Positions 1-51,616 of a DNA stretch of 51,616 nt are shown here, in pieces. The stretch lies in contig DVEF01000038.1 in NCBI GenBank assembly GCA_015295805.1, forward strand, positions 1-51,616. Direction: 5' to 3'. The stretch's first letter is position 1. Each line of letters starts with the position of its first letter. Under the pieces are notes generated by a model. It saw only the letters and a list, made by a program, of their open reading frames with translations, was not told where the DNA came from and made no database searches. Position numbers and translations under genes: made by a program. Source of the DNA: Geminocystis sp. M7585_C2015_104. GTDB taxonomy: Bacteria; Cyanobacteriota; Cyanobacteriia; Cyanobacteriales; Cyanobacteriaceae.

Positions 1-162
1 ACTAATGGCAAACAGGTAAATGTAAAGCAAAATGAGAGGGATGAATGGCAGATAGGATTTCATGATTCTCTGAGTCAACCCCCACTGAGGCAAAAAAATC
101 ATAATCATCCAGAGGGGAATTACATATAAATTAGCCAAACTAAATAAAAGATTTAACTCCAT
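1..162 (-). CDS. ABA4-like (DUF4281) membrane protein, N-terminal part only
   Basis: The minus strand reads open from an ATG at 162 to the window edge, giving 54 codons with no stop. An AGGTGA ribosome-binding site lies just upstream, at about 167-172. The peptide opens MELNLLFSLANLYVIPLW and is followed by LPQWGLTQRIMKSY and then the hydrophobic LPFIPLILLYIYLF. A short hydrophobic helix, a basic loop with a W and R/K residues, and a second hydrophobic stretch are typical of the N-terminus of the ABA4-like family. Plant ABA4 is needed for neoxanthin formation; the role of the cyanobacterial members is not established. The C-terminal part lies outside the window, so only the family assignment can be judged. 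The gene borders the degraded region on its right and is itself undamaged here. Confidence 0.7.
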   Translation of the reverse strand, partial: MELNLLFSLANLYVIPLWMIMIFLPQWGLTQRIMKSYLPFIPLILLYIYLFAIS

Positions 163-179
163 TATTCACCTCATAGAAT

Positions 180-2600
180 TGGCAATCAATTTGGGCGTCT
201 TCGGCTGTCTTGTTTGATGGCAACAGACTGTGGTGGGAGTAGCAATACAATCAAAATACCCGTCGGCTGGTTAATGGTTAAAAAGTTGGCTGACTACAGC
301 CAGTGAGTGGTGGCGGATGACTGTATGTAGTTGTTTAGGGAATATTTCTTGGCAGACACCACTTGTGATGAATGGAGGTGGAAAAGACATCTCCGGTTGT
401 TTTATTTGGTAGCAGGCGGTGGGAAGGCCAATAAAATGAATTGTTAGACGACTAACGGGGAAATAGAAACTGGTTGGCGGCAGACTACTAGGCTGGTTAG
501 TAGAGTTAAAGTGAGTGGTGGCGGCTATTATTCCCAAGGGTAAATAGATGCATATAGTTAGTCTTGGGGTTTTAGCTTGTTATATCACAAATCCGTCTCC
601 GATACCATTAGCAAAAATAGGTTGTGATGGAGAGGCAAACAAATGAATGGCTAGAAAAAAGATGTATCTTTCAGTTAAATGTTAGTTTGGTTTACCCTAG
701 TTGACTAGACACACATTTTGATTTGATGGGAGTGCCAAAAAAAATAAATAAATTACTACAAAGCAGGGAGGAAACAGGAATAGATATTGTCAGCTAGTGG
801 TAGATTGTTATTGGCAGACAGAGATAATGGTAACGGGTGGGTAGGGGTAAGAAATAGCTAAACTTAGCTTCAGCTAGCCTGTCACAATAAGGGGAAAGGG
901 ATTGTGAGAAATGTGACGAGTTAACCACAACACACAAGCCAACACACAACAGGGGGGTAAAAACAGCAGGGTGATGGCATACTAACTTTCATGGTAATTG
1001 GCAGACATTGGCTGTGGAGAAATACATACCGGCTGGCTTGTTAACAGAAACCACTGGTGGCAGCTACACAGGTGTATGATTTTGTTGAATTGGGGTGGAA
1101 TATTATTAATGTGGTTATTTGTGGGAATACTCTTGATAGACTGGGGTTGTGGCGGGGGTGTGAGGGAGTAAAGGCTGTATGGAATTGGCTTTAACAATAT
1201 ACCAGCGTAGATGTCAACAGGCAGACAACTGGGGGGTATATGTTTTAGTTGTTGGTAGAATGCCAGTTTTAGGCTTTGCTAAAGACAAGTTTTTAGGCAG
1301 ACGCTATTGAGGCAAGTGAATTATTACACTACCAGCCGAAAAATATGATATGGGATGGTGGTAGACTGTCAGTAGATGATTGATAGACAGACACCAATGG
1401 TGGCTATGCCCACAAAAAGACAAGTGGGGGAAAATAGATACTGTTAGCCTTTGGCATAAATGGATGGCGGTGGGAATAATATCGGTAGGTAGGTAGCAGT
1501 GACGATGGAAGTTTTAGATTGGGGTGTTAATGGATTGTGAGGGGGATATCAACAACGGGCAAACCACTGGGGGGAAAATGTATATTGTTAAAGGAGGTGT
1601 CTAGTAAAAAAAAAGCTTTGGTGAAGATGCCAGTGAAATGGGAAACTAAAATACAATTGGGGAGAATGCATACTTACTAGCCTATGACATACTCTTGTTA
1701 GTATACAGAAGGGATTTAGAGAGCAAACAGATGAAATAAAATCAATTAAACTGGAAGAATGGGCATTAGGCATGGGAAGCTATTGGCAGACTTTTGTTGT
1801 TGTAATGGCTTGTGGCGGATTTTAGTGGTGGGTTACAAGAAGAGACATTGTTGACAGTGAATGGTGGTGGTGGCAGCCTTAGTGGAGAAAGGTGTTTTTG
1901 TTTTACTGATAGACAGGCGGAGGTAATGGCATTGTTAAAGGAAGTTAAGACAAGTAACGGGGGAATAGATATTTTCGTGATGGCAATAGGTAGTCATTGG
2001 GGTGTATTGTCAGCCACTGCTTGGCATGCAGGCATAGGTGGGAATGGATATGTCAGTAGTCTAGGGAAAGTAGATAGATAATAAGTAGACATGGCTGTTT
2101 TCAGCCACTGCCAAAGACTGTGGTGGGTGTAATAGTAATCCTAAGGGAATATATTTTGTTAGCTACCCGTTGACAGGCATTGTTTGTGGATAGCAATAGT
2201 AGTATTGAATAATAAATAGACGAGTTGAGGGGAAGTTGTGGTGGTGTTATTTAAGAGTCAGTGATATAACCTACAGTGGCGGGGGGTTGTGTTGAGGATA
2301 CCAAGGGGTTGATGAGGGAGTGAAAAAAAAGACGCATTGTAGCTGTGTCGGATTGAAGAGATGGTTTTGTTGTGACATTTTGACAGGGGTAGTGGGGGGG
2401 AAAAAGGGTAAGCAGATGGATATGAAAAAGGGGGATTATCTTGGGAATACTGGTTTTGAAGATGCTTTAGAGAAACATAAGTTTAAACGGCAAATAGCCT
2501 TTTGATAGAGAGGTGTTTGAGAGGATAGCTAAGTGGTATTGGCATGGATAAGGGGTGTGGATGGGGAAGGGGAATTAAATGACTTCCTCCTTATGTCTTT
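180..2600 (+). repeat. Degenerate direct-repeat region, probable remnant of a repetitive surface protein gene
   Basis: No intact gene is visible in these 2.4 kb; the longest open stretch is 89 codons (1812-2081). The top strand is rich in G and poor in C, and related modules recur many times. One recurrent unit approximates GACAACTAACGGGGGAAATA followed by GATATTGTTAGC. It can be seen at about 446-480, 769-797, 1221-1251, 1419-1449, 1557-1592 and 1949-1980. A second unit centres on TTGGCAGAC followed by TGGTGGCGG (for example near 235, 350, 820, 1000, 1390, 1783 and 2110). In the best-preserved copy (1949-2060) the plus frame reads TSNGGIDIF, then GVLSATAWHAGIGGNGYVSS. The next copy reads VFSATAKDCGGCNSN. 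Glycine/serine patterns of this kind are usual in the beta-helix repeats of filamentous-haemagglutinin-type proteins, so I infer a decayed adhesin; the family is uncertain. Confidence 0.45.
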
Positions 2601-2719
2601 TCGTATAAATCTGTGTTACATAATTTTATACAATAACGATTTCACTTTGGGGATTGGGTTTTTGATGTATTTACGACAAGAAAGGGAATTTATTTAGAAA
2701 AATTTATGTAGTATGCTGT

Positions 2720-5700
2720 ACCTTAAAGATGGGAAAGGATTTGGAAATATAGTCATTAATGCTGGCATTCAAACATATTTCTCTGTCTTTTTTTCCCATG
2801 GCGTTGGCAGTGATGGCAATGATATATGGCTGGTGGAAAAGATTTTTACGAATATAAAGTGGCTTCTAAAATATCCATCAGTGGCATTTGTATGTCCATT
2901 AGGACTAATTGATACTGTTTTGTTTCCACGGCGGCAATAACTTCTAAACCGTATTATCACATATCTGCATTCAATCCCAGTTTTTGCAGAGTGGGTAAGG
3001 CTACCCTACTCATTGACATTGACTTTGTTGTCTTCTGCTGGGAGAATAAGACACTTAAGGATATTGGGTTTTAATAAGGAAGTCATCACTACTTTGGAAA
3101 AACAAGAGGTTAAAATAAAAAGTTAAACCCCCTCATTGATTTCACAAGACGTTTACTAGTAACTAAACCTAAACCTGTGCTTCCATATCTGCCAGAAGTA
3201 AAGGCATCCACCTGGTAGGAGGGTTGAAAAAGACGCTTCATTCTATTTCTGTTTCTACCACTGTTTCTACCACCTGCTTGCCATCTAGGGGTTGCATCCC
3301 CCTGAAAGTGACGAGGAAGTTGAGGATTATATTGATAGCCAAGCCGTATCTGTCTTTCTTGTGTCTGGAGGGTAAAAAACGGATGACGTCTTCTACTGTT
3401 TCCAATAAAGAGATTTTGCCTCTAATTTTAGTTTCCCTGATTCGACTTTGGAGTAGTCGAGGATGTCATTGATAATAACCAGTAGATTCTTGCCATACTG
3501 ACAAATGGTTTTCACATAATCCTCTTGTTGGAAAGTGAGGAGTGTTTCCACTAATAGGTGTACTGGTTTCATGACTCATGATGGCAAGAAATTAACTTTT
3601 TGCCCTATTTGCTAATTGCATTTCTTTTTTTTTTGCTTTTTTTTTGCCTCTTCCAACTCCTGGTTTTGCAAGGCTAGTTGTTGTAGTTTTCTTTCCTCTT
3701 TGGATGGCAAATTTGTTCAGGCAATAGAAATTCCCAACTGTAATGCCACCGCTTTTAGTGATTCTATCTCTTCTCCTGTATAATTGTGGGTGTGTTGACA
3801 ATAAATCAACGCGATACAACCATTAGCTATTCCCCGGTAAAAAGTACCACATATCAACAGGGATTTAAAATGCAAAAAATTAAGCCAATTCCGATTAGAC
3901 AGCGACTGCAAGAAGGGATTGAATACCAGACTGTTTTCTATACAACAAGTCTTGCCCTACATATTCGGAAACACAAACTATTCTCTCTGGCATTCTATAA
4001 CCCTTTTCTTTGGCACAGGCAAAGATGGGAGTTTTATGTACTGCTAGGATTTTTCCATATTCCCGGCAGCATTGGTGAATATTTCTTCTGGATTAACACT
4101 CTGAAGAGTTTTGTCTGTTATTTTCCTTAACAAAATACTTTTATTAAGTTGTTTTTGTAATTATTGGTCGGTGCGGATGTGCTAGTCTATATTAGTGCCA
4201 GAACCAATATAAACCATAAAATTGCCCGCAGCATCGTAGCGGGGAATATCCACTTCCAAAAGCCAATAGTGTCTGCCGAGGGTTATTGGAAACTTTTATG
4301 GCATGACTGCAGGTATAAATCCACATCACTGGGGTGGATGCGGTTTATCCAGCCGCCATTGGTTTCTTCTGTGGGGGTTTTGCCTATAAAATCCAACCGG
4401 GCTTTGTTAAGATAGATGCGGTTACTGTCTTTGTTAGCCAACCATATTAAAACCGGTGCGTTGTCTGCCATTGTCTGGAAACGTTTTCCACTCCCCTCTT
4501 TTAGTCTCTTGATAATGTCATTGGCAATGGCAAGGAATAACTGTTTCCCCCTTAAAACCAGTATTGACTGCCATCTCGACGACGATAGCTGGTTTGAAAT
4601 GGGATAGTTTCCCTCCCCCTGAGAGAGGTTGTAACAGTTGACGAAAACTAGTCTCATGGAATTGGGGTTTTATACTAGGGAAGGTCATTGTCAAAAAGGT
4701 ATCTAAATCATAACCCAAACGCTAGCGCACTATGATTAGTATACTGAAACTTCCAACCCTCGATGGATTTTTTCTTCCATCGCCACTTTCTTACTCATAT
4801 CCCTCAAAATGCTGGGAATGGAAATGGAGAGGGAGGTGGGAAATTCACTGCCATTTTTACGACGTCTGTTGTCTGCCACGCGTCGACTTTGCCTTGATTT
4901 GCTTTTTCAAATTCTTCCACATGGCGACTATGTGCCTCAATATAACGTTCGGGGATTAATATGTCTAGGGATTTGCCAATTATTTCTTCTGCTTTGCAGC
5001 CAAATATCTTTTCGGAGCCCTTTAAAGAGTATAATTTCTTGTGCCTCATTGATGGAGATAATAACACCACTGGCCACTTCTAGAATTCCCGTCAAGTTTG
5101 TCTGAGTATGTTGTAGTCGGGCCTAAGTTCTTTTTGAATTCAATTAATTCTCCCCTATAACGCCAATTGGCGCTTTGTAATTTCTCGGTGCCTTGGGCTA
5201 CTTTTTCTTCCAGTTTTTTTGATATTCCCGTAATTGTTATAACAAAAATAAAATGGTAGCCTGTTGAATGCCAATGGCTAATTGCACACATAGTTGTAAT
5301 TCAATTTCTTCTTCCAGCCATTTGCGAGGTTTTTGACAATCATGGATAGTCAGCAATCTCCACAACCATCTGAAAACCGATGGGGAAATCTTGAAAACAA
5401 TAGGAGATAGATTTGTCTACCACAACGTCTTGGACAATTTGTGGTTGCCGGCGGGAAGGGGTTTGCGGGTATTCATTTCCGATAGACAGACAATACTCAC
5501 GGATGGCTTCTACGGCTATGTAGTGGTTAGCGATATCTTATAGACAGTAGACGATAACCCTATCGGCGGATAACAGCAGCAAGAATTCATCCACCGTGGT
5601 TTGAAGGATAGTATTTAAGTTTAGAGAATAACGAGTTTTTAGGACAAGGAAAGCGATTAGTTTACCTGGTGGCGGATTTGAGATTTTGTTTTTGTTGTGC

Positions 5701-6310
5701 CAACAGTTGTCGTAATAAAAAGGTTTTCTCGGTTTGTAAGACTTCCACCCATTTTTGCAACACTTGAATCATCCCCTTTCTGTAAATCTCCTGCTTCATC
5801 TGCCACCACCCACTGGAGGGCGGAATCCATTTTCGGACATAATGAGATTGGCATTCCAGAGGGTTTCTTTCAGGGTGGTTGTCATCACCTCTGCAGCAGT
5901 TGTTTGACTGAAATTGTATTGTAAACTATATCTCTTATAATGCCTATGGGGTTGGAAGTTTTTCTGTCCGTTTCTTCGCCCATTACGACACAACTGAAGC
6001 GATTTTTACCCAAAAGAAGTGACAATTTCTCTCAGCCTCTGATGGGGATAGCAGTGGACTACGTTTCGTCCCAGTTGAAGACTGCTTCTAGTAGTGAGGT
6101 GGTGATTCCCAACACTTCCTGCTTCTCATGGACAATGGGGAGATGACGGATTTGGTATTTCTTAAGAACATCATTTCCTCGGCGGGTAATTTAATTAATT
6201 CTTTCGTAATTACCCGGGCAACGGTTATTTTTTCTAGGGTTAACATTTTGGTGGAAAATCTAACTATGTCCCTTTCTGTTGCCAGGCCCACTAGCTGGTT
6301 TTAATTCATT
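2720..6310 (-). pseudogene. Decayed multi-sensor hybrid histidine kinase (CBS-GAF-PAS-PAS-GAF-HisKA-HATPase-REC)
   Basis: Read on the minus strand from 6310 down, translated fragments in shifting frames follow the domain order of a large cyanobacterial hybrid kinase. They are: CBS (6300-6060; GLATERDIVRF, then KYQIRHLPIVHEKQEVLGIT), a helical linker (about 5850-5660), GAF (5640-5300; SLNLNTILQTTVDEFLLLLS, ADRVIVY), a linker (KLEEKVAQGTEKLQSANWRY near 5200), PAS (5070-4750; GCKAEEIIGKSLDILIPERY), PAS (about 4580-4280; FQTMADNAPVLIWLANKD, IHPSDVD), GAF (about 3910-3700), HisKA (3600-3420; MSHE then [20 protein letters not shown]), the HATPase G2 box (about 3210-3150; YGSTGLGLVTSKRLV) and a receiver domain (about 3035-2720; VLMDIQMPLMD, AITANAM). 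Stops and frameshifts separate nearly every block and the N and G1 boxes are not recognisable, so no working kinase can be made. The phospho-accepting histidine and receiver aspartate codons survive, which suggests decay by small indels and point mutations, not by large rearrangement. Confidence 0.88.
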
Positions 6311-6750
6311 ACGAGGGCAAAACTTATTTCCTTTCCCCCCGTTTTTTGCTATCAAAATTCCATTGTTATTGGTCTGGATTTATAAGAGGAAAACCTGATT
6401 TTAAACTATTACTAAAACCTATGATAAAACGTTGCAAATTCTGTTATAATAACCATCATTTTGAGGCATATTTCTGATTTTAATATAGCCCTATTGCCTG
6501 ATTTTTAAACCTCATTCAAACTGCCACAGTTGTGTAATTTTTTCTGTCTATTGTCGGCTAGATCCAGTTTTTTTCGACTTTCTTGGTAGTGAATGGAAAG
6601 ATTAAGAAAAAAGATTATCGCCACGAGGCGTCAAATAATTCTCCCCCAGTGGTTATAACTCGGGGGTGTTTGTATGTGGTGAGAGGAAATCAAGATAGAG
6701 GGGCTTATTGAGTTTTAAATTGTACAACAATACCGTGCCCCTATTGGTAG
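6311..6750. other. Intergenic region with two small hairpins
   Basis: No gene is visible. Two hairpins lie downstream of the rel/spoT stop. One is CGCC-ACGA-GGCG at 6619-6630, which on the minus strand is followed by a stretch containing six T residues. The other is a CCCCCAG/CTCGGGGG stem at 6643-6666 with one bulged C. Either could terminate rel/spoT transcription, but both are weak and this was not computed. The AT-rich stretch 6311-6600 may be further decay of the adjacent kinase pseudogene promoter. Confidence 0.4.
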
Positions 6751-9039
6751 TTATAATGCTTGATTTTCTCCTTTATTTACTTGAGTTACACGGCGCACAT
6801 TCAATACATCAGAGATATTTTTGATTCTGGTAATAGCTTCTGTAAACTGTCTATAGTCTGTAACATCAATGGTGAGGGAGATAATGGCGGGTTTGCCGGC
6901 ATGGGTTTTAACGGAGGCGTGGCTGACATTGATGTTTAAATCACTTAGCCTCCCTAGTATATCTCTGAGGATGCCCACCCTGTCAATGGTTTCAATTACT
7001 ATGTCTACGGGGTAAGTTAGACTACGACGGGGGGTGTCGTTTTTATAACAATTCCAAGAAACGGGGATAAGTCTTTCAGGTGGTATGTTTTGAAGATTAG
7101 GACAATCCCGATGATGAATAGAAATACCGCGGGTATTGGTAACGACACCAATAATATTTTCTCCGGGTAGAGGTTTACAACAGCCAGCAATGTGATATAA
7201 CAACCCTTCGATGCCAGAGATAGGGTATTTGCCATTATCTTCCTGGCGGTATTCCCTATTAGCAGTGCCAGTGAAGGAGGTGTCGGCAAGTAGTTGGGAT
7301 TTATCCGACTGGGATTGTTTATTTTCTTCCCTGAGACGATTGATAACCTGAGTACAAGTTATCTCACCATAGCCCAAGGCTGCCAACAAGTCGTCTACCT
7401 TTTGAAAATTGAATTTTTGGGCTACCCGCTGCATTATATCAGATTTTAAAAGAGACTCTAGCCCCGCATTGCCCAATTCTCTTTCTAATAATTCCCGTCC
7501 TCGGTTAATATTTTCTTCCCGATGGTATTTTTTGAACCACTGACGTATACGGTTTCTGGCGGTGGGGGTGACAACAAAGTTTAGCCAATCGAGACTTGGA
7601 TGACTGTTATTAGAGGTGATGATTTCTACTATATCCCCATTTTGCAACGGCTGATCCAGGGGTGACCATTTGCCATTGACCCTGGCACCCTTCATGTGGT
7701 TTCCTATTTCACTGTGGATATGATAGGCGAAATCTACTGGTGTTGCCCCTCTGGCCAAAGCAATTACATCCCCGTTGGGAGTGAAAACATAAACATCGTC
7801 GTCGAAGAGATTTTCTTTCAGGTTGTCCACGTATTCTTGTGCATCTTTTAAGTCTTTTTGCCAGTCCAATAGTTGTCGCAGCCAGGTAAATTTTTGATCT
7901 ATTTGTGACCAGCGATTGGAATTAGAATTTCCTGCCTCTTTGTATTTCCAGTGGGCAGCAATTCCATATTCTGCTATGTAGTGCATTTCCAGGGTCCTAA
8001 TTTGGATTTCTAGGGGACGTCCATTGGTGTTAAATACAGTGGTGTGGAGAGACTGGTATAAATTAGGTTTGGGCAAGCCGATGTAGTCTTTGAACCTACC
8101 AGGGATAGGACGAAAAGCGTCATGGACAACGGCTAGGGCGCGATAACACTCCTCTTTAGTATTAACAATAATTCTTACGGCGGCAATGTCATAAATCTGG
8201 TCAAATTCCTTATTCTGACGTACCATTTTCTGGTAGATGCTATAGAGGTGTTTTGGCCTTCCCTTTATTTCGATAGGGTTAATTCCAATTTGCTTCAAAC
8301 GTTCGGCAATAATTCTGATCACCTGTTCGATTCTTGCTTCTCTCTCCGCTCTTTTTTCTGCTACTAAATGTTTGATGGTATTATAGGCTTCTGGCTCAAG
8401 ATATTTGAAGGCTAAATCCTCTAGTTCCCACTTAAATTGCCATATACCTAAACGATTGGCTAAGGGGGCAAAAATATCTCTAGTTTCCTGGGCAATTTGA
8501 CGTTGTTTTTCTGGAGGTAAAAAATCAAGAGTGCGCATGTTATGTAATCTGTCGGCCAACTTGACAAGAATGACTCTTATGTCTTGAGCCATAGCCATAA
8601 ACATGCGGCGGAAATTTTCGGCCTGTCTCTCGGTTTTACTAGAAAAATTAAACTTAGATAATTTAGTTACCCCCTCTACTAAACGACGGACATTTTTGCC
8701 GAACATTTCCTCTATTTCTTCTAGGGTAGTGGGGGTATCTTCTACCACGTCATGCAACAAGCCTGCGGCAATCATTTCACTATCTCCCCCCAAATCTCTT
8801 AGTAATTCCGCAACGGCAATGGGGTGCGCAATGTATGGCTCACCGGATTTTCGGAATTGTCCCTCGTGGAGGGAATAGGCAAATTGGAAGGCACGACAAA
8901 TGAGATTATTATCCTGGTTGTTTTGGTCTCCCAGCAGACACTCATTCAACCAGTCCGGGATTTTTACATTGTATTTAACGGCTGGGGTTGCCGTGTTGTC
9001 TTTTGTTGTTTGTTGGGTTGTTAGAGTGGTGGGACTCAT
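6751..9039 (-). CDS. spoT: Bifunctional (p)ppGpp synthetase/hydrolase, Rel/SpoT type
   Basis: A cytoplasmic long RSH enzyme of 762 residues that makes (p)ppGpp from ATP and GTP or GDP and hydrolyses it, controlling the stringent response. All expected domains are present. The HD hydrolase carries HDVVEDT at residues 96-102. The synthetase follows with RPKHLYSIYQKM, YDIAAVRIIV, FKDYIGLPKPNLYQSLHTTV and a conserved EIQIRT...GIAAHWKYKE block. Then come TGS (VYVFTPNGDVIALARGATPV), a Cys/His segment (HIAGCCKPLPGENIIG, HHRDCPNL) and a C-terminal ACT domain (ETIDRVGILRDILGRL). Both active sites look intact, so it should be bifunctional, and I see no second RSH gene in the window. The ATG is preceded by AGAGGAAAAG. 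It is monocistronic and faces away from the patD-like gene across a 300-bp spacer with nested inverted repeats. Confidence 0.95.
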   Translation of the reverse strand: MSPTTLTTQQTTKDNTATPAVKYNVKIPDWLNECLLGDQNNQDNNLICRAFQFAYSLHEGQFRKSGEPYIAHPIAVAELLRDLGGDSEMIAAGLLHDVVEDTPTTLEEIEEMFGKNVRRLVEGVTKLSKFNFSSKTERQAENFRRMFMAMAQDIRVILVKLADRLHNMRTLDFLPPEKQRQIAQETRDIFAPLANRLGIWQFKWELEDLAFKYLEPEAYNTIKHLVAEKRAEREARIEQVIRIIAERLKQIGINPIEIKGRPKHLYSIYQKMVRQNKEFDQIYDIAAVRIIVNTKEECYRALAVVHDAFRPIPGRFKDYIGLPKPNLYQSLHTTVFNTNGRPLEIQIRTLEMHYIAEYGIAAHWKYKEAGNSNSNRWSQIDQKFTWLRQLLDWQKDLKDAQEYVDNLKENLFDDDVYVFTPNGDVIALARGATPVDFAYHIHSEIGNHMKGARVNGKWSPLDQPLQNGDIVEIITSNNSHPSLDWLNFVVTPTARNRIRQWFKKYHREENINRGRELLERELGNAGLESLLKSDIMQRVAQKFNFQKVDDLLAALGYGEITCTQVINRLREENKQSQSDKSQLLADTSFTGTANREYRQEDNGKYPISGIEGLLYHIAGCCKPLPGENIIGVVTNTRGISIHHRDCPNLQNIPPERLIPVSWNCYKNDTPRRSLTYPVDIVIETIDRVGILRDILGRLSDLNINVSHASVKTHAGKPAIISLTIDVTDYRQFTEAITRIKNISDVLNVRRVTQVNKGENQAL

Positions 9040-9135
9040 AACTTTTCCTCTTTAGTTACTCAATTTTTTAGGTATAATTATTCGGTGACAGTAGGACTTT
9101 AAATCCCTTTGAAAATGGTGGCCAATAAGCCTAGT

Positions 9136-9258
9136 CCACCCGATTAACCCCCCTCGGTTTTGGGTGGTTTTGTTGGCAACTGTCGTCTTTTTTCGTCTTT
9201 TTTTTTGGAAACGCCAACATCCCCGATTACCTTCTTTTTTTTCCCGATAATCGGGTGG
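9136..9258. repeat. Nested inverted repeats in the spoT/patD-like intergenic region
   Basis: An 11-bp perfect inverted repeat, CCACCCGATTA (9136-9146) and TAATCGGGTGG (9248-9258), encloses a second 7-bp one, TGTTGGC (9171-9177) and GCCAACA (9213-9219). The inner loop is a T-rich tract. The right outer arm is also part of a local palindrome, CCCGATAATCGGG (9243-9255), and a near copy of the left arm (CCCCGATTACC) lies at 9221-9231. It could be a structured leader or small RNA, or a miniature inverted-repeat element. No protein-coding signal is seen. Confidence 0.5.
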
Positions 9259-9343
9259 TTGTTTTCCTGTTAGTATTTTCCTACTTTAAGGGCTCATGCC
9301 CGAGTTAGATTAGTTTATTCAATTGTAGCTCAGTTTTGTATAA

Positions 9344-9670
9344 ATGTTGCCTAAGTCACAGAGAGAAACAGTAGAGGAATGGCTGAAGTTGGCCCAACAG
9401 TTCCAGACAACCCTGAATGGCCGCCAGGAGAGAACAATGGTAATGAAGCAGTGGGAGGAACTAAAACAACAGTTCCATAGCCGAATTCTTCCCCTGACGG
9501 AAAATCCGCGTTTACTGGCCTGGGTAAGGGAAACTCATCGCCTTCTAAGAATCCTGGACACTCAGCTTCTCTTCTGGACCTCTGCCCGGGGGGAAGAGAG
9601 CCAACGACGTCATATGGCTATTTTTCAACAACTCCTCCAACAGCTTTTGACACTCACTCCCCCTCTGTAA
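9344..9670 (+). CDS. PatD-like small conserved cyanobacterial protein
   Basis: A 108-residue, soluble, mostly helical protein with no signal peptide or membrane segment, rich in Gln, Leu and Arg. The start MLPKSQRETVEEWLKL, the length and the Leu/Gln-rich C-terminus resemble the PatD family, whose Nostoc member limits heterocyst frequency, possibly by interacting with cell-division or PatA-related factors. PatD homologues also occur in cyanobacteria that do not form heterocysts, where their job is unknown. The assignment rests on general resemblance, not on a diagnostic motif. The ATG follows a TGTATAAAT stretch that may be a -10 element, giving a very short leader. A 9-bp hairpin follows the stop. 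It stands alone between rel/spoT and cax. Confidence 0.5.
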   Translation: MLPKSQRETVEEWLKLAQQFQTTLNGRQERTMVMKQWEELKQQFHSRILPLTENPRLLAWVRETHRLLRILDTQLLFWTSARGEESQRRHMAIFQQLLQQLLTLTPPL

Positions 9671-9705
9671 CTTTTTGTACTACTAAGCTCTCGGGCTACA
9701 AAAAG
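9671..9705 (+). terminator. Hairpin after the patD-like gene
   Basis: A perfect 9-bp inverted repeat, CTTTTTGTA (9671-9679) and TACAAAAAG (9697-9705), begins directly after the stop codon, with a 17-nt spacer. The stem is AT-rich and no T-run follows, so termination is plausible but weak. Confidence 0.4.
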
Positions 9706-9863
9706 GAATTAAAGTGAAAAAATGGGAAAAATTTTCTGGGAAAAACTATTGACAAATCGAAAAAAAAAGGGTATTTTTTCTAATAGTAGCAAGGACAGTG
9801 GGGTATTCTGACCAAAATTGGCCAGTAGGTATAAATACACCCCCACTTTGGGGTTTGGGTAAC

Positions 9864-10940
9864 TTAATAGGGGTGGAAGTAGAAGGCAAGGGCGATGATA
9901 GTATAAGTGGCTAATAGGAGTATCCCCTCCAGCCAGTTGCAATTGCCGTCGGCACTGATGGAATTGGCGATGAGGACAGCAACGGCCACCGCCACCAGTT
10001 CAAAGGGGTTGAAGTTCAAGTCCATGGGTTGTCCTATCAGCCAGCCGACGATTACTAGTACTGGCGCCACAAATAGGGCGATTTGCAGACTGGAGCCAAC
10101 GGCTACGGAGACAGATAGGTCCATTTTGTCTTTGATGGCGACAGTAATGGCGGTAGCATGTTCAGCAGCGTTGCCGATAATGGGCAAAAAGATTACTCCT
10201 GTGAATAGGGGCGACAGTCCTAGACTTTCTGTGGCTGCTTCTAAGGAGTCTACCAGAAGTTCCGATTCTACTGCCACCCCGACTGTTACCAGGAAGAGGA
10301 TAAGTGTCCAAAGTGCTAGACTTGGTTTTTTTTCTAACCCCTCCTCTTTCACTTCTATGTCCGCCTCCGCTACCTGGTATAGGTAGGAGTGGGTTTTCAT
10401 GGAAAACAGTAGGCTTAACAGATAAACGGAAATTAGTACTATTGCCACCGCCACTGATAGGGCTTGCATGGTGGTGGGGGGGATGCCGTCGGAGGTGAAG
10501 GCTACGGCGGTGGGGAGGAGAATGGCAATTACTGCCAGAGTCATGGTGGAAGCGTTTAGACGTGCCACACTGGGTTGGAAATTTTGTTCCTTGTAACGGA
10601 TTCCTCCCAAAAACATGGCAAATCCCATTACTAAAAGCAAATTTCCTATTATTGACCCAGTCAGTGTGGCTTTTACTACCTGTATCAATCCGCTTTTAAG
10701 GGCTACAATGGCCAATATCAGTTCTGTGGCATTGCCGAAGGTGGCGTTTAACAAACCGCCTATATTTGGCCCTGTTACCAGGGCTATATTTTCTGTTGCT
10801 TCCCCCATGTATGCTGCCAGGGGTATAATTGCCAGAGCTGCACTAAGAAAAACTATGGTTTCATTCCAGTGGAAATACTCGGCTGCGAGGGAGACGGGAA
10901 TAAAGGCCAACAACAGGGCAAAAATTTGATTCTTATTCAT
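9864..10940 (-). CDS. cax: Calcium/proton exchanger, CaCA superfamily CAX type
   Basis: An integral membrane antiporter that exports Ca2+ (possibly other divalent cations) in exchange for protons. It has about eleven hydrophobic segments. The two family alpha-repeats are clear: GNATELILAIVALKSGLI in the first half and GNAAEHATAITVAIKDKMDL in the second, each with the glutamate needed for cation transport. An acidic stretch (EADIEVKEEGLEKK) separates the halves, as in other CAX proteins. I place the start at the ATG at 10940 (MNKNQIFALLL, 358 residues), because it has AAGG upstream at a reasonable distance. An in-frame ATG at 10967 would add nine residues but has no ribosome-binding site. The long C-to-T bias of the spacer downstream (9706-9863) holds nothing recognisable. 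Confidence 0.92.
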   Translation of the reverse strand: MNKNQIFALLLAFIPVSLAAEYFHWNETIVFLSAALAIIPLAAYMGEATENIALVTGPNIGGLLNATFGNATELILAIVALKSGLIQVVKATLTGSIIGNLLLVMGFAMFLGGIRYKEQNFQPSVARLNASTMTLAVIAILLPTAVAFTSDGIPPTTMQALSVAVAIVLISVYLLSLLFSMKTHSYLYQVAEADIEVKEEGLEKKPSLALWTLILFLVTVGVAVESELLVDSLEAATESLGLSPLFTGVIFLPIIGNAAEHATAITVAIKDKMDLSVSVAVGSSLQIALFVAPVLVIVGWLIGQPMDLNFNPFELVAVAVAVLIANSISADGNCNWLEGILLLATYTIIALAFYFHPY

Positions 10941-11220
10941 ACCTTTTACCTTTTCTGTCACCGGCATTGTAGCAGTTTTATGCCAATCTTACAATATCTC
11001 TTCTTGGCCAATATTGTTAACTCTATTTTCTGGTTATGCCAAGGCCTTTTTTTTTTACATTTTCCGGTGCAACTCTGAGAAGGTTTAGGATTTTTTTTCG
11101 AACCTATACAATTTCCAGTTATCCGCTGATGTAAGCCCTGCCTGGGGTTTTACTATAGGAAAATGGGAGGATTTGTTGCAGCATTTTTAGGGTATAATAA
11201 TCGGGATAGTAGAGATAGGT

Positions 11221-12396
11221 ATGCTAATGAAAATACTACTAATAAGTAACGGCCATGGCGAAGATTTAAACGCTAGTTTAATAGGGGAAAAGTTGCGCGT
11301 TTTAGACTCCAGAATCGAGATAGACGCGTTTCCCATTGTAGGAATTGGAGAGAGCTACATTAGGAGGAATATACCCATAGTTTCTCCCGTCAAAAAAATG
11401 CCTTCTGGTGGCTTTATTTATCTCAATCCTATTAATCTTTTCAAAGACTTGTCCGCCGGACTTATTCTCCTTACCCTAAAACAGTTAAATGCCCTATACG
11501 GAATTAGGGATAACTATGACTTTGTGGTATCAGTAGGGGATACTGTTTCTCTACTGTTTGCCTATATGAGTGGCAGAGGATTCGTGTCGTTTTTAGTATC
11601 ATATTCCAGTCACTACGAGGGGAAATTGAGACTATCTCCTTTGGATAGATTCATCCTCAATTCTTGCCGTTGTTTCCAAGTATTTACCAGGGATAAGTTT
11701 ACTGCAGAGGATTTGACTAGACAGGGCCTAAAAAAGGTTTTATACGAGGGTTATCCCATTCTGGATACAATCAGCCAAAAAACTAACCTAAAACACCCCT
11801 CTAAAAAGATGGTAGCCCTGCTGCCGGGTAGTCGTTTACCTGAGGCTTTAGATAATCTTGCTATCCAACTGAGGGTGTGTGAAATTTTAGTAGAAAGATA
11901 TGGGGCAGCCTGGCAGTTTTGTGGAGCAATAGTGCCCAGCATAACTGATGGTTTGCTTTCTGAGTTAGCAGAGAGGATAAAATGGGAATACACTCCGGGT
12001 AAGTTAAGAAAAAAAGGGGTAGAAGTGGGAGTTTATTATGAGCTATTTGGGGATATAATTAGCCAGTGTGATGTGGCGATTGGCATGGCTGGAACTGCAG
12101 TGGAACAAGCAGTAGGAATGGGGAAGCCTGTGGTACAAATTCCCGGTAATGGTCCTCAGTTTACCTATCGTTTTGCCGAGGCTCAACAGCGTTTGTTGGG
12201 ACTAAATGTATTGACGATAAAACCTTACTTAAGTTTAGAAAAAAGGTGTGAAGAAGCAGCGGAAAAGATAAGCTCTATAGTTAATGATGAGGTATTTTTG
12301 AAGAAATGTGCGGAAAATGGCAAGGAGAGAATTGGGGAAGCGGGAGGTTCAACAAGAATAGCAAAAAGAATTTTAGCTTTGCTCAATAACAGTTGA
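11221..12396 (+). CDS. Lipid-A-disaccharide synthase-related protein (LpxB-like)
   Basis: A 391-residue GT-B-type protein of the cyanobacterial/plastid LpxB-related family. Visible family features are the N-terminal LLISNGHGEDLNA loop, KMPSGGFIYLNP, the DFVVSVGDTVSLLFA segment and VSYSSHYEGK. Farther on are MVALLPGSRLPEA and the C-terminal sugar-nucleotide half, CDVAIGMAGTAVEQAVGMGK then VVQIPGNGPQFTYRFAEAQ. True LpxB joins UDP-diacylglucosamine and lipid X in lipid A synthesis. This branch is distinct, and its substrate is unknown to me, so the name is by homology only. It starts with ATG at 11221, with a second ATG two codons on. It is followed 42 bp later by argJ on the same strand. No other lipid A gene is nearby. 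Confidence 0.8.
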   Translation: MLMKILLISNGHGEDLNASLIGEKLRVLDSRIEIDAFPIVGIGESYIRRNIPIVSPVKKMPSGGFIYLNPINLFKDLSAGLILLTLKQLNALYGIRDNYDFVVSVGDTVSLLFAYMSGRGFVSFLVSYSSHYEGKLRLSPLDRFILNSCRCFQVFTRDKFTAEDLTRQGLKKVLYEGYPILDTISQKTNLKHPSKKMVALLPGSRLPEALDNLAIQLRVCEILVERYGAAWQFCGAIVPSITDGLLSELAERIKWEYTPGKLRKKGVEVGVYYELFGDIISQCDVAIGMAGTAVEQAVGMGKPVVQIPGNGPQFTYRFAEAQQRLLGLNVLTIKPYLSLEKRCEEAAEKISSIVNDEVFLKKCAENGKERIGEAGGSTRIAKRILALLNNS

Positions 12397-12438
12397 ATAC
12401 TATAATAATTTATCCATTTAGCAAGAGGGAGAACAAAT

Positions 12439-13680
12439 ATGTTCGAATGGAGGGTAATTGAAGGAGGGATAACAGCCCCAAAGGGGTTTAAATCATCAGG
12501 GATAGCAGCAGGTTTGAAAGCCTCGGGGTTGCCAGATTTGGCCCTAATTTGGTCAGAAACTGAGGCTATTGCCGCGGGGGTTTTTACCACCTCTGCCGTA
12601 AGGGCAGCCTGTGTAGATTATTGTCGCCAAAAATTACAAAAAAAGGCCACCGCTAGGGCAATTTTATGTAACTCTGGACAGGCAAATGCGGCAACGGGAA
12701 AACAGGGATGGGAAGACGCCCTAACATGTGCCTCGGCTTTGGCTCAAACTCTTAGAATTGATGCTGACAGCATCCTGTTAGCCTCTACAGGGGTGATTGG
12801 CGAGAGAATCAAAATGGATGCCCTCCTACGGGCTATACCACGTCTGGTGGCGGAGTTATCAGAAAATGGCAGTGAGGCGACGGCAAGGGCGATTATGACT
12901 ACTGATTTAGTACCTAAGTCTATTGCCCTGGAAACCACCATCGACAACCGCCCAGTGCGTATCGGCGGCATTGCCAAGGGCTCGGGGATGATTCACCCCA
13001 ATATGGCCACCATGTTAGCATTTATCACCTGTGATGGGCTAGTGTCTACTCAACTGTGGCAGAAAATGCTAAAACACGCAGTGGAGCTTAGTTTCAATCA
13101 AATTACAGTGGACGGGGACACTAGCACCAATGATACCGTAATTGCCTTGGCCAATGGACAGTCTCGCACCCCCACCATCACCCAATTGGACGAAAATGGC
13201 CTCAAATTACAGGCTTTGCTGACCGAAGTATGTCAGTATTTAGCAAAAGCTATAGCAAGAGACGGAGAGGGGGCAACCTGTCTTATTGAGGTGGAGGTGA
13301 GTGGCGCGCCAGATGACGCCGCCGCCAGACAAATTGCCCGCACCATTGTGGGCTCAAACCTAGTAAAGTCGGCCGTTTTCGGTCGTGATCCCAACTGGGG
13401 CAGAATCGCCGCCGCTGCCGGCAGGGCCGGTGTTCCCTTTAATCAGGAAGACTTGAAGATACAACTAGGTGACATAGTTCTTATGGAGAAAGGGCAACCT
13501 CTAAATTTTGACCGCCTCTCTGCTAGTGGGTATCTCCAACAGGCTGCCAGGGGGGAATATCTCAAAACTGATACTGTCCTTATCCGTGTATCCGTAGGTA
13601 ATGGAACTGGAGTAGGCAAGGCCTGGGGTTGTGACCTTAGTTATGATTACGTAAGGATAAATGCGGAATACACTACCTAA
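12439..13680 (+). CDS. argJ: Bifunctional glutamate N-acetyltransferase / ornithine acetyltransferase
   Basis: A cytoplasmic arginine-biosynthesis enzyme, 413 residues, that moves the acetyl group from N-acetylornithine to glutamate; bifunctional members also acetylate glutamate from acetyl-CoA. It is made as one chain that cleaves itself into alpha and beta subunits. The cleavage site is visible as MIHPNMATMLAFI, with the nucleophile at Thr191. Other signatures are AAGVFTTSAVRAACVDYCR, ILCNSGQANAATG, ASTGVIGERI, the KGSGM block and the C-terminal VKSAVFGRDPNWGRIAAAAGRAG. Length is normal. AAGAGGGAG precedes the ATG. It follows the LpxB-like gene by 42 bp and ends 10 bp before the oppositely directed rnz, so the two stop codons nearly meet. 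Confidence 0.96.
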   Translation: MFEWRVIEGGITAPKGFKSSGIAAGLKASGLPDLALIWSETEAIAAGVFTTSAVRAACVDYCRQKLQKKATARAILCNSGQANAATGKQGWEDALTCASALAQTLRIDADSILLASTGVIGERIKMDALLRAIPRLVAELSENGSEATARAIMTTDLVPKSIALETTIDNRPVRIGGIAKGSGMIHPNMATMLAFITCDGLVSTQLWQKMLKHAVELSFNQITVDGDTSTNDTVIALANGQSRTPTITQLDENGLKLQALLTEVCQYLAKAIARDGEGATCLIEVEVSGAPDDAAARQIARTIVGSNLVKSAVFGRDPNWGRIAAAAGRAGVPFNQEDLKIQLGDIVLMEKGQPLNFDRLSASGYLQQAARGEYLKTDTVLIRVSVGNGTGVGKAWGCDLSYDYVRINAEYTT

Positions 13681-13690
13681 CTCATACCAT

Positions 13691-14623
13691 CTAGCGACGA
13701 CGGGGGATGTCATAGCGGAAAAAGTCATAGGCAGCAAGGGTGGCGGGAAAAATAGCCCTAGCCTCCGCTACTAAATCTTTCATTTGGATAGGGTTGCCAG
13801 GGGCATAACGGGGGCTAAAATGGGTTATAATTAGTTGTCTCACCCCAGCCGCCAATGCCACCTGTGCTGCCATGGTGGTGGTAGAATGTAGTTTTTCGAA
13901 GGCCATGGGGGCGTCTTGGTGAGCAAAGGTAGCCTCATGGACCAGCAAGTCCGCATCTCTAGCCAATTCTACCGCATTATCACAGTAGATGGTATCGGTG
14001 CAGTAGACGAACTTACGTCCTATTTCTTTAGGGCCACAAAAGTCCTTGCCTACAAACACCCTACCGTCTTCTAACACAATGGTTTCCCCAGCCTTTAGTC
14101 TACCATACAAGGGCCCTGGGGGGATGCCTGCCTTTTTCGCCTTTTCCACATTAAAGGGGCCAGGACGGTCTTTTTCTGCTACCCTATAACCATAGGTGGT
14201 AACTCGGTGTTTTAGGGGGAGACAGGTGACGGTGTATTCTGCATCTTCGTAGATGAGCCCTGGTTCTACGGTGTAGATTGTAACACCATAAGGAAAAGAG
14301 GTGTAAGAGTACTTCATACAGGCTTTTAGATAGGGCTCAATGCCGGGGGGGCCGTATATTTCGATTTTTTCCGCATGAGCCCCTAACCCACAACTAGCTA
14401 GTAGCCCCATTAAACCAAAAATATGGTCCCCATGCATGTGGGTAATGAAAATTTTTTTTATTTGCGATATTCTTAGGTCGCTACGGAGGAATTGATGTTG
14501 GGTGCCTTCTCCACAGTCAAATAACCAGATTTCTCCTCTTTGCAGTAATCTCAGGGCCACTGCAGACACATTCCTAGTTTTAGTGGGCACCCCCGAACTG
14601 GTGCCTAAGAAAGTCACTTCCAC
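13691..14623 (-). CDS. rnz: Ribonuclease Z
   Basis: The tRNA 3'-processing endonuclease, a zinc-dependent metallo-beta-lactamase-fold protein of 310 residues, usual for the short-form bacterial/plant RNase Z. The sequence opens MEVTFLGTSSGVPTKTRNVS. It has the zinc motif THMHGDH at residues 61-67, FDCGEGTQHQF, the PxKHR-type loop CLPLKHRVTTYGYR, and the later metal ligands in YCTDT, LVHEATFAHQ and LIITHFSPRY. The flexible arm (GPPGIEPYLKACMKYSYT) is present. The start codon is GTG; no better ATG lies in frame. It is downstream of the symporter gene on the same strand (53 bp apart). Confidence 0.96.
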   Translation of the reverse strand: MEVTFLGTSSGVPTKTRNVSAVALRLLQRGEIWLFDCGEGTQHQFLRSDLRISQIKKIFITHMHGDHIFGLMGLLASCGLGAHAEKIEIYGPPGIEPYLKACMKYSYTSFPYGVTIYTVEPGLIYEDAEYTVTCLPLKHRVTTYGYRVAEKDRPGPFNVEKAKKAGIPPGPLYGRLKAGETIVLEDGRVFVGKDFCGPKEIGRKFVYCTDTIYCDNAVELARDADLLVHEATFAHQDAPMAFEKLHSTTTMAAQVALAAGVRQLIITHFSPRYAPGNPIQMKDLVAEARAIFPATLAAYDFFRYDIPRRR

Positions 14624-14676
14624 TATTTTGTACTACTAATATACCTAAGAATTAGACTTATTAGCCTATAATACCA

Positions 14677-16434
14677 CTACTCCAGGCCAGGACGTTTTTT
14701 GGGGAGAGGGTGGAGCCGTTCTAGTTTTCGCAACCACAGACCGCTAGCTACTGCTACAATGAGAGATAACCAGCCTGTGAGGGGTTTTAGCAGTAAAAAG
14801 CCTCCTAAGGCGAACATACTGCCAAAAAGCAAAAACAGGGAGGCGATTACCTTCATCAGGTCCAGTGTCAGGTTTTGCAGAGGTGTTACGCCAGTGGCTA
14901 GCTGTTGTTTTCGCCAGCCTATTCCGGCAGGGCGCACTCGCAGGTAGAATTGGTTGAGGGTTTCTTCTGACTCGGGGGGTGTAAGATACATAGCCGTAAT
15001 CCAGACAACGGCGGTAAGGAGGGAAATAGTAATCAGTCTCCAGCCAAAGTCTGTGGGGAAAAGATTGAGATTAGGGATGGAACTCAGTAGGCCTATAATA
15101 AAACCAGCCACCATGGCTGCTAATTCTGCGGCGGCGTTTATCCGCCACCAGTACCATCTCAGAATCAATACTAGTCCCGGGCCTGTACCAATGGCTATTA
15201 CGAGTCGAAACACGGTGGCTACGTCTTGGGCAAAAAAGGCGGCTAAAGCCCCAAGAAACGTCACAATTACCGAGGCAATTCTCCCTACTAATACTAATTC
15301 TGCTTGGGAGGCTTGTGGGGAAATAAAGCGACGGTATAAATCATTGGTAAGATAAGATGCACCCCAGTTGATGGAGGTGGAAACTGTACTCATAAAGGCT
15401 GCCATTAGGGAGGCTACCACCAGCCCCAAAAGAAGGGGTGGCAGAAATTCTATCATCAACAGGGGATAGGCCAATTCTGGATCTTCTAGGTTAGGATAGA
15501 CAACAATGGCCACTAAAGCCACTATAATCCATGGCCAGGTGCGGATTACATAGTTGAGGATATTGAAACACCAAGCAGCCTTTTCTGCCTCCTTCTCACT
15601 CCTCACAGACACCAGCCTTTGGATGAATTCCCCCCCTCCATCACTACGACGAAAACTCCACCATTGTACCAGTAGATAGGCAGCAAAAGTGCTTAAACTG
15701 ATGCCAGCATTGTCTTTCAGGGGGAGGAAGGATAAAACGTCTATCTTGCTGTGGGCAGTTACAGCGGGGATTAACTGGTGGATACCGCCCACATGGTTGA
15801 TGGCAAAAATAGCCACCACCATTGCACCCAATAAGGCTAGGAAAAATTGAAAAAAGTCAGTGACTACTACCCCCCACAGGCCGGAAAAACTGGAGTAGCC
15901 CAGCACTATAATACTAATTGCCACCACCGTCCACAATTTGCCATTGTCTCCTAACTGTAGTCCTAGACTTTCCCACAACTGGAGGGCAGCTATTACCTTC
16001 ACCATGGCTAACATGGCATAGCCTATCCCAATACAGTTGATGGGCACAGCAAATAGAAAGGCTTTTGTAGCGCGTAAAATTGCGGCCATTTTACCCCCAT
16101 AGCGGATTTCTGTCAATTCCGCATCTGTTAAAACCTCGGCCCTTCGCCACAGTCGCGCGAAAATATAGGTCATTACCACGTGGGTTATGGCAAAACTCCA
16201 CCACTCCCAGTTGCCGGCTATTCCCCTCTTAGCTACTATGCCGCAGATGTATAGAGGAGTGTCAATGGAAAAAGTGGTAGCTGCCATACTAGTGCCGGCT
16301 AACCACCAGGGAAGGGAGCGTCCTGACACGAAAAAATCTTCTATACTTTTACTGGCACGTTTTGCTAACTTTATCCCCAGCCACAGGGTTATTACTAGAT
16401 AGCAGATAACAACAATCCAGTCTATAATTTGCAT
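14677..16434 (-). CDS. Sodium:solute symporter family protein
   Basis: A 585-residue inner-membrane transporter of the SSS (SLC5-like) family with about thirteen to fourteen hydrophobic segments. It begins MQIIDWIVVICYLVITLWLG, followed by the family hallmark FFVSGRSLPWWLAGTSMAATTFSIDTPLY, which lines the Na+ site. The middle contains SSFSGLWGVVVTDFFQFFLA and the long FMSTVSTSINWGASYLTNDLYRRF segment, again typical of the family. The substrate cannot be read from sequence; family members carry sugars, amino acids, organic acids or urea. It is longer than PutP (about 500) because of extra C-terminal helices. It is divergent from metG across 345 bp and co-directional with rnz. Confidence 0.88.
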   Translation of the reverse strand: MQIIDWIVVICYLVITLWLGIKLAKRASKSIEDFFVSGRSLPWWLAGTSMAATTFSIDTPLYICGIVAKRGIAGNWEWWSFAITHVVMTYIFARLWRRAEVLTDAELTEIRYGGKMAAILRATKAFLFAVPINCIGIGYAMLAMVKVIAALQLWESLGLQLGDNGKLWTVVAISIIVLGYSSFSGLWGVVVTDFFQFFLALLGAMVVAIFAINHVGGIHQLIPAVTAHSKIDVLSFLPLKDNAGISLSTFAAYLLVQWWSFRRSDGGGEFIQRLVSVRSEKEAEKAAWCFNILNYVIRTWPWIIVALVAIVVYPNLEDPELAYPLLMIEFLPPLLLGLVVASLMAAFMSTVSTSINWGASYLTNDLYRRFISPQASQAELVLVGRIASVIVTFLGALAAFFAQDVATVFRLVIAIGTGPGLVLILRWYWWRINAAAELAAMVAGFIIGLLSSIPNLNLFPTDFGWRLITISLLTAVVWITAMYLTPPESEETLNQFYLRVRPAGIGWRKQQLATGVTPLQNLTLDLMKVIASLFLLFGSMFALGGFLLLKPLTGWLSLIVAVASGLWLRKLERLHPLPKKRPGLE

Positions 16435-16779
16435 GGATAAGATGCTTTTGTTTTCCTTTCCCTTGTCTACGATTATGGTGCTCTAATGGACTAATTTTCG
16501 ACCTCTTTTTGTTAAAATGCTATCAGATGTCCTTTTATTGTCTATGGTTTGCGCTTCTTTGTCAATGATGGACTGAGCTACTTATAAAAGCCTATTGGTT
16601 TGGGGCGAGAAAACTGTCTACCCCTGCCTGGCCCCCTTGTGTCCCACTGAAATGGACTATCCTAAAGGTAAAAAAAGTCTAAAGGAAGGGAAGAGAAATA
16701 GTCCACAGAGCATAGATTAGATTATAAAAAACTAAAGACAGTCTCTAATTCACTCAGGTTAACAACTGAAATTTTATAG
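16435..16779. other. Divergent promoter region between the symporter gene and metG
   Basis: No gene or clear structure is seen in these 345 bp. The AT-rich segment 16725-16740 (GATTATAAAAAAC) may hold a -10 element for metG, but no convincing -35 accompanies it. Confidence 0.35.
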
Positions 16780-18390
16780 ATGAATAATTTAACTCAAACT
16801 CCTAGGAAAAATTCTTTTAGCCTCACCACTCCCCTATACTACGTCAACGGTTTGCCCCATATCGGTAGTGCCTACACTACTATGGTGGCAGATGCCATTG
16901 CCCGTTGGCACCGTCTCCAAGGGCAAGACGTATTATTTGTAACCGGAAGTGACGAACACGGTCAGAAAATCCAACGCACTGCCGAGTCTTTGGGGGTGCC
17001 CCCCCAAGAACATTGCGATCGCATTGTGGCTAAATTCCGAGAATTGTGGGAAAAACTAGATATACAGTATGATCGTTTTAGTCGCACCACCGCCGCTAAA
17101 CACGAGGCTATAGTAAGGGAGTTTTTCCAAAGAGTAAAGGCTAATGGTGATATATATCTTGCCCAACAAAAGGGGTGGTATTGTGTGGCATGTGAGGAGT
17201 TTAAGGAGGAAAAAGACATCACCGAAGACGGCTATTGTCTCATCCACCCCAACCAAAAAGTGGAATGGCGAGACGAGGAAAACTATTTCTTCCGTCTGTC
17301 TCGCTACCAGGAAGCCTTGGAAAGACTCTACGAAGAAAACCCCCAGTTTATCCAGCCAGAAAGCAGACGCAATGAGGTAATCAACTTTGTTAAACAGGGA
17401 TTAAAAGATTTTTCCATCTCCCGTATAAACGTTTCCTGGGGTTTCCCTGTGCCAGACAATCCTACCCATACCATTTACGTCTGGTTTGATGCCCTATTAG
17501 GCTATGTTACAGCCCTTTTGGACGAATCTGACGAGCCCACCCTCGCCAATGCTACCAAAAAATGGTACCCCTTTGACCTCCACCTCATCGGCAAGGATAT
17601 TCTCCGTTTTCATGCCGTATACTGGCCCGCTATGCTCATGTCCGCCAATTTACCACTGCCTAGACAGGTATTTGGTCATGGTTTCTTGACAAAGGACGGC
17701 AAAAAAATGGGCAAAAGTGTCGGCAACACCCTCGATCCCTTTGAGTTGGTGGCCAAGTACGGGACAGATGCCGTTAGGTATTATTTTCTCAAAGAAATCG
17801 AATTAGGGGAAGATGGTGACTTCAACGAGGTGAGATTTGTCAATACCGTTAATGCCGATTTGGCTGACGACTTAGGCAATCTCCTCAATCGTAGTCTTGG
17901 TATGTTGAATAAGTACTGCAAACAAGGAGTGCCTACCATCACCGGCAAGGACATACCCAACGACAACGAGGTTAAAAGCATAGTTGTCCTTCTGACAGAC
18001 AAGATAGTTTCTGCCTACCAAAACTATCAATTATCTTTTGTGTGTAAAGAAATTTTAAATCTCATTAAAACCTGTAACCGTTATATTGATGAAAAAAAAC
18101 CATGGAGTCTGTTTAAACAAGGTGAACAGGAGGAGGTGGAAAAAATCCTCTATGTAGTCTTAGAATCTGTACGTTTTGCCGCCTTTCACCTAGCTCCAGT
18201 CATCCCCAACATCAGCAACAAAATTTATCGACAACTGGGTTATTCTCTTGATTTCCATCAAAAGGACCTAGGAAAAAAAATAAATCTATCTTCCCACTCC
18301 CAATGGGGAGTCCTACCCTTAAATAGGGATTTACCCAAGGCAGAACCAGTTTTTGCTAAGGTTTCCTTGCCTGAAAATCCTACTAATTAA
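16780..18390 (+). CDS. metG: Methionyl-tRNA synthetase
   Basis: A class I aminoacyl-tRNA synthetase of 536 residues that charges initiator and elongator tRNA-Met. The HIGH signature appears as HIGS at 27-30 (PLYYVNGLPHIGSAYT) and the KMSKS loop as KMGKS at 309-313 (DGKKMGKSVGNTLDP). The connective insert has one CxxC pair (WYCVACEEFKEE), as in the shorter bacterial type, with no C-terminal EMAP/tRNA-binding domain. RRNEVINFVKQGLKDFSISR and the anticodon-binding helical region (DLADDLGNLLNRSL) are present. A single HIP1 octamer, GCGATCGC, lies inside it at 17015-17022. The NYN-domain gene follows 42 bp later on the same strand. Confidence 0.97.
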   Translation: MNNLTQTPRKNSFSLTTPLYYVNGLPHIGSAYTTMVADAIARWHRLQGQDVLFVTGSDEHGQKIQRTAESLGVPPQEHCDRIVAKFRELWEKLDIQYDRFSRTTAAKHEAIVREFFQRVKANGDIYLAQQKGWYCVACEEFKEEKDITEDGYCLIHPNQKVEWRDEENYFFRLSRYQEALERLYEENPQFIQPESRRNEVINFVKQGLKDFSISRINVSWGFPVPDNPTHTIYVWFDALLGYVTALLDESDEPTLANATKKWYPFDLHLIGKDILRFHAVYWPAMLMSANLPLPRQVFGHGFLTKDGKKMGKSVGNTLDPFELVAKYGTDAVRYYFLKEIELGEDGDFNEVRFVNTVNADLADDLGNLLNRSLGMLNKYCKQGVPTITGKDIPNDNEVKSIVVLLTDKIVSAYQNYQLSFVCKEILNLIKTCNRYIDEKKPWSLFKQGEQEEVEKILYVVLESVRFAAFHLAPVIPNISNKIYRQLGYSLDFHQKDLGKKINLSSHSQWGVLPLNRDLPKAEPVFAKVSLPENPTN

Positions 18391-18432
18391 AGTAACCTTA
18401 ATTCTATTTGGAGGTTTCGCAGGGAGAAAATA

Positions 18433-19104
18433 TTGGCTGAGAGAGATATCTTTTACAAAAAAACAAGAAAAAAAAAAAATAAGGATCTAAAAATGTGGGA
18501 TAATTTTGATAACGATCCCGTATTTCCTCCAGATCCGGTTTTGGAGAATCGGGGGAGGGTGGCCATTTTCATTGATGGGTCAAACCTCTTCTATGCCGCA
18601 CTCCAATTGGGAGTAGAAATTGACTATACTAAGTTATTATATCGTCTTACAGCAGGAGCTAAATTACTACGTGCCTTCTTCTATACAGGGGTGGATCGTA
18701 CCAATGAAAAACAACAAGGATTTCTCTTATGGATGCGGCGCAATGGCTACCGTGTCATCGCCAAGGATTTGGTACAATTGCCAGATGGGACTAAAAAGGC
18801 CAACTTAGACGTGGAAATCGCAGTAGACTTAATGGCCTTGGTGGACTACTATGATACGGCAGTCTTAGTCAGTGGCGATGGGGATTTGGCCTACGCCGTG
18901 GATGCCGTCAGTTACAGAGGTGCGCGGGTGGAAGTGGTTAGCCTCCGCTCTATGACTAGTGATAATCTAATTAATGTGGCTGATCGTTACATCGACCTGG
19001 AACAAATCCGGGATGACATCAAAAAAACCCGTAAAGGTGGCCCTCCCGACACCTTTTCCCCCTACCATCTCATCGAAGGCAGAGATCCGGATATCTATGA
19101 ATAA
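18433..19104 (+). CDS. NYN domain (LabA/DUF88-like) protein
   Basis: A PIN-like NYN-domain protein of the LabA/DUF88 family; members are thought to be metal-dependent nucleases. In Synechococcus elongatus LabA influences low-amplitude circadian output, but this family has several paralogues and this copy cannot be tied to clock function from sequence. Conserved acidic residues are seen in VAIFIDGSNLFYAAL, KKANLDVEIAVDLMAL and AVLVSGDGDLAYAVDAV. The 223-residue reading starts at a TTG (18433) with AGGGAG upstream. An ATG at 18493 would remove a very lysine-rich 20-residue N-terminus and start MWDNFDND, which may be the true start. The stop lies 1 bp from that of the convergent DUF3084 gene. 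Confidence 0.82.
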   Translation: MAERDIFYKKTRKKKNKDLKMWDNFDNDPVFPPDPVLENRGRVAIFIDGSNLFYAALQLGVEIDYTKLLYRLTAGAKLLRAFFYTGVDRTNEKQQGFLLWMRRNGYRVIAKDLVQLPDGTKKANLDVEIAVDLMALVDYYDTAVLVSGDGDLAYAVDAVSYRGARVEVVSLRSMTSDNLINVADRYIDLEQIRDDIKKTRKGGPPDTFSPYHLIEGRDPDIYE

Positions 19105-19105
19105 A

Positions 19106-20602
19106 CTACATTCGTATTATCTCTTGACCACCAGCAAAGGCCACCAGGTTAATTTGTAAAGGGCCCGAAGCGTAGGTATTTTTGGCGGCCATAGTCCTAA
19201 TTTCTTCTATGGGTTGTGGGGATGAGCGCACTTTTTGGATAAAATCGACTAAGGATACAATAGAGCCATCCCCCACTATTATTTCCCCTAAAATCCCCTC
19301 TCTTCTGGCCCTGAATTGACTGACGGAAATCAAAAAATCTAATTTCTCCTGCAACTCCCCGTTTTTTAAGTCTTTTTCTTCAATGCTAATAGAGGCAATG
19401 GGCTGATTTTGTTTGTACACTAGTACATTGGGGGTGACGTCGGCGAAAACTCTAATTTTTTCTTCCCCCACCACATAATTTCCCGCCGATATTATCCTAA
19501 TCAAATATTGTCCTGGTGTCGCTATTTGCTCTTTTATTTGTTCCACCTGTGCCCTGGTAATTGTCACATATCTTTCCCTGGGAGGCTGATTGCCATTGCC
19601 ATAGCCTAGCATTCTCATCACCCCTCTATTTGCCTCGTTCAGAATCACATCTATTAGAGTTGTCAGATCACTGTTTTCCCTTGTGTCTACCATGGTAATA
19701 TTCAACACTTGCCCCTTAAGGATTGCTATTGGCCTTTCCCTCAATTCTTGATAGGTTTGATAGTACTGTTCCAAAATTTCCACCTCTTTTCTGTAAAAGG
19801 CTAGTTCCTTTTCTAGATTCTCTAGTTCTTTTTCCTTGACAGCTAAAAGCTTCTCATTCTCGTTAATTATTTTATCTATACTCGCTATTTTAGCATCTTT
19901 TTCCCTGATTTCTAACTCCAGTCTCCCCCTAATATTTTCCAGTTGCTTTAATTCCTTCGATAGCCGTTTTAGTTTGTACTCTTGTTGTCTTAGTGCTCTC
20001 TCCTTCTCCTCTATTTTCGCCTGTTGGAATAGCACCCTGCTCTCCTTCTTTTTCAGCTCATTGTTTTGTCTATCAATTAATATCTCCAGTTCCTCTTTTT
20101 GTTTTTTTAGCTTCTCTTGCTCACCAATAAGACGCTGTTTGTCTTTGAGAATACTGTCAATCTCTCTCTTGAGTTTTTTACTAGTATTCCTGTATTGGCT
20201 GATGGCATTTAAAGCTAAATTTACCTCCTTCTCTTTTGAGGCTAACTGTCGGGAGACTTTTTCCTGTTTTTTTTCGGCTTCCAACAGCTGGGATTCCACT
20301 CTATTTTTTTCCCGGATAACCCTGTCCAACTCTTTAGAAATTTGCCGCCGCTTCTTGAGAATTTCATCCAGTTCAAAAACCCCCTGACGAAGAGAGCCAC
20401 TAAGTCCAAATAATAGTAAAAGGGTGGTGGCAGAAATACAAACACCAGTAACAATAGTGACTAAAGTGGCAGTTTGTCTGGGGCGAAGATTAAAAATGGT
20501 GAGTCTGGCCTTCCCCACTTTTGTGCCAATTCTATCCCCTAAAGCGGCAATTAATCCTCCCAGTACTAAAATGGCAATGATTAGAATATAAGCGCTAGTC
20601 AT
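19106..20602 (-). CDS. DUF3084 domain protein: membrane-anchored coiled-coil protein
   Basis: A 498-residue conserved cyanobacterial protein of unknown function. It starts with a hydrophobic segment (MTSAYILIIAILVLGGLIAA), a short basic loop with NLRPRQTATL, and a second membrane segment (VTIVTGVCISATTLLLLFGL). A long Lys/Glu-rich coiled coil follows at about residues 80-280. The C-terminal globular part contains the family segment RPIAILKGQVLNITMVDTRE and VSQFRARREGILGEIIVGDG. The coiled coil is most likely cytoplasmic or periplasmic depending on the helical hairpin; I cannot decide. It lies 79 bp downstream of ntcA in the same direction and could be read through from it. Confidence 0.85.
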   Translation of the reverse strand: MTSAYILIIAILVLGGLIAALGDRIGTKVGKARLTIFNLRPRQTATLVTIVTGVCISATTLLLLFGLSGSLRQGVFELDEILKKRRQISKELDRVIREKNRVESQLLEAEKKQEKVSRQLASKEKEVNLALNAISQYRNTSKKLKREIDSILKDKQRLIGEQEKLKKQKEELEILIDRQNNELKKKESRVLFQQAKIEEKERALRQQEYKLKRLSKELKQLENIRGRLELEIREKDAKIASIDKIINENEKLLAVKEKELENLEKELAFYRKEVEILEQYYQTYQELRERPIAILKGQVLNITMVDTRENSDLTTLIDVILNEANRGVMRMLGYGNGNQPPRERYVTITRAQVEQIKEQIATPGQYLIRIISAGNYVVGEEKIRVFADVTPNVLVYKQNQPIASISIEEKDLKNGELQEKLDFLISVSQFRARREGILGEIIVGDGSIVSLVDFIQKVRSSPQPIEEIRTMAAKNTYASGPLQINLVAFAGGQEIIRM

Positions 20603-20681
20603 CTAGTTGTAAACAACTCCCCGATACCATAATTTGATAAAGTAAAACTGTAAGAGGATGTGGGGAGAAAAAAGGAGGAAA

Positions 20682-21359
20682 CTAGGCAAATTGTTGGCTC
20701 AAAGAAACAGGATCATGTACTGTAATTTTCTTCTTGTTAATGGAAATTAGATTCTGTTGTCTTAACTCCCCCAATAAACGGGTAACAGTAACGCGAGTAG
20801 AACCAATGGCCTCAGCAATAGCCTGATGGGATAACTTAAGATCGATTGTAACACCATCAGGACCCGGAACACCAAAATCCCTACAGAGAATCAACAGAAA
20901 ACTCACCAGCCTAGACGCCATGTCGCGGTGGGCCAGGGTTTCTATCATCATTTCCGTTTGTAGTATTCTAGACGAAAGGCCTTGTAACATCAAACGGGAT
21001 AACTCCGGATTTTCAGCCAAAGCCCGTTGAAATTGCTCCACCGGCACTGACAACAATTCTACCGGCGTAAAGGCCACCGCGTGATAAAAACGATCTGATT
21101 TTTGACCTGTAACAAGAGATAATACCCCAAAAATACTGTTCTCCCGCAACAAGGCAACGGTAATCTCCTCACCAGCCTCGTAAAGGCGAGACAGTTTTAC
21201 CGCGCCCTTGAGTAAAAAGTATACCCTTTCCGCTGGATCACCCGGGAAGAAAATCGTTTTTCCCCTCTCATACTTTTCCACTACGGGAGTATTATGAGGT
21301 GCACCAATTTGACGAAAAACTGAAGCCAAAGATTTTTCAGAGGAAAACGCAGATTGCAT
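20682..21359 (-). CDS. ntcA: Global nitrogen regulator NtcA
   Basis: The CRP/FNR-family activator that senses 2-oxoglutarate and, with PipX, controls nitrogen assimilation genes in cyanobacteria. At 225 residues it has the usual NtcA length. The effector domain includes the jelly-roll segment [20 protein letters not shown] and [13 protein letters not shown]. The long dimer helix is [20 protein letters not shown]. The DNA-binding helix-turn-helix is at about 177-200 ([20 protein letters not shown]), identical to the typical NtcA form. Its promoter region is a 123-bp spacer shared with the divergent fabI. I did not find a canonical GTA-N8-TAC autoregulatory site there. Translation starts at ATG with only a weak ribosome-binding site. 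Confidence 0.98.
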
Positions 21360-21482
21360 AGGGGCAATAAACAGTAAAACTCTATTTATACAGGAAAATG
21401 ACCAATAGTTGTTTCTATAAGTGGATCAGTTTAGCGGATAATTATCATCACAATACAGAAAACTTGTGAGACAATCAAGAAT

Positions 21483-22274
21483 ATGTTGGACCTCACTGGA
21501 AAAAATGCCCTAATCACCGGTATAGCTAACAACAAATCCATTGCCTGGGGGATAGCACAACAGCTACACAAAGCAGGTGCTAACATAGGTGTCACCTACT
21601 TGCCTGATGAGAAAGGACGTTTGGAAAAGAAGGTGGGAGAATTAGTGCAACCTCTCAATCCCAGTCTTTTTCTACCCTGCAACGTCCAAGACGACGCCCA
21701 GATAGATGCCACCTTCGCCGCCGTTAGGGAAAAATGGGGTCATATAGATATTTTAATTCACTCCCTGGCCTTTGCCCACAAGGAAGACCTATCAGGGGAT
21801 TTTAGCAAAGTTTCCCGCACTGGTTTCCAAGTAGCCCTAGATGTAAGCACCTATTCTCTCATTCGTCTGGCACAAGCCGCTAAACCCCTTTTCCGTCCAG
21901 GTGGCAGTATTGTTACCCTCACCTATCTAGGCGGTGTTAGAGTTATCCCCAACTATAATATCATGGGAGTGGCCAAGGCGGCCCTGGAAATGAGTGTGCG
22001 TTATCTGGCAGCCGAATTTGGGCCACAAAACGTCAGAGTTAATGCCATTTCCGCCGGCCCTATTCGCACCCTTGCCTCCTCCGCCGTTGGTGGCATACTA
22101 GACATGATCCACCATGTAGAAAAAGTCGCACCCCTTCGTCGCACCGTTACTCAAATTGAAGTCGGTAATGCTGCCGCTTTCTTGTGTAGTGACCTGGCTA
22201 GTGGTATCACCGGACAGATTATCTACGTGGATGCCGGTTATGAGATTATGGGTATGACACCCCCCTCGTCTTAA
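21483..22274 (+). CDS. fabI: Enoyl-[acyl-carrier-protein] reductase (NADH)
   Basis: The last step of each fatty-acid elongation cycle: NAD(P)H-dependent reduction of trans-2-enoyl-ACP. It is a 263-residue short-chain dehydrogenase of the FabI class. The divergent nucleotide-binding loop GIANNKSIAWGIA replaces TGxxxGxG. The catalytic Y-x6-K is Y158...K165 (NYNIMGVAKAALE), with a second tyrosine at Y148 and the substrate-loop segment RVNAISAGPIRTLASSAVGG. It is divergent from ntcA and followed by a strong hairpin with T-run at 22291-22318. Confidence 0.97.
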   Translation: MLDLTGKNALITGIANNKSIAWGIAQQLHKAGANIGVTYLPDEKGRLEKKVGELVQPLNPSLFLPCNVQDDAQIDATFAAVREKWGHIDILIHSLAFAHKEDLSGDFSKVSRTGFQVALDVSTYSLIRLAQAAKPLFRPGGSIVTLTYLGGVRVIPNYNIMGVAKAALEMSVRYLAAEFGPQNVRVNAISAGPIRTLASSAVGGILDMIHHVEKVAPLRRTVTQIEVGNAAAFLCSDLASGITGQIIYVDAGYEIMGMTPPSS

Positions 22275-22290
22275 CTTCTACCCCTGCTAG

Positions 22291-22318
22291 ATTCCCCCGG
22301 GAAGGGGGGCAATTTTTC
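22291..22318 (+). terminator. Rho-independent terminator of fabI
   Basis: Seventeen bases after the fabI stop, a TCCCCC/GGGGGG stem (22293-22309) with a short GGGAA loop is followed by CAATTTTT. GC-rich stem plus T-run is the classical form. Confidence 0.75.
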
Positions 22319-22470
22319 CCGTTTGGTAATTTTCCACACAAATAGGCTCATTTACTCTTGTTTTTTTCTTTCAAAATCCCCCTTAATTTGTTATAATTGC
22401 TATCCTAAGGTAGGTGACTATTTGACGACTTTGTCGTAATTAAACCCCTAACACTGGAACACAAAACAAC

Positions 22471-24819
22471 ATGGAATCTGAGCTGGGTTTCCTGGGACAT
22501 CTTAATCCATCCCAAAAAAAGGCAGTAGAACATTTTTGTGGACCATTGCTAGTAGTAGCAGGAGCCGGCTCTGGCAAAACTAGAGCCCTTACCTATAGGA
22601 TAGCCAATCTCATTTTAAAACATAAGGTTGAACCAGAAAAAATTCTGGCTGTCACTTTTACTAATAAGGCAGCCAGGGAAATGAAGGAGAGAATCGAGAG
22701 GATTTTTGCTGAAAAAATAGCCCAAGAAAAATATGGCAATAGGTGGGAGCTTTTGGGGGAATTAGAACAAAAAACTATCCTGTCTCGAGTATACAACCGG
22801 CTAACTAAAGATTTGTGGATTGGCACCTTCCATAGTATTTGTGCAAGGATACTACGGCTTGATATAAACGAGTACAAGGACGAAAGGGGCAGGGTTTGGA
22901 ATAAAAACTTCACTATCCTCGACGAGGAAGATTCCCAAAAACTACTAAACCAAATTGTTACTAAAAAACTAAATCTGGATGAAAAAAAATTTGATCCACG
23001 TACTGTCCGTTATCAGATAAGCAAAGCTAAAAACCTAGGGTTATCTCCAAGAGAGTACCTGAAAGAATATCCAGAATACAAGGGAAGGGTAATAGCAGAG
23101 GTATATGAAAATTATCAGGATGAGTTGGCTAAAAATAATGCCCTGGATTTCGACGACCTAATTCTAGTAACTGTAAAACTATTTCAGCAAAATGAGTCCA
23201 TTTTAGGCTATTGGCATCAACAATTTAGACACATACTAGTAGACGAATATCAGGATACTAACAGAATTCAGTATGAGTTAATTAGGCTTCTGGTTACCAA
23301 TAACGAGTCCAATAAAAACAACTGGAATTGGGAAAATCGCTCACTATTCGTGGTAGGAGATGCAGATCAGTCTATCTATTCCTTCCGCATGGCAGACTTT
23401 AAAATACTGCTTTCATTCCAAGAAGACTTTGGGGATAATCTCCCAGATGATGAAACAAAAACAATGATAAAATTGGAGGAAAATTACCGCTCCAGAGAAA
23501 ATATACTCCAGGCGGCAAACGTGTTAATTGAACACAACAAACAGCGAATAGACAAAGTGTTAAAACCCACCAGAGGCGCGGGAGAAGACATCTATCTTTA
23601 TGAGGCAGAAAACGAGAAGGATGAGGCAATATTCGTCTCCAGACAGATTCAACAACTGGTAAGAGAAAATGAAGAGTTGAATTGGGGAGACTTTGCTATT
23701 CTCTACAGAATAAACTCCCAGAGTAGAGCCTTTGAAGAGGAGTTAATAAAAAGAAATATACCCTACCAGGTTGTGGGGGGATTAAAATTCTACGAGAGAA
23801 TGGAAATCAAGGATGCATTAGCCTATCTAAAAGTAATTGTCAACCCGGCAGATAGTATTAGTCTTCTGCGGATAATCAACAAACCAAAAAGAGGAATTGG
23901 TGACACCACTATCGATAACCTCCTAACAGCATCCAGGGAGTTGGGTATCCCCCTTTGGGAAATCATCACTGACACTACTACGGTTAACAATATAGCCGGC
24001 AGAGCAGCCAAAAGCATATTGGCCTTCACCCAATTGATCACCTCCTGTCAGGAAATGTTGGCAGATGGCGTGCCGGCAGTGGAAATACTACACTATGTCC
24101 TAACAGAATCCGGTTACTATCGGGATTTACAAGAAAAAAACACCGATGAGGCAGAAAACCGACTACAAAACCTACAAGAATTGGCAGCGGCTATGTCACA
24201 ATTTGCCGCAGAGAATGAAGATTCCAGTCTACAAGCCTTCTTGAATAACGCCTCTTTAGCCGGCGATTTAGATAAACCACAAGACGGCAAGGCAGTATCC
24301 CTGATGACTCTCCATGCCGCCAAAGGGCTCGAATTCCCCATCGTCTTTTTGGTAGGATTAGAACAGGGATTATTCCCCCATCATCGTAGTTTAAAAGATC
24401 CCCTTTCCCTAGAAGAAGAAAGAAGACTGTGCTACGTAGGTATTACAAGAGCCAAAGAACAGTTGTTTTTAAGCTATGCTAGACAGAGAAATTCCTGGGG
24501 TAGCGTCGACAACTGTATGCCTTCCCAATTTTTAGATGAGTTACCGCCGGATTTGATAATCAAAGACATACCCAATATTCTCCGATACACCCCCCCCACT
24601 GTGACATCCCCAAAGAAAACGGAATTTCCCATCACTTGGCAAAAGGGAGATAGGGTTTTCCATCCCACCCTCGGCGAGGGGATTGTAACACATTTGTTAG
24701 ATCTGGGAAATAAGAATACCCTGGTAGTACAGTTTCCCTCCGGCAGGAAAATTATCAACCCCAATCACAGCAAGTTAGAAAAAATACCCTCCGGGGGGAT
24801 TGTGGGGGATAGGATTTAG
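22471..24819 (+). CDS. pcrA: UvrD/PcrA-type ATP-dependent 3'-5' DNA helicase
   Basis: A superfamily 1A helicase of 782 residues, acting in repair, replication restart and removal of proteins from DNA. All motifs are present in order: Q motif region LNPSQKKAVEHF, Walker A GAGSGKT at 31-37, Ia AVTFTNKAAREMKERI, Walker B VDEYQDTN, III VGDADQSIYSFRMAD, IV LEENYRS, V VSLMTLHAAKGLEFPIVFLV and VI CYVGITRAKEQLFLSYA. A C-terminal Tudor-like tail (WQKGDRVFHPTLGEGIVTHL) is typical of PcrA/UvrD and absent from Rep. A TATAAT at 22392-22397 in the 150-bp upstream spacer is a likely -10 element. I cannot separate PcrA from UvrD nomenclature by eye. Confidence 0.94.
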   Translation: MESELGFLGHLNPSQKKAVEHFCGPLLVVAGAGSGKTRALTYRIANLILKHKVEPEKILAVTFTNKAAREMKERIERIFAEKIAQEKYGNRWELLGELEQKTILSRVYNRLTKDLWIGTFHSICARILRLDINEYKDERGRVWNKNFTILDEEDSQKLLNQIVTKKLNLDEKKFDPRTVRYQISKAKNLGLSPREYLKEYPEYKGRVIAEVYENYQDELAKNNALDFDDLILVTVKLFQQNESILGYWHQQFRHILVDEYQDTNRIQYELIRLLVTNNESNKNNWNWENRSLFVVGDADQSIYSFRMADFKILLSFQEDFGDNLPDDETKTMIKLEENYRSRENILQAANVLIEHNKQRIDKVLKPTRGAGEDIYLYEAENEKDEAIFVSRQIQQLVRENEELNWGDFAILYRINSQSRAFEEELIKRNIPYQVVGGLKFYERMEIKDALAYLKVIVNPADSISLLRIINKPKRGIGDTTIDNLLTASRELGIPLWEIITDTTTVNNIAGRAAKSILAFTQLITSCQEMLADGVPAVEILHYVLTESGYYRDLQEKNTDEAENRLQNLQELAAAMSQFAAENEDSSLQAFLNNASLAGDLDKPQDGKAVSLMTLHAAKGLEFPIVFLVGLEQGLFPHHRSLKDPLSLEEERRLCYVGITRAKEQLFLSYARQRNSWGSVDNCMPSQFLDELPPDLIIKDIPNILRYTPPTVTSPKKTEFPITWQKGDRVFHPTLGEGIVTHLLDLGNKNTLVVQFPSGRKIINPNHSKLEKIPSGGIVGDRI

Positions 24820-24944
24820 GGGGTAGGATGTAAGGGGTGGGGGGCCTATGATATTATAGGATATGATTATAAGCCCGTATCATGTTATCCGTATGATGTT
24901 ATAATGTCTGCCGGGGGGTAGACTGGCAAAAAATCCAGAAAGCA

Positions 24945-25949
24945 ATGAAATCCAACTCGCAATCCCAACAAGCCAAGACTTTGGTAAAACCATGGTGGAA
25001 TCGCCCTCTATTTGGTAGTGTCAGTCTGGTGGAGAGGATTTGGGGTTTTTTCCACCGCCAGCCGTTGCCTGAATTAGCATTGTCTCTCCATGATACCGAG
25101 TTGCAGGCTCTGGCGGATATTGAACCTAGCATCAGGATGTTGGACAATGAACAGTATACCCCCGAATTTCTCTTCTACATGCGGATTAGACGTAAGATAG
25201 AGTCTAACCTAGACGATTATAAAGGACTAAAAAACTTTGTTAATATTTTTAGCTTTATCCTAAAACACCTCAATCACTTTCGCACAATCAGACGAGTTGA
25301 ATTAGATTTTCAGGGGAAAACACAAACAGAGTTGTACAATTTTATTGGAGAACAATTGGACATTGTAGCCGATCCCGCTTTGTTTCGTCAAGTGGCTTTG
25401 CCGGAGATAGAAAAATTACTAGATATTATCCGCAATGAGCCCACCAAAAATGCCCTTTTGGCTTACAAAATTGCCCTAGAAAAAATCACCGAGGAGCCAA
25501 TAGGTTTACATCTTTTATCTCTTTTCAAGGAGTACAATTGGCCTGATTTTTCCATCTTTGCTACCCTAGGTGAAATTCTTAACAGGCTGAAAAAACAGGA
25601 TTTACAGAATCTTAAAGCCCTGGTGTTAGTGGCCAAAGTGTATTATGAACAACTAGCTAAAATTGGTCAGATAATTGGAATACCTTCGGATGATAGTCAG
25701 GTAATTATCTATGCGAAAATAATCCAGTATATCGCCTTGTCTAACCGTTATGAAAATCTAGTTTATCGCTTTGAACAATTGTTGGAAGGTTTGAGGAAAT
25801 GGAAAAGACACTACGACACTCTTCTGGAAATTAGAGGGGAATACCCTTCACATAAGTACAAACTCCCCCCCTCTTTCTCCCAACCCATCCCCGGCGAGAA
25901 TATCTACATAAAATACCAAGAGTTTGTCACGGCATACAAGCCAATATAA
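24945..25949 (+). CDS. Hypothetical protein, 334 residues, helical and soluble
   Basis: I do not recognise the family. The protein has no signal peptide or membrane segment. It opens with a polar stretch followed by WWNRPLFGSVSLVERIWGFF, and the rest is rich in Leu, Ile, Glu and Lys with helical periodicity (for example KNFVNIFSFILKHLNHF and VEKL-type repeats). There are no cysteine pairs, nucleotide loops or obvious catalytic clusters. Codon use and composition match its neighbours, so it looks like an ordinary, expressed, lineage-conserved gene. A TATAAT lies at 24900-24905, about 40 bases before the ATG, next to an imperfect GGATA...TATCC hairpin. It ends 4 bp before the end of the convergent cruP-like gene. 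Confidence 0.65.
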   Translation: MKSNSQSQQAKTLVKPWWNRPLFGSVSLVERIWGFFHRQPLPELALSLHDTELQALADIEPSIRMLDNEQYTPEFLFYMRIRRKIESNLDDYKGLKNFVNIFSFILKHLNHFRTIRRVELDFQGKTQTELYNFIGEQLDIVADPALFRQVALPEIEKLLDIIRNEPTKNALLAYKIALEKITEEPIGLHLLSLFKEYNWPDFSIFATLGEILNRLKKQDLQNLKALVLVAKVYYEQLAKIGQIIGIPSDDSQVIIYAKIIQYIALSNRYENLVYRFEQLLEGLRKWKRHYDTLLEIRGEYPSHKYKLPPSFSQPIPGENIYIKYQEFVTAYKPI

Positions 25950-25953
25950 CACC

Positions 25954-27471
25954 TCAAGCCATACCTGAGCCATACTGCCACATGTCTAGATAACGCTGCC
26001 AGTAATATCTGGCGTGGGGAGGTAGGTATGTTGTCAAAGGTTTTAGGGATAAAGCAAGGGGATACAAGCCGGTATAAATGCCCAAGTTAAGGTAATGTTT
26101 TAGCCAGTCTAACAGTGTAGGAAAATCCGGCAGTAGAGGCAAAACGAGACGAATATCTACCTGGGGCAAGGTTTTGGTTAAACCGGCAAACTGTATCACA
26201 TCTTGTAAAAAGGGTTTTAATACCTCTTCTCCCATGTTATCCATTACCTGAAATACTGCACTCATTAACTGGTTGATTTCATTGCCAGAAACTTGTTTGT
26301 TGTCGGCTACCATCATGGTTTTTTGAAATAGCCAAGTCACAGAAAGGTTGGGTTGATAAGGTTGGATTAAGGCTAAATCCTGGCGAGAAAGATAATCCCC
26401 TTGCAAAGCCTCATCAATGGCAGCAGTTAGACGGGGAAGATGACGCAACATGGCGGCAAAACCCCCAAAACTCACCGGCGACTGCATGCCACTACTATCC
26501 CCCACTGCTATTATCCTATCCCATGGCATTTGTAAAGGACTTTGGTAGTAGGCAGGGAAGAAACCAAACAAAAATCTTTTAAATTCAATTTCCTCTAAGG
26601 CGACATTCTGATACTCCGGCAATAGACGAAGATACTCCCCCATTAACTCTCTGAGACTTATTCTTTCCGGTTTGGCATCGGTGTAGGTAAATAAGTATGT
26701 AGTACGTCCATCCTTTGCCGGAAACGCCTCCCAAAAATACTGGTATTGGTTAATAATCGGCGTGAAGGTATAAATCAAGTCGCCAGTATCATTTTCCCTA
26801 AACCCCTTTCCACAACTGCCTACTACCAGACATACTCCCCCTGGTTTTTGATTTTTCCTCACTTGTTTTACTATAGGGGAGAAATGTCCCATACAGTCAA
26901 TTAACAGTCTACAGGTGAGGGTTTGGCCATTGGTTTTTACTCTCACTCCCTTTTTCCCGATTATGGCATCTTCAAAGCTGCTATTTTCCACAACAACTCC
27001 CCCCAATTGCCTAAATCTTTCCTGAGTCTTTGCTATTAATATTCTTGGGCTTACTCCTATGTTTAAAACATCTCTTACCCACAGTTGGTAACCCCTATAA
27101 AAGCCGATTCTCGCCGGATTATACTCGGTGAAAATTGCCTCTTGTAAAGAGCTTTCGGGGAGAATATCCAAATTTAACAGAGTGTTTAACTCTTTTCTAG
27201 AAATGTTCCATTCTTGTTCCCTCCCTTGTAATATACCCTTCTCTAAAACCGCCACCCTATGCCCTCTCATCTGCAAAGCAGTAGCCAGAAAAATGCCCAA
27301 ATTACCCCCACAAATGATTACATCATAATCGTTATCTTCTGGGAGAATATCTCCGGTATTAACTACTTGTTTTGGTTGAGAATTGTCCCTCCTAAATTCC
27401 TCCCAAAGGCAATCTGCGATAGATAGTGCTTTTTCTGTTTCTTCGGGGAGTTTTATATTTTTAAATGACAT
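25954..27471 (-). CDS. CruP-like FAD-dependent lycopene cyclase family protein
   Basis: A flavoprotein of about 505 residues in the CruA/CruP branch of lycopene-cyclase-like enzymes. The FAD Rossmann loop is YDVIICGGNLGIFLATAL followed by MRGHRVAVLEKG, then the branch signature GREQEWNISRKELNTLL. Further FAD contacts are LLIDCMGHFSPIV and RIIAVGDSSGMQSPVSFGGF. The length fits CruP better than the longer CruA. CruA converts lycopene to gamma- or beta-carotene; CruP's in vivo role is debated and has been linked to limiting oxidative damage. I start it at ATG 27471, as the upstream in-frame codons at 27477 and 27483 are GTG. It is divergent from the pentapeptide-repeat gene. Confidence 0.7.
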   Translation of the reverse strand: MSFKNIKLPEETEKALSIADCLWEEFRRDNSQPKQVVNTGDILPEDNDYDVIICGGNLGIFLATALQMRGHRVAVLEKGILQGREQEWNISRKELNTLLNLDILPESSLQEAIFTEYNPARIGFYRGYQLWVRDVLNIGVSPRILIAKTQERFRQLGGVVVENSSFEDAIIGKKGVRVKTNGQTLTCRLLIDCMGHFSPIVKQVRKNQKPGGVCLVVGSCGKGFRENDTGDLIYTFTPIINQYQYFWEAFPAKDGRTTYLFTYTDAKPERISLRELMGEYLRLLPEYQNVALEEIEFKRFLFGFFPAYYQSPLQMPWDRIIAVGDSSGMQSPVSFGGFAAMLRHLPRLTAAIDEALQGDYLSRQDLALIQPYQPNLSVTWLFQKTMMVADNKQVSGNEINQLMSAVFQVMDNMGEEVLKPFLQDVIQFAGLTKTLPQVDIRLVLPLLPDFPTLLDWLKHYLNLGIYTGLYPLALSLKPLTTYLPPHARYYWQRYLDMWQYGSGMA

Positions 27472-27552
27472 ACACACTGACACTCCAATTACAATCTAGC
27501 AAGGAAAATTTAGTATATTAGTTGTATAGGATAGCGAATTACAAAAACTTCT

Positions 27553-28659
27553 ATGAGTGAAATGGAGTCTCTGAGAAAGGAAGCATTGTCGTTGAACACA
27601 CTACCCCAGGAAATTATATCCAAACCCCAGACGCCAAAGGAGATTGTTTGCCAACTGCTTCAAAAAAACCCCAATCTGATTGTCGGTGTTGGGGATGAAG
27701 TCATAGAAGAAATATTAACCCATTGTGATTGTCTCCCCCAAGAGATTTTCCCTGTACTATTCAAGTATAAACCGGTCTTGATATTAAAGGCCGAGAGGGT
27801 GAGGATATGGAATAATCTAAAGAGGAGGAAAAGAAGACTGAAAATAAATCTTTCTGGTGTCTTGTTGGAGTATAAAAATCTGGCTGGTGTCGACTTGAGG
27901 GATGTCAACCTGACAGATGCGGTTTTGCGGGGTGTTAGTCTCAAAAAGGCAGATTTAAGAGGCGCCAATCTTACTGATGCAGATTTAACTGGTGCTTCCC
28001 TTGCTGGAGTTAAACTGACTAATGCCCGTTACTCTTATAAGACACAATGGCCGGCCGATTTTAATTATACAACATGTGGTGCCATAGGACCCTATGCCTG
28101 TCTGAGGGGGGTAAACCTCAGGGGAAGGGATTTGACAACAGTAGACTTGTGGAGGGCGGATTTAACTGGTGCTTGCCTCATTGGTGCTGATTTAAGTTAT
28201 GCTAATCTGAGCGAGGCTATCCTCACTGGTGCTATCCTTGACGGAGCCTCTTTACAGGGGGCCAATTTACGCTATGCTAATTGTGAGCGTGCCAGTTTTA
28301 AGGGGGCTAATTTACAACAAGCCGACTTAGAGCATTGTAACCTAAAAAATGCCGATTTTAGTCAGGCCGACCTGTCAAAAATTCGTGCTAGGGATAGTGA
28401 TTGGCGGGGTGGTTGTCTGCGAAATGCCAATTTGGAAGAGGCAGATTTGACCAATGCTAGATTACAGGGAGCACATATAATAAATACTTGTTTTTGGGAT
28501 GCGGATTTGTGGGATGCCGACTTCAAGGATGCAATTTTGCGGGGTGTTTCCTTCCGTGGGGCTAAACTAGAATATGCTGATTTTACAGGTGCTTATTGTT
28601 ATGACACCAGTTTTGAGGATGCCACTTTAAGACATACTCTTCTCCCCGACGACTTTTAG
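27553..28659 (+). CDS. Pentapeptide-repeat protein
   Basis: A 368-residue protein with a non-repetitive N-terminal domain (about 1-105) and a long run of A(D/N)LXX pentapeptides from about 106 to the end, predicted to form a right-handed quadrilateral beta-helix. The repeats, for example DLRGANLTDADLTGASLAGV, are interrupted once near residues 155-190 by the segment YSYKTQWPADFN...GAIGPYA, a pattern common in cyanobacterial pentapeptide proteins. No signal peptide or membrane helix is seen, so it is probably cytoplasmic. Function is unknown for most such proteins. The MFS gene follows 41 bp later on the same strand and may be co-transcribed. Confidence 0.88.
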   Translation: MSEMESLRKEALSLNTLPQEIISKPQTPKEIVCQLLQKNPNLIVGVGDEVIEEILTHCDCLPQEIFPVLFKYKPVLILKAERVRIWNNLKRRKRRLKINLSGVLLEYKNLAGVDLRDVNLTDAVLRGVSLKKADLRGANLTDADLTGASLAGVKLTNARYSYKTQWPADFNYTTCGAIGPYACLRGVNLRGRDLTTVDLWRADLTGACLIGADLSYANLSEAILTGAILDGASLQGANLRYANCERASFKGANLQQADLEHCNLKNADFSQADLSKIRARDSDWRGGCLRNANLEEADLTNARLQGAHIINTCFWDADLWDADFKDAILRGVSFRGAKLEYADFTGAYCYDTSFEDATLRHTLLPDDF

Positions 28660-28700
28660 ATGTTATTCTATGTTTGGCATAACTCTTTTTCTTTCCCTAC

Positions 28701-29927
28701 ATGAAAAAAAACTCCCTAGATAGACAATTTTGGTTTTTCTCCTTGGGCAGACTCCTATTACAATTTGGCTCTGGTTTTACTCTTTTTTATTCTTCTTTAT
28801 ACTTTGTAAATGAATTGAATTTCTCCCCCACTTCTGTCGGAATAGTTTTGGCAAGTAGTTCAATCACCGGAGTGTTGGGACGATTTCTTGGGGGAATTTG
28901 GAGCGATTCTGCCAAATGGGGAAGAAAAAAAACTATACTATTATCCGCCCTAGTATCCGCTGCGGCAGATGTGGTATTTATATTGACAAATAGCTATTTA
29001 TTACTGTTATTAGGTAACTTGTTGATAGGATTAGGAATTGGTTTATATTGGCCCCCTGCTGAGGCAATTGTGGTAGACTTAATCCCCGAGAATAAACGAA
29101 ATTTTGCCTTTGCCTTAACCCGTTTTAGTGACAATCTCGGTTTAGGATTGGGGGTAGCCATGGGAGGGTATTTAATTTCCCTCACCGGCGACTATCGTCT
29201 TTTGTTTATCATAAATGCCATTTTTTTTGTGATATTTTATTTACTAGTCAAATTCACCATAAGAGAAACCTATTGTGGTGTAGGGGGGGTAGAAAGAGTT
29301 AATCCCTGGCTGGGGTGGCAACAGGCTTTACGAGACAAAAAATTGTGGCTATTTTGTTTTGCCAATATCCTGTTTACCAGTTATGTGTCCCAAATACAGT
29401 CCATTCTACCCCTTTATTTTGCCAATTTCGTGTTAGATGAAGCCTTTTCCATCACCAGTCTCAGTAGCATCTTCACCCTTCATATGGCGTTTGCTACCCT
29501 ATGGCAATTACCAGTAGTAAAAATCCTTAACCGTTTTACTCCCCTTCAGGGATTAATGCTATCCTCTGTTACCTGGGCCATCAGTTTCTTGTTAGTATGG
29601 ACCACAGCCAATGTGAAAACTAATGCCTTGTATTGGGGAGTTACATCAGTAATACTCAGTTCTTTAGCCCTTACCCTATACAATCCAGCCGCTTCTGCCT
29701 TTATTGTAGACTTAGCACCAGTTTCCTTTCGTGGTGTCTATTTTGCCATTCATTCGGAATGTTGGGCAATTGGTTACTTAATCGGTCCTCCCTTAGGGGG
29801 TTGGATGTTAGACTTAGGTTATAATCATGTCCATGACTTTTGGCTTTTCCTCAGTCTAACCGCCATTCCCATCACCTTCATCCTATATATTCTCCACAGA
29901 AAGTGTAGCCATTCTGCCAACAGATAA
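28701..29927 (+). CDS. Major facilitator superfamily transporter
   Basis: A 408-residue membrane protein with about twelve hydrophobic segments in two groups of six. The loop between helices 2 and 3 carries an MFS motif-A variant, GRFLGGIWSDSAKWGRKKT, and helix 4-5 has FALTRFSDNLGLGLGVAMGG. Charge pattern and length suit a drug/proton or small-metabolite antiporter, but no substrate can be inferred. The last 45 bases overlap the 3' end of ccsB, which is read from the other strand. Confidence 0.85.
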   Translation: MKKNSLDRQFWFFSLGRLLLQFGSGFTLFYSSLYFVNELNFSPTSVGIVLASSSITGVLGRFLGGIWSDSAKWGRKKTILLSALVSAAADVVFILTNSYLLLLLGNLLIGLGIGLYWPPAEAIVVDLIPENKRNFAFALTRFSDNLGLGLGVAMGGYLISLTGDYRLLFIINAIFFVIFYLLVKFTIRETYCGVGGVERVNPWLGWQQALRDKKLWLFCFANILFTSYVSQIQSILPLYFANFVLDEAFSITSLSSIFTLHMAFATLWQLPVVKILNRFTPLQGLMLSSVTWAISFLLVWTTANVKTNALYWGVTSVILSSLALTLYNPAASAFIVDLAPVSFRGVYFAIHSECWAIGYLIGPPLGGWMLDLGYNHVHDFWLFLSLTAIPITFILYILHRKCSHSANR

Positions 29928-31226
29928 ATCCCCAACTATCTTGTTGATTTCTATTTCGAAAGCTACTTGAGCCCTGTTAGTTTTTCCTCCAAAATAAACA
30001 ATATCATCCTGGTGAAAACCCCATATTTGTGAAAAGGATACATAACTCATCACCACACCTGCCATCAGAATTGCAAACCCGAGATAAACAATTGGCACTC
30101 CAGGATCCGACTTAATTTGTAGGCCTGTAGCCCCAATTATATCTACTATTTTGAGGGTGATACCATCTACCCGTGTAGGGGTATTTAAACGAGTTACTTG
30201 GAGTAAACTGCCATCCATTCCATAAAGAAATACTGTGCCCTGTAAGTCTCTAACAATGAGGGAAATTCCCTTACTCAAGTCTGGGGAGGTAGGAATCCAA
30301 GTGCCCCAAATTTTACCACCATTTTCTGTTGTCAATTCTGCCATAGGCAGTTGTAGAATGGGACTGTTGTTGAGCTGAAATTTTACCCCAGCAATAGTCC
30401 AACTGGTTTGATAAAATGTGATGCCATTATAGCGAAGTGGGTGGTTGACGTAGATAGTTTTTTCAGGCAAAACACTTCCATCTTTAGTGATAATAGAGAG
30501 TCGAGAGTAGAATTGGTCAACACTGCCATCAGGCCTATAGTCAATCCAAAACTTGTTTACTTTTACCTGGAAAGACTTGGCTTTGTCAAGATTGGCAAAT
30601 CGGCCGACATAAAGTAAGTTATTGATAGTAAAAGTCTGGCCACTTGCAATTATTTCTTGTGCCAAAAAACCGGTGAATGCCCCCCACATTGCCCCCATTA
30701 GGATAATGATAATGCCCAGATGTACCACGATAGGGCCAATCCTACCTACTAGTCCTTTTTGGGCATAGATACAATGGTCATTTCTGTAAATCCTATAGCC
30801 ATTTTGGCGGAGTACAGATTCCACTTCTCTCAAAGAAACGCCCCGTAGCTGAAAGGAAAATGCCAGTTTATTAAACTGTCGGGGGTTGTCATAATATTGC
30901 CACATTCTAGCAGCTTTTAATGCTGGTAATTGTCTTTTAAAAGTACAGGCAGTTAAACTTGTACCAAACAGAAACAAAAGGGTCAAATACCACCAGGTGG
31001 TATAGACATGATCCAATCCTAAAAATATCAACAATTTCCAGGTGAGAAAACCAAAAAGTGCCGGTTTTTCTGGGTAACTTTGCCGGTAGAAATCTAGGGG
31101 CTGATTTTGCTCAATTATAGTGCCAGTTATGCTAAAAACTGCTATCAACAACAACAACAATATTGCCAGACGCAAATCGGCAATTACAGTAACAAAACGG
31201 CGAGATAATAACCTAAAAATGGCCAT
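29883..31226 (-). CDS. ccsB: Cytochrome c biogenesis protein CcsB (Ccs1/ResB)
   Basis: The Ccs1/ResB component of system II cytochrome c maturation, which with CcsA delivers haem to apocytochromes on the lumenal side of the thylakoid membrane. It has three N-terminal hydrophobic segments (LRLAILLLLLIAVFSITGTI, WWYLTLLFLFGTSLTACTF, GPIVVHLGIIIILMGAMWGA), a large soluble domain containing FYQTSW, and a last helix (VYLGFAILMAGVVMSYVSF). The family motif IEQNQPLDFYRQSYPE is present. I use the ATG at 31226 (447 residues); a TTG at 31241 would add five. CcdA, its functional partner, is encoded at 47432-48157. Confidence 0.92.
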   Translation of the reverse strand: MAIFRLLSRRFVTVIADLRLAILLLLLIAVFSITGTIIEQNQPLDFYRQSYPEKPALFGFLTWKLLIFLGLDHVYTTWWYLTLLFLFGTSLTACTFKRQLPALKAARMWQYYDNPRQFNKLAFSFQLRGVSLREVESVLRQNGYRIYRNDHCIYAQKGLVGRIGPIVVHLGIIIILMGAMWGAFTGFLAQEIIASGQTFTINNLLYVGRFANLDKAKSFQVKVNKFWIDYRPDGSVDQFYSRLSIITKDGSVLPEKTIYVNHPLRYNGITFYQTSWTIAGVKFQLNNSPILQLPMAELTTENGGKIWGTWIPTSPDLSKGISLIVRDLQGTVFLYGMDGSLLQVTRLNTPTRVDGITLKIVDIIGATGLQIKSDPGVPIVYLGFAILMAGVVMSYVSFSQIWGFHQDDIVYFGGKTNRAQVAFEIEINKIVGDLSVGRMATLSVENI

Positions 31227-31420
31227 AACCACAAAGTGCAAAAAACCAACTGTACGGGTTTATCATTATAAACCCCACGTAGGGACATATTGCCACAAGG
31301 TACAGACTCATAATTATAAACCCCTACTCCCCACATCCTACCCCCTAACCCCTATCCCTGCCAATGAGTGATGCTAAGTACTAATATAGAGAAGTATTGT
31401 TGAGAAATGTAAAGAAAAGT

Positions 31421-32320
31421 ATGGCAGATCACCTAATCCGGGCAACAGCGGCGGATGGCGGCATTCGAGCTGTAGGAGTCATAACGACAAAAGCTGTACA
31501 AGAAGCTAAAGAAAGACACCAACTGTCCTATGTGGCCACAGCAGCTTTGGGAAGGGCAATGTCTTCAGGCTTATTGTTGGTGTCCAACATGAAAAAGGAG
31601 GGTTCTCGTGTTAACATAAAAATAAAAGGGAGTGGCCCCCTTGGGGGTTTACTGGTGGACGCCCGTTTAGATGGCACGGTGAGAGGCTATGTGGGCAACC
31701 CCAGGGTAGAACTGCCTCCCAATGAGGAGGGAAAGTTGGATGTTGGTGCGGCGGTAGGCAGACAGGGGTACTTGTATGTGGTTAGAGACATGGGCTACGG
31801 TTATCCTTATTCTAGCACGGTTCAATTGGTATCTGGGGAGATAGGGGAGGATATTGCTCATTATCTAGCCACCTCTGAACAAACGCCCTCTGCCCTGATG
31901 GTGGGGGTGTTTGCCGATAAGAAGGGGGTAACTGTTTCTGGTGGCCTTCTATTACAGATTCTACCAAAAGCCGCAGAAGAACCCCAACTAGCAGAAACTC
32001 TCGAATCCCGTATTAGCCAATTGGGTAGTTTTACCTCTTTGTTGCGACAAGGGAAAACCCTGACAGATATTTTTGAGGATTTACTGGGAGATTTAGGTTT
32101 ATATATTTTCCCAGAAATCCAGATGGTGCGTTTCCATTGTAACTGTTCCCTTGAACGAGTTCTAGGGGCTTTAAAAATGTTGGGGATAGATGAGTTGGAG
32201 GATATGATTGTCAAAGATGGTGGCGCGGAGGCTACCTGTCAATTTTGTGGCAAAACCTATTGGGCTAATGTGGAGCATTTACACGGTTTGATAGAGGAGC
32301 TGAAGGCAGAAAACTACTAA
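31421..32320 (+). CDS. hslO: Hsp33 redox-regulated chaperonin
   Basis: A cytoplasmic holdase activated by oxidation, 299 residues from the ATG at 31421, which begins MADHLIRATAADGGIRAVGV as in other cyanobacterial Hsp33 proteins. An in-frame TTG at 31397 would add eight residues of no family resemblance. The redox switch is intact: C240 and C242 (FHCNCSLERVLGAL) and C273 and C276 (ATCQFCGKTYW) bind Zn2+ when reduced. A hairpin with a T-run directly after the stop extends into the end of the convergent coaD. Confidence 0.96.
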   Translation: MADHLIRATAADGGIRAVGVITTKAVQEAKERHQLSYVATAALGRAMSSGLLLVSNMKKEGSRVNIKIKGSGPLGGLLVDARLDGTVRGYVGNPRVELPPNEEGKLDVGAAVGRQGYLYVVRDMGYGYPYSSTVQLVSGEIGEDIAHYLATSEQTPSALMVGVFADKKGVTVSGGLLLQILPKAAEEPQLAETLESRISQLGSFTSLLRQGKTLTDIFEDLLGDLGLYIFPEIQMVRFHCNCSLERVLGALKMLGIDELEDMIVKDGGAEATCQFCGKTYWANVEHLHGLIEELKAENY

Positions 32321-32323
32321 AAA

Positions 32324-32809
32324 TCACTGGGTCTTTTTCCCCAGTTTTTTGTATATTTCTGATGCTATATTTGGGGGAACAAGATGGTCAATGTCTCCCC
32401 CAAATCTGGCTATTTCTTTTACCACGCTACTACTGATAAAGCTCAACTCGGTATTGGTGGCTAAAAAAACGGTTTCTATTGAACTTTCAAGGGTTTTGTT
32501 GATATGGGCCATTTGTAATTCGTGCTCAAAATCCGACATTACCCTTAAGCCTCTCAGTAAAACTCTGGCTTTTCTTTTCCTAGCATACTCCACGGTTAAA
32601 CCCTGGAAACTATCCACCTCCACATTGGGAATCTCCTTTGTACATTCTCTGATTTGATTTAACCTTTCCTCCACGGAAAAAAGGGGCTGTTTGTCGGGGT
32701 TTCTCAACACAGCCACGATGACCTTTTCAAAGAGGGTACTACTACGTTTAATTAAGTCCAAATGCCCCAAGGTAATGGGATCAAAACTGCCAGGATATAT
32801 CGCAATCAT
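32324..32809 (-). CDS. coaD: Phosphopantetheine adenylyltransferase
   Basis: The fourth step of coenzyme A synthesis, joining ATP and 4'-phosphopantetheine to dephospho-CoA. It is a 161-residue nucleotidyltransferase of normal length. The ATP-binding motif is [14 protein letters not shown], with [21 protein letters not shown] and the C-terminal [17 protein letters not shown] loop also conserved. Its final residues (KKLGKKTQ) overlap the hslO terminator hairpin. It sits 66 bp downstream of rbcR on the same strand. Confidence 0.97.
32326..32350 (+). terminator. Rho-independent terminator of hslO, inside the 3' end of coaD
   Basis: A stem ACTGGG (32326-32331) / CCCAGT (32340-32345) is followed by a run of six T (32345-32350). 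It begins six bases past the hslO stop and lies within the last codons of coaD on the other strand. Confidence 0.75.
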
Positions 32810-32875
32810 GAGGTAAAATAGGGAGAGAGGAATGGCCCAAACAATAAGAGAGTGGGAAGAGAAAAATGGAAGTTT

Positions 32876-33877
32876 TTAGTTGTCCTTGATTTCTACTTGT
32901 TTATCTAGAAACTGCTTGTTATTCTTGGAAAGTTTTTCTAATTCGGGTAAAAATCGCTCACTGGCAAATTGAGGCAAAATCTCCTTAATAAATGCCTCGG
33001 CAGCCTTAGAGCGATAACGGTTGGAATTGACAATAACCGAGAGAATTCTCTTAATTTCTACATCTTGAATGTGGACACGACGAAGTATTCCCATTTTTAA
33101 CTCTTTTTCGATGGCGGTGATGGAAACAAAGGCAGCACCTAAGCCGGATTGTACGGCATTTTTGATGGCCTCGATGGAATTTAACTCCATCCCCACTTTT
33201 AACTCATTGGTGTTGATTTGACAACGACTGAGGATTTGATCGATCACCTTTCTAATGGTAGACTGAGAGTCCAAGGTGATGTACTGCAGATTATACAAAT
33301 CCTCCTTGGAGATGGTTTCCTTCTCTGCTAGGGGGTGATTAGGGGGTAAAATCAAGGCCAACTCGTCTTCTGCATAGGGAATTATCTGCAATACATCTTG
33401 GAGTTCGGAAGGCACTTCACCCCCAATAATGGCCAAGTCTACCTGCCCATTAGCCACCGCCCAAGAGGTGCGACGGGTGGAATGGACTTGTAGTTGTACT
33501 GAAACATAGGGATATTTCTGATGGAAAAGGCCAATCATGCGTGGGAGAAGATAGGTGCCGGTAGTCTGGGATGCACCCACTATGAGAGTGCCACCCTGGA
33601 GATTCTGTAAGTCTTCTAAGGCGCGACAAGTCTCCTGACACAGGGTGATGATTTTCTCACCATATGCCAAGAGAAGACTGCCGGCTTCGGTTAATTGGGC
33701 CTTCCTCCCTCCTCTGTCAAAAAGGGGCACAGCCAGTTGTTTTTCTAAATTTTGTATCTGTAGGCTAATGGCAGGTTGGGAAACAAATAGACTGTCAGCC
33801 GCCTTCTTGAAACTGCCTTCCTCGGCGATAGCCTTTAAAATCCTGAGTTGATCTAGAGAGAAAGGAATTTCTGACAT
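32876..33877 (-). CDS. rbcR: LysR-family regulator RbcR (Ycf30 type)
   Basis: A LysR-type activator of 333 residues. In cyanobacteria and some algal plastids RbcR/Ycf30 activates the rbcL-rbcX-rbcS operon and responds to Calvin-cycle metabolites. The winged helix at the N-terminus reads [20 protein letters not shown], then [20 protein letters not shown]. The effector domain shows [20 protein letters not shown] and [20 protein letters not shown], both typical of the RbcR/CbbR branch, not of NdhR or CmpR. The start is ATG 33877; an in-frame TTG at 33892 is less likely. The target gene cannot be proven from this window because no rbc genes are present. Confidence 0.88.
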
Positions 33878-34040
33878 GTGTTTATTCTTCAAGGGATAAT
33901 AACACTACTGGGCTAACGGGTAAGAAGGATAATAGGGGTTTAAATTGCTAAAAGACTAGGCAGTCTTTAGTTTCAATGTGCAATCATAATATACAATGGG
34001 GACTTCAGATAAGAATTAATTATATATCTAATCTTTCAGT

Positions 34041-34823
34041 ATGGCCCTTATGTTGGACTTTTTCCCACAAGAGTTGTTTTTTTTTAACCATAACCACCTT
34101 TTCTCCTTCCCACTGCCACAATGGTTAACTGTCAGTCATTTTATCATGCTTGCCCTGATTTTGACTTTTGCCCTTGTTCACAGTGGTTTAGCGGCATTGA
34201 GGATGTGGGGGGAGAGGATAATAGGCGCGAGACTGTATCGTCTGTTGTTTGCTGCCTTGAGTATTCCCATGGCGACAATTTTGATTATTTATTTTGTCAA
34301 CCACCGTTATGATGGCTTACTGTTGTGGCAACTGCAGGGTATTAGGGGGATTAGGGAATTGGTTTGGATTCTTTCTGCCATTTCCTTTCTGTTTCTTTAC
34401 CCTGCCACCTTTAATCTTCTGGAGATTGCTGCCGTTGCTAAACCTGAAGTTCATTTGTATGAAACTGGCATTATCAGAATTACCCGTCATCCGCAACTGT
34501 TTGGGCAGACAATTTGGTGTTTTGCCCACACTCTCTGGATTGGCACCACTTTTACCCTTTTTACTTCTCTTGCCCTAATAGCCTATCACCTCTTTGCTGT
34601 TTGGCATGGAGACTATCGCCTGACGAGACGTTACGGTGAGGCCTTTTTAAAAATTAAACACAACACTTCTGTAATACCCTTCCTGGCGGTATTGGATGGG
34701 AGACAAAAGCTAGAAATAAGAGAATTTCTCCGCCCTGCCTACTTGGGAGTCGTATTATTTGTCATACTATTCTGGCAACTTCATCCCTGGTTAATGACTG
34801 CCACTGGCAAGGTAGGTATTTGA
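34041..34823 (+). CDS. NnrU family membrane protein, homologue of 15-cis-zeta-carotene isomerase (Z-ISO)
   Basis: A 260-residue integral membrane protein with about six to seven hydrophobic segments. NnrU-domain features are LVHSGLAALRMWGERIIGAR, IRITRHPQLFGQTIWCFAHT and YHLFAVWHGDYRLTRRYGEA. The histidines in the HxG, RHPQ and AHT segments correspond to ligands proposed for the haem b of Z-ISO. In plants and cyanobacteria Z-ISO isomerises the 15-cis double bond of zeta-carotene; bacterial NnrU proteins were first noted in denitrifiers. The cyanobacterial carotenoid role is inferred from family membership. It is divergent from rbcR and 100 bp ahead of the trxC-like gene. Confidence 0.82.
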   Translation: MALMLDFFPQELFFFNHNHLFSFPLPQWLTVSHFIMLALILTFALVHSGLAALRMWGERIIGARLYRLLFAALSIPMATILIIYFVNHRYDGLLLWQLQGIRGIRELVWILSAISFLFLYPATFNLLEIAAVAKPEVHLYETGIIRITRHPQLFGQTIWCFAHTLWIGTTFTLFTSLALIAYHLFAVWHGDYRLTRRYGEAFLKIKHNTSVIPFLAVLDGRQKLEIREFLRPAYLGVVLFVILFWQLHPWLMTATGKVGI

Positions 34824-34923
34824 GTCTTATTTTTACTATCTGGTGATATTTTCCTGTAAGCTATTTATCAATCCAGTTTTCTAGAAATATCACTTAAAAA
34901 CTATTTTGTCAAAAAGCAATAAT

Positions 34924-35262
34924 ATGACTCCCGTTAATCAAAAGAATTTTAATCAACAGGTTTTACAGTCTTCCAAAATTGTTTTAGTAAATTTTTGGGC
35001 TCCTTGGTGTGGTTTATGTCTTATGCTAAACCCCATTTTGGCTCAAATAGAATCTCGCTGGCGAGAAGAATTAAAGGTTGTTAGCATAAATGCGGACGAA
35101 AATTTACAACTTGCCAACCGTCACCGTCTTAGGAATTTACCCACACTAATTTTATACAACCGTGGGGAGATAATTCATCGTTTCGAGGGCTTTCACAGTC
35201 GTGAAGATTTATACCAAACTGTCGACCAAATCGTTTCTAGTTTGGTTCTTGAATCCGCCTGA
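34924..35262 (+). CDS. Atypical thioredoxin, TrxC-like with WCGLC active site
   Basis: A 112-residue thioredoxin-fold protein. The active site is WAPWCGLC (WCGLC at 28-32) instead of the usual WCGPC. The buried acidic residue, the cis-proline loop (LRNLPTLILY) and the final helix are kept, so the fold is complete. A class of thioredoxin found only in cyanobacteria and named TrxC has exactly this Pro-to-Leu change and little or no disulfide reductase activity. I start at the ATG 34924 (MTPVNQKNF); a TTG at 34906 would add six residues. It may be co-transcribed with the NnrU gene. Confidence 0.82.
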   Translation: MTPVNQKNFNQQVLQSSKIVLVNFWAPWCGLCLMLNPILAQIESRWREELKVVSINADENLQLANRHRLRNLPTLILYNRGEIIHRFEGFHSREDLYQTVDQIVSSLVLESA

Positions 35263-35275
35263 CATATAGTCAAAT

Positions 35276-36010
35276 CATCTCCCGGTTTTACATAACTTAT
35301 CCTGGCAATATGCCGTTTTTTTTTTTGTAATTTACTTTCTAACATCAGAAATTGCCACTGCCCATAATTGCAACCTTTCTGGAGAAATATTTTTTTGCCA
35401 ATACTAGTAATGTTGAGCTCTTTAAATGAGGACATTATTTAACTTTTCCACCAAGAGAAATAACTCCTCGTGAGAATAGCGGTGTTGTAAGCCTATTTGT
35501 TTGGTGATGGATTAATCCATCTGCAGGGATGAGGTGTTTAAAATGCCGACACAATCACACAACTTCGCTGCCTTATCTATTAGCGGTAAGAAGAATTATC
35601 ACACCCTGTTGTTTTAGGATTAAAATTTACTGCCGAATTTCATAGCGAAAAGACAAATCCAGACTGTTGCTGGGTCCATCTAGAAATTGGAGAAAAGTTA
35701 TGGATTAAGGCCATACCAATATATAATCTTTCCTGCATGCAGCCCCTGAGACGACCTGCCAGTTTATTCCTTAGTTACCACAGGAAAGTACTTCCAAACA
35801 GGGACGAATGTGTGCATTCAAATAATGCCAGATGTTGCTATCGTGTAAGGTATTTGTGTATAAAATTGTCCGGATTGCAGCCCCTAATAAATACTCAGTT
35901 TTCTTATGGATTTTACTGTGGTTAATTATCACCAATTCCGAGTCGTAATCCAAAAGCTTTTTCTAGCCGTTGTTGGCAGTTAGACCATATAATGTCTCTC
36001 CTCCATCCAC
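35276..36010 (-). pseudogene. Decayed coding region of unknown family
   Basis: No intact gene fits here. On the minus strand, peptide-like fragments appear in changing frames: a stretch near 35950-35770 (LLGAAIRTILYTNTLHDSNI, WHYLNAHIRPCLEVLS), then MQERLYIGMALI near 35720, then HRYSHEELFLLVEKLNNVL near 35490-35430, and ISPERLQLWAVAISDV near 35380-35340. Their composition looks protein-like, and they are separated by stops and frameshifts, so I infer a pseudogene about 0.7 kb long. I could not identify the original family. Confidence 0.4.
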
Positions 36011-36174
36011 CCTATTTTCCCCCTATTTTTTGTTCAGATTGACGACATCTAACATGATAGGGGCTGGCAGAAATAAAAATAATCCCCCGGTGCCTTGACA
36101 TGACAGAACAATTGTAACAGGAGGGTGTAGGGGAATATCCTATGCCCTGCTGAGGAGTATAAGAGTGCAAAAGA

Positions 36175-36246
36175 AGCGGATGACCGGATTCGAACCGGCG
36201 ACGTTCAGCTTGGGAAGCTGACATTCTACCACTGAATTACATCCGC
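36175..36246 (-). tRNA. tRNA-Gly(CCC)
   Basis: A 72-nt cloverleaf. The acceptor arm GCGGATG pairs with CATCCGC, with U73 as discriminator. The anticodon stem is TCAGC/GCTGA with loop TTCCCAA, giving anticodon CCC. The T arm is CCGG-TTCGAAT-CCGG. CCA is not encoded. It lies upstream of, and opposite to, ycf46. Confidence 0.93.
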
Positions 36247-36363
36247 ATCCCGTTGCTAAGGGCGGGTTCAACCCTTCTCTCTGGTGGTATATGATAACAA
36301 ATTTTCGCCAAAAAGACAATTCTCTTTTGCTTCTCTTTGTTGCCCCTCTCTAGGGCTTAGAAG

Positions 36364-37917
36364 ATGTCTATTGCCGGGAAGAAGGTGTTAAAATCGGGTT
36401 TCAAAGCTGATACCATGCCGTGGAAAGAGAAAACCATGACTGAGTTTGGTAAGGAATTCTCCTTGTTGTTGAGGGCCTGTTATCCTCTGATTTATATTCC
36501 CAGTTATGAGGAGGAGAGGGTAGAAAAGGCCATTGCCGCTGTAGCACAGGAATTGGGTAACCGTCAGGTGTATACCTGGGATTTTGTAGATGGGTATCAG
36601 GATAATCCCAACAATGCCAATTTTGCCCGACGTAACCCCCTACAAGCATTGGAATTCGTGGAGAAGGTAAAGGGGGGAGGGGTTTTTATCCTAAGAGACT
36701 TCCACCGTTTTTTGGAGGATATCTCCATTTCTCGCAAGTTACGCAATCTTTCTCGCCTGCTTAAGTCCCAGCCTAAGAACATTGTAGTGATAGCCCCGGA
36801 AGTAAACATACCCACCGAGTTACAAGAAGCCTTCACAGTGGTAGAATTCGCCTTGCCCACACCAGAGGAAATCAAGGCGGAGATTATACGGCTAACAGCG
36901 GCTATTGGGCAGTCTGTCAATGAACAGTTTTTAGCAGAATTGGTGCGTTCGGCACAAGGGTTATCCATGGAAAGAATAAGGAGAGTCTTGACAAAGGCAA
37001 TTGCCCAAAATGGGGAAATTCTGCCGGAGGATGTGGAATTAATCCTAGAGGAGAAGAAACAGTCTATCCGTCAGACTCAAATCCTCGACTACTATCATAC
37101 CAAGGAACAAATCTCCGATATTGGGGGTTTGGATAATCTCAAGGAGTGGTTGTTACGAAGAGGAGGGGCATTTAGTGAAGCCGCACGCGCCTATGGGTTA
37201 CCTTATCCTCGAGGCTTGTTACTGGTAGGCATCCAAGGCACTGGTAAATCCCTTACTGCCAAAGCCATTGCCCACCATTGGCATTTACCCCTTTTGCGAC
37301 TAGACGTGGGGAGACTGTTTGGCGGCTTGGTGGGGGAATCAGAGTCTCGCACCCGTCAGATGATTCAAATTGCCGAAGCTTTGTCTCCCTGTGTGTTGTG
37401 GATAGACGAGATTGACAAAGGCTTTGCCGGTGTGGAAGGCAAAGGCGACTCCGGCACAGCTGCTAGGGTTTTTGGTACTTTTATAACATGGCTGGCAGAA
37501 AAACAAAGCCCAGTATTTGTTGTCGCCACTGCCAACAACGTGGAAAATCTTCCCCCCGAGATTCTAAGAAAAGGAAGATTTGACGAAATCTTCTTTGTCG
37601 GCTTACCCACCCAGGCAGAAAGGGAAGCTATTTTCACAGTCCATTTGAACCGACTACGCCCCCATAGTATCCATAACTATGATATAAAACGGCTGGCATA
37701 TGAGACCCCTGAATTTTCCGGTGCAGAAATTGAACAAACTATTATCGAAGCCATGCATCTAGCCTTCAGTCAAAACCGCGACTTTACCACCGAAGATATA
37801 TTAACGGCCGCCAGTGAAATTGTACCCCTTGCCCGCACCGCCAGACAACAAATCGAATCCCTCCAGAGATGGGCTGCCGAGGGTAAAGTGCGCCTTGCTT
37901 CCCGTCGCAGCACCTAA
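36364..37917 (+). CDS. ycf46: AAA ATPase, Ycf46 family
   Basis: A cytoplasmic AAA+ ATPase conserved in cyanobacteria and algal plastids; its role is not settled, though involvement in regulation of photosynthesis or carbon uptake has been proposed. The N-terminal domain reads LLRACYPLIYIPSYEEERVE and YTWDFVDGYQDNPNNANFAR, a family hallmark. The ATPase carries Walker A GIQGTGKS at about 289-296, Walker B VLWIDEID, and sensor/arginine region ILRKGRFDEIFFVGLP. The first ATG gives 517 residues; ATGs at 36415 and 36436 (MTEFGKEFSLLLRACYPL) fit the family N-terminus better, so the first 24 residues may be untranslated. Confidence 0.93.
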   Translation: MSIAGKKVLKSGFKADTMPWKEKTMTEFGKEFSLLLRACYPLIYIPSYEEERVEKAIAAVAQELGNRQVYTWDFVDGYQDNPNNANFARRNPLQALEFVEKVKGGGVFILRDFHRFLEDISISRKLRNLSRLLKSQPKNIVVIAPEVNIPTELQEAFTVVEFALPTPEEIKAEIIRLTAAIGQSVNEQFLAELVRSAQGLSMERIRRVLTKAIAQNGEILPEDVELILEEKKQSIRQTQILDYYHTKEQISDIGGLDNLKEWLLRRGGAFSEAARAYGLPYPRGLLLVGIQGTGKSLTAKAIAHHWHLPLLRLDVGRLFGGLVGESESRTRQMIQIAEALSPCVLWIDEIDKGFAGVEGKGDSGTAARVFGTFITWLAEKQSPVFVVATANNVENLPPEILRKGRFDEIFFVGLPTQAEREAIFTVHLNRLRPHSIHNYDIKRLAYETPEFSGAEIEQTIIEAMHLAFSQNRDFTTEDILTAASEIVPLARTARQQIESLQRWAAEGKVRLASRRST

Positions 37918-38045
37918 TTGGAACTTACTGTAAACTTTTACTTTTCTCTCTTCCCCATTTTTCCAGAAAACTCCAGAAGAGTTTGAGTAGTTTCTTCACA
38001 TAAAATTCACATAATGCCCCTGAAAAATTTACTGAAACTTTAAAT

Positions 38046-38059
38046 TTAATACGTATTAA
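38046..38059. promoter_or_regulatory. 14-bp perfect palindrome upstream of the pseudopilin operon
   Basis: TTAATACGTATTAA is a perfect palindrome about 75-90 bases ahead of the first pseudopilin start. It lies in the only promoter-length gap (37918-38134) that could drive the four-gene unit, and would suit a dimeric regulator. No matching -35/-10 pair was convincing; TAAAAT near 38092 is a possible -10 element. Confidence 0.35.
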
Positions 38060-38134
38060 CCCCGAAAGCCTAAACAAAAAAAAAACGTAAAATGGTAGAA
38101 ACAAGCCTATTTTTTGCCCGGAGAGACAGGGAAA

Positions 38135-38992
38135 ATGGGAGGTAGGGGCATAGCTATAAAAGAACTAAAAAATATGGGTTCTAATAATATACCTAAACGG
38201 CAGGAACAAGAAGAAGGTTTTACCATCGTAGAAATTGCAGCTACAGTGGTGATACTGGGGATAGCAATGGCTCTGGCGGCAACCATACCCAGGATAGTAC
38301 TATTTGACCCTTTGAATGAGGCCTATTCCCAGACAAAGGCCATAATACGACAGGTGAGGGCACGGGCCATTCAGACCAACAAGGTGGCAACCCTACGACT
38401 GTTTGAGCCCCCAGGCCCTGACGACATGGAGGATCATTGGCGCTGGGTTATGGAAATAGACGAAGGGAGAAACTGTAGAGAGGCAACGGCTCTAACCGGT
38501 ACCTTTCTGACTCAAAATGTGACCGCAAGCTGGACAAGACTGCCAGTCGAGTCCACACAGGGTTTTATGCCAGGGGATAGGATAGTAATAGGCTGGAGCG
38601 ATCCTGACCCTAGTAACCCCCCACCCCAAAGTAACTTGAATGAAGTGATAGGTATATCCACCACTGCCAATGAACTTATCCTAGGGAGGCCTGTGGGAAG
38701 ACTGTGGGAGAATGGTACTCTGGTGCAAAGGTGGAATTTTGACCCGGGCTTGCAAAGATGGGAAACCCTTTTGCCCAAGGGGTTGGACGTTAAAATATTT
38801 AACCACAATTACAGCTTTTCTAGTTATTGGTGGCAATTTTGTGCTGACCCCCGGGGAATACTCTACATATACCACTCCGGGCCGGGACAGCCCAATTTTG
38901 AGGCGGCCAACAATACAGTGATAATACGTCTAACGAATAAGGCTGGAGAAAGAAGGGAAATTAGAGTTTTGAGGGGAGGAGTAATGGAGTAG
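38135..38992 (+). CDS. Prepilin-like protein with GspH-type N-terminus (first pseudopilin of hps-like operon)
   Basis: A minor pseudopilin of about 285 residues. The type IV prepilin signal is QEEG|FTIVEIAATVVILGIA, cut after G28 with Glu at +5, followed by a single hydrophobic helix (VVILGIAMALAATI). The remainder is a soluble domain with two cysteines and many Trp/Pro residues, exposed outside the inner membrane after assembly. Start is uncertain: ATG 38135 has GGGAA upstream, a TTG lies at 38114, and ATG 38174 would give the shortest leader. It begins a four-gene unit with spacers of 16 bp, an overlap of 68 bp and 12 bp. In Nostoc, hpsB, hpsC and hpsD are pseudopilins of this kind, but I cannot match this gene to one of them by eye. 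Confidence 0.8.
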   Translation: MGGRGIAIKELKNMGSNNIPKRQEQEEGFTIVEIAATVVILGIAMALAATIPRIVLFDPLNEAYSQTKAIIRQVRARAIQTNKVATLRLFEPPGPDDMEDHWRWVMEIDEGRNCREATALTGTFLTQNVTASWTRLPVESTQGFMPGDRIVIGWSDPDPSNPPPQSNLNEVIGISTTANELILGRPVGRLWENGTLVQRWNFDPGLQRWETLLPKGLDVKIFNHNYSFSSYWWQFCADPRGILYIYHSGPGQPNFEAANNTVIIRLTNKAGERREIRVLRGGVME

Positions 38993-39008
38993 AGGAAAGT
39001 TAAAAGCC

Positions 39009-39545
39009 ATGAAGATACAGATACTAAAGAGAGAAAAACTTTGGTGGTGGCTGCCACTACAACAAGGTGGGGAAAAGGGGGCAACCTTGTTAGAGGTGGT
39101 GGTGGCTATTTTGGTGATCGGCTTGGCACTGATGCTAAACGGTATGTTTCTGGTGGCCATGAAGATCCAAAACAAGAAAGAAGGGGAGTTGAAAACCGCC
39201 GCCGTAAGCCTCGCTGCCAACGTGATAGAACAGACTAGGCAAATTACCGCGGACAACGTCACGGGCCTTTCACCCACTGGACTCAGTCCCACTCTGGTCA
39301 ATGCCACCCGCGCCGGAGGCTACTCCCTCCAGGTGTATCGATATGTTTGCACTGAAAACCCAACTCTACAAGAACAAACAACTACTGCTGGCAGAACTAT
39401 CCGAGTGACCAGCTGTAGCACGGCGGCCAATGACCAGGAAAGACATGTTGTCGTGGAGGTAAGGAGAGAGAGGGAAAATGAAGCCATCTATACTGTTCAA
39501 ACTACTTTTACAAACATACGCATATCCCAGGGAAGCAACCCATAA
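39009..39545 (+). CDS. Prepilin-like protein (PilV/GspI-like pseudopilin)
   Basis: A 178-residue pseudopilin. The cleavage site is GEKG|ATLLEVVVAILVIGLALM, after G24, with Glu at +5; alanine at +1 in place of the usual Phe or Met is unusual but allowed. A hydrophobic helix (about 25-50) is followed by a soluble domain with a pair of cysteines (YVCTEN, RVTSCST). AGAGGAAAG precedes the ATG. Its 3' end overlaps the next gene by 68 bp, so translation of the two is probably coupled. Confidence 0.78.
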   Translation: MKIQILKREKLWWWLPLQQGGEKGATLLEVVVAILVIGLALMLNGMFLVAMKIQNKKEGELKTAAVSLAANVIEQTRQITADNVTGLSPTGLSPTLVNATRAGGYSLQVYRYVCTENPTLQEQTTTAGRTIRVTSCSTAANDQERHVVVEVRRERENEAIYTVQTTFTNIRISQGSNP

Positions 39546-40536
39546 GGGAGCCAACCATAAGGGGGATGAAAAGGGCTTTACCCTCCTGGAGGCCCTGGTG
39601 GCCTCCATCATGGGGGCCATTGTTGTGGTTTTGGGGTTGGAGGGGTACATGCAGATACGTCGGCTGATAGCAGAAGAACACATAACCAACGACGTCCAGC
39701 AACGCCTCCGCATCGCCATGATTAACCTTGGCCAGGACATTCAACAGGCCGGTGAACTTTTACCTGATGCCGGAACCCTCAACGCCATAGAAATCGGTGG
39801 CACCAATAACACCCTCCTGGTAGTCCGCAAGGGTATCCCCGGTGTTAACCCACAGATGATTCAGTCTTGTGTTGCATTAAATGCTAACACCTTCAATATG
39901 CTTCTGGTGGCACATGAGACCGGGTGTTCTTATAGAAGCCCGGGAGAAATAGACAGAAATAACAATACTATTCCCGATGTTTTGGAAACATGGGAGGCCG
40001 TAAGACGAGGTAGACCCGAGGGAAAATGGCGGATTTACATCCTGGATAGGAATAACAACAGGGATCAGTTTTTTGTTTATGCCAGAAGCAACCAATCTAC
40101 AGCAGCAAGTGTACACCCGGGGGGAACTTCTAACTCTCTCCCGAGGATTTGGTTTGAAGGACAGTGGCAAAATGACTACGCCCAAAATAATACATGGGTG
40201 TATGCCATTGAAGAGAGAAGATACCGTCTGAGGGGGAACAGTACGGACGGCTTTAACCTGGAGTTGATTGTCAATGGGGACAACAACAACCCCTTCACCC
40301 TGGTGGAAAGGATTAGAAACATTAATGTCACCGCCAATCCCCCCGCTAACGGCACCAATGTAAGAACAAATTGTGACAGGACCTCCTTCACCGTCACCAT
40401 AGAGGCCCTCCCCCCCAGGGATGTCTACCCACAGGTGCTTTTGGGCTGGAATGACACCAGGAGGAGGGAAAAATTCACCCTCCAACAGACCTTTGTGCCC
40501 CGTAACTATGACAGGTGTTGGTTTGTAATGAGATAG
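39478..40536 (+). CDS. Prepilin-like protein (PilW-like pseudopilin)
   Basis: A 352-residue pseudopilin. The prepilin motif is DEKG|FTLLEALVASIMGAIVVV, cut after G33, Glu at +5. The long leader starts at ATG 39478 inside the previous gene; the strong AGGAGAGAGAGGG just upstream supports that start, and no later in-frame ATG precedes the motif. The C-terminal soluble domain (about 300 residues) contains four to five cysteines and Asn-rich loops, and resembles PilW-type proteins. The gene ends 12 bases before the HpsA-like gene, whose ribosome-binding site overlaps the stop codon. Confidence 0.8.
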   Translation: MKPSILFKLLLQTYAYPREATHKGANHKGDEKGFTLLEALVASIMGAIVVVLGLEGYMQIRRLIAEEHITNDVQQRLRIAMINLGQDIQQAGELLPDAGTLNAIEIGGTNNTLLVVRKGIPGVNPQMIQSCVALNANTFNMLLVAHETGCSYRSPGEIDRNNNTIPDVLETWEAVRRGRPEGKWRIYILDRNNNRDQFFVYARSNQSTAASVHPGGTSNSLPRIWFEGQWQNDYAQNNTWVYAIEERRYRLRGNSTDGFNLELIVNGDNNNPFTLVERIRNINVTANPPANGTNVRTNCDRTSFTVTIEALPPRDVYPQVLLGWNDTRRREKFTLQQTFVPRNYDRCWFVMR

Positions 40537-40548
40537 GAGGTGAGTAGG

Positions 40549-43311
40549 ATGAAGTACTTATATTACATATTAAAACATATTAACCGAGTTACAAACAACA
40601 GGCCGGAAGACACGGAGGAAGAGGGGGGCTACGTGTTGGTGTTGGCGTTGGCCCTTGTGGTGGGACTGTCAACGTTAGTAGCTCAATATGCCAGACTCAC
40701 CAGACTAGAACAACTAAGTGCTACGGCCTCCTCCATAGATGCCAATACGGCTTTGTATGTGGCCGAGGCAGTGGCTAATGAGAGGGCGGCACAACTAAGA
40801 CGAATCTACCAGTTGCAGAATACCCCGACGGGGACTCCCCCCGAGTCCATTTCTAACTGTCTCCAAAATACAACAACAGGAAGGGGCACTGGAGACTTTG
40901 CCTGTCAGACAAAACTATTCCCACCCCCAGCCCCAGGGAGAAGTGGCTATATCGGTGTTAGTTATGTAGTGCCGGGTTCATCACGAACAATAACTGTGCC
41001 CGCAGGACAGGCCTTCGCCGGTACCACCGCCCTGGAGTACACCCATTCAGTATATGCATTAGCCTACAAGGAGGTAGATGCAGGCACCAAACAGCTAGGG
41101 AACAACACCAAGGCCAGTGCCGTACTTCAAATGGACGTCAGAACCAGACTGGTGCCCATGTTCCAGTTTGCCGCCTTCTACAGGGAGGATCTGGAAATCC
41201 TACCTGGGCCTCAAATGGTATTAAACGGCCCCGTCCACACCAACGGTGATTTGTATCTGGGATCTGGCAATTTGCTCCGCATCCGGGGATTGGTCTCCAC
41301 TCTAAGAGACATCTACAACAGGAGGAAAAATGATGGCAGCACTTATGCCGAGGGCAGAGTTCAAATTGATAACAGTGCGGGCACTGCCATTAATCTTCTC
41401 AGTGGCGGCACCGGCAGCACTAACCCAACCACTAACCCTATGGATCCAGATAGGGTCAGACAGACATGGGGCGGACGAGTAAGGGTGAGGATGCAAGAGC
41501 CAATACAAGTGCCCACAGCCACTGGGATCTTCGACAAAGCCAATGGGGACTACTGGAAAAATGCCGACCTTCGGATTATTTTTACCCCCCGATCCACCGC
41601 CAACAACAACTATCGCCGAATTACAAACAACAATTTCCCCTTCGACATAACTGTAATTAAGCGCAATCCTGATGGCAGCGTTAACAGCACCTACAGCCTG
41701 ACCAACGAACAGAAAATGAGTCTGCTACAACCGGTTTTGGTGGGTGCAGACTTGGCTAACATACCCGCAAATGTGACCGTTGGTAGTACCAATGTTACTA
41801 ATCCTTTCCACATCTGTACACCGGTAAGAGTGGAGAATTCTAACAGGACCGTATCACCGGCACTCAGACTGGGGAATACAACCTACAGCCAGTTAGGACA
41901 ATGGTACCAGGCACTGAATGTAACACAAAAGAATGCCGTGAGAACAGTGGCTCAGGATTGGCTGCTCAAGGAGATCCACCATGCCAATTCCAATGTGGCA
42001 ATCCGCTACTCCCTTCTGGACATTCCCGTTAAAGATGTTAAAAGCCAAGACGGCAACCTCTATAACAACTTTGCCACCAACCCCTCTAACAGTTTGAACA
42101 ACAATCCGACACTAGTGGGGGCCTTTCCAGACTCCCAAGATAGACAGGGTGCCATAAACGCCATTGAGAACATGACTGCCCAAGAGATAGCAGGGCTGGC
42201 GCAATACCAGGGCACGGGCAGTGGAAGTGAAGTGCCTGGCACCAGACGCTGTTTTGCCCCCGCTCCCATTACAGATGTAGGAAGAGATGCCGCAAACCAT
42301 GACACCCCCTATCGTTTCTACAATCACAGGGAAGAAAAAGATCTACGGCTGCTGCAGCTCAACTTAGAAAGCCTTGTAGTCTGGAATCGCGACGGCGTGT
42401 ACCGAGACCCGGGTGGCGGCGGCGGGGGTGGCAATAATACTCATCTCGTCTCCGCCAATCAATTACTTTTCGACAGAGCCCCCGCTGACAACAATGCCCC
42501 TGGGCACTCCTTCCAACGCCTGGGTTTGGCAGCCAGAGACACCTCCCACGGCGGGCTGGTATTCTACGCCACTATGGGCAACAGCACCACTTGGACACCC
42601 CGTCAGAGCCCTTTTGGATTCGCCATTGTAAACGGGGAACAATTGCCTGGCCTAGGCACCACTCAAACTTACCCAGATCCCACCGGCCTTACCTTCGTCT
42701 CCGACCAGGCGTTATATGTACAAGGTGACTATAATGTAAATACAAGGGATTATCACACAGGGGCAAGCGAAAATTTGTCCAGCCCTCGAGGGGAGAATGA
42801 GTTCGTCACCCGGCCAGCTAACAAACAACCTGCTGCCTTCCTGGTGGACACCTTTACACCCCTTTCTAACGCCTGTATAAACAGTGACAGAACTGTTTTC
42901 CATGCACAACTGCCTGTGTCAAGCATCCCCTCAAACGATAGAGCGATCAGTTGTTCTGGCCATAGGGACCAATTGCCTAAACATACGGAATTTAATGCTG
43001 CCCTTTTAGCTGGCACAGATATTACTAATGCCCCCGGATATGGTTACAATGGTGGTCTGGAAAACTACCCCCGCTTCTTGGAGGACTGGACCGGGCGGGA
43101 GTGGCGTTATCGTGGTTCTTTTGTGAGCCTTGGCATCCCTATAAATGTCAGTGGCGCTTGGGGGAAAGCTAATGTTTATAGTCCTCCCCTTCGCCCCTGG
43201 GACTATGACCAAGACTTCAATGACGCCAGAAATCTGCCCCCCATGACACCACAGTTCGTCTACCTGATACAAGAAGCCTTTATCCGTAGTTACAGTCAAC
43301 CGGGACAATAG
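40549..43311 (+). CDS. hpsA: Hormogonium polysaccharide biosynthesis protein HpsA-like
   Basis: A 920-residue protein with a PilX-like N-terminus and a very large, mostly extracytoplasmic body. The N-terminus is EEEGGYVLVLALALVVGLST (residues 23-42), a hydrophobic anchor. The body is rich in Asn, Gly and Thr, with MVLNGPVHTNGDLYLGSGNL, GGLVFYATMGN, and a run of six glycines around residue 625. HpsA in Nostoc punctiforme is needed for hormogonium polysaccharide secretion and motility; it is encoded with pseudopilins hpsB-D, as here. ATG 40549 has AGGAGG eight bases upstream, so it is chosen over the in-frame GTG at 40540. This organism need not make hormogonia: related genes occur in unicellular cyanobacteria and may serve slime export or surface motility. 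Glycosyltransferase genes of the classic hps locus are not present in the window. Confidence 0.72.
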   Translation: MKYLYYILKHINRVTNNRPEDTEEEGGYVLVLALALVVGLSTLVAQYARLTRLEQLSATASSIDANTALYVAEAVANERAAQLRRIYQLQNTPTGTPPESISNCLQNTTTGRGTGDFACQTKLFPPPAPGRSGYIGVSYVVPGSSRTITVPAGQAFAGTTALEYTHSVYALAYKEVDAGTKQLGNNTKASAVLQMDVRTRLVPMFQFAAFYREDLEILPGPQMVLNGPVHTNGDLYLGSGNLLRIRGLVSTLRDIYNRRKNDGSTYAEGRVQIDNSAGTAINLLSGGTGSTNPTTNPMDPDRVRQTWGGRVRVRMQEPIQVPTATGIFDKANGDYWKNADLRIIFTPRSTANNNYRRITNNNFPFDITVIKRNPDGSVNSTYSLTNEQKMSLLQPVLVGADLANIPANVTVGSTNVTNPFHICTPVRVENSNRTVSPALRLGNTTYSQLGQWYQALNVTQKNAVRTVAQDWLLKEIHHANSNVAIRYSLLDIPVKDVKSQDGNLYNNFATNPSNSLNNNPTLVGAFPDSQDRQGAINAIENMTAQEIAGLAQYQGTGSGSEVPGTRRCFAPAPITDVGRDAANHDTPYRFYNHREEKDLRLLQLNLESLVVWNRDGVYRDPGGGGGGGNNTHLVSANQLLFDRAPADNNAPGHSFQRLGLAARDTSHGGLVFYATMGNSTTWTPRQSPFGFAIVNGEQLPGLGTTQTYPDPTGLTFVSDQALYVQGDYNVNTRDYHTGASENLSSPRGENEFVTRPANKQPAAFLVDTFTPLSNACINSDRTVFHAQLPVSSIPSNDRAISCSGHRDQLPKHTEFNAALLAGTDITNAPGYGYNGGLENYPRFLEDWTGREWRYRGSFVSLGIPINVSGAWGKANVYSPPLRPWDYDQDFNDARNLPPMTPQFVYLIQEAFIRSYSQPGQ

Positions 43312-43361
43312 GAGAAGAAAAAGGTATGATAGTCAACGGTGGTTAGAGAAGTGGGAAAAAA

Positions 43362-44231
43362 GTGACAGTAAAACCCGACTGGTTAAGAGTAAAGGCTCCA
43401 CAAGTCCAAAGGGTGGGCACGGTAAAGGGCATCCTCCGGGATTTAAGCCTAAACACCGTGTGTGAGGAGGCCTCTTGTCCCAATATTGGTGAGTGTTTCC
43501 ATGCCGGCACTGCTACTTTCCTTATTATGGGGCCAGCCTGCACCCGTGCCTGCCCCTACTGCGACATAGACTTCGATAAAACCCCCCGGGGATTAGACCC
43601 AACTGAACCCCTCCGTCTAGCCGAGGCCGTCCGTCGTCTCCGCCTCAGCCACGTAGTTGTCACCTCCGTCAACCGGGACGATCTCCCCGATGGCGGCGCC
43701 AGTCAATTCGTCGCCTGTGTCCGAGAAATCCGTAGAGCATCACCGAATACAACAATAGAACTACTAATACCAGATCTTTGTGGGAATTGGGAGGCCCTTA
43801 AGTTAATCCTAGAGGCACAGCCGGAAGTCCTCAATCACAACACTGAGACTGTCCCTAGATTGTACCGGCGAGTTCGTCCTCAGGGAGACTACAAGCGTAG
43901 TATGGAATTGTTGGCCAGAGTCAGGGAAATGGCGCCCAAAACCTATACCAAGTCCGGGATTATGGTGGGTTTAGGGGAAACAGACGAGGAGGTTAAACAG
44001 GTGATGCGGGATTTGCGTCAGGTAGACTGTGACATTCTTACCATCGGCCAGTATCTACAACCCTCCCCAAAACATCTCCCTGTGCAACAGTTTGTCCACC
44101 CCTCCCAGTTTGCCGCCTGGAAGGAATACGGGGAATCCCTCGGCTTCTTGCAAGTGGTTTCTAGCCCCCTCACCCGTAGCTCCTACCACGCCGAAGAGGT
44201 TCGACGTCTTATGACTCTTTATCCCCGATAG
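43362..44231 (+). CDS. lipA: Lipoyl synthase
   Basis: A radical-SAM enzyme that inserts two sulfur atoms into the octanoyl group bound to lipoyl domains of pyruvate dehydrogenase and the glycine cleavage H protein. It is 289 residues. The auxiliary cluster cysteines are C34, C39 and C45 ([12 protein letters not shown]). The radical-SAM cluster is C60, C64 and C67 ([13 protein letters not shown]). The conserved RSSYHAEE lies at the C-terminus. Start is GTG 43362 with a purine-rich leader. It follows the HpsA-like gene by 50 bp but has no functional link to it that I can see. Confidence 0.96.
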
Positions 44232-44360
44232 TCCTTATCCCCGCTAATTCTATTCTCAGCTCATTCTGTTAAGAAATGTTTAATGGCACTCATATGAGGG
44301 AACAAAAGGAGTAGGATAGTATCGGAGGTGCTGGAACTTGGCAAACCCAAAGGGAAAATC

Positions 44361-45068
44361 ATGAGCAAACGTGCATCTGTGATGCGATTGTTGGCATTGG
44401 CCGGGTTGGTTTTCAGTGCCTCCTTTATGACGGCAGAGGCGGTGGAGTTTCCCAATGCCCCTAAAAGACAGCCCCCCAGAAGCACGGCCGCCGGGGGAAG
44501 AAGGGGAGGGGCGAGTCTCTGTATCCAGGGGACATTGCCTATGAAGGCATTAACCCCCGCCGACGACAATTATTTTACCACCATCTCCTCCCAGACCCCC
44601 TTTTTCGTCTACATCCCCAAAACCCAGGCCAAATTGGCCAGATTTGCCCTCAAAGACAGCACTGGCAATCAGATTGACTATCAGGAGATTCCTATACAAC
44701 AGGGGGACTATATCCTCAGAATCAATCCCAGTCAAGATACAATACTGGATGTGGGGCAAAGTTATAACTGGGAAATTTCCCTGGTATGCCCCCCCGAAGT
44801 CCCAAACAGGGGCAGTGGTAATACTGTCAAGGGCACTGTAGAAAGGGTTTCCCCCGGCGGGCAACTTTTAGAAACCCTAATGGGAGAAACAGACACGGTA
44901 AAAAAGGCGCAGATTTACGCTAATGCCAACCTTTGGGGGGATACCATCGTATTGGTGGCCCAGGCGAAAAAATCCCAGCCCCGAGAATGGGTGGAATTGT
45001 TGAATTCTGTAGGTTTGCAGGCTTACGCCAACAAGCCGATAATCTCATCCTCCCCGGTGACAAGATAA
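44361..45068 (+). CDS. DUF928 domain protein with signal peptide
   Basis: A secreted or periplasmic protein of 235 residues in the cyanobacterial DUF928 family, of unknown function. The signal peptide is MSKRASVMRLLALAGLVFSA with a likely cleavage after AEA. The mature part begins with a Gly/Arg/Pro-rich stretch (GGRRGGASLC) and contains the family pattern PFFVYIP, TLDV-type turn segments, NWEISLVCPP and the helical C-terminal ANLWGDTIVLVAQA. ATG 44361 has AAAGGGA upstream; the in-frame GTG at 44328 is too close to its own GGAGG. The last 46 bases overlap the convergent FAD oxidoreductase gene. Confidence 0.85.
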   Translation: MSKRASVMRLLALAGLVFSASFMTAEAVEFPNAPKRQPPRSTAAGGRRGGASLCIQGTLPMKALTPADDNYFTTISSQTPFFVYIPKTQAKLARFALKDSTGNQIDYQEIPIQQGDYILRINPSQDTILDVGQSYNWEISLVCPPEVPNRGSGNTVKGTVERVSPGGQLLETLMGETDTVKKAQIYANANLWGDTIVLVAQAKKSQPREWVELLNSVGLQAYANKPIISSSPVTR

Positions 45069-46171
45069 TGGGCGAAATGACGTGCTAGCGGGGGTGCAAA
45101 TACAAAAGGGCTAGTAAACCCGGAAAATACTGACAGCCCCTCCCTCTCTGGTATTTCCTTTACCAAAAATGGCGCCTCTTTTGAAAAAGCCACCTGGCAA
45201 TTGTACCAGTTCCCCGGCAATTGGGCAAGGGGTGGTAGTATTTTACCAATGGCTTCTCTTAGTCTTTTCTCACTGGTTTTGGCGTCAATCTTCGGGTTGA
45301 GGTTGGGTATAATCTGACTAATCTGCCCCAGGCAACAACTACCATCTTTGAACTGAATAGCCCCTGCCTCTAACACATCTCCGTATATTGTATCACTCTG
45401 GGACTCCCATATAGCTTCCCGGGCCACTTTTTTCTCCGTGTCAAGGCGATTAGTAGTTGCTGGCATTACCAAGGTAGAAAGTTTGATGTCGCTGGGATGG
45501 GTTTTAACGACCTGTGCTTGACTAAAATACAATGGTAAATCTACCCCATTCTCTTGGAATATTCTACGGGAAAACGCTCCCGCACAAACCACTACTTTCT
45601 CTGCTAAATAGCTGTTATTTTTGCCACTTACCCCCTCTATTTTTCCCTTATTTCTCCTCAAGGACAGTCCCTCGTCTATTATTATTTTGCCCCCTAATTT
45701 TTCCAATTTTCTCCTATAAGCACTTAATAATTTTGAAGGGTTAACATGCCCCTGAGGAAATTTTAAACTGCCGGCAATTGCCTCCGGATTTATTAGGGGC
45801 TCAAGGGAAATAGTCTCAGCAACGTCTAAAAATTCCGGCTTGATATAAAACTGTTTATACTCCTCAAAAGTCCTCTCGACATCTTGGTTTTTATCAATAG
45901 TAAATAGCAATGTTATATCCCTAAACTCTACATCTTCATCCAGTTGTTCATGGAGATTGCGATAAATTTCAATGGCCTCCTCGCATAGTTTTATGGTAAG
46001 CTCATCAGTACCACACCAGTAAGCAATACCCCCATAACTCAAAACAGTAGCATTGACAGGATTATATGTTTTTTCTAATAACAAAACCCTCGCATTTTGT
46101 TGGGCTAATTCCACCGCCAGGGCACAACCAGTTAGGCCTGCCCCAATAACAATTATGTCGTATTTATCCAT
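45023..46171 (-). CDS. FAD-dependent oxidoreductase of the DAO (glycine oxidase/D-amino-acid oxidase) family
   Basis: A flavoprotein of about 382 residues. The dinucleotide-binding loop is YDIIVIGAGLTGCALAVELA, followed by the GG-doublet region, VVVCAGAFSRR (second FAD contact) and the C-terminal GLSVFSGFTSPFVFAPPLAR. The pattern places it in the DAO family, whose members oxidise amino acids or related amines, but no diagnostic residues for one substrate are evident. ATG 46171 is preferred to a TTG at 46183. Its 3' end overlaps that of the DUF928 gene. tRNA-Ser lies just upstream in the opposite direction. Confidence 0.82.
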   Translation of the reverse strand: MDKYDIIVIGAGLTGCALAVELAQQNARVLLLEKTYNPVNATVLSYGGIAYWCGTDELTIKLCEEAIEIYRNLHEQLDEDVEFRDITLLFTIDKNQDVERTFEEYKQFYIKPEFLDVAETISLEPLINPEAIAGSLKFPQGHVNPSKLLSAYRRKLEKLGGKIIIDEGLSLRRNKGKIEGVSGKNNSYLAEKVVVCAGAFSRRIFQENGVDLPLYFSQAQVVKTHPSDIKLSTLVMPATTNRLDTEKKVAREAIWESQSDTIYGDVLEAGAIQFKDGSCCLGQISQIIPNLNPKIDAKTSEKRLREAIGKILPPLAQLPGNWYNCQVAFSKEAPFLVKEIPEREGLSVFSGFTSPFVFAPPLARHFAHYLVTGEDEIIGLLA

Positions 46172-46271
46172 ACACTTGTCCAAGGGCTCATAATTCTAAA
46201 CACTGAAATCATTCTATTATCCCATTGACCCCTTGAAATTCATCCCTGGGGCTAATTATAATTAACAATGT

Positions 46272-46359
46272 GGAGAGATGGCAGAGTGGTTGATTGCGGC
46301 AGTCTCGAAAACTGCTAGAGACTTTATGTCTCTCGTGGGTTCAAATCCCACTCTCTCCG
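46272..46359 (+). tRNA. tRNA-Ser(CGA)
   Basis: An 88-nt class II tRNA. Acceptor arm GGAGAGA pairs with TCTCTCC, discriminator G. The anticodon stem is GCAGT/ACTGC with loop CTCGAAA, anticodon CGA. A long variable arm (AGAGACTTTATGTCTCT) forms a good hairpin, and the T arm is GTGGG-TTCAAAT-CCCAC. Confidence 0.95.
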
Positions 46360-46757
46360 GTTTGGCTAAACCCCCTCTCACCTTTTGCTACCCTGTACGG
46401 GCAGTCTGTCGGCGTTGCTTTGCTTGACTTGGGTGTCCCTAATGCTCCCTTAACGCCCGTATTATTGGTATCTTTTATCAAATGGAGCACTGTCAAAACC
46501 CCACCATTAAAGGCCTGAACCCTGTCCGCTTTAACAGCAAATAATATCATTTAGCCCCCTCGCCCCCGACACACCACCCTAACCCTAGGGCCATCTGTCC
46601 GTCAACCCCACAGGAAGCCTCTCTGCCACCCTCTTTAAAAATTTTCTTTTAAAAACTCCCTACTTTTTCACCAACAGGGCATCCAACCCCGAGGCTTATC
46701 GTACAGGACCCGCCGGGGTTAATTATTGGAAACGAGCCTCCCCGGCACAATAAAAGA
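46360..46757. other. Structured non-coding stretch between tRNA-Ser and tRNA-Val
   Basis: No convincing gene; two open frames of about 70 codons overlap in opposite directions and neither shows a ribosome-binding site or recognisable product. Inverted repeats are frequent: GGTTT/AAACC right after tRNA-Ser, TACGGGC (about 46395) / GCCCGTA (about 46461), and a strong hairpin AACCCC-GA-GGC (46685-46695) / GCCGGGGTT (46712-46720) that ends near the tRNA-Val. These could be processing signals for the tRNAs, terminators or an uncharacterised RNA. Known motifs of RNase P RNA, tmRNA and SRP RNA were not found. Confidence 0.4.
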
Positions 46758-46829
46758 TGGGCGATAGTAGATTCGAACTACTGGCATCCTGCTTGTAAGG
46801 CAGGCGCTCTACCGCTGAGCTAATCGCCC
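46758..46829 (-). tRNA. tRNA-Val(UAC)
   Basis: A 72-nt cloverleaf. Acceptor arm GGGCGAT pairs with ATCGCCC, discriminator A. The anticodon stem is CCTGC/GCAGG with loop CTTACAA, anticodon TAC (UAC). D arm GCTC-AGCGGTA-GAGC and T arm AGTAG-TTCGAAT-CTACT are regular. CCA is not encoded. Confidence 0.95.
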
Positions 46830-46873
46830 TGACTCACGGTATGATATTATAGCAAAAAGAAAAAAGGATTGCA

Positions 46874-47419
46874 ATGCCGTCGGGGAAAATTCACGACAGA
46901 ATTACCTGGATATGTTTGCCTCCCGTGGTGGCGGGGGGGTTAGTGGTGACAAGGGATATAATTTTGACGCTGTGTAGTAGTGTGGCTTTTGTCTTTAGCG
47001 GGTTGATGTTTGGGCCGGATTTAGACATTTATTCGTTACAATTCAAACGCTGGGGTTTTCTGAGGTTTATTTGGCTTCCCTATCAGAAACTATTAAGACA
47101 TAGATCCTTTCTCTCCCATGGTATCCTAATAGGGACAATGGGCAGGGTAGTATATTTCGTCTCAGTAGTCTTGGCAATGGTGGTGTTGTGGGGAATAATC
47201 GGGAAACTGATTCTCGGTGTATCTTGGGATTGGCGGGAGTGGATAGTTGCCGGTTATACGGAAGTAAAGGAGAATTATTGGCAGGAGACAATGGCAGTTT
47301 TTTTGGGGCTAGAATTAGGTGCAATGAGTCACTATCTAGCAGATATAGGGGAGAATTGGCGGCAGAGTCATATTCAACTAAAGGCGAGAAGAAAAAAAAG
47401 ACGGGGTAGGAAGAAATAG
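46874..47419 (+). CDS. DUF2227 putative metal-binding membrane protein
   Basis: A 181-residue protein of a conserved cyanobacterial family. The N-terminus MPSGKIHDRITW supplies one conserved histidine; MFGPDLDIYSLQFKRWG and LLRHRSFLSHGILIGT supply acidic residues and histidines that likely bind a metal, and a last SHYLADIGENW follows. Two to three hydrophobic segments (about 45-60 and 90-115) make it an inner-membrane protein resembling the YfhP/LexA-binding hydrolase-like fold. Function is not known. AAAGGA precedes the ATG. Confidence 0.82.
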   Translation: MPSGKIHDRITWICLPPVVAGGLVVTRDIILTLCSSVAFVFSGLMFGPDLDIYSLQFKRWGFLRFIWLPYQKLLRHRSFLSHGILIGTMGRVVYFVSVVLAMVVLWGIIGKLILGVSWDWREWIVAGYTEVKENYWQETMAVFLGLELGAMSHYLADIGENWRQSHIQLKARRKKRRGRKK

Positions 47420-47431
47420 TGGTTTTTAAAG

Positions 47432-48157
47432 TTAAAGACGGGAAATAAGAGAGTAAACCCCAAAGACAACTAGGATTATGCCACTGAGAGGGTTTAGCCA
47501 CCGGGTGACGGTTTTGAGAGATATTAGACTCTTAATAATACCAGTAAAAGTGCCGGCCACAACCAGAGGAGACACATAACCCAAAGCATAACTGCCTAGA
47601 AAAAGACTACTGAGGATAAGATTGCCACTACTGCTGACATATGCTAGAAGTGTTATTAGAACCGGAGTACTACAAGGAGAAGCAATAAAACCGAAACTGA
47701 CACCAAGAAGATAAGATTGTAGGCTTTTGGGAAAGCTTTTGTTGGAGGGTAGGGGGATATTCCACTGAGGTATTGGCAAAGGGATGACTTCCAGAAGATT
47801 TAAACCCATAACCATGGCGATGATACTAACTATGAGAGGTAAACCCTTGCCAACCTGTCCATATACCTTACCAAACAAGGCGGCGAAAATCCCCAAGGCG
47901 GAAAGGGTGGTGGCTAAGCCGGCGGCAAAGAAGATTGACTGAAAAAAGGCAGATAACCTCCCCCCCCTCTCATACCCGCCAATGTAGGCAATTGTCAGGG
48001 GTAGCATTGACAACATGCAGGGAGTTAGACTAGTAATCAGTCCTGTAAAGTAAATTATTGCTAAACTGACAGGGGAGACTTGTTGTAGTTGTGAGGAAAC
48101 TATACTGTCTGCTATCTGTTGTAGTCGATATAGCAATAGAGAAACTTCTGCTAGCAT
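47432..48157 (-). CDS. ccdA: Cytochrome c biogenesis protein CcdA
   Basis: A six-helix membrane protein that carries reducing equivalents from stromal/cytoplasmic thioredoxin across the thylakoid or plasma membrane, keeping the apocytochrome c and CcsX cysteines reduced. The two redox cysteines are C47 (TGLITSLTPCMLSMLPL) and C162 (GFIASPCSTPVLITLLAY), each in a proline-containing helix as the family requires. Length is 241 residues from ATG 48157; a GTG just upstream would add one. With ccsB (29883-31226) it makes up part of system II. Confidence 0.93.
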   Translation of the reverse strand: MLAEVSLLLYRLQQIADSIVSSQLQQVSPVSLAIIYFTGLITSLTPCMLSMLPLTIAYIGGYERGGRLSAFFQSIFFAAGLATTLSALGIFAALFGKVYGQVGKGLPLIVSIIAMVMGLNLLEVIPLPIPQWNIPLPSNKSFPKSLQSYLLGVSFGFIASPCSTPVLITLLAYVSSSGNLILSSLFLGSYALGYVSPLVVAGTFTGIIKSLISLKTVTRWLNPLSGIILVVFGVYSLISRL

Positions 48158-48223
48158 CACCCATAAGAGTATATTCTCCTCTCTTAGGATAGAATAAAAG
48201 GGTTTTCCACTGTCAGACAGACA

Positions 48224-49363
48224 ATGTCTAGAATTATCCTCTGCCTATACCTGCTAATTTCCCTAGCTTTGTCAGGTTGTAGGGGAAATAAGGCTTTGGA
48301 GTCTCGTTTTGCCGCCAATCCCGGATTAATTCCTGCTAAAAACACTGAAAACGAAATAATACTCCCCTTTAACTTCCCCATTTACCCATCCATAACTTTA
48401 AACACAGTGGCAGGAAACAAAATCATGGGAGTAACTCCAGATGCAACTAATATAATTTTGGGTTACTACGAGAGGGAATTGAAAAGGAGAGATTGGATAA
48501 TAGAAGAAAAAACGGAAAATACCATCAAGGCTAGGGATGAAAAACAGAAAGTGGGAGTAGTTTTGACTGCCATTGCCAGGGGTGGAAACACAGAATTTAC
48601 CCTCACCTATCAGACTAATCAGAATAATCAAACCAATCAAACCACTCAAACCAGTCAGAATAATCAGAATAATCAGACTAGTAGCGAAACCAGCAACAGT
48701 GGTAACAATTCAATAAACAACATCCCCACTGTTAAAGACAACAATCCCCCAAAACTAGATGCAGCCTTGGAGGAATTGGTGAGACTACAGATTATCAGGG
48801 ATTCTCAGGTAAATCCGTATAAAATAATTACTAGGAGAGAGTATGCCCGTTGGTTGGTGACAGTAAACAATCTTTTATTCAAAAACAGTAACGGTAAGAT
48901 TATTCGTCTTGCCAATAGTAACAGCAAACCGGTTTTTAACGATGTCACCCAGGAAGATCCAGACTTTGGTATTATTCAGGGATTAGCAGAGGCAGGGATA
49001 ATTCCTTCCTCTTTAACCCACCAGGATGGCAAGTATTTGAATTTCTACCCAGACAAACCCCTAACCAGAGAAGACTTAATCGCCTGGAAGACGCCACTGG
49101 ATTTTCGTCAGAGTTTGCCTAACGTAACACTGGATGCCATTAAAAACACATGGGGGTTTAAGGATGCAGAAAAGATAAATCCACAACTATGGCCCCTATT
49201 ATATCTGGACTGGCAAAATGGGGAATTGTCTAATGTAAGAAAAGCCTTTGGCTATATTACCATCTTCCAGCCACAAAAACCAGTAACTGTAGAGGAGGCG
49301 GCAAGGGTATTAAGTAGTTTTGGCATTCAGACAGACGTGGCCTACCTAAAAAATGTACCATAA
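48224..49363 (+). CDS. S-layer homology domain lipoprotein
   Basis: A 379-residue exported protein. The signal peptide ends in a lipobox, LALSGC, with the lipidated Cys at 19. A small alpha/beta domain follows (about 45-125), then an Asn/Gln/Thr-rich linker (about 130-165). Next is a C-terminal region with SLH features, such as ITRREYARWLVTVNN, PVFNDV...FGIIQGLAEAGII and KPVTVEEAARVLSSFGI. SLH domains bind secondary cell-wall polysaccharides in bacteria with S-layers; cyanobacterial versions often occur in outer-membrane porins and lipoproteins. The SLH part here is about two modules long. It is divergent from ccdA with only 66 bp between them. Confidence 0.85.
   Translation: MSRIILCLYLLISLALSGCRGNKALESRFAANPGLIPAKNTENEIILPFNFPIYPSITLNTVAGNKIMGVTPDATNIILGYYERELKRRDWIIEEKTENTIKARDEKQKVGVVLTAIARGGNTEFTLTYQTNQNNQTNQTTQTSQNNQNNQTSSETSNSGNNSINNIPTVKDNNPPKLDAALEELVRLQIIRDSQVNPYKIITRREYARWLVTVNNLLFKNSNGKIIRLANSNSKPVFNDVTQEDPDFGIIQGLAEAGIIPSSLTHQDGKYLNFYPDKPLTREDLIAWKTPLDFRQSLPNVTLDAIKNTWGFKDAEKINPQLWPLLYLDWQNGELSNVRKAFGYITIFQPQKPVTVEEAARVLSSFGIQTDVAYLKNVP
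48611..48681 (+). repeat. Short AATCAGAATAATCA-type tandem repeats coding the Asn/Gln/Thr linker
   Basis: Units of AATCA with A/C/G variants recur about twelve times within the SLH-lipoprotein gene and encode QTNQNNQTNQTT-like peptide. The repeats vary in sequence but stay in frame, so length may vary between strains without breaking the protein. Confidence 0.6.
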
Positions 49364-49433
49364 GGAGGCAACAACCAACCATCTGTTCAGTTAAGATATT
49401 GACAATTACTATACTAAAATAAGATACAGATAT

Positions 49434-50603
49434 ATGAAACCTATTACTATATTAGGTTCTACCGGTTCTATTGGCACTCAAACTTTAGACATTGTAAGAA
49501 ACTACCCCTCAAAATTCAGGGTAGTAGGATTAGCGGCTGGTAATAATGTTAGCCTGTTAGCGGAACAGATAAAAGAGTTTAAACCAGAAATAGTAGCTAT
49601 TCGCAATCCTGAGAAATTATGGGAGTTGAAAGAAGCAATTGCCGGGGTATCACCACAACCCATACTGTTGGCTGGGAAGGCAGCCATTGAGGAGGTGGCC
49701 GCCTATGGGGATGCGGAAACAGTGGTAACCGGGATTGTGGGTTGTGCGGGATTACTGCCTACCATTGCCGCCATCAAAGCCAAGAAGGATATCGCCCTGG
49801 CTAACAAGGAAACCCTGATTGCCGGAGCCCCAGTTGTGCTACCATTGGTTAGAGAGCATGGGGTAAAATTACTGCCCGCAGATTCCGAACACTCTGCCAT
49901 TTTCCAATGCTTACAAGGTGTGCCCCCTGGAGGATTAAAAAGGATAATTCTGACTGCATCGGGGGGTGCCTTTCGTGATTTGCCAGTGGAGGCACTCAGG
50001 CATGTTACCGTAGCCGATGCCTTAAAACACCCTAACTGGTCCATGGGACAAAAAATCACCATCGATTCTGCTACTCTGATGAATAAGGGATTGGAGGTTA
50101 TCGAGGCCCACTTTTTGTTTTCCCTAGACTACGACCATATTGATATTCTAATCCATCCCCAGAGTATTGTTCATTCTTTAATCGAATTACAAGATACTTC
50201 CGTATTAGCACAACTGGGATGGGCGGATATGCGTCTACCACTGTTGTATGCGTTATCATACCCTAAAAGAATAGCCACCGATTGGAAGCCCCTAGACTTA
50301 GTGGCGGTTGGAAGTCTTACCTTTCGTGCACCCGATCATCAGAAGTATCCATGTATGAAATTAGCATACGCAGCAGGAAGGGCGGGAGGGTGTATGCCGG
50401 CTGTGTTGAATGCGGCAAATGAGGAGGCGGTAGCATTGTTTTTGCGGGAAAGGATAGGTTTTTTAGATATCCCCCGGCTAATAGAGGAAGCCTGTGAAAA
50501 TTTCGTTGGGCAGAATAAGTCCAATCCTAGTCTAGAAGAAATTTTGTGGGCCGACCGGTGGGCAAGAAGATTTGTAGAACAGCAGGTTTCTGTTTCTGCC
50601 TAA
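49434..50603 (+). CDS. dxr: 1-deoxy-D-xylulose 5-phosphate reductoisomerase
   Basis: The second and committed step of the MEP pathway to isoprenoids, making MEP from DXP with NADPH and a divalent metal. It is 389 residues, of normal length. The NADPH-binding loop is [16 protein letters not shown]. Active-site regions are [37 protein letters not shown], the flap [10 protein letters not shown], and [13 protein letters not shown]. The supply of isoprenoids links it to carotenoid and quinone production. It is followed at 50608-50638 by a stable hairpin and then the SucD-like gene on the same strand. Confidence 0.97.
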
Positions 50604-50607
50604 AATA

Positions 50608-50638
50608 GGGGAATGGGGGTATTATTGCCCCATTTCCC
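50608..50638 (+). terminator. Stable hairpin between dxr and the SucD-like gene
   Basis: GGGGAATGGGG (50608-50618) pairs with CCCCATTTCCC (50628-50638), 11 bp with one G-T wobble and a 9-nt loop. No T-run follows, so it is a stem-loop that could slow or attenuate read-through, not a standard terminator. It covers an ATG at 50613 that could otherwise start the next gene. Confidence 0.5.
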
Positions 50639-50657
50639 TACAGCTGGTAAATTGGTT

Positions 50658-51551
50658 ATGACATGGGATTTTTCGCCTCAATTTCTCATCCAGGGAATAG
50701 AGCGGGATTGTGCTAGATTCTACCTACAAGACTATTATGAGAATCGGACCCAGGTGGTAGCTGGTGTCGCCGATGGGGGTTATAATGGGGGGAACATAGA
50801 GGGAATACCCGTTTTCGACCTAGTAACAGAGGCCCTAGCCAGTCATCCCGAGATTGTGACTAGTATTATTTGCAGTCATCCCTATCGGGTGTTGGATGCC
50901 ACCAGAGAAGCCATTGAAAGTGGTATAAGTCAGATTGTCATTCACTCAGAAGGGATACCTCCCTTAGACTTGCTGAAGATATATCAGACGGGAGAGAAAA
51001 GGGGTGTAAGGATAGTAGGTGTTTCTGGGGGAGGGATTTTAATACCTGGTTGTTTTTATTGTGGCATGAATTATGCTAGTTTCTTTTCTAAAGGCAATGT
51101 TGCTATAATAAACTACTGTGAGCAAATAGTTGCTGCTGAGATTGCCTACTGTTTGAGGGAGGCTGGGTTGGGGGTGTCCCTGGCAGTTAGTTTTGGGGAG
51201 GGGGGGTTAGCCTTTGAGAATTCCCATATTTGGTTTGAATGGTGTGAGGCTCATAAGGACACCCATTTAGTTATTGTAAGTATAAAAGGGTTAGTGGGAG
51301 AACAAGTAAAACAATTAGCCACCTTACTGCAGAAAACCAACAAGCCTAAGATAGTTTATTGTTTTGATGTCAGAGGAGTACAACAGAGACTACAATACAA
51401 GAATAAAGGGAAAGTGGTTTGCGATCAGATAGAATTGCATCTTCATCTCCAAAACTCCTGGCAATCTATAATTGAGGAGTTAAGGGATGAGAGGACTGTG
51501 ATTGTTGACAATCTGCTTGTTATCCCACAATTGTGTAAAAGAGGGTTATAA
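50658..51551 (+). CDS. Divergent SucD-like (succinyl-CoA ligase alpha subunit) protein, likely non-catalytic
   Basis: A protein of about 297 residues. It aligns along its length with cyanobacterial SucD: FLIQGI at the start, VVAGVADGGYN, PVFDLV, SHPYRVLDATREAIESGISQ, IVIHSEGIPPLD and GNVAIINYCEQIVAAEIAYC. Key functional features are missing. The CoA-loop glycines (GFTGSQG in SucD) read GIERDCA, the GPNCPG motif reads GVSGGG, and the catalytic-histidine motif (GHAGAI) near the C-terminus is absent. I start at ATG 50658 (MTWDFSPQF), which matches the SucD N-terminus; an in-frame ATG at 50613 lies inside a hairpin. No sucC is present nearby. A CoA-binding or regulatory role is possible; the true role is unknown. 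Confidence 0.7.
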   Translation: MTWDFSPQFLIQGIERDCARFYLQDYYENRTQVVAGVADGGYNGGNIEGIPVFDLVTEALASHPEIVTSIICSHPYRVLDATREAIESGISQIVIHSEGIPPLDLLKIYQTGEKRGVRIVGVSGGGILIPGCFYCGMNYASFFSKGNVAIINYCEQIVAAEIAYCLREAGLGVSLAVSFGEGGLAFENSHIWFEWCEAHKDTHLVIVSIKGLVGEQVKQLATLLQKTNKPKIVYCFDVRGVQQRLQYKNKGKVVCDQIELHLHLQNSWQSIIEELRDERTVIVDNLLVIPQLCKRGL

Positions 51552-51558
51552 TAGCCTT

Positions 51559-51584
51559 CCCTCGGTTTATGGTTATACCGGGGG
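51559..51584 (+). terminator. Hairpin after the SucD-like gene
   Basis: CCCTCGGT (51559-51566) pairs with ACCGGGGG (51577-51584), 8 bp with one G-T wobble. No T-run follows. It lies eight bases after the stop. The remaining 32 bases to the window end hold no identifiable gene. Confidence 0.45.
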
Positions 51585-51616
51585 GGTTGACGACATGCCC
51601 AGTGTGTAGGATGATG

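Follow-up and report, generated by a model that had tools for sequence, protein, structure and literature searches.

A retained cyanobacterial SucC–SucD pair lacking the phosphohistidine of succinyl-CoA synthetase probably does another job

The window, the whole 51,616-nt stretch of contig DVEF01000038.1 of Geminocystis sp. M7585_C2015_104, carried near its end a sucD-like gene whose product kept the fold of the succinyl-CoA synthetase (SCS) alpha subunit and had lost its catalytic motifs. With moderate confidence, this gene is interpreted as one half of a retained SucC–SucD pair in which the phosphohistidine relay was lost and which took on a new role, most likely that of a regulatory complex that binds nucleotide (and perhaps acyl-CoA). 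The textbook "succinyl-CoA synthetase" of these cyanobacteria therefore probably does another job. The features of the window were as follows.

49434–50603, + strand: dxr (DXP reductoisomerase), 54 nt upstream of sucD; a neighbour only, with a functional part unproven.
50658–51551, + strand: sucD-like gene with the SCS alpha fold and lost catalytic motifs (ATG at 50658, stop at 51551, 297 residues, beginning 54 nt past the dxr stop; profile and PDB matches, alignment, AlphaFold2 model).
50694–50717, + strand: place of the CoA loop, GFTGSQGT in E. coli and GIERDCAR here (alignment, residues 13–20 counted).
51018–51035, + strand: place of GPNCPG, here GVSGGG (alignment, residues 121–126 counted).
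51288–51290, + strand: place of the phosphohistidine-supporting Glu, E209 in E. coli (Met1 counted) and Gly211 here (alignment).
51402–51404, + strand: place of the phosphohistidine, H247 in E. coli (Met1 counted) and Asn249 here, in a low-confidence stretch of the model (alignment, model).

In the alignment with E. coli SucD, the phosphohistidine, GPNCPG and the glycines of the CoA loop were all gone, as the earlier note on this DNA had claimed. The supporting Glu and the SGTLTYE motif, which that note had not listed, were also lost, the latter being replaced by CEQIVAAE. In addition, GKGG (containing K43) was changed to GYNG, GEIGG to KGLVG, and KRMGHAGA to RLQYKNKGK. The relationship to SCS alpha was far beyond chance in a sequence search against PDB entry 2yv2 (E 3.4e-28). 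The match to TIGR01019 (E 1.4e-25, 90.3 bits) did not reach the curated NCBIfam cut-off of 353.2, and the Pfam scan returned two CoA-binding families alone, CoA_binding at 42.7 bits and one under its cut-off. The AlphaFold2 model had a mean pLDDT of 83.5 and matched the SCS alpha structure 2yv1 with a Z score of 28.6 and an r.m.s.d. of 2.3 over 265 aligned residues, which represented the full-length fold. Model confidence was lowest in the former phosphohistidine stretch, where pLDDT fell below 50 at residues 247–253 and 255–262. The length and several sequence blocks of SCS alpha were retained, as first described, and common descent was indicated by the tree.

The earlier note had called the protein a paralogue. 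The frame was instead the sole, single-copy SucD of its genome, in which the only other match was weak (E 1.4e-4). This second match (L036:3-1586) read in sequence as a fused protein of the ADP-forming acetyl-CoA ligase type, its frame cut by the contig end. The absence of an adjacent sucC held for the upstream side; downstream, the contig stopped 65 nt past the sucD stop (51552–51616). A SucC-like protein of 377 residues was, however, encoded on another contig of the genome (C65), unlinked to sucD, so the implication that the protein has no partner did not stand, all the more as sucC and sucD co-occurred throughout the phylum. ATP-grasp_2 was matched in this SucC at 114–116 bits, and its ATP-grasp residues were intact, whereas the C-terminal half was eroded. 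Ligase_CoA gave no match to this SucC in the Pfam scan (113.9 bits for E. coli SucC), which indicates that the partner is itself divergent.

Among 386 sampled genomes of the phylum, a SucD match was found in 143 and none in 243, and a SucC match was found in 149. Both proteins were present in 141 genomes. SucD occurred alone in two (G029, 86% complete; G038, 73% complete) and SucC alone in eight, with one strong match (G237) and seven weak ones (E 1.5e-9 to 6.0e-6); six of the weak matches among those listed lay in frames of 737–950 residues. No internal stop was found in any of the 143 SucD matches. SucC stood just upstream of sucD at 68 of the 80 named loci, some of the others stopping at contig ends. 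At 135 of 171 SucD-like loci it was no more than 1.5 kb away and in the same orientation; this set counts some places more than once and takes in fused relatives as well as the locus of E. coli. After sucC, the commonest neighbour was an opposite-strand gene upstream of sucC–sucD, seen at 20 of the 80 named loci (e.g. L054:3185-5020).

SucD sequences were taken from 65 of the 143 matched genomes (the 30 best matches and 35 hand-picked for spread) and from 80 named contigs retained from 120, some places being present in both sets. Merging of identical rows (149 to 141) left a motif table of 141 distinct SucDs including that of E. coli. The histidine was kept in 49 of 131 distinct cyanobacterial SucDs and absent from 82, which is not a population frequency since the sample favours relatives of the window. 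In these 82 sequences its place was taken by Asp (41), Asn (19), Gln (13), Glu (4), Pro (2), and Gly, Arg or a gap (one each). GPNCPG, SGTLTYE, GEIGG, KRMGHAGA and the CoA-loop glycines were all kept in E. coli SucD and in nine SucDs from other classes of the phylum, the hosts of which are presumably non-photosynthetic. The histidine was absent from all five genomes examined of a Synechocystis-like genus and from all six of a second genus, Picosynechococcus or a close relative, both names being inferred. Judged from these sequences, the loss is not local to the window lineage and is shared by many other cyanobacteria.

For the SucD tree and the counts of conserved columns, rows more than 85% identical were thinned separately in the histidine-bearing and histidine-less groups (131 to 84), ten outgroup rows were added, and the histidine region was taken out of the resulting 94 rows. 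The 84 non-outgroup rows formed one side of a branch with a support of 100. At least seven changes of the histidine were needed on this tree, five of them forced by starred branches. The stem branches of the window lineage carried about 1.1 changes per column, compared with a median of 0.29 for the end branches. K43 and the CoA-loop residue G18 were kept in just 3% of 29 non-redundant histidine-bearing cyanobacterial SucDs. A change in CoA binding may therefore have preceded the loss of the histidine, and the idea that the protein senses CoA is weakened accordingly.

The SucC sequences of histidine-less lineages (locus L171 was excluded from the residue and identity counts) differed sharply between their two halves. 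K46, E99, E107 and N199 were present in 75 of 75 sequences, R54 and G58 in 71, and G53 in 56. D213, which we take to be a Mg ligand, was kept in 62 and replaced by Asn in 13. The mean pairwise identities of the ATP-grasp and C-terminal halves were 63% and 27%, respectively, compared with 72% and 39% in histidine-bearing lineages and with 41% and 48% in the phylogenetically broader outgroup. G290 was found in 29 of the 32 tree rows that bear the histidine, the outgroup among them, and in 9 of the 49 that do not. The raw association of residue loss between SucD and SucC was strong, although the independent-pairs tests had just four or five usable pairs, too few for significance. This pattern suggests that selection mostly kept the nucleotide site and released the phosphohistidine site. 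The 13 SucCs with Asn at D213 belonged to one Nostocales lineage (L017, L022, L053, L113 and nine other loci); the CLDGK of E. coli read ALNGK or similar in them, and the adjacent SucDs were histidine-less and on short branches. Even the ATP-grasp site may thus be altered in this lineage. In three genomes of one genus, SucC had been flagged with a TAA stop; this stop sits just before the start codon, and the gene is unbroken in those genomes.

Other ATP-grasp ligases phosphorylate their acceptors directly. The pair could accordingly be a working ligase with new chemistry, in which SucC would use its ATP-grasp site to phosphorylate a carboxylate or some other acceptor, with no histidine relay. 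We consider this unlikely. The invariant K46, E99, E107 and N199 place the ATP-grasp residues as the best-kept part of the pair, as such a ligase would have them, but the Asn at D213 in 13 of 75 SucCs, all from the one Nostocales lineage with SucDs on short branches, argues against it, and no conserved substrate pocket was identified in the pair.

The selection on sucD was estimated against the nearest relative, the metagenome-assembled genome SRBZ.bins.94. The dN/dS of sucD was 0.173 (0.19 with other ends), compared with 0.027 for dxr and 0.12–0.15 for three other neighbours; one further window gene tried as a control had no counterpart in the SRBZ.bins.94 locus. The window sucD was thus relaxed relative to dxr and modestly so beside the three neighbours. 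In the same pair, sucC gave 0.083 in the ATP-grasp half and 0.186 in the C-terminal half. Across the family, the median dN/dS of SucD was 0.118 for the histidine-less pairs (n = 13) and 0.093 for the histidine-bearing ones (n = 11); all pairs had 70–95% identity and a dS of 0.2–1.5, and each row was used once. Among 55 non-redundant histidine-less SucDs, 40 columns were at least 90% conserved; the window SucD kept 37 of these, including P102, W192 and Q92, at which the outgroup has other residues. The window SucD is therefore constrained and somewhat relaxed in its own lineage, and the claim that its open frame is held by selection was borne out, both here and by the purifying selection in the histidine-less pairs. 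A pseudogene was ruled out by the open frames and by dN/dS well below 1.

A slower form of decay was also weighed, in which the pair is a relic: cyanobacteria would lack 2-oxoglutarate dehydrogenase, SCS would be dispensable, and its genes would be drifting out. The several independent losses of the histidine on the tree, the missing SucD match in 243 of 386 genomes and the faster evolution of the window family, with a dN/dS of sucD above that of dxr, are what a relic would leave. However, dN/dS values far below 1, the near-perfect co-occurrence of SucC and SucD, the 40 conserved columns, the lack of internal stops in 143 SucDs and the position of the three flagged SucC stops before the start codon are difficult to reconcile with drift. 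The phenotype of a Synechococcus 7002 deletion, described in part in PMC5160925, also argues against it, and this reading is regarded as rather improbable.

The pertinent part of that report describes a sucCD deletion strain of Synechococcus 7002 that could not be grown when sparged with 2% CO2 as the other strains were; its succinate and malate stood at about 60% of the wild-type level in the light and 40% in the dark (PMC5160925). Its authors read the lowered pools as support for SCS activity (PMC5160925), and such activity in Synechococcus 7002 is possible. SucC and SucD were detected in Synechocystis proteomes (PMC9175036), and a review of Synechocystis metabolism, in the text available, refers to the two as the (probable) SCS of cyanobacteria (PMC7133116). 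The links to strains 7002 and 6803 run through presumed genus-level relatives of those strains in our sample.

The lower succinate and malate of the 7002 mutant would fit a working SCS as well. The pair could then still be SCS, with the phosphoryl group taken by Asp, Asn or another residue; Asp was the commonest replacement (41 of 82), which makes another phosphoryl acceptor thinkable. Against this, Asn, Gln, Glu, Pro, Gly and Arg were also found at the histidine place, E209, GPNCPG and the SucC loops were mostly lost along with the histidine, and the corresponding loop of the window SucD departed from the consensus and was modelled with low confidence. A retained SCS reaction is therefore considered very unlikely.

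The gene neighbourhood of the window had led the earlier note to a link with isoprenoid supply. Dxr stood directly upstream of sucD in five of seven genomes of the window's family (G000, G151, G109, G119 and G056). It was not found in the sequence fetched around sucD from G187, from Geminocystis GBBB08 or from G145, for which this covered about 1.5 kb to either side, and was absent from the vicinity of sucD at every fetched locus outside the family. The adjacency is thus local to part of one family, provides no evidence for an isoprenoid role, and was rejected as a general rule. At two Synechocystis-like loci (L129:1401-4796 and L130:1320-4718; two of five genomes), sucD was located between an FMN_dh-family gene and one resembling a nucleotidyltransferase, and sucC was at another place in the genome. 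The upstream gene of L129 was matched by the Pfam family FMN_dh, and in both loci it may be read as a type-2 IDI. In Synechocystis 6803, sll1556 is assigned K01823 and sll1557 is sucD, according to the portion of PMC8385029 that bears on it, a numbering that fits this IDI–sucD order. A nucleotidyltransferase-like gene was also observed 3' of sucD in L158, from a genome of the window's family. The difference in gene order between the dxr and the IDI-2-like loci looks like the result of separate relocations. A new role in isoprenoid supply tied to dxr, for which the five of seven family genomes and the IDI-2-like gene at two loci would speak, is highly improbable given no dxr at fetched loci outside the family and sucC as the usual neighbour (68 of 80).

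With the motifs lost and the frame under selection, a new job, plausibly sensing or the binding of a partner, is the best reading, as the earlier note had proposed apart from the isoprenoid connection. In the repurposed regulatory complex, a single-copy SucC–SucD pair would have been inherited by photosynthetic cyanobacteria, the window gene being one version of it. SucD in the window lineage and in many others has lost both the phosphohistidine and the motifs around it. The part of SucC that would stabilise the phosphohistidine, its C-terminal half, has eroded alongside, while the ATP-grasp half has stayed strongly conserved. Building on the observed loss, retention, co-occurrence, fold and purifying selection, we infer that SucC and SucD may still form a complex, in which SucC would still bind Mg-ATP/ADP and could not hand phosphate to SucD. 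With no phosphate passed to SucD, the classical relay would neither make nor use succinyl-CoA. The complex would then serve as a regulatory or scaffolding pseudoenzyme, for which Pat/PatZ and FdrA/AllF are precedents.

If the phosphohistidine relay does not operate in many cyanobacterial pairs, how these organisms obtain and spend succinyl-CoA becomes an open question, and flux models that carry the SCS reaction there would be wrong. The phenotype of the 7002 deletion at 2% CO2 sparging, as far as PMC5160925 describes it, points to a testable function. More tentatively, and as a proposal that may well prove too broad, the SucC–SucD pair of much of photosynthetic cyanobacteria might have no SCS activity and act instead as a pseudo-synthetase that responds to ATP/ADP and adjusts carbon metabolism as CO2 changes; the TCA maps of those species would then have to drop SCS.

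Dead domains of the SCS type are already known. In the accessible part of the open-licence literature, which is weak evidence of absence, no mention of the missing histidine of cyanobacterial SucD was found, nor was its repeated loss with retention of the protein found in print. According to the relevant section of PMC8556138, the NDP-forming acyl-CoA synthetase domain of Pat/PatZ is inactive without the catalytic histidine and is taken as an acetyl-CoA sensor. The window SucD likewise lacked this histidine; however, Pat carries a GNAT domain fused in one chain, whereas the pair studied here consisted of two separate genes and SucD had no GNAT domain (297 residues, Pfam). FdrA/AllF of E. coli, a protein of 555 residues, belongs to the SucD superfamily with SCS activity not detected, in the part of PMC8550087 that treats it, and is a component of an oxamic transcarbamylase with AllG and AllH (PMC11326118, in the text available). 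The FdrA model was matched by 37 of 45 family members scanned, with a best E of 5.8e-13, and the window SucD was not listed under it in the same scan. Compared with SCS alpha itself (TIGR01019; 2yv1, 2yv2 and 1jkj), the window SucD differed in the absence of the phosphohistidine, the supporting Glu, GPNCPG and the CoA-loop glycines, scoring 90 against 353 bits, whereas the full-length fold, common descent and a SucC-like partner were shared.
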